Origin: a virus
IMG/VR virus record: IMGVR_UViG_3300046749_000116
Location: 1 to 24,673 of that record
Strand: one strand, 5' to 3'
Length of the DNA stretch: 24,673 nucleotides
Both the position numbers and the translations under genes were made by a program. Shown here piece after piece: positions 1 to 24,673 of the stretch. Below the pieces are notes generated by a model. That model had not been told where the DNA came from and made no database searches. It was given only the letters and a program-made list of their open reading frames with translations. The number at the start of each line of letters is the position of its first letter. Within the stretch, counting starts at the first letter, position 1.

Positions 1-2
1 CG

Positions 3-905
3 CTTTCACAACCATCTTGGAGCTTTTTAGCAGAACTTGGAGTACTGATAGTCGGAATGGTACTAATTATGGCAGTATCTAGTAGCATATATTTTAGCTT
101 ACCCGTCATTTTAGCACTATTAGGAGGACTTGGCTACAGTTCTTGGAAACTTGTAGAGTCTTCCTACTTGTTTGACGTTTCTGGCACGCTAGTTATACTG
201 TTTTTATTCTGGAGTATTGTACAATTCCGTAGTTTTATTACTCAATACTTGTTGAGATTACAGATCAAACAACAATTTGGGACGTATGTTAGCCCTGCGC
301 AGGTCGAAGCACTCCAAAAAGACCCATCATTACTGAGATTGGGTGGGTCGACGAAACAACTAACTTTCCTTTTTTCGGATATCCGAGGATTTACCCCGAT
401 TTCGGAATTTTACCAGTCAGACCCTCAAAAACTAGTGGAGCTGGTAAATAGATTTTTAACGAACCAGAGTGACATAATTATGAAACACGAAGGTACGATA
501 GATAAATACATGGGAGACTGCATCATGGCATTTTGGAACGCGCCTCTAGATGTAGAAGACCACGCTAGAAAAGCAACAGCAGCTGCTCTCGAAATGAGAG
601 AAGCTTTAGAGGAGTTGAATAGTGCACTCAAACTTGAAGGAAGCCCTGAAATCCATACTGGAGTCGGAATCAATACAGGACCGTGTGTTGTCGGTAATAT
701 GGGTAGTAGTAGTCGTTTCGACTATAGCGTTCTCGGTGATGCTGTTAACCTCGCTGCTCGCCTAGAGAGCAGCTGTAAACAGTATGACACCGATTTAATA
801 ATAAGTGAACATAGCATGGTGGAGGGCTATGTATATGAATTTATAGACGAGGTAACTGTCAAAGGCAAGACTGAACCTGTCAAAATTTATACCATACAAA
901 AATAA
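3..905 (+). CDS. CHASE2-type class III adenylate cyclase, C-terminal part (5'-truncated by window edge)
   Basis: The frame is open from the left edge, so the true start lies outside; the first internal ATG at 57 would cut through a membrane helix. About 300 residues are visible. Three hydrophobic helices come first, then a class III nucleotide cyclase domain. Counting from ATG 57, the metal-binding aspartates are D108 (FSDIRGFT) and D154 (YMGD), the purine-selecting lysine is K150, the second specificity position is S224, and the transition-state pair is N231 and R235 (NLAARLE). All catalytic positions are intact, and the Lys/Ser pair fits ATP use as in class IIIb enzymes, so cAMP production at the inner membrane is expected. 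Three helices just before a cyclase are typical of CHASE2 sensor cyclases; the sensor itself would lie off-window. It ends four bases before promoter P1. It could be phage cargo or, less likely, flanking host DNA. Confidence 0.85.
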   Translation, partial: LSQPSWSFLAELGVLIVGMVLIMAVSSSIYFSLPVILALLGGLGYSSWKLVESSYLFDVSGTLVILFLFWSIVQFRSFITQYLLRLQIKQQFGTYVSPAQVEALQKDPSLLRLGGSTKQLTFLFSDIRGFTPISEFYQSDPQKLVELVNRFLTNQSDIIMKHEGTIDKYMGDCIMAFWNAPLDVEDHARKATAAALEMREALEELNSALKLEGSPEIHTGVGINTGPCVVGNMGSSSRFDYSVLGDAVNLAARLESSCKQYDTDLIISEHSMVEGYVYEFIDEVTVKGKTEPVKIYTIQK

Positions 906-908
906 TGC

Positions 909-937
909 TTGACAACGACCTAATATTTTGGTATAAT
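909..937 (+). promoter_or_regulatory. Promoter P1, consensus sigma70
   Basis: A perfect -35 box TTGACA (909-914) and a perfect -10 box TATAAT (932-937) are separated by 17 bases. Transcription should begin near 944, just after the cyclase stop codon, and read the small-gene cluster toward the terminase. The -35 and -10 surroundings match those of P2 at 5781. Confidence 0.85.
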
Positions 938-942
938 TTAAA

Positions 943-962
943 TTGTGTACAAATATACACAA
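943..962. promoter_or_regulatory. Operator-like inverted repeat at the P1 start site
   Basis: A perfect 7-base inverted repeat, TTGTGTA (943-949) and TACACAA (956-962), has a 6-base spacer and covers the predicted +1 region of P1. It could bind a dimeric repressor or form a weak 5' hairpin in the transcript. It resembles a CRP site, but the TGTG and CACA cores are two bases too far apart. P2 has no such dyad. Confidence 0.4.
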
Positions 963-981
963 AGCATCGAGAGGAGAGCTA

Positions 982-1209
982 ATGAATACCGAGGAACTAG
1001 CCGCTGAGCTAGAAAAACATGAAGCGATATGCGCCGAACGTTGGAAGACCGTATTCAATCAGCTGCAAGCAATCGAACAACGGTCAGCCAAGCGCTTTGA
1101 CGGTGTTGAATCAACAATAACACGAATTGAAACAATACTGATAGGAGCAGCAGGCACTATCATTGTAGGAGGAGCAGGTGTCATTTACACCATGCTTCAA
1201 ATGCACTAG
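982..1209 (+). CDS. Small coiled-coil membrane protein (XhlA/holin-accessory-like)
   Basis: A 75-residue protein. The ATG at 982 is preferred over the one at 943 because GAGGAG at 971 gives a good ribosome binding site, and 943 would lie at the predicted transcript start of P1. Residues 1-50 are charged and helical with a heptad-like pattern. Residues about 50-72 (ILIGAAGTIIVGGAGVIYTM) form one membrane helix at the C-terminus. This layout, a coiled coil followed by a C-terminal anchor, matches haemolysin XhlA-type proteins that assist holins. No sequence-level identity can be shown, so a lysis role is only a suggestion. It is the first gene after P1. Confidence 0.6.
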   Translation: MNTEELAAELEKHEAICAERWKTVFNQLQAIEQRSAKRFDGVESTITRIETILIGAAGTIIVGGAGVIYTMLQMH

Positions 1210-1217
1210 GAGAAATT

Positions 1218-1412
1218 ATGAAAGAAGATTACGATAAAAAAGATATCAAGCAATCACCAAAAACCAAAGACATGAAGGTAGAGAAGAAACCTGAACTACC
1301 AGAAGGTTGGGGTATGTTTGTTAAAAGAGGAAAACATCTTTTGATTGACCCCAATGGAAAACAAACAAAACATGCTTCAAAAGAAGCAGCTATGGAGTAC
1401 GCAAATGGCTAA
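1218..1412 (+). CDS. Small hypothetical protein
   Basis: A 64-residue charged protein with a good ribosome binding site (AGGAGAAATT before ATG 1218). The first 25 residues are Lys/Asp-rich and probably disordered. Residues 28-64 contain a Trp-Gly pair, an IDPNGK turn and a C-terminal helix ending in YANG, which suggests one small beta-hairpin-plus-helix domain. I recognise no function. Its last 8 bases overlap the next gene, so the two are probably translationally coupled. Confidence 0.6.
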   Translation: MKEDYDKKDIKQSPKTKDMKVEKKPELPEGWGMFVKRGKHLLIDPNGKQTKHASKEAAMEYANG

Positions 1413-1572
1413 CGGAAAAATTACGAATCCTGATATTTCAGGATTAGAAGTAGAAGTTGAAGAAGTCGTTGAAAAACGCGACATCAGAAAAAATCTACTA
1501 CTTGCTAGAAAGAAACAGCTTCAACGCAAAAAAAGAGGATACGGTAAATTACCCAGCTCTTTAAGGCGATAA
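1405..1572 (+). CDS. Small basic hypothetical protein
   Basis: A 55-residue protein. ATG 1405 is chosen because GGAG lies 7 bases upstream and it overlaps the preceding stop; an in-frame ATG at 1345 lies inside the previous gene without a ribosome site. Residues 10-25 are acidic (repeated VEVEEVVE pattern). Residues 25-55 are strongly basic (RKKQLQRKKRGYGK). It opens a block of Lys/Arg-rich genes. No function is recognised. Confidence 0.55.
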   Translation: MANGKITNPDISGLEVEVEEVVEKRDIRKNLLLARKKQLQRKKRGYGKLPSSLRR

Positions 1573-1573
1573 G

Positions 1574-1593
1574 CTAAGCCCTTCGGGGGTTGG
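1574..1593 (+). other. Intergenic hairpin with UUCG loop
   Basis: CCC, TTCG, GGG form a core stem-loop at 1579-1588. After one G-G mismatch the stem extends with CTAA (1574-1577) pairing TTGG (1590-1593) by three Watson-Crick or wobble types of pairs. No T-run follows, so it is probably an mRNA stability or processing element and not a terminator. Confidence 0.45.
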
Positions 1594-1602
1594 AGAGTAA
1601 CT

Positions 1603-1707
1603 ATGCCATCAGGTAAAGGAACTTATGGGAAGACCAGAGGTCGTCCTAAGAAGAAGAAAAGAGGCGGTAAAAAGAAACGCAAAGGCATGAGACACCATGG
1701 CTGTTAG
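1603..1707 (+). CDS. Very small basic protein (34 aa)
   Basis: ATG 1603 follows GGAGAG (1592-1597), and the reading frame ends with TAG at 1705-1707, giving 34 residues. Lysine plus arginine make up 15 of 34 residues, with the run RPKKKKRGGKKKRKG in the middle. The opening MPSGKGTYG resembles short basic proteins I know from marine tailed phages, none with an established function. It overlaps the next gene by 11 bases. Such charge suggests nucleic-acid binding, but that is inference. The gene is short enough to be missed by gene callers. Confidence 0.6.
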   Translation: MPSGKGTYGKTRGRPKKKKRGGKKKRKGMRHHGC

Positions 1708-1882
1708 AAGACGCAGACGAAAAGCTTCTAGTAAAAAGCGTAATATACCTACTAACAAGAAGTTATATGCTAGGGTAAAGGCAAAGACCAAACGAAAGTT
1801 TGCAGTCTATCCTAGTGCATACGCCAACGCTTACTTAGTACGAGAGTACAAGAAAGCAGGAGGTAGGTACAGACGTGGCTAG
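1697..1882 (+). CDS. Basic small protein with YPSAYANA motif
   Basis: A 61-residue protein of which 23 residues are Lys or Arg. The N-terminal 35 residues are almost all basic. Residues 36-58 hold the motif VYPSAYANAYLVREYKKAGG, which I know as a recurrent motif in small phage and large-virus proteins of unknown function. The start ATG at 1697 lies inside the end of the preceding gene, and the stop overlaps the GTG start of the next, so translation is probably coupled through the whole block. DNA or RNA binding is plausible but unproven. Confidence 0.65.
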   Translation: MAVRRRRRKASSKKRNIPTNKKLYARVKAKTKRKFAVYPSAYANAYLVREYKKAGGRYRRG

Positions 1883-2162
1883 TGGTGGTCTTACTAAATG
1901 GTTTAAAGAAGATTGGGTAGATATATCTAGACCCAAGAAAGGCGGCGGCTACAAGAAATGTGGTAGAAAGAAAGCCAAGAAAGGGCGGAAAGGATACCCT
2001 AAGTGTGTACCAGCAGCAAAAGCTGCAAGAATGAGCAAAAGTCAAAAAACGTCAGCGATAAGACGCAAACGTTCAAAAAGACAAGGCGTAGGTGGTAAAC
2101 CTACAATGGTCAAGACCGTAGTTCGTAGAAGGAGAACAAGACGTGGCCGTAAGAAGACGTAA
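1875..2162 (+). CDS. Basic protein, DUF5872-like
   Basis: A 95-residue protein that starts with GTG at 1875, overlapping the previous stop by 8 bases. Residues 5-52 (GLTKWFKEDWVDISRPKKGG, then a Cys-Gly-Arg and YPKCVPAAKAARM) match my memory of the DUF5872 pattern found in phages and giant viruses. The two cysteines at about 29 and 44 flank a Lys/Arg-rich loop. The C-terminal half is nearly all basic. Family function is unknown. Overlap with genes on both sides suggests coupled, roughly equal expression. Confidence 0.65.
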   Translation: MASGGLTKWFKEDWVDISRPKKGGGYKKCGRKKAKKGRKGYPKCVPAAKAARMSKSQKTSAIRRKRSKRQGVGGKPTMVKTVVRRRRTRRGRKKT

Positions 2163-2457
2163 AGCCGGGGGTCGTAAGAAAGACCCTAGAATTAAAAGAG
2201 CAGGAGTTAGAGGATTCAATAAGCCTAAAAGAACGCCTGGACATAAAACTAAGTCACACATTGTTGTGGCTAAAGTTGGAAGTCGAATCAAAACAATTCG
2301 TTTCGGACAGAAAGGAGCTAAAACAGCAGGTAAACCTAAAGCTGGAGAGTCTCGTAGAATGAAGATGAAACGTAAGAGTTTTAAAGCAAGACACCGCAGA
2401 AATATTGCGAAAGGAAAAATGTCCGCCGCTTATTGGGCGAACAAGGTTAAATGGTAG
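2143..2457 (+). CDS. Basic protein, DUF6321-like
   Basis: A 104-residue protein with a GTG start at 2143 inside the previous gene. Over a third of the residues are Lys or Arg. The middle (FNKPKRTPGHKTKSHIVVAK) and the end (KARHRRNIAKGKMSAAYWAN) are a strongly conserved pattern in cyanophages and other marine phages, which I recall as DUF6321. I am sure of the pattern but less sure of the DUF number. No function is established. It closes the run of basic genes that began at 1405. Confidence 0.7.
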   Translation: MAVRRRKAGGRKKDPRIKRAGVRGFNKPKRTPGHKTKSHIVVAKVGSRIKTIRFGQKGAKTAGKPKAGESRRMKMKRKSFKARHRRNIAKGKMSAAYWANKVKW

Positions 2458-2466
2458 GAGAAACAA

Positions 2467-2775
2467 ATGGGATTAGCATTTGCACCGGGAAGAATGGCAA
2501 CAGCCCTTCCCACAACCAAAGAGACAGCTATAACTTGTGGAGATAGAAGTACTTATGTTAGACTTAGTAATGAGTCTAATGCAGTACAGACTGTAACTAC
2601 AGTTACTAGTGCCGATCCAAGTGTTGAAATGGGTTCAATCCGTTTACAACCTGGTGAAGTAATGGTCTTGTGGAAACGTAGAGAGTTCCACAAAATGTAT
2701 GCCTCAAGTGCTGAAGTTTGGGGGACTGGCGGAATGGCTAGACCTGTAGGCTTAGGCTCAGAATCACGAGGCTAA
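2467..2775 (+). CDS. Small beta-rich protein, possible virion decoration; similar to the gene at 3958
   Basis: A 102-residue protein with AGGAGAAACAA before its ATG. Residues 25-95 alternate short hydrophobic strands with turns, including YVRLSN, GSIRLQPGE and MYASSAEVWG. These align in order with VRLVN, GSFTLEAGA and IYASAATVKG in the protein encoded at 3958-4227, so the two look like diverged paralogs with one beta-sandwich domain. Phages often carry such domains as head decoration or fibre-base proteins; that role here is inference. There is no signal peptide and no membrane helix. Confidence 0.65.
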   Translation: MGLAFAPGRMATALPTTKETAITCGDRSTYVRLSNESNAVQTVTTVTSADPSVEMGSIRLQPGEVMVLWKRREFHKMYASSAEVWGTGGMARPVGLGSESRG

Positions 2776-2776
2776 G

Positions 2777-2794
2777 AGAAGGTTCGCGCCTTCT
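2777..2794 (+). other. Intergenic hairpin
   Basis: AGAAGG (2777-2782) pairs with CCTTCT (2789-2794) around the loop TTCGCG. It lies between the stop at 2775 and the start at 2807. No T-run follows, so a role in mRNA processing or stability is more likely than termination. Confidence 0.5.
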
Positions 2795-2806
2795 GGGAGA
2801 TAGAGA

Positions 2807-2998
2807 ATGTTTGAATTGATAAAAATCATATGGGGCTTAATCCAAGTTTTACCTATACTTATCACAATATGCTCAGCCATTGTAATGATGACTGATACAC
2901 CTGTTGATGATAAATTATGGGCAAAAGCTTACAAATGGATTGACCGCTTTGCTTTAAACATTGGAAAGGCTAAAGATAGAAACCCTCTACTTGATTAA
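2807..2998 (+). CDS. Small single-span membrane protein (holin candidate)
   Basis: A 63-residue protein. Residues 3-28 (LIKIIWGLIQVLPILITICS and onward) form one membrane helix, followed by a charged tail with DDKLWAKAYKWID and an end containing NIGKAKDRN. It resembles a short protein often annotated near lysis genes in marine phages. Size and one helix would fit a pinholin-like or class III holin, but no endolysin lies in this window to support the pairing. Preceded by GGGAGATAGAGA as ribosome binding site. Confidence 0.6.
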   Translation: MFELIKIIWGLIQVLPILITICSAIVMMTDTPVDDKLWAKAYKWIDRFALNIGKAKDRNPLLD

Positions 2999-3013
2999 CT
3001 TAAGGAGGCTGTT

Positions 3014-3214
3014 ATGCAAACAGCTGAACAAAAGAGATTAGAAGAGAAATTATCTTTACCACCTATGATATTCGCTATTGAGAAGGCTACCGCGATACTC
3101 ATATTTAAGCAGCGTCAAAAGTTGCACCGCCTTCTCACAACCAAGGAGTTGACAGCACTACCTCGTGGAAAAGACCGCGAGGCTTTGCTCTCGACAATAA
3201 TAGGGAGAAAATAA
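3014..3214 (+). CDS. Small hypothetical protein
   Basis: A 66-residue protein with a near-perfect ribosome binding site (AAGGAGG, 3002-3008). It is predicted mainly helical, with a hydrophobic stretch at about residues 15-31 that is too interrupted by charges for a confident membrane helix, then a basic helix (KQRQKLHRLL). No family is recognised. The stop codon overlaps the start of the porin-like gene by one base, so the two are probably translated together. Confidence 0.55.
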   Translation: MQTAEQKRLEEKLSLPPMIFAIEKATAILIFKQRQKLHRLLTTKELTALPRGKDREALLSTIIGRK

Positions 3215-3816
3215 TGAAAAAAGTACTCGCACTACTACTCGCTACAATTGCATTACCATCATTCGCTGGTGTTAATGGAAATGTTGGAGTATATTCTGAC
3301 TACTTCTTTAGAGGCGAAAGTCAAACTATGGGAAGTATGGCAGTTCAAGGGAACTTGGATCTGGACTATAAAGGAGCATATGGTGGCGTTTGGGTATCAC
3401 AAGTTGATATAATGGACGCAGACTGGGAATATGACCTTTATGGAGGATACAGATTAAACCTCAATGATACATGGTACGTTGACGGAGGAGTCATTCAGTA
3501 TAGATATGACGACAAAGCAATAGATCACGTTGAAGAGTGGTTTGTAAAAGGTGGGAACAATTGGATTGAACTCGCTATGTGGACAGATATGGACGACAAA
3601 GAAAAGCAATACAAAGAGGTAACTCTTAAAATGCCTTTAATTACAGTTGTTGATATATCACTAAGACATGGCATGTTTGATGATGATTCAGACTACCAAC
3701 AGCTAACAATTTCAAAATCTATGAGAAACTGGACATTAGGAATGGAAGTTCTTGATGGAGCCAGAGATGGAGAGTTTGTTGACTCAGCAGCATTTTTTGT
3801 CAGTAAATCATTCTAA
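3214..3816 (+). CDS. TorF-family (Gcw_chp) putative outer-membrane porin
   Basis: A 200-residue protein with a clear Sec signal peptide (MKKVLALLLATIALPSFA, cleavage expected after residue 18). The mature part shows the start pattern GVYSDYFFRGESQT, then AVQGNLDLDYKGAYGGVWVS and YDLYGGYRLN, which is the hallmark of the TorF/Gcw_chp family (Pfam Gcw_chp, TIGR02001). The rest is amphipathic strands ending in a C-terminal phenylalanine (SKSF), typical of beta-barrels inserted by the BAM machinery. It would act in the host outer membrane. The family is widespread in proteobacteria with poorly known function. In a phage it may change receptor display, block superinfection or aid uptake; all three are inference. 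The start follows AGGGAG and overlaps the previous stop. Confidence 0.8.
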   Translation: MKKVLALLLATIALPSFAGVNGNVGVYSDYFFRGESQTMGSMAVQGNLDLDYKGAYGGVWVSQVDIMDADWEYDLYGGYRLNLNDTWYVDGGVIQYRYDDKAIDHVEEWFVKGGNNWIELAMWTDMDDKEKQYKEVTLKMPLITVVDISLRHGMFDDDSDYQQLTISKSMRNWTLGMEVLDGARDGEFVDSAAFFVSKSF

Positions 3817-3947
3817 TGCCCATTAGAAAGACAAAGAAAGGCTGGAAGATAACCAATACTCCCGGTTTATCGAAAACTAAAAAGGCAGCGAAGCAAAGAC
3901 TTCGAGCCATAAAGTACAAACAAGGGAAAGGACGCAAAAAGCGTTAG
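3816..3947 (+). CDS. Very small basic protein (43 aa)
   Basis: ATG 3816 overlaps the porin stop by one base, and TAG ends the frame at 3945-3947. The protein has 43 residues, about 40% Lys/Arg, with TPGLSKTKKAAKQRLRAIKY in the middle. This resembles short phage proteins that carry a KT-x-KAA-x-RQ-x-RAI pattern, of unknown function. It directly precedes the second beta-rich protein, as the basic gene at 2143 precedes the first. Confidence 0.6.
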   Translation: MPIRKTKKGWKITNTPGLSKTKKAAKQRLRAIKYKQGKGRKKR

Positions 3948-3957
3948 GAGAAATTAA

Positions 3958-4227
3958 ATGTCAGTAAGATTTATAGGAGCAGAAGCAGCAGCAGGCACCT
4001 CAGCAGGTGCTTCAAGTAACTTCGAACTCGCGACAGAAGTAAGACTAGTGAATCTAGCCGCAGCTGAAGCCACCATCACAATATTGAATGGTGCGTCAGG
4101 AACAAACGTGCAAGGTTCATTTACTTTAGAAGCAGGAGCTTCGGAATACATATCTAAGGATATGGAAGATAGAATATACGCCTCAGCCGCAACGGTTAAG
4201 GGTGTACCAATTAACACAAGAAGGTAA
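3958..4227 (+). CDS. Small beta-rich protein, possible virion decoration; similar to the gene at 2467
   Basis: An 89-residue protein with ribosome site AGGAGAAATT. An Ala/Ser/Gly-rich N-terminus (residues 7-20) leads into a compact beta pattern: VRLVNLAAAEATITI, GSFTLEAGA, then RIYASAATVKGVPI. The spacing and the last motif match the product of 2467-2775. Similar short proteins occur in phage structural regions, where a trimeric or decoration role is often supposed. No direct evidence for incorporation into virions can be seen here. Confidence 0.65.
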   Translation: MSVRFIGAEAAAGTSAGASSNFELATEVRLVNLAAAEATITILNGASGTNVQGSFTLEAGASEYISKDMEDRIYASAATVKGVPINTRR

Positions 4228-4231
4228 CATT

Positions 4232-4456
4232 ATGAAAGAGGTCGATGGTAGAACTCTATGGCTACAAGAGAGCATTGTGAATGCAGCTAGCTTTACAGCA
4301 GCACTTGACATGGTAGCAGGAAAAAGAGAACTTAGTAGAAAAGAGAGGGATATGAAAAATGTTGCTCTTGCTTTTATGTACCTCTATAATGTTGTTGAGG
4401 AGCAAGGTCTCCTCAATGAAGTCGATTCATTTTTTAGTAATGAGACGATTCACTAA
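4232..4456 (+). CDS. Hypothetical protein upstream of terminase (small terminase position)
   Basis: A 74-residue helical protein. ATG 4232 is preferred over 4202 because it follows AAGAAGG and does not run through the previous gene. Its stop overlaps the start of the large terminase by one base. The small terminase subunit usually sits here, but this protein is short and I see no clear helix-turn-helix. Residues 38-47 (ELSRKERDMK) are charged, and the C-terminal half could form a packing helix (VALAFMYLYNVVEEQG). A reduced TerS is possible; an unrelated gene is equally possible. Confidence 0.5.
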   Translation: MKEVDGRTLWLQESIVNAASFTAALDMVAGKRELSRKERDMKNVALAFMYLYNVVEEQGLLNEVDSFFSNETIH

Positions 4457-5757
4457 TGTTAGAAATATCTAGAAAAGACATACTTCCAGACAACTTAATG
4501 GAGTTTCAAAGTGAAAACCGCTTTATTAAGTTACCGATACATGGCTACATGGAGCTACTAGGCATACAGCCTAATACTACTCAAGTAGCCATTATCAACG
4601 CAATTAACAATCCGAAGTATCGTTTTGTTACTGCGGCAGTCTCACGTAGACAAGGTAAAACATACATTGCTAATGTAATTGGTCAATTAGTTACTTTAGT
4701 ACCAGGCGCTAACGTTCTGTTAATGTCGCCTAACTACTCACTCTCGCAGATTTCATTCGACCTTCAAAGAACACTCATAAAACATTTTGAGCTAGAGGTA
4801 ATTAAAGATAATGCAAAAGATAAAGTTATTGAACTTTCGAACCATAGTACGATACGTATGGGCTCGGTTAATCAAGTGGATTCAGTCGTTGGTAGGTCCT
4901 ATGACCTCATCATCTTCGACGAAGCCGCACTTGTGGATGGAAGGGACGCTTTCAACGTCGCACTACGACCTACACTAGATAAAGAAAACTCCAAAGCTAT
5001 ATTTATATCTACCCCACGTGGTAGGAATAATTGGTTTGCGGAGTTTTGGCATAGAGGGTTTTCAGGGGAGTTTCCAGAGTGGGCATCAGTAAAAGCCACG
5101 TATCATGAAAACCCAAGAATTTCTGATGAAGATATCGCTGAAGCAAGGAAAACCATGTCGGAAAGCGAATTCAATCAGGAATATATGGCAGACTTCAATG
5201 TATTCGAAGGGCAAGTATGGGGTTTCAAAAGAGACAAGTGTCAGCAGGATTTAGCCGAATTAGATACTACAGGCATGGATATATTTGCTGGAATGGACGT
5301 AGGTTATAAAGACCCTACAGCTTTCTGTGTAATAGCATATGACTGGGACGCAGGTAAATATTATTTACTAGATGAGTATATGGACTCTGAAAAAACAACA
5401 GAACAACACGCAGAAAAAATCAGAGAACTAATCAATAAATGGGATATAGACTATATCTATATAGATTCAGCAGCACAGCAAACAAGATTTGATTTTGCAC
5501 AAAACTACGATATTAGTACTATTAACGCAAAGAAATCTGTTTTAGACGGAATAGGTCATGTCGCAGCAATCTGTGATAATGATAGACTTATAGTTGATCA
5601 AAGATGTCACGAGACTCTAATCTCCCTTGACCAATACCAATGGGATCCCAATCCGAATTTATTGAAAGAGAAACCAAAACACAACATGGCATCACATATG
5701 GCTGATGCATTACGGTATGCGTTGTACTCGTTCGAGACAAGTGCCACTAGCTTCTAA
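4456..5757 (+). CDS. terL: Terminase large subunit
   Basis: A 433-residue DNA-packaging motor with ATPase and nuclease halves. The ATPase half shows a Walker A-like motif SRRQGKT (63-69), Walker B LIIFDEAA with D155 and E156, and the coupling motif FISTP (183-187). The nuclease half has an RNase H-like core: D281 in MDVGYKDPTAF, D337 in IYIDS, and H414 with D417 in HMADALRYALY. All key residues are present and the length is normal. It would cut concatemeric DNA and pump it into the prohead through the portal encoded at 6187. It starts by one-base overlap with the preceding gene. Confidence 0.95.
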   Translation: MLEISRKDILPDNLMEFQSENRFIKLPIHGYMELLGIQPNTTQVAIINAINNPKYRFVTAAVSRRQGKTYIANVIGQLVTLVPGANVLLMSPNYSLSQISFDLQRTLIKHFELEVIKDNAKDKVIELSNHSTIRMGSVNQVDSVVGRSYDLIIFDEAALVDGRDAFNVALRPTLDKENSKAIFISTPRGRNNWFAEFWHRGFSGEFPEWASVKATYHENPRISDEDIAEARKTMSESEFNQEYMADFNVFEGQVWGFKRDKCQQDLAELDTTGMDIFAGMDVGYKDPTAFCVIAYDWDAGKYYLLDEYMDSEKTTEQHAEKIRELINKWDIDYIYIDSAAQQTRFDFAQNYDISTINAKKSVLDGIGHVAAICDNDRLIVDQRCHETLISLDQYQWDPNPNLLKEKPKHNMASHMADALRYALYSFETSATSF

Positions 5758-5780
5758 TTACCACCGCACAAAAATAGTTC

Positions 5781-5809
5781 TTGACAACATACCCGAAAGA
5801 TAGTATAAT
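5781..5809 (+). promoter_or_regulatory. Promoter P2, consensus sigma70
   Basis: TTGACA (5781-5786) and TATAAT (5804-5809) are both perfect, with a 17-base spacer, in the 71-base gap after the terminase. P1 and P2 share TTGACAAC and GTATAATTTAA. P2 would drive the HNH, portal and capsid genes; transcription should begin near 5816. Confidence 0.85.
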
Positions 5810-5828
5810 TTAATGAATGGAATAAGTT

Positions 5829-6200
5829 ATGGAACTAAAACGAGATCTAGTTAAATATGTTCGGGACAAGGCTAAGTCGAAATACAATAAAGGGACGGAA
5901 TGCTTTATCTGTGGAGCAACAGAGAATCTCGACTTTCATCATTTTCACGGTCTAACAGAGTTGTTAGAGATTTGGCTGAGAAAGAATAAGATTAAAATAA
6001 CTGATGCAGAAGATATTATGGGTATCAGAGAAGAGTTTATAACTGAACACAACGAACAAATTTACGAAGCTGCTGTTACATTATGTCACGAACATCATAT
6101 GAAACTTCACTCCATCTACGGCAAACGCCCTCGAGTAGTAACAGCAAAGAAACAAGAAAGATGGGTGGGTATACAGAGAGACAAATATGGCATGGTATGA
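5829..6200 (+). CDS. HNH endonuclease
   Basis: A 123-residue protein with an HNH/zinc-finger layout: C25 and C28 (CFIC), the HHFH motif at 37-40, and CHEHHMKLH at 86-94. Cysteine pairs bind structural zinc, and the histidines form the beta-beta-alpha metal nuclease centre. In HK97-like phages an HNH protein encoded next to the terminase stimulates cutting and packaging, and the position between terminase and portal fits. A free-standing homing endonuclease is the alternative. It is the first gene after P2, has only a weak ribosome site (GGAATAAG), and its end overlaps the portal start by 14 bases. Confidence 0.8.
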   Translation: MELKRDLVKYVRDKAKSKYNKGTECFICGATENLDFHHFHGLTELLEIWLRKNKIKITDAEDIMGIREEFITEHNEQIYEAAVTLCHEHHMKLHSIYGKRPRVVTAKKQERWVGIQRDKYGMV

Positions 6201-7407
6201 CAGAATATTAGGAAGAACCTCAGCAAGTGAGGAATATGAGAAGTTAAATCCTTCTCAACCTTATATCGCCAATGAAGAAGGCGGTTCTCTTAGTACTAGA
6301 GAAGTTGCAACAAATTACCGTAATGCTTACGAACAACTAGAGGTAGTAAACCGAGCAGTTAACATGATAGTGGACGACGCTGCGGATATACCGTTTGATG
6401 TTGGTGAGCAATTAAAAGGTATGAACAATATCGTCAAGAATATGAGACGAGGTAAGCTCGATTTGTTACTTAATAGAGAGCCCAATCCTTTTCAGGACGT
6501 TAGCTCATTCAAAAGAAATTTAATCACAGACCTACTAATAGACGGAAACATTTTTGTCTATTTTGATGGGGCGCACCTTTATCACTTACCAGCAGATAAA
6601 GTTACAATAGAAACAGATGAGAGTACTTACATAGATAAGTTTGTATTCGATAACGGAACAGAGTATAGTCCAAAAGAGATTATACATATTAAAGAAAACA
6701 GTTTTAACTCTATTTATAGAGGAGTTCCTAGACTGAAGCCAGCATGGAGAACCATGCAGTTACTTGGAAGTATGAGAAGATTCCAAGATAACTTCTTCAA
6801 GAACGGAGCAGTACCAGGTTTAGTACTCAAGTCTCCTAACACACTTTCTGAGAAAATCAAAGAAAGAATGTTACAGGCTTGGATTGCTAGATATAACCCA
6901 ACATCAGGAGGTCGTAGACCGTTATTCCTAGATGGTGGATTAGAGGTGGAGAACTTGACGGAAGTCAACTTCCAGAACTTAGACTTTCAAGAAGGTATAA
7001 AAACCAATGAAAGAATTATTCTAGAAGCCATGGGTGTTCCACCAATTTTATTGGACGGTGGGAATAATGCTAACATTAGACCAAATCACCGTCTTTATTA
7101 TTTAGAAACCATACTACCTATTATTAGAAAAATGGGGTATGCTTTCGAGAGGTTCTTCGGTTTTAAACTAAATGAAGATGTGAGCGATGTGCCCGCACTT
7201 CAGCCTGAATTGAGAGACCAGGCTAACTACTACGCTACGCTTGTAAATACGGGAATATTAACACCGAACGAAGCAAGGGAGGCGTTGAGACTTGAGACGA
7301 TTGACGGATTCGATCAACCGCGAGTTCCTGCAAATATTGCAGGATCGGCCGCGAATCCAGAGCAAGGTGGTAGACCAGAAGAGACCCCACCCGCAGAGGA
7401 AGAATAA
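6187..7407 (+). CDS. Portal protein, HK97 family
   Basis: A 406-residue protein that would form the dodecameric ring at one capsid vertex, through which DNA enters and leaves and to which the connector binds. The HK97 portal pattern is clear: VNRAVNMIVDDAADIPF near residue 55-75, LLNREPNPFQD, FKRNLITDLLIDGNIFVYF, the GAVPGLVLKSP stretch, NLDFQEG, and the late motif ILEAMGVPPILLDGG. The C-terminal 35 residues are Pro/Glu-rich and probably disordered. Length is normal for the family. The ATG at 6187 lies within the HNH gene, so the two are probably coupled. Confidence 0.95.
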   Translation: MAWYDRILGRTSASEEYEKLNPSQPYIANEEGGSLSTREVATNYRNAYEQLEVVNRAVNMIVDDAADIPFDVGEQLKGMNNIVKNMRRGKLDLLLNREPNPFQDVSSFKRNLITDLLIDGNIFVYFDGAHLYHLPADKVTIETDESTYIDKFVFDNGTEYSPKEIIHIKENSFNSIYRGVPRLKPAWRTMQLLGSMRRFQDNFFKNGAVPGLVLKSPNTLSEKIKERMLQAWIARYNPTSGGRRPLFLDGGLEVENLTEVNFQNLDFQEGIKTNERIILEAMGVPPILLDGGNNANIRPNHRLYYLETILPIIRKMGYAFERFFGFKLNEDVSDVPALQPELRDQANYYATLVNTGILTPNEAREALRLETIDGFDQPRVPANIAGSAANPEQGGRPEETPPAEEE

Positions 7408-7409
7408 TT

Positions 7410-7652
7410 ATGACAAAAAATATGATGCTAAAGGCTTTAAGCGAGTATATGCAAGCAAACAATGTAGATACCGTAAGCCTATCAGATTATAAAGCGGACC
7501 CGAAAGCTCCTGTGAGAGACTACCTTTTAAGAAGGAAGTTTGGTTCATGGAACAGAGTTTTAGCAGCCGCTAAATTTAGATTTCCAATTGAAATAGCTAC
7601 CCCGGCTCCTGCCCCTGCCCCTAAAAAGGCAAAGGCTAAAAAGGAGGATTAA
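7410..7652 (+). CDS. Small basic protein with a homing-endonuclease-associated-like repeat
   Basis: An 80-residue protein between portal and protease. Residues 32-55 (APVRDYLLRRKFGSWNRVLA and AAK) resemble the FGSWN-x-x-L-x-A-A pattern of the homing endonuclease-associated repeat, a small helical DNA-binding unit; the rest is a helix and an Ala-Pro-Lys tail (TPAPAPAPKKAKAKK). There is no nuclease motif. It begins 2 bases after the portal stop. The role is unknown; a DNA-binding or head-assembly accessory function is possible. Confidence 0.55.
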   Translation: MTKNMMLKALSEYMQANNVDTVSLSDYKADPKAPVRDYLLRRKFGSWNRVLAAAKFRFPIEIATPAPAPAPKKAKAKKED

Positions 7653-7654
7653 CC

Positions 7655-9682
7655 ATGGAAAAGATATTTCACTGGACAAATACTTTCAAGACACTAGGCG
7701 AAGACGATGATGGTGGACTAGATATCAAAGGATCAGCTAGTACAAACGCATTAGATCGTGCTGGTGATATGATTGAAAGTAGTGCATGGGCAAAAGGTGG
7801 ATTGGAGAACTTTAAAAACAATCCAGTAATTTTGTTTAATCACAATTACGACCGACCAATCGGTCGTGCAAAAGAAATAGGAGTCACAGAGAATGGACTA
7901 GAGCTTACTGCTCGTATATCCAAATCTGCTGGCGAAATTAAAGATCTTATTAAAGATGGCGTTCTTGGAGCTTTTTCTGTCGGTTTCAAAGTCAAGGACG
8001 CTGATTATATATCAGAAACCGATGGATATAAGATAAAGGACGCAGAACTATTTGAAGTGTCTGTAGTTTCGGTTCCGTGTAACCAAACAGCAGTCTTCTC
8101 CCTAGCAAAATCATTTGATAGCATGGAAGAGTATGATAAGTTCAAGAAAAACTTTATTAAAGAGACTCCCTCAATCGACGCGAATGCAAAGATTGAGCAG
8201 TCAAGCGAGGCAAATGCCGACAAAACGGAGACGAAAATGTCAGAAGAAAATAAAACTCCTGAAGTAAGCCCTGAGTTCGACCTTGAAGCATTCGCAAAGC
8301 AAGTTGCAGATCAAACTGCTACTAGCATTGCAATGAAACAAGCCGAGCAAAAAGCTAAAGACGAAGCAGAAGCTACAGCGAAAGCTGAAGTAGAAGCTAC
8401 TGAAAAAGCTGAATTGGACGCTGAACAGGAAAAACAGAAAGTAGTTGTTAAGTCAAGTATTTCTGGAGCTGAGAAGCTTATCAATGATGTTGCCGCTAAG
8501 GTTGAAGAGAGACAAGGAGACTTAGAGTCTGTTGTTAAAGAACTTCAATCCGAACTATCTGAAAAATCCGAAGAGATTCAAGCTATGCGCGAATCAAAAA
8601 GAATTTTCCAAGATAGAGGGAACAAAAACTGGAAAGAAGCTTTCGAAGGCGATATCGTAGATGCCAAGATCTTAGGTCTTGCAACTGGTAGAGGATTTGA
8701 CACACCATACGCTAAAAGCGTAATGGAAAAAGTAAACGCACATTCAGGTGTTGCGGTTTCTAGTGCAGACTTCGAACAAATAGTATCTACAAACGTAGAA
8801 AGAGATATTCAAAACGAGCTAGTATTAGCACCGTTATTTAGAGAAATTCAAATGAATTCCGCTAACATGATTATCCCGATCCTTCCAGATTCTGGATACG
8901 CTGAATTTACTACAGCACAAACAGCCAGTGGATCATCTCCACATGGTAACTTAGCCCAGACAGGCGACACCTATGGTGCACCTTTCGGTGGTGTTGACTT
9001 GACAGAGAAAACTCTATCAACTCACAAACTTATTTCACAATCTTACTTAGGTAACGAGACTGAAGAAGATGCAATCATGCCGATTCTTCCTTTAATTAGG
9101 GAATCAATTGTTAGATCACACGCAAAAGGTATTGAGAATGCGTTACTATTAGGTAACCACTCTACTGGTGTTTATACATCAGGAACTTTTGATGGTCTTA
9201 TCAAAATGGCATCAGCAGATAGTGATGAAACTCAATCAGCAACAGCTGTAGCTTCAGATACTGTTACTGCTGCAGAATTGCTTGCTTTAAGAAAGAATAT
9301 GGGCAAATACGGTGTTAATCCTAACGACGTAACTTATATTATTTCACAAAGCGCTTACTTCCAATTACTAGAAGACGCAGAATTCCAAGATGCTAATCTA
9401 GTTGGTGACATGGCTACTAAACTCACTGGTGAAATTGGACAGGTATTTGGATCACGTGTTTTAATGTGTGACGAATTCCCTGCTCAAGCAGCTAATGGGT
9501 ACGGAGCGATTGCAGTATATGCAAGAAACTACGTAATGCCTAGACTTAGAGGTGTGACAATTGAGTCAGACTACGAAGTTGCTAACCAAAGAAGAGTTCT
9601 TGTTGCTTCACAAAGAATTGGTTTCACCGATCTAATCGATGGTGCTACTTCTAAGTGGGCTTATAAGTTCAAAGCTAGTTAA
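7655..9682 (+). CDS. Fused prohead protease - scaffold - major capsid protein
   Basis: One 675-residue reading frame covers three head functions usually split over two or three genes. Residues 1-165 are an S78-type (HK97) prohead protease, with catalytic H63 in NHNYDRPIG, S108 in LGAFSVGF, and the conserved ELFEVSVVSVPCN (131-143). Residues about 165-315 are Glu/Lys/Ala-rich and coiled-coil-like, as expected for the scaffold or delta domain. From about 317 the HK97-fold capsid protein follows (for example VLAPLFREIQ and the late GFTDLIDGATSKWAYK). The start has a perfect ribosome site (GGAGG, 7643-7647, 7 bases before ATG). A second ribosome site lies before M195. Maturation would cut the polypeptide into separate parts. 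A strong terminator follows. Confidence 0.93.
   Translation: MEKIFHWTNTFKTLGEDDDGGLDIKGSASTNALDRAGDMIESSAWAKGGLENFKNNPVILFNHNYDRPIGRAKEIGVTENGLELTARISKSAGEIKDLIKDGVLGAFSVGFKVKDADYISETDGYKIKDAELFEVSVVSVPCNQTAVFSLAKSFDSMEEYDKFKKNFIKETPSIDANAKIEQSSEANADKTETKMSEENKTPEVSPEFDLEAFAKQVADQTATSIAMKQAEQKAKDEAEATAKAEVEATEKAELDAEQEKQKVVVKSSISGAEKLINDVAAKVEERQGDLESVVKELQSELSEKSEEIQAMRESKRIFQDRGNKNWKEAFEGDIVDAKILGLATGRGFDTPYAKSVMEKVNAHSGVAVSSADFEQIVSTNVERDIQNELVLAPLFREIQMNSANMIIPILPDSGYAEFTTAQTASGSSPHGNLAQTGDTYGAPFGGVDLTEKTLSTHKLISQSYLGNETEEDAIMPILPLIRESIVRSHAKGIENALLLGNHSTGVYTSGTFDGLIKMASADSDETQSATAVASDTVTAAELLALRKNMGKYGVNPNDVTYIISQSAYFQLLEDAEFQDANLVGDMATKLTGEIGQVFGSRVLMCDEFPAQAANGYGAIAVYARNYVMPRLRGVTIESDYEVANQRRVLVASQRIGFTDLIDGATSKWAYKFKAS
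8227..8239 (+). promoter_or_regulatory. Internal ribosome binding site and ATG within the protease-capsid gene
   Basis: GGAG at 8227-8230 is followed after 6 bases by an in-frame ATG at 8237 (M195, MSEENKTPEV). Starting here would make a 481-residue scaffold-capsid protein without the protease, supplying capsid subunits in excess. Nested starts of this kind are known in phage head genes such as lambda C/Nu3. Confidence 0.5.
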
Positions 9683-9691
9683 TAGCTAACC

Positions 9692-9722
9692 TATAGTGGG
9701 GGTTCGCCCCCACTATACTTTT
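9692..9722 (+). terminator. Rho-independent terminator after the capsid gene
   Basis: An 11-bp perfect stem (TATAGTGGGGG with CCCCCACTATA) carries a TTCG tetraloop at 9703-9706 and is followed by CTTTT. It lies 9 bases past the stop codon. The T-run is short, so partial read-through into the connector gene is likely. Confidence 0.85.
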
Positions 9723-9732
9723 ATATAATATT

Positions 9733-10329
9733 ATGGCAGATTTAGTAACAACAAACGAATATAAAGACGCTGAAGGAATTAGAGGCGAGAAAGAAGACGA
9801 CCGTCTCAATGTAATAGTTCCTCAGGTATCTGACTTAGTGAAGAAGTACTGTGGTACTTCATTTGTTGACTACTATTCTACTAATAAAGTTGAAACCTTT
9901 TCAATCAGCGATAACTACACCTCAACGATAATTGTCAGCGAGAGTCCGTTAACTGCTGTTGATGTTGTTCAAGAAAGAACATCATATAGTGGGGATTATT
10001 CAACTTTAACAACAGGAAACTATGAATACTATGTAGACCTAGAATCCGATGCTATCATCAGAACCGATGAACAAGGCAATACAAAAAATTGGGCAAAAGG
10101 AGTTGGAAGCGTTAAGATTACTTATAACGCAGGTTACTCTGAATGTCCTAAAGATTTAAAACTCGCTATATTTGACTTAATTACGTACTATGTAAAAGAT
10201 GAGCATAAGCAAAGACAGACTCTAGGTGGAGCAACATTGCAAAACCAAGGCACTTCAGGAATGAGGACGAGTACTGACTTTCCAGACCACATCAAAAGAG
10301 TACTAGACTTATATAGAGTTGTGGTGTGA
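9733..10329 (+). CDS. Head-tail connector (gp6-like adaptor)
   Basis: A 198-residue protein directly downstream of the capsid gene, the usual place of the gp6-like adaptor that docks below the portal. The helical N-terminus (residues 10-42, EDDRLNVIVPQVSDLVKKYC), the beta middle (VETFSISDN, SESPLTAVDVVQE, SVKITYNAGY) and the helix CPKDLKLAIFDLITYYV near 147-162 fit the family pattern. The start at 9733 has no visible Shine-Dalgarno, only AT-rich sequence from the terminator's tail. Its stop overlaps the GTG start of the next gene. Confidence 0.8.
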   Translation: MADLVTTNEYKDAEGIRGEKEDDRLNVIVPQVSDLVKKYCGTSFVDYYSTNKVETFSISDNYTSTIIVSESPLTAVDVVQERTSYSGDYSTLTTGNYEYYVDLESDAIIRTDEQGNTKNWAKGVGSVKITYNAGYSECPKDLKLAIFDLITYYVKDEHKQRQTLGGATLQNQGTSGMRTSTDFPDHIKRVLDLYRVVV

Positions 10330-11957
10330 TAAAAGAAGTAGAGAAGATGCTAAAAGCCTCTATAGGTTCAAGCTCTAGAGACTTCTTTGATAGATATTTT
10401 GAGCATAAGTTTAGAATTACTAGAACTTTAGTTACTGGGCCAATTAAGAAAGAAGTCCAAGAAGTTATAGCACAATTTAATAAATGGGAAACAAGTAGAC
10501 CACGACAACCCGGCCTTTTCGGAGAAGGTATGGCAATAACGCACTTTCCTGATGCAGATGTAGACTTAGCAGTTAAATTAGCAGTAGAAGGTAACTTATT
10601 AAATAAAGCAGCATTTACTACTCACTTGAGTGCGGTAACAAAGAAACAGGACATGCCTACTGTTAGACAAGTAAATCAGCACGAACTTCAAGTTGATTTT
10701 AAAAAAGGGCTGATTATTAAAAAAAGAGGAGACGTAGCTAAAGGTTCAAAAGGTGAATACCAGACAGCTTTTAATGCGGCACTAACAAAAGCGTATCGAG
10801 ATGCAAGAGCAGATGCTTTTGACTTATTAAGATACCCTGGTAGTAGAACAGGACATAGTGATACGCCAGCAGGACTAGTAGGGAAAGATCACGCTCCAAG
10901 AAGAAGTTCAGCTGCAGGAAAAAGAGACGGTTATACTAAGGGACATGGTACTGCAAAAAACATAAGTGGAAAGTTAGTAGCTTCAGGCGACGAACAAACA
11001 ACTGTTGCAGTTATGGGACTAGCTGATGAGTGGGACACAATAAGAAGAGGAGCCAAAGTTAAGAAAGGCAAATACCAACATCAAGTTATGCAAATGGTAT
11101 CTCAAGTACGAGACGAGATAATGGACGCTCTCGATGTTGAGTATTCTATTAGTAAGTTTACTAAAAATGGAAAAGGCGGTGGCGGTATAGACGATACAAT
11201 TGTAGTGAATATGCACGCGACAGATGCTAAAGGAAATAAAGCATTACAACACTATGATGCTAATGGAATAAGAAAGTTTATAGAAGAAAAAGCTAAACTT
11301 ATTCAAAGGGACATGCATTCCAAAATGGCTCATTTAGAGCCAGACTTGTCACAATCTCCTACAAAGAGAAAACGATTAGTTGGACAAGCAAATAAAAAAC
11401 TTGTAATGAATTTATTAGGTCTTAGAGGGTTCAAAGGTAGTAACCCTGATATGAGACTAAAAGTTAATAAGGATTTATTAAAAGAAGCTAAACTGATGCC
11501 TAGGCAGACAGCAAAAGGCACAGGTGGAACAAAAAGTACAAAGACTACTACTAGAATATCGGGTAAAAATATAGGTAGAGCAGTAGTAGCAAAGGGCTCA
11601 CAAAGACAAGCTAGAAAAAGTAGAAATACTACTAAGACAATGGAAAGTCCAATAGCTTTAAGAAACTTGTTAAATGAAATGTTACCTCAAATGGTAGCAA
11701 GTAAAATGACACCACCAGCACTACAATTTAGGACTGGTAGATTTGCAAACTCAGCCCGAGTTGAGAATGTAAATATTGGCCCAAGAGGGGGTATTGATGT
11801 AGATTATACTTACATGAAAAATCCTTATGAAACTTTTGAGCCAGGAAATAGACAGGGGAGTACTCAAAGAGACCCTCGAAAGATTATAGGGGCAAGTATT
11901 AGAGAACTTGCTATGGGAATATTAGGAAAACAACCTACTACAATTAGGAGACAATAA
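10326..11957 (+). CDS. Large neck-region structural protein (putative tail completion protein)
   Basis: A 543-residue protein with a GTG start at 10326 overlapping the previous stop. The position between connector and tail terminator is that of the HK97 gp10-type neck or tail completion protein, normally 100-200 residues. Only the last 100 residues look like such a protein (RTGRFANSARVENV, YTYMKNPYETFEPG, RDPRKIIGASIRELA). The N-terminal 430 residues are helical and basic (many Lys/Arg, glycine-rich stretch near 285) and match nothing I recognise. It may be a fusion or an extended minor head protein. No transmembrane or signal sequences are present. It joins the next gene by TAATG overlap. 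Confidence 0.65.
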   Translation: MIKEVEKMLKASIGSSSRDFFDRYFEHKFRITRTLVTGPIKKEVQEVIAQFNKWETSRPRQPGLFGEGMAITHFPDADVDLAVKLAVEGNLLNKAAFTTHLSAVTKKQDMPTVRQVNQHELQVDFKKGLIIKKRGDVAKGSKGEYQTAFNAALTKAYRDARADAFDLLRYPGSRTGHSDTPAGLVGKDHAPRRSSAAGKRDGYTKGHGTAKNISGKLVASGDEQTTVAVMGLADEWDTIRRGAKVKKGKYQHQVMQMVSQVRDEIMDALDVEYSISKFTKNGKGGGGIDDTIVVNMHATDAKGNKALQHYDANGIRKFIEEKAKLIQRDMHSKMAHLEPDLSQSPTKRKRLVGQANKKLVMNLLGLRGFKGSNPDMRLKVNKDLLKEAKLMPRQTAKGTGGTKSTKTTTRISGKNIGRAVVAKGSQRQARKSRNTTKTMESPIALRNLLNEMLPQMVASKMTPPALQFRTGRFANSARVENVNIGPRGGIDVDYTYMKNPYETFEPGNRQGSTQRDPRKIIGASIRELAMGILGKQPTTIRRQ

Positions 11958-12421
11958 TGGACGCAACTACAGCTAGAGCACACTCAACGCGTAGACGATC
12001 CATAGTTGGAGCGATTGCGAGTAAGTTGTATGAAAGTTTGAATGGAAGTGCGCCCTTTAGAAGCTCCGTTCAAAGTGTAGAACCAAGACTTAGATTCTGG
12101 GACGAAGTACAAGACTTCCCAGCAATTCAAGTGGGAGCAGGGCAAGAAACTCGCGAATACGAAGGTGGCGGGTTTCGATTTAGATTTTTACGAGTAACTA
12201 TTAGGTGTTATGTGAACGACAATGATGACGTCATATTAGCACTAGAAGAGTTACTAGAAGACGTTGAAACTGTACTTGAAGATAATGATCCTTTAACGTA
12301 TACGGATTCAACAGGAGCGTCTCAATCTACCGCTAAGACTTCAATCTTATCGGTCGATACAGACGAAGGTGTTTTGGAGCCTCTCGGTGTCGGAGAAGTC
12401 ATCGTAGAGATTCAATACTAG
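11957..12421 (+). CDS. Tail terminator protein (lambda gpU-like)
   Basis: A 154-residue protein just before the major tail gene. The layout fits tail terminators: an N-terminal helix (IVGAIASKLYESLN), the strand PAIQVGAGQETREY, a strand pair FRFLRVTIRCYVN, a helix ALEELLEDVETVLED, and a final strand GVGEVIVEIQY. Such proteins cap the growing tail tube and bind the neck. The assignment rests on position, size and the strand pattern; no catalytic motif exists in the family. It starts by overlap with the preceding stop. Confidence 0.75.
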   Translation: MDATTARAHSTRRRSIVGAIASKLYESLNGSAPFRSSVQSVEPRLRFWDEVQDFPAIQVGAGQETREYEGGGFRFRFLRVTIRCYVNDNDDVILALEELLEDVETVLEDNDPLTYTDSTGASQSTAKTSILSVDTDEGVLEPLGVGEVIVEIQY

Positions 12422-12425
12422 AAAA

Positions 12426-12465
12426 AGCTTAAGCTAAATAAATATTTAGTACGGCTCTTTCAGAG
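12426..12465 (+). other. Structured leader before the major tail protein gene
   Basis: In the 61-base gap three dyads follow each other: the palindrome AGCTTAAGCT (12426-12435), CTAAATA with TATTTAG (12434-12449) and CTCT with AGAG around TTC (12455-12465). The ribosome site AGGAGAAAA comes next. No consensus promoter is visible. The dyads may stabilise or process the mRNA for an abundant protein. Confidence 0.35.
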
Positions 12466-12482
12466 AATATTAGGAGAAAATA

Positions 12483-13748
12483 ATGGCATTTCATTTTAGT
12501 AGAGATACCAAAGTATTCATGAAGTTTCACGCTAGTGCCTCAGGTACAGACGATGCACTTTATGAAATACCAGTACTAGATGGTTACTCCTTTAGCCAGG
12601 CAACAAACAGTTCAGAGATTACTCTGAGCGAAGCTGCTGATTCATCAGGTAACAGTAAAAGAGGTAGAGCAATGTTCAACGATTCTTTTGCACCTGCAGA
12701 ATGGAGTTTCAGTACTTACATGAGACCAACTACATCAGGTTCCGGCGATACATGGGCGTCTAACGGCCACGCAGGAAACGCAAAGAAATTTGCAGTAGAA
12801 GGACCTTTATGGGCAGCAATGTCCGCAACCACTTATAACCTAGGTGTAGGCGGAACAGGAGCACCAACAGCCTCATCATTTGAGCCGAATGTATTTAACT
12901 TTCAAAACTCAAATAAAGTAGCCCTTGGTGTGTTTGATTTATACTTTGTATTAGGAGCAGCAAAAGATGCTTCCCCTGCATTGTTTACAACTGGCACAGA
13001 CGGCGTAACAATATATAAAATTTCTGATTGTTCAGTAGGCTCAGCATCTGTAGACTTCGATATCGAAGGACTAGCACAGGTAGCTTGGTCAGGACAAGGA
13101 AAGAAAATTAAAGAAGTAACTCAACTCAAAACTTCTTCTGGTGGAGCAACCTCCCCAGCAGTAGTAGGAGAAGAGCATACTGTCAAAGGTTTAATTAACG
13201 AAGGAGTATCAAGTACTTCAAATTATATTAGACAAAAGCTTACATCATTAGCAATTGCTTTTGATTTAAGTGACTCAACAGGAGCAGGTGAGGCAAGTGA
13301 TGGAGAAGATCAATTACTAGCTGATAAAACCTATAATGTTGTTTTAACTGGTGGTAATATTACGATTGAGAACAATCTAACTTATCTAACACCAGAAACC
13401 TTAGGGTCTGTTAATCAGCCTCTAGGACATGTAATGGGAACTAGAAGTGTTTCAGGTAACTTTACCTGTTACTTAAATAGTGCGGCAGACGGATCAATGG
13501 ACTTATTAGAAGACCTACATGAAGCTGACGACATGATTACTAATAGTTTTGATATGACATTTAGCATAGGCGGAGCAAGTGCTCCTAAAGTTGCAGTAGC
13601 AGTACCAAATTGCCATCTTGAACTACCAACTCACTCTATTGAAGACGTGATTGGTGTTGATGTTAATTTCCATGCGCTACCAGCTGATTTATCAGCAGCT
13701 GCAGCTAGCTCAAGTGCAAATGAAGTAACAATTACATATACATCATAA
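12483..13748 (+). CDS. Major tail (tube) protein
   Basis: A 421-residue protein with a good ribosome site (TAGGAGAAAATA). It is rich in Ser, Thr, Ala and Gly and in beta strands. The start (FSRDTKVFMKFHASASG, then EIPVLDGYSFSQATNSSEIT) and the later SFSTYMRP follow the tail tube family pattern of phages from this type of gene order. The last third (SVSGNFTCYL, FDMTFSIGG) suggests the end of a second beta domain. It would polymerise around the tape measure to build the tail tube. It sits between tail terminator and chaperone as expected. A strong terminator follows its stop by 10 bases. Confidence 0.85.
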   Translation: MAFHFSRDTKVFMKFHASASGTDDALYEIPVLDGYSFSQATNSSEITLSEAADSSGNSKRGRAMFNDSFAPAEWSFSTYMRPTTSGSGDTWASNGHAGNAKKFAVEGPLWAAMSATTYNLGVGGTGAPTASSFEPNVFNFQNSNKVALGVFDLYFVLGAAKDASPALFTTGTDGVTIYKISDCSVGSASVDFDIEGLAQVAWSGQGKKIKEVTQLKTSSGGATSPAVVGEEHTVKGLINEGVSSTSNYIRQKLTSLAIAFDLSDSTGAGEASDGEDQLLADKTYNVVLTGGNITIENNLTYLTPETLGSVNQPLGHVMGTRSVSGNFTCYLNSAADGSMDLLEDLHEADDMITNSFDMTFSIGGASAPKVAVAVPNCHLELPTHSIEDVIGVDVNFHALPADLSAAAASSSANEVTITYTS

Positions 13749-13758
13749 TAAACTTAAC

Positions 13759-13790
13759 GGTGGGCAGGTCTGTCCTGTCCACCTTTTTTT
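13759..13790 (+). terminator. Rho-independent terminator after the major tail gene
   Basis: GGTGGGCAGG (13759-13768) pairs with CCTGTCCACC (13774-13783), ten pairs including one G-T, around a 5-base loop, followed by seven T residues (13784-13790). It should limit transcription of the chaperone and tape measure genes relative to the tube gene. Confidence 0.9.
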
Positions 13791-13800
13791 GGAAAAATAA

Positions 13801-14247
13801 ATGAACGATACAGTAAAAAAAGAGCCTGCAAAAGCAGTCTCGTTAAAGAGTCTAATGACTCCAACAAAAACAGTAGAATTTGACTATCCTGGTTGTGAAG
13901 GCTTTAAAGTAAAGCTTTGTTACCTAGCTAGAGAAGAACTCATGAGACTTAGAACTCGTTGTGTATCTCAAGTATTCAATAAGAAAACTAGAGGTTACGA
14001 AGAAAAAATGGACGATGATAAGTTTTTAGTAGAGTATACTAAAGCAGTAATAAAAGGGTGGACAGGTTTTCAACTTGGATATGCAAAAAATATGTTACTT
14101 TTAGGAGATTTAACTCCTGACCAAGAAACACAAGAACTTGAATTTTCACAAGATAACGTAGAAGTGCTTATGAAAAATTCTGGTGATTTTGATACTTGGG
14201 TAACAGAACAAGTTGGTGAACTAGAAAATTTTACTCAGAGCAAGTAG
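13801..14247 (+). CDS. Tail assembly chaperone G (short form)
   Basis: A 148-residue protein between the tube gene and the tape measure, the place of lambda gpG. The fold pattern VEFDYPGCEGFKVKLCYLAR, then helices EELMRLRTRC and FLVEYTKAVIKGW fits the chaperone family of tail genes. It is expected to coat the tape measure protein before tube assembly. Near its end lies the slippery site (14226-14232), so a minor share of ribosomes should shift to the -1 frame and produce the long GT form, which ends at 14627. The ribosome site is weak (GGAAAAATAA), directly after the terminator. Confidence 0.82.
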   Translation: MNDTVKKEPAKAVSLKSLMTPTKTVEFDYPGCEGFKVKLCYLAREELMRLRTRCVSQVFNKKTRGYEEKMDDDKFLVEYTKAVIKGWTGFQLGYAKNMLLLGDLTPDQETQELEFSQDNVEVLMKNSGDFDTWVTEQVGELENFTQSK

Positions 14248-14627
14248 CCTGGGCACTTGCACAGATTGATAGATTCTATAACGGTAGTAGTATAAGTGTA
14301 GATGCTTATCTACAAATGTGCCACGAGTTGGAACAAGAACCAGACCCAGACGAAATGCCACCTGAAATAGGGGACTTCCCTTTAGAAATTCAGGAGGCTT
14401 TTGTTACACACGCGATGTTACCTGATAGATGGGACGGAGCAAGTGGTTCTTATATGGGTAAAGATTGGTCACCGTTAAAAGATCTATTAGACATAAATGG
14501 TGTTGAAGACCATAAAACAGTTTGCTTTTTCTTAAAACATATAGAGAGCTGTAGTACGATAAATATCAACGCAGAGCTTAAACGTAAGCAAGACGCCGAT
14601 AGAAGGCGAAGTAAAGCAAAAAAATAA
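14220..14627 (+). CDS. Tail assembly chaperone T domain, expressed as GT frameshift fusion
   Basis: This -1 frame is open from 14220 and has no good start: the first ATG (14316) lacks a ribosome site and would remove part of the domain. After slipping at 14232, translation would continue YSEQVAWALAQIDRFYNGSS and on to the TAA at 14625-14627, adding about 131 residues to the first 144 of G, about 275 in total, close to the size of lambda gpGT. The T part is acidic in its middle (EQEPDPDEMPPE) and ends in a basic tail (ELKRKQDADRRRSKAKK). In lambda the T part binds the tube protein while G binds the tape measure. The tape measure gene starts at the very next base. Confidence 0.8.
   Translation, partial: TRKFYSEQVAWALAQIDRFYNGSSISVDAYLQMCHELEQEPDPDEMPPEIGDFPLEIQEAFVTHAMLPDRWDGASGSYMGKDWSPLKDLLDINGVEDHKTVCFFLKHIESCSTININAELKRKQDADRRRSKAKK
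14226..14260 (+). promoter_or_regulatory. Programmed -1 ribosomal frameshift signal (slippery site plus hairpin)
   Basis: The heptamer A-AAT-TTT (14226-14232) fits the X-XXY-YYZ rule in the chaperone frame (codons AAT and TTT) and becomes AAA-TTT after a -1 slip. Seven bases later GCAAGT (14240-14245) pairs with ACTTGC (14255-14260) to form a hairpin that includes the zero-frame stop TAG. The -1 frame opens only after a TGA at 14217, so both frames overlap exactly here. Confidence 0.8.
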
Positions 14628-17600
14628 ATGGCACAGAAAAAAGTCGAAGCAGCTGAAATTATTATAAAAACCACTGATGGTGGTTCTTTTAAAATTTTTG
14701 GTCAAAAAGCTAAGAAGGCAACTAAACAAGTAGATGATTTAGGAAAAGCTTCTCAGTCAACAGACCGTCGAATAAAAGGCGTAACTCAGCAATCTTCAAA
14801 CGCAACCAAAAACTTTAGCAAGCAAGCACAAACCATGCAAGGTGGGATTGTTGCTGTCTACGCAACCATTGCTGCTCAAGTATTTGCTGTTTCAGCGGCA
14901 TTTCAATTCTTAAAATCCTCAATGGAAACCCGAAACCTCATAGAGGGCCAAAAGGCCTTCGGAGCAATCACGGGCGTTGCATATAAAACTTTAACAAACG
15001 ACTTACAAATGGCAACTGAAGGTATGCTAGACTTTAAGGCGGCCGCAAGTTCTGTAGCTATTGGTACTGCTTCAGGTTTAAGTGCAAGTCAAATGACATC
15101 ATTAGGGGTAGCCGCAAAAAACGCTTCTATGGCACTAGGTCGAGATTTAACAGACTCATTCAACAGATTAGTTCGAGGTGTGACAAAAGCCGAACCAGAA
15201 CTATTAGATGAATTAGGTATTGTACTAAGACTAGAAAATGCTACTAGAGACTACGCACAGTCTGTAGGTAAAGCTAGAGATGATTTGAATGCTTTTGAAC
15301 GAACGCAAGCAGTTTTAAATGACGTTTTAGAACAGGCGGAACAAAAGTTTGGTAGAATAACTGAACTTATGGATCCAGACGCTTTTGCACTTGGACAGCT
15401 AACAAAAGAAATCGACGATTTAGTACTAGGGTTCCAAGAGCTTTTAGTAAAAGTCTTACTACCTATGATTAGCTTTTTTAAAGATAATGCTGCAGCACTT
15501 GTTGCAGCCATTGGTTTATTTGTTACTCCTATTATTAGTAGTTTACTCCCAGATTTAGACGCATCTATTGCTAAGTCATCTAAAGCACAATCTACAGCAC
15601 TTAGTAATATGGCTGGCTCATACAGAACAGCAGGACAAGAAATTAGAACTGTTATGACAGGTCTAACAAAAATTACAAAAGCAGATATAAGTGAATCCGC
15701 AGTCGGGTTAGATAAATTAGGTGTTACAGGCAAAGGCGCCGATATTATGGAGACTGATGCTAAAACAGGAAAGACTGCTAAGACTGGTTATAAGCAATTA
15801 AATAGAAGACAAGTAGCTGCATATAGAAGAGCAATTAAAGAGAAAAAAGGTATCTATATGAAGTTTAATGCTGAGGAAAAAGTAGCATTTAAACGTCACT
15901 TAGCTACTCAAGAAGCTCTCTTAAATAAAAGCGAAAAAGTTAAATTAGGCATTAGAAGACGTGGTCAGCTTTTAATAGATGCAACATATAATGCAGGAGT
16001 TACAGTATTTGCAGCAGCTGAAGCTGCTAAACTACAAATAGCAAAAGTCGGAGCAATGGCAATGAATGCAGTAATGAGTATTGCAGGTGTTCTTGGAGTA
16101 ATTGCTATGGTTATTGCAGGAGGTAAAGCATTATTTGATTACTTCCAAAAAGGAGACAAAGCAGCACAAAAGTTCAAGAAAGAAACACAAGAAGTTAGTG
16201 AAAGATTAAAAAGTATAAATGAAGAAATGGATCGTATGGGTAAAGTTCGTGACCAAGGATTATTAGGACTTGTTGATGGAGTAGGCCAAACTGGAAAAGC
16301 ACTACAATCTGCAGATATTGTAAAACTAGTTGCTAATTATAATCAGGAGTTAACGAAGTCAGGGAAATCAGCATCAGAATTTAGGAAGACTGAGCTCGGT
16401 CAACAGTTTCAGGAACAGGCTCGTCAAATAGAAAAACTTGCACCTGGAATGAAAGGTTTCCAAGCAGACTTAATGGCAGGGGCTAAAAACGGCGACGAAT
16501 ACAAACAAATAGCTAATGATATAATCAATGGAGCTCAAGCTCTAGAAAGATTTGCAGCGAATACTAAATCAGTTAATAAACAAATTGAAAAAACTATAGG
16601 AAGAATGGCAAAACTACCTTTCCAAGATTTAATGAAACCTCTTCAAGCTTCTGTTGATGATTTTGCCCTTGCTGTAATTCAGTTATCAGCTAGAATTCAA
16701 GAGATGAAACAAAATAAACAAAACGCTAGTGGGTTAGCCTCAAACTTTGGATCGGGCATCTATAGTGAAAAACTGCTATACCGTGACAGAGGAAATAATA
16801 CTAGTACTAGCACAGTAAGTGTATATGATGAAAAGGCTCGTGACAAAGCTGCAGAGCAATTCATGAATAGTGGAGCCATGGGACAAAGCTATGGAACTGG
16901 ACTTCTAGGGGCGCAAAATATGGTAGCAGATTTAGGATTGACTACTGATACTATGGCTATTGGGGACGAAGTTGATATGAATAGTAGTGTACCTGAAATC
17001 ATTAAGGGACTGCTAGCAATAGACGGCAACGCTGAGTTGATAGCGAAGAAGTTTGGGAAAAGTAAAAAGGAGCTGGAGAAGATGGCTAAGGCAGTAGCGG
17101 ACGCTGAAAAAGAGCTGGCTCTTATGGAACTAACTAATGAGACTAATAAAACCTTGCTTCAAGAAATGAAATTTATCCAAGAAGACATGCTGGCGTTAGA
17201 GGAAAAGAAAATACAAAACGCACAAACTTTAGCAGAGAAAGGAGTAGGAAGTGGAAAAGGTGTTGCAATGGCTAAAGCTCAATACAAGGTTTCGGTAGCG
17301 GGAGAAAAGAAACTGAAAGCTGCCGCTGACGCCCGAGTAGCAAAAGCAAACAAACAACTAGAAGTAAACAAACTATTAGATAGACTTCAAGTAGATGGAG
17401 TAATCACAGCAGATGACAGGGAGAAGCTGCTAAAAAATGAAACTGAACTTTTAAGCATAGCAAATGGAGTAACAGGGGAATCATACAAAACGCAGGTATT
17501 AGCAGTAACAAATGGTAAAAAGGCAGTTGCGAATGCAGATAAACAAGTAACTTTACAAGATCAATTATTTAAGAATGCAGGCGAACAACTTACCTTAGAC

Positions 17601-18755
17601 CAAGCAAAAATAAATATACAATTTATAAAATTAGATGCTATACGAGAAGAACTTAGACTTAAAGGGCTTCTTATGAACATTGATAACAATCTCGCCACTT
17701 CTAATAAGTATGGGTTTGGATCTGCGGCTGAAAAACATAAAGCAAAAGGTGATAAAATAACTGCTAAACAAAACATCAATGCAAACAAACAAACAACAAA
17801 TTTAAGCTCTATTCAACAGCACAACGCATCATTTACAGCAGGAATGGATCCGTTAGTTGCAATGCAGGGGCTAGACATAAATGCAGATAATTATCAAGAA
17901 CTAGTTAAACTATATAGCGACAGAGTTAACTTACAACAAGAATCAACTCAACTTAGTGCACAACATACGAAGCACACACAAGAAGCGAGTAAATTTGTTA
18001 CTGATCAGCTATTATCACAAACACAACTACTACATGTTCAAAGAATAAAAGGAATTACACTTAACCCTGCTGAACAATTATTTAATGAGAAAGTAGAAGC
18101 ACACCTTGTGAAGTATGGTGATCTAGAAGAGTTTAATATAGAAAAAACCAAGCAACTTGCAATAGAACAAGCAAGCCTAAATATTGAAGTAGAACTAATG
18201 AATGGTATACAAGATACTCTTTCAAATGGATTCGTATCTATGTTCCAAACAATGGTAGATGGTACAAAATCATTTAAAGACGGAATGAAAGATCTTGCTA
18301 AATCAGTACTTTCAGACTTAGCAGCTATGTTTGCAAAAGCAGCTGCATTAAAGATAATGATGGCTATGTTCCCAGGAATGGGGGGTATGATGGAAGGCAT
18401 TTCATCAATTCCAGGCATGGGACGATACGGTGGAGAGATGACTAAGTACAGAGGTGGGGGTATCGCAAGCGGTCCTAACTCTGGTTATATGGCAATGCTC
18501 CATGGTAGAGAAGCTGTCGTACCTCTTGGAAATGATAGAAGCATACCTGTAGATATGAGAGGTATGCCAGGCGCAGGTAACGTAGTTACTGTAAACATTA
18601 CTATGAATGGTCAAGGACAAGGAGCTTCACAAGTAACAGGCGACGGTATGCAAGGTTTAGGAAGAAGTATTGGAAATATGGTACAACAACATTTACAACA
18701 AGAAATGAGGCCTGGTGGACTATTAAACGCACAAGGTACAAAAGGTAGGTCATAA
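14628..18755 (+). CDS. Tape measure protein
   Basis: A 1375-residue protein, the longest in the window, beginning at the base after the GT stop. It sets tail length and travels through the tube during DNA ejection. It is largely helical with long Lys/Glu/Gln/Ala stretches. Hydrophobic segments lie at about 72-97 (GGIVAVYATIAAQVFAVSAA), 272-312 and 470-500. The C-terminal region at about 1275-1300 has the classic tape-measure signature GGGIASGPNSGYMAMLHGRE followed by AVVPLGN. At about 1.5 angstrom per residue it predicts a tail near 200 nm. No peptidase or transglycosylase motif was seen. It overlaps the M-like gene by one base. Confidence 0.93.
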   Translation: MAQKKVEAAEIIIKTTDGGSFKIFGQKAKKATKQVDDLGKASQSTDRRIKGVTQQSSNATKNFSKQAQTMQGGIVAVYATIAAQVFAVSAAFQFLKSSMETRNLIEGQKAFGAITGVAYKTLTNDLQMATEGMLDFKAAASSVAIGTASGLSASQMTSLGVAAKNASMALGRDLTDSFNRLVRGVTKAEPELLDELGIVLRLENATRDYAQSVGKARDDLNAFERTQAVLNDVLEQAEQKFGRITELMDPDAFALGQLTKEIDDLVLGFQELLVKVLLPMISFFKDNAAALVAAIGLFVTPIISSLLPDLDASIAKSSKAQSTALSNMAGSYRTAGQEIRTVMTGLTKITKADISESAVGLDKLGVTGKGADIMETDAKTGKTAKTGYKQLNRRQVAAYRRAIKEKKGIYMKFNAEEKVAFKRHLATQEALLNKSEKVKLGIRRRGQLLIDATYNAGVTVFAAAEAAKLQIAKVGAMAMNAVMSIAGVLGVIAMVIAGGKALFDYFQKGDKAAQKFKKETQEVSERLKSINEEMDRMGKVRDQGLLGLVDGVGQTGKALQSADIVKLVANYNQELTKSGKSASEFRKTELGQQFQEQARQIEKLAPGMKGFQADLMAGAKNGDEYKQIANDIINGAQALERFAANTKSVNKQIEKTIGRMAKLPFQDLMKPLQASVDDFALAVIQLSARIQEMKQNKQNASGLASNFGSGIYSEKLLYRDRGNNTSTSTVSVYDEKARDKAAEQFMNSGAMGQSYGTGLLGAQNMVADLGLTTDTMAIGDEVDMNSSVPEIIKGLLAIDGNAELIAKKFGKSKKELEKMAKAVADAEKELALMELTNETNKTLLQEMKFIQEDMLALEEKKIQNAQTLAEKGVGSGKGVAMAKAQYKVSVAGEKKLKAAADARVAKANKQLEVNKLLDRLQVDGVITADDREKLLKNETELLSIANGVTGESYKTQVLAVTNGKKAVANADKQVTLQDQLFKNAGEQLTLDQAKINIQFIKLDAIREELRLKGLLMNIDNNLATSNKYGFGSAAEKHKAKGDKITAKQNINANKQTTNLSSIQQHNASFTAGMDPLVAMQGLDINADNYQELVKLYSDRVNLQQESTQLSAQHTKHTQEASKFVTDQLLSQTQLLHVQRIKGITLNPAEQLFNEKVEAHLVKYGDLEEFNIEKTKQLAIEQASLNIEVELMNGIQDTLSNGFVSMFQTMVDGTKSFKDGMKDLAKSVLSDLAAMFAKAAALKIMMAMFPGMGGMMEGISSIPGMGRYGGEMTKYRGGGIASGPNSGYMAMLHGREAVVPLGNDRSIPVDMRGMPGAGNVVTVNITMNGQGQGASQVTGDGMQGLGRSIGNMVQQHLQQEMRPGGLLNAQGTKGRS

Positions 18756-19174
18756 TGGCACTAGGATTAGCAACTAACACAGTACAGACAGGCGGAGGCA
18801 CAGTCTCTGCAGGAACAAACATAACAGGCTTTAGTGCAAAAGTCGTATACGATAGAGGTATTCAACAAGCTCCAGAACCTCGTGTATTAAAAGCACAATT
18901 TGGCGATGGTTACGAAATGAGAGTTCGAGATGGTATAAATAATACTCCACGTTCTTGGGGATTAACTTTTAATAATAGAACAAAAGAAGACATAGATAAA
19001 TTATATAAATTTATGAATACTCTTGCAGCAGTAGATACTGCAAAACTAACAGTACCTAACTCAGTTGACGGGGAGGAGACTGCTACAGTTGTACTAGAAG
19101 GTTATAATAGAGTTATGACTTATGATAATTTTTATTCATTAAGTTGTACAGCAAGAGAGGTTTTTGAGGCATGA
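18755..19174 (+). CDS. Minor tail protein M-like
   Basis: A 139-residue protein with the lambda gpM family (Phage_min_tail) pattern: RVLKAQFGDGYEMRVRDGIN, then PRSWGLTFNNRTKEDIDKLY. Length is near the lambda protein's. gpM joins the tape measure to the tail tip. An N-terminal extension of about 20 Thr/Gly-rich residues is present. It overlaps the tape measure stop by one base and the next start by four (ATGA), so M, L, K, I and J form one tightly coupled unit. Confidence 0.88.
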   Translation: MALGLATNTVQTGGGTVSAGTNITGFSAKVVYDRGIQQAPEPRVLKAQFGDGYEMRVRDGINNTPRSWGLTFNNRTKEDIDKLYKFMNTLAAVDTAKLTVPNSVDGEETATVVLEGYNRVMTYDNFYSLSCTAREVFEA

Positions 19175-20667
19175 GCCAGCCAATTGTAGGTACTATACCA
19201 GCTGACTTACAAGGTCAATCGATTAGCAGTAGTTTAATTACTGTTTTTGAAGTCGAAGTACCCAATAGTGATATTGGAGGTGCAGGTATAGATAAATTAT
19301 ACTTTCACGACGGCTCAAATGGGGCAGCAGATATTACATGGTACAGTTTACTAGACGATACTAATTTCGGGTCAACTACATCTGGACATTACGGACAACA
19401 AACTTATAGTGCGTTTCCAGTAGAATCAGAAGGTTGGGAAGTTAGAGGATCAGGAAGTTTACCAAGACCTACCGTTAGATTTGCAAATATAAATCAATAT
19501 TGGAATGCACACCTAAGCGAGTATGATGATTTAGTAGGAGCAAAAGTAATACGAAGAAGAACTCTACAAAAGCATTTAGGTACAAATCCTCCTATAGAAT
19601 TTAATCGAGATGTATACTATGTAGAAAGAAAAACTACAGAAACTGCTACTATGGTAGAATTTGAACTTGCAAGTGCATTTGACGTACAAGGAATTCAACT
19701 ACCTCGAAGAGCAGTTGTAGCTGCACGTTGTCCTTGGAAATACAAAGACCCAGACCAAGGTGGTTGTGATTGGCCAGCAGATAATAGATTTACAATAAAT
19801 AGTATTGAACATACTCTATACTTTGACAAAGATGACAATAGAATTACTACTCACGCAATCTGGGGTCGACAAGATGTTTCTAGCAATAGAACAAGTAATT
19901 TATACGCAGCACAAAGTTATTCAGTAGGAGACCATGTAGAGTACTATAGACCAATTGGAGGACTAATAGCAGCAAGTGCTGTTGGTTCGGGTGCAAATAT
20001 AACTTATACTGTAGCAAGTGGTCATGGTATAACTGCAGGAGAATTTGTAATTGCAAAAGGATTTACTGATGAAGATGCAAATTTTAAAGCAGTTCCTTTA
20101 TATGTAAGTAGTGTAACTTCTACTTCTATTACAGTTCAAAATCCAAGTGCAACTATAACAACATCAAGTGGGTTCTTACAAGCAACAAGAGTTACTCTAT
20201 ATAAATGTTTAACAGCTCATCAGCTTGCAACAGGAGATGCTGCAGATGATATAATAAGACCCACCAATATATCTTATTGGGAATTTGGAGATGTGTGCGG
20301 TAAAAGATTAAACTCATGTGCAATCCGTTACGGACACAACGCTGCTGGATCAGGTGTAACAAGTGTTATTGTAACTAAAACAAATGGTGCAGTTGGAGGT
20401 GGAAGTGGTTATACTTCAGCACCTTCAGTTGTTTTTGATAATACAGGAACTAACGGTTCAGGAGCAGCTGCAACAGCAACTGTTTCTGGAGGTAAAGTAA
20501 CTCGTGTACAAATGACTTCACATGGTGCAGATTACACAACTGCGCCTACAGTATCATTTAGTGGAGGCGGGGGCTCAGGAGCCGCTGCAGAAGCTAATAT
20601 TAACAATAGAGGTACATTAAATGTAGCCTTACCATTTGGAGGATTCCCAGGAGCCGCGATAGGATAA
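19171..20667 (+). CDS. Minor tail protein L-like with inserted beta domains
   Basis: A 498-residue homolog of lambda gpL, which is only about 230 residues. The N-terminal half and the cysteines of the family are there: C187 and C199 (CPWKYKDPDQGGC), C376 and C383 (DVCGKRLNSCAIRYG). In lambda four cysteines at these places bind an iron-sulfur cluster. Two insertions explain the extra length. The first, about residues 260-340, holds a GHGI-type beta domain (SGHGITAGEFVIAKG). The second, about 390-480, holds two tandem copies of a YTSAPSVVF / YTTAPTVSF repeat with Gly/Ala-rich links. The end, NVALPFGGFPGA, is the normal gpL end. It is part of the tail-tip complex. Confidence 0.87.
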   Translation: MSQPIVGTIPADLQGQSISSSLITVFEVEVPNSDIGGAGIDKLYFHDGSNGAADITWYSLLDDTNFGSTTSGHYGQQTYSAFPVESEGWEVRGSGSLPRPTVRFANINQYWNAHLSEYDDLVGAKVIRRRTLQKHLGTNPPIEFNRDVYYVERKTTETATMVEFELASAFDVQGIQLPRRAVVAARCPWKYKDPDQGGCDWPADNRFTINSIEHTLYFDKDDNRITTHAIWGRQDVSSNRTSNLYAAQSYSVGDHVEYYRPIGGLIAASAVGSGANITYTVASGHGITAGEFVIAKGFTDEDANFKAVPLYVSSVTSTSITVQNPSATITTSSGFLQATRVTLYKCLTAHQLATGDAADDIIRPTNISYWEFGDVCGKRLNSCAIRYGHNAAGSGVTSVIVTKTNGAVGGGSGYTSAPSVVFDNTGTNGSGAAATATVSGGKVTRVQMTSHGADYTTAPTVSFSGGGGSGAAAEANINNRGTLNVALPFGGFPGAAIG

Positions 20668-21371
20668 TGATTGAACCAGTACTAGAAGATATAAAACAAT
20701 ACGTTTACGAACACTCAAATATAGAAGCATGTGGACTATTAAGTTTACAGCGAGGAAGAATTAAATGGAACCCCTGTGAAAATAAAGCAGAGAATCCAAA
20801 AAATGATTTTATTATCGACCCTTTAGATTATAAAGCAGTAGCAAATCAAGGAGATGTAATAGGTGTAGTACATAGTCACCCAGGCTGTTCACCAGACCCA
20901 AGTGAACTTGACCGAGCTGCATGTAATAAATTAGGAATTCCATGGTATATTTTTGGAGAAAATGACGAATGGATAAAATTGGAACCAAGCGAAAACACTT
21001 ATGATTTACTGGGAAGACCTTTCGTTTATGGCATCTACGATTGCTTCACAATAGTGAAAGACTATTTCGAGACGCAAGATATAAATATATACCCATATGA
21101 GTATGAGTGGGAATTTTGGGAAAAGGGAAAGAATCTATACTTAGACAACTTCAAAAGTGAAGGTTTTATAGAAGTAACAGATAATAGCCTACAGCCAAAT
21201 GACCTCATTTTAATGGCTCTAAATAGTGAGATTACCAATCACGCAGGAATCTATGTAGGACGAGGAAAAATGCTTCATCATGCACCTAACAGATTATCGT
21301 GCAGAGATACCTATGCAGGTATGTGGAAACAAATTACCAGAATGGTAGTAAGACATCAAAGTATGACATGA
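20667..21371 (+). CDS. Tail-tip protein K-like: JAMM peptidase plus NlpC/P60 hydrolase
   Basis: A 234-residue lambda gpK-like protein with two domains. Residues 1-105 are a JAB/MPN domain with the complete JAMM metal motif: E20 (EACGLL), H69 and H71, S79 and D82 (HSHPGCSPDPSELD). Residues 112-230 are an NlpC/P60 domain with C126 (YDCFT), H202 (NHAGIYVG) and a third residue near H214 or H215. It is thought to cut peptidoglycan peptides as the tail penetrates the cell wall, or to process tip proteins. Starts by TAATG overlap and ends by ATGA overlap with the next gene. Confidence 0.93.
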   Translation: MIEPVLEDIKQYVYEHSNIEACGLLSLQRGRIKWNPCENKAENPKNDFIIDPLDYKAVANQGDVIGVVHSHPGCSPDPSELDRAACNKLGIPWYIFGENDEWIKLEPSENTYDLLGRPFVYGIYDCFTIVKDYFETQDINIYPYEYEWEFWEKGKNLYLDNFKSEGFIEVTDNSLQPNDLILMALNSEITNHAGIYVGRGKMLHHAPNRLSCRDTYAGMWKQITRMVVRHQSMT

Positions 21372-22249
21372 GAAAAATTTATTTAGAAGGACAACTAGGA
21401 GAAAAGTTTGGGTCAGAATGGAACCTAGCAGTAAACTCGCCCGCAGAAGCACTAACAGCTATTATGGCACAGCGCCCTGGTATGCGTCAGTATTTAGCAT
21501 CTGCAGAAGGAGTGCAAGGTTATGAGATACTAGTAGATAACGAATCGATTGAGATGGAAGAAGAGTTAGTACTACAGAATCCAAATATGGAACAATCATA
21601 TTCTTTTGTACCAGTAATTGGGGGTTCAAAAAGTTCAGGACTCATGATGGTATTAGGAGTGGCTCTACTAGCCGCAACAGGTGGTTTAGCAGGATTTGGT
21701 ATTGCAGGGCTTGGAGCAGCTGGTGGTACTGGTGCGGTCGCAGGAGCAGGATTGGTAGGTACTACTGCAGCAGCAGGTACAGCAGCAGTTACGGCTTCAG
21801 GAGCAGCAGCACTCACATCAGCAGGTACGTATACAATAGCAGGAGCAGCAGCAGCTGCAGGGACTAGTACAGCAGCAATCCTTGCTACACAAGGACTTGG
21901 GTACTTAGGTACAGCACTTATGCTAGGAGGAGCTGCAATGATGCTTGCCCCAGATGTGCCAGACGGAACTTCAGCAGAGAAAGCAGAAAATTATTTATTT
22001 AGTGGGCCCGTCAATACAGTTAAACAAGGACAAGCAATTCCTCTTGTGTATGGAAGAGCGATTGTTGGCTCTAAAACAATCTCCGCATCAGTCTTTACAA
22101 ATACATCAAGACAAAAAGTAACAGCAGGAAGAAAGATGGTAGGTATATCAAACTTTAGAACAGACGGAAGTAAATCAGGACAAGGATCAACTACTACAAG
22201 TAACCCACGTAATTGGAACTATGGCCGAGGCTACGGAATGCACCCATAA
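21368..22249 (+). CDS. Tail assembly protein I-like
   Basis: A 293-residue protein. ATG 21368 overlaps the K stop (ATGA) and is preferred over the upstream 21299, which lies well inside K. Residues 1-80 are the gpI ubiquitin-like start (KIYLEGQLGEKFG, then SPAEALTAIMAQRPGMRQYL). Residues 90-205 are a long Gly/Ala/Thr hydrophobic stretch that may cross membranes or refold during assembly. Residues 215-262 (GPVNTVKQGQAIPLVYGRAI) hold a motif seen at the end of gpI and the start of gpJ families. In lambda gpI is needed for tip assembly but is absent from finished virions. Confidence 0.85.
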   Translation: MRKIYLEGQLGEKFGSEWNLAVNSPAEALTAIMAQRPGMRQYLASAEGVQGYEILVDNESIEMEEELVLQNPNMEQSYSFVPVIGGSKSSGLMMVLGVALLAATGGLAGFGIAGLGAAGGTGAVAGAGLVGTTAAAGTAAVTASGAAALTSAGTYTIAGAAAAAGTSTAAILATQGLGYLGTALMLGGAAMMLAPDVPDGTSAEKAENYLFSGPVNTVKQGQAIPLVYGRAIVGSKTISASVFTNTSRQKVTAGRKMVGISNFRTDGSKSGQGSTTTSNPRNWNYGRGYGMHP

Positions 22250-22647
22250 TGAAAAAGAATCAACACTTAATATCAATTCGAGGCTCTAAAGGAAAAGGAG
22301 GTGGCGGAAGCACGTTTGAAGCAGACGATAATATGTTTGCAAGGCAGTCTGCCGCGTTTATCGATGCATTATGCGAAGGTCCAATTAAAGGATTAGTATA
22401 TGGCGATGCTTCAATTTTAATTGATGAAACTCGTCTTAGAAACGTTAATCAGTCTACAGGTCGTATATCTTCAACTGCAAACTTTAATAACTTTACTGTA
22501 ATCACAAAAAATGGTGATGCAACACAAGTAGTTGATGCAGACTTCTTTGCAGAGTATCCAAGTGCAGCTACTACAAAAGATGTTGGTAGTGCAGAACTTT
22601 TAGAAGGGGAGCCTCAATACTTTACTATTTCAAGTGGAACATTTTAA
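22249..22647 (+). CDS. Central tail tip (host specificity) protein J-like, N-terminal piece ended by in-frame TAA
   Basis: 132 residues from ATG 22249, which overlaps the I stop by one base. The start is that of gpJ: a Gly/Lys linker, then DNMFARQSAAFIDALCEGPI and KGLVYGDASILIDETRLRN. The TAA at 22645-22647 interrupts the family domain in the middle (QYFTISSGTF then stop). The same frame stays open for the next 2 kb with gpJ-type sequence, so this is probably one gene of which the stop is a mutation, a sequencing error or, less likely, a read-through site. A separate short tail protein is unlikely. Confidence 0.75.
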   Translation: MKKNQHLISIRGSKGKGGGGSTFEADDNMFARQSAAFIDALCEGPIKGLVYGDASILIDETRLRNVNQSTGRISSTANFNNFTVITKNGDATQVVDADFFAEYPSAATTKDVGSAELLEGEPQYFTISSGTF

Positions 22648-24673
22648 AAGAGAGAAACAGACTACATAAAAATTACTATATCTACTACTGGTATGTCTGC
22701 TATTACTAAAAAGGGAGATAACAAAGGAGATATAAATGAAACTTCAGTTTACTTTACAATTGACTTTAACTGGGTAGATAATTCTGGAGTACACCATAAT
22801 AGAGAAATGTTTGATACTGGCTTTCAAGGAAAAGTTAGTGGTAAATATGCACATACTTTTGGTTTTAATATAGAACAAATAAAAGCAGACCATACAATCA
22901 ATGACTGGTCGATAAAAGTTACAAAACTAACTGCTAGTCCACAAAGTTCTGATTCAGTTGAACTACAAAATGCTATATATGTAGATAGTATTGAAGCGGC
23001 AATTGCAGATAAATTAGAATATCCATATACTGCTTATGTAGGTGGTGTAATAGACGCGGAGGCTTTTAGTAGCATACCTGCAAGAGGTTATGAGATAGAC
23101 GGTAAGTTAATACAGATTCCTACTAATCATTATCCTTGTGACTATAACGGTAGAAAACTTACTTTAAGTGACGCAAGTGCTTTTGCAGTTGGAGATGTAA
23201 TAAGTCAAACACTTAGCGTTAGTAGTCTTACTGCATCAGGTACTGCAGAAGAGGGGTATACTGCAACAGCAACAGTACCAGCACATGGAGTAGCAACTGG
23301 AGAAACTTTCAAAGCAACTATAGCAACTACAGCTACTCAAGACGAAGATTTTTATGAAGGAGAGTTTGTTTGTACAGCAGCTTCTTCTACTACATTCACT
23401 TATACACTAAATAAACCTTTTAATGACTCTACAGGAGCCTATAAAACTTTAACTTCAACTACTTGTACAGGAACTAAAACTGCAATTATGTTTAGTGGCG
23501 GTTTAGTTGATAAGAAAGCAGGCAATACACTTTACCTTAGAAATGTAGCAGGATCAACAAGTGCTGTTACTGGTGGGATTACAAATGGCGATGGCGATTC
23601 AGGAACTATTACTTCACAATCCCAAGTATTTATACCTGCAAACTATAGAAGAATTAAAGCTACAGAAAAACCTGGTACTGCCGAACAAGATTGGGACGGT
23701 ACATACTATTTAAGCTGGTGTAATAACCCAGCATGGGTATATCACGACCTTATAGTAAATAAGATATATGGACTAGGAAACTACGTAGACGATACACAAG
23801 TGAACAAATGGGAACTATTCCAAATTGGTAGATATTGTGATGAATTGGTACCAGCAGGTGTAGCAGCAGCAGATTTATTAAGTATACATTGTACAGAGGA
23901 TACTAACTATATTCCTAGCGGGTCAACTGGTCAACACGAGCCAAGATTTAGTGCCAACCTAGTAATTGGTGGGAAGCAAGAAGCTTTTAAAGTACTTAAC
24001 GATGTTTCTAGTATATTTAGAGGTATGTCTTACTGGTTAAATGGAGAAGCTTATGCTGTACAAGATTCAGAAAAAGACCCTGTATACCAATTTACAAATG
24101 CTAACGTAATAAACGGAGAGTTTAAATACGAAGGAACAGCAAATAAAACAAGAACAAATTCTATTATGGTTAATTGGAACAACCCCCAAGACTATTATAG
24201 GAGTAGAACAGAAATCGTAGAACTAGAAGAAAGTCTACAAAAGGATACTGAGTTTGTAAAACCAGAGGCAACTACAGCATTTGGTTGTACTTCAAGAGGT
24301 CAAGCAAGAAGGTTGGGTAAATGGAAGTTACTCACTAATAATTGGAACACCAATACTGTAACGTTCGAAACTTCTTTGAACGCAGCCTTTTTGCGACCTG
24401 GCGATATCATTCAAGTTATTGACCAACACAAAGAAGGCAAATCCTGGGGTGGAAGAATATCTTCTAGCTCTAGTACAACAGCAATCAATGTAGATAGAAA
24501 ACCAAGTGGCTTTGGTAATACAAGCGTAGAATCTGGTTATGCTGTTGGTGATTATAGACTCACATTAAGTTATGTAGGGTATAAAGCAATACTTGCACAA
24601 GATACTGCTACTATTGGTGGAACTGCATATGTACGAGGAGCACACCTTACTAGCATAACTACTGAAGAAGATG
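22648..24673 (+). CDS. Central tail tip (host specificity) protein J-like, downstream part, cut by window edge
   Basis: The frame of the J start continues from 22648 without any stop to the window end (about 675 residues). It carries gpJ landmarks: INDWSIKVTKLTASP, YPYTAYVGGVIDAEAFSSIP followed by a RGYEIDGKLIQIPTN-type stretch, NPAWVYHDLIVNKIYGLGNY, and FEAS-type later barrels such as LRPGDIIQVID. An insertion of about 120 residues at 23200-23600 has the GHG-type beta pattern also seen in the L-like protein (VPAHGVATGE, SSTTFTYTL). gpJ forms the tip that binds the host receptor. No ATG after the TAA has a good ribosome site; the first in-frame one is at 22693. The C-terminal receptor-binding part lies outside. 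Confidence 0.8.

Follow-up and report, generated by a model that had tools for sequence, protein, structure and literature searches.

The stretch of DNA analysed here (the window, 24.7 kb) is an IMG/VR virus record, a metagenomic contig of a marine phage. It encodes a large terminase subunit (TerL), portal, head protease/major head protein, major tail protein, tape measure and minor tail proteins, in keeping with the phage setting that a first-pass annotation of this DNA had proposed. TerL is 50% identical to the TerL of T5-like Vibrio and Serratia phages, and none closer was found in the annotated phage collection; this identity, together with the structural gene set, indicates that the window phage is T5-like. 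Upstream of the terminase lies a gene for a secreted protein of the TorF (Gcw_chp) family, and the features on and around it are collected in Table 1.

Table 1. Features of the TorF locus in the window (the barrel, signal peptide and loops are predicted).
Feature	Positions	Strand	Evidence or remark
CHASE2-adenylate/guanylate cyclase, C-terminal end, cut by contig end	3-905	+	PF00211, 1.4e-23
Small conserved gene, directly upstream of TorF	3014-3214	+	Stop overlaps TorF start by one base; left cassette border
AGGGAG ribosome-binding site	3202-3207	+	6 nt before ATG; sequence reading
Phage TorF-family (Gcw_chp) outer-membrane 12-stranded beta-barrel, 200 aa	3214-3816	+	PF09694, TIGR02001, AlphaFold, dN/dS
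Sec/SPase I signal peptide	3214-3267	+	Sequence reading; cleavage predicted after PSFA (residue 18)
First extracellular loop, family signature SDYxxRGxSQ	3295-3339	+	Residues 28-42
Last extracellular loop, DGARDGEFVDS	3754-3786	+	Residues 181-191; alignment A5
Small basic-protein gene, directly downstream of TorF, conserved	3816-3947	+	Start overlaps TorF stop; right cassette border
Large terminase subunit	4456-5757	+	PHROG terminase matches; marks phage as T5-like

The TorF ORF starts with ATG and overlaps the genes on both sides through TAATG. As read from the sequence, its product starts with MKKVLALLLATIALPSFA/GVNG, a Sec/SPase I-type signal peptide without a lipobox, and its terminal residue is Phe. 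The profile search that the first-pass annotation had suggested as a check gave a clear match to TIGR02001, 'TorF family putative porin' (E = 3.4e-27, 95.6 bits, cut-off 47.15), as well as to PF09694 (E = 1e-15, 58.8 bits, cut-off 24). The TIGR02001 match covers positions 27-217 of 244 and the Pfam match only 10-106 of 230, the C-terminal half being shorter and more divergent than the family profiles. All 44 phage members examined matched TIGR02001 at E 0.001, and 43 of the 44 matched PF09694. The ORF is conserved in the same place in other contigs (57-100% identity), and dN/dS between phages is 0.11-0.20, which denotes purifying selection and hence a protein kept by selection; conserved place, family matches and dN/dS together put the ORF far beyond chance. 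PHROGs holds no family for the protein.

An AlphaFold model computed with 44 diverse phage homologues (pLDDT 91.9, pTM 0.81) contains a signal helix (residues 2-13) and 12 strands, with a strand starting at residue 19. This model replaced an earlier one from 14 close homologues, which had a pLDDT of 55 and gave no useful fold match. The best PDB matches are outer-membrane barrels, VhGalP, KdgM, OmpG and OMPLA among them, and the match to 4pr7 (KdgM-type) had TM values of 0.62/0.71. The protein is accordingly predicted to be a narrow 12-stranded barrel. Both profiles being over their cut-offs and the fold in agreement, the earlier identification of a Gcw_chp/TorF outer-membrane protein in a phage can be upheld, as can the description of a complete signal peptide followed by a (predicted) beta-barrel, and we regard the window protein as almost certainly an outer-membrane barrel of the TorF family. 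A virion component was considered and rejected in view of the cleavable signal peptide and the predicted outer-membrane barrel.

Two relatives (L027 and L028, TerL 92% identical) lack TorF, and there 5 nt separate its two flanking genes, as judged from tblastn ends; where TorF is present, the same two genes are 605-618 nt apart. More generally, relatives that lack TorF have the 3816-3947 gene next to the 3014 gene. TorF was found in 6 of the 35 loci that span cyclase to terminase. Other members of the group carry it in a second position (slot B), just behind the cyclase and followed by an IscU-like gene, and no Isc gene adjoins it in the window position (slot A). By these gene-order comparisons, TorF is a precise accessory cassette.

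Several neighbouring genes were noted alongside. The cyclase, which lies near TorF within the T5-like group, is a phage class III nucleotide cyclase with CHASE2 that is conserved across this group and 43% identical to one in pelagiphage HTVC008M; a full-length relative has CHASE2 and cyclase domains. Two relatives of the window phage (L018:302-6032 and L113:9069-14849) have a whole curli-like module consisting of CsgF, CsgG, two secreted curlin-type proteins, FecR and the CHASE2-cyclase, with Curlin_rpt (PF07012) over its cut-off in L113; the window cyclase is the last gene of this module. Pelagimyophages and phage Melnitz have been described with CsgF/CsgG and without CsgA/CsgB (PMC7029224, PMC9004378), so phage-encoded curlin subunits look new. 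In many phages, IscU-like (NifU_N) and IscA-like genes for Fe-S assembly directly adjoin TorF; in L228-L260 and L267 they follow it immediately, and in L113 they lie at 15955-16738. Upstream of the terminase, a series of genes (1390-2457 and 3816-3947) encodes very small proteins rich in Lys/Arg; such proteins are kept in the phage group, their place and presence varying between phages. The genes at 2467-2775 and 3958-4227 match the same PHROG (19805) and are apparent paralogues flanking the TorF cassette, and an HNH-endonuclease-like gene (5829-6200) has the terminase on one side and the portal on the other. Riboswitches were sought near TorF because methylophages use them; searches for glutamine and other riboswitches gave only two matches in the window, both far short of their gathering scores, and nothing but tRNAs in 12 related loci.

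A profile scan recovered TorF relatives at 220 IMG/VR loci, 80 of which (39-100% identity) were kept; all phage contigs with TorF are metagenomic. In two of these contigs, of 129 and 114 kb, the portal is that of T4 (E about 1e-175) and TerL shows no more than remote similarity, from which it follows that T4-like phages carry TorF too. There the gene lies in a region of SbcC/SbcD-like genes, and in another contig it lies among UvsX, helicase and thymidylate synthase genes. The annotated phage collection yielded only two Gcw_chp matches, which bear the label Acinetobacter phage MD-2021a and were rejected as phage homologues: in the inspected contig (CAKLQH020000037.1, L015), fadD, dapA, ppa and oprD-type genes surround the Gcw_chp gene, and with such ordinary bacterial genes the record looks like mislabelled bacterial DNA.

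Genome contigs gave no match when scanned with the single window protein, and an alignment-based search was needed to reach bacterial relatives, which are about 27-35% identical to phage TorF over long stretches. A first tree comprised 57 phage and 80 bacterial sequences; in it, a branch with an SH-aLRT of 99 has the phages as one of its sides. A second tree was built after adding the closest bacterial matches from 369 and 289 genomes and a few others; 49 of its 50 distinct phage rows still group (support 91), and two long branches, the phage row L112 and the bacterial row L294, stay unplaced at its base. With phage profile A5, the best bacterial score was 126 bits among the 369 genomes of one class and 105 bits among the 289 genomes of another, and phage members score at least 146 bits with the related profile A4. 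The closest bacterial TorF proteins, at no more than 126 bits, come from the class sampled around a gammaproteobacterium. Phage proteins measure 192-213 aa and those of the first bacterial set 211-297 aa, one fragment aside; a few further bacterial TorF proteins have 198-215 aa. The phylogeny against bacterial TorF proposed in the first-pass annotation thus sets the phage members apart, and phage TorF is, at the level of sequence, a clade separate from the sampled bacterial TorF, carried by marine T5-like and T4-like phages.

This distribution bears on the idea that TorF acts with the curli-like module (CsgF, CsgG, curlin-repeat proteins, FecR and CHASE2-cyclase) in adhesion or surface remodelling. 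TorF does lie close to the module in T5-like relatives, but none of the module was present within the fetched flanks of T4-like and other phage TorF loci, many phages have module genes without TorF, and the neighbours of bacterial TorF are transporters. A joint surface function is therefore distinctly improbable.

The predicted barrel was then considered for charge and conservation. By strand alternation, not coordinates, the lumen has 12.9 acidic and 2.8 basic residues, and the lipid face, assigned in the same way, is neutral (2.4 acidic, 3.1 basic). The same lumen measure gave 9.8 acidic and 2.5 basic residues for bacterial Amt-linked TorF. Three acids placed in the lumen by this assignment, E72, D74 and E108, hardly vary across phages and bacteria; D125 and D147 are acidic in phages, and in bacteria these positions are mostly occupied by Ser, Thr, Gly or Ala. 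The external loops are short, and none of the extracellular loops is unusually variable. Within the phage set the first of them varies least (entropy 1.01), with Y30, R33 and G34 invariant and D29 and Q37 nearly so across phage and bacterial TorF. In the last loop, the motif DxARxGxxxD is common to many phage members, and almost all bacterial TorF proteins have a gap in the column of D190. A conserved first loop and the lack of any unusually variable one are unlike what would be expected from an arms race over a surface mask.

Such a mask had been proposed in the first-pass annotation by analogy with lambda Lom and Bor. In superinfection exclusion, the displayed barrel, or a host porin receptor displaced or masked by it, would stop sister-phage adsorption. 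T5 itself carries a receptor-blocking lipoprotein, Llp, and an accessory gene found in 6 of 35 loci, lying among structural genes a short way before the terminase, would suit this role. Nothing found supports the analogy: fold and signal type differ from those of Lom, Bor and Llp, the short loops lack excess variability, and the pore residues of the bacterial family are conserved. Moreover, the genes beside TorF include neither a receptor-binding gene nor a candidate receptor, and unrelated T4-like phages carry the same family in a replication/recombination-gene region. We consider superinfection exclusion unlikely. The position beside structural genes expected to be expressed late might suggest an outer-membrane destabiliser acting at lysis; a folded, closed barrel (as predicted) with conserved pore residues, clear homology to normal bacterial putative porins and the location near replication/recombination genes in T4-like phages make this highly improbable.

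A clue to a cargo came from the operons of bacterial relatives. Eighty bacterial TorF loci were selected solely by similarity to the phage protein, the sample coming from two classes only. Within 2.5 kb of TorF, amtB and/or glnK were present at 22 of the 80 loci and kdp at 16, 38 together, always on the same strand as TorF; the other 42 loci had neither ammonium nor potassium transporter genes. This directed test superseded an undirected neighbour-cluster count, which had pointed to kdp and was noisy owing to the antisense frames of GC-rich genomes. In Idiomarina, TorF lies between kdpC and kdpD; a streamlined 1.3-Mb genome of the sampled gammaproteobacterial class has the order TorF-glnK-amtB, and a 0.9-Mb genome has TorF-amtB. 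Among the ten bacterial loci scoring highest with the phage profile (L275-L284), nine have glnK and/or amtB adjoining TorF. Since AmtB occurs in 1-3 copies per genome (12 genomes checked), chance adjacency would, on a rough estimate, be about 1% or less. No paper stating this link was found in the open-access literature, and what was found there on TorF channel activity consists of annotations, with no experimental data. One such annotation calls a Shewanella torF a TMAO reductase system outer membrane porin (PMC5955497).

Against an ammonium or potassium channel in phages speak the 42 bacterial loci with neither transporter; also, no AmtB or GlnK gene was found in the fetched phage TorF loci, and the IscU-like neighbour in many phages could suggest iron. 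The barrel might then pass Fe2+ and work with the adjoining phage IscU/IscA-like proteins of many relatives. An IscU-like gene directly follows TorF in nearly all slot-B phages, IscA and IscU stand beside a divergent TorF in L113, and the acidic lumen would suit such a cargo; yet no Isc gene adjoins TorF in slot A, the arrangement of the window, and bacterial TorF adjoins ammonium and potassium systems. An iron channel is decidedly unlikely.

The reading we prefer, to which we give a probability of about 0.5, is that a minimal cation-selective channel, placed in the outer membrane by the phage, feeds the infected cell, most likely with ammonium. The infected cell would gain a phage-encoded, secreted outer-membrane barrel, and because its putative lumen is acidic, small cations would be expected to pass and anions not. 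NH4+ and K+ are similar small monovalent cations. Since the bacterial relatives lie in glnK-amtB and kdp operons, it is outer-membrane permeability to ammonium (most likely) or potassium that would be raised; the inner-membrane transporters of the host would be fed through the barrel, and nucleotide and protein synthesis for virions would then not be limited by supply. The phage would have kept a minimal barrel of about 200 aa, with E72/D74/E108 plus the extra acids D125 and D147. Ammonium, potassium or, given the IscU neighbours, Fe2+ is the presumed cargo, and a benefit to virion production is likewise presumed. A nutrient porin had been among the suggestions of the first-pass annotation, and it gains support from the HMMs, the fold, the acidic lumen and the relatives in ammonium and potassium uptake operons; the channel itself we infer from these.

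More tentatively, marine T5-like and T4-like phages may have domesticated a minimal TorF barrel once and exchanged it, using it as an ammonium/potassium outer-membrane channel during infection, and the whole bacterial TorF family may supply the outer-membrane component that the AmtB-GlnK and Kdp uptake systems have so far lacked; taken together, we find this combined proposal possible but doubtful. If the channel reading is true, phages alter how readily nitrogen or potassium crosses the outer membrane of the marine bacteria they infect. This would be a layer of viral metabolic control absent from lists of auxiliary metabolic genes, which miss TorF because the family is named 'putative porin' or unknown. 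The operon link also suggests, in a form open to test, what this large and functionally uncharacterised proteobacterial family may do, namely provide an outer-membrane NH4+/K+ route coupled to AmtB and Kdp.

Among solved porins, the oligogalacturonate porins KdgM and VhGalP (PDB 4pr7, 4fqe, 8xua) are among the closest by fold. They are 12-stranded monomeric barrels, and the phage TorF model likewise has 12 strands, but identity in the fold match is only 8-13% (8-9% to KdgM), and KdgM was absent from a sequence profile search of the PDB with TorF. Moreover, the KdgM/VhGalP channels are basic and carry acidic sugars, whereas the putative TorF lumen is acidic. Lambda Lom and Bor and T5 Llp are likewise phage-encoded, and they reach the outer membrane, as is predicted for TorF. 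Of these, Lom forms an 8-stranded barrel of the Ail type, and Bor and Llp are lipoproteins; TorF differs from the former in its predicted 12 strands and from the latter in having an SPase I signal and no lipobox. An outer-membrane porin supplied by a phage or prophage is also known in Lc/NmpC of PA-2, which is trimeric, of OmpC type and found in lambdoid prophages, whereas TorF is a small barrel of marine phage contigs. Pelagimyophages and methylophage Melnitz are marine phages that encode CsgG/CsgF outer-membrane pores, for which molecule uptake is one proposal (PMC7029224, PMC9004378); CsgG, a nonameric lipoprotein secretion pore, is unrelated to TorF. Bacterial TorF/Gcw_chp shares with the phage protein the signal peptide, the SDYxxRGxSQ loop, the near-universal E72/D74/E108 and the terminal Phe. 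Phage TorF is set apart by its own clade, a length of about 200 aa against mostly 211-297, the extra lumen acids D125/D147, a phage-typical last loop and a position outside transporter operons.
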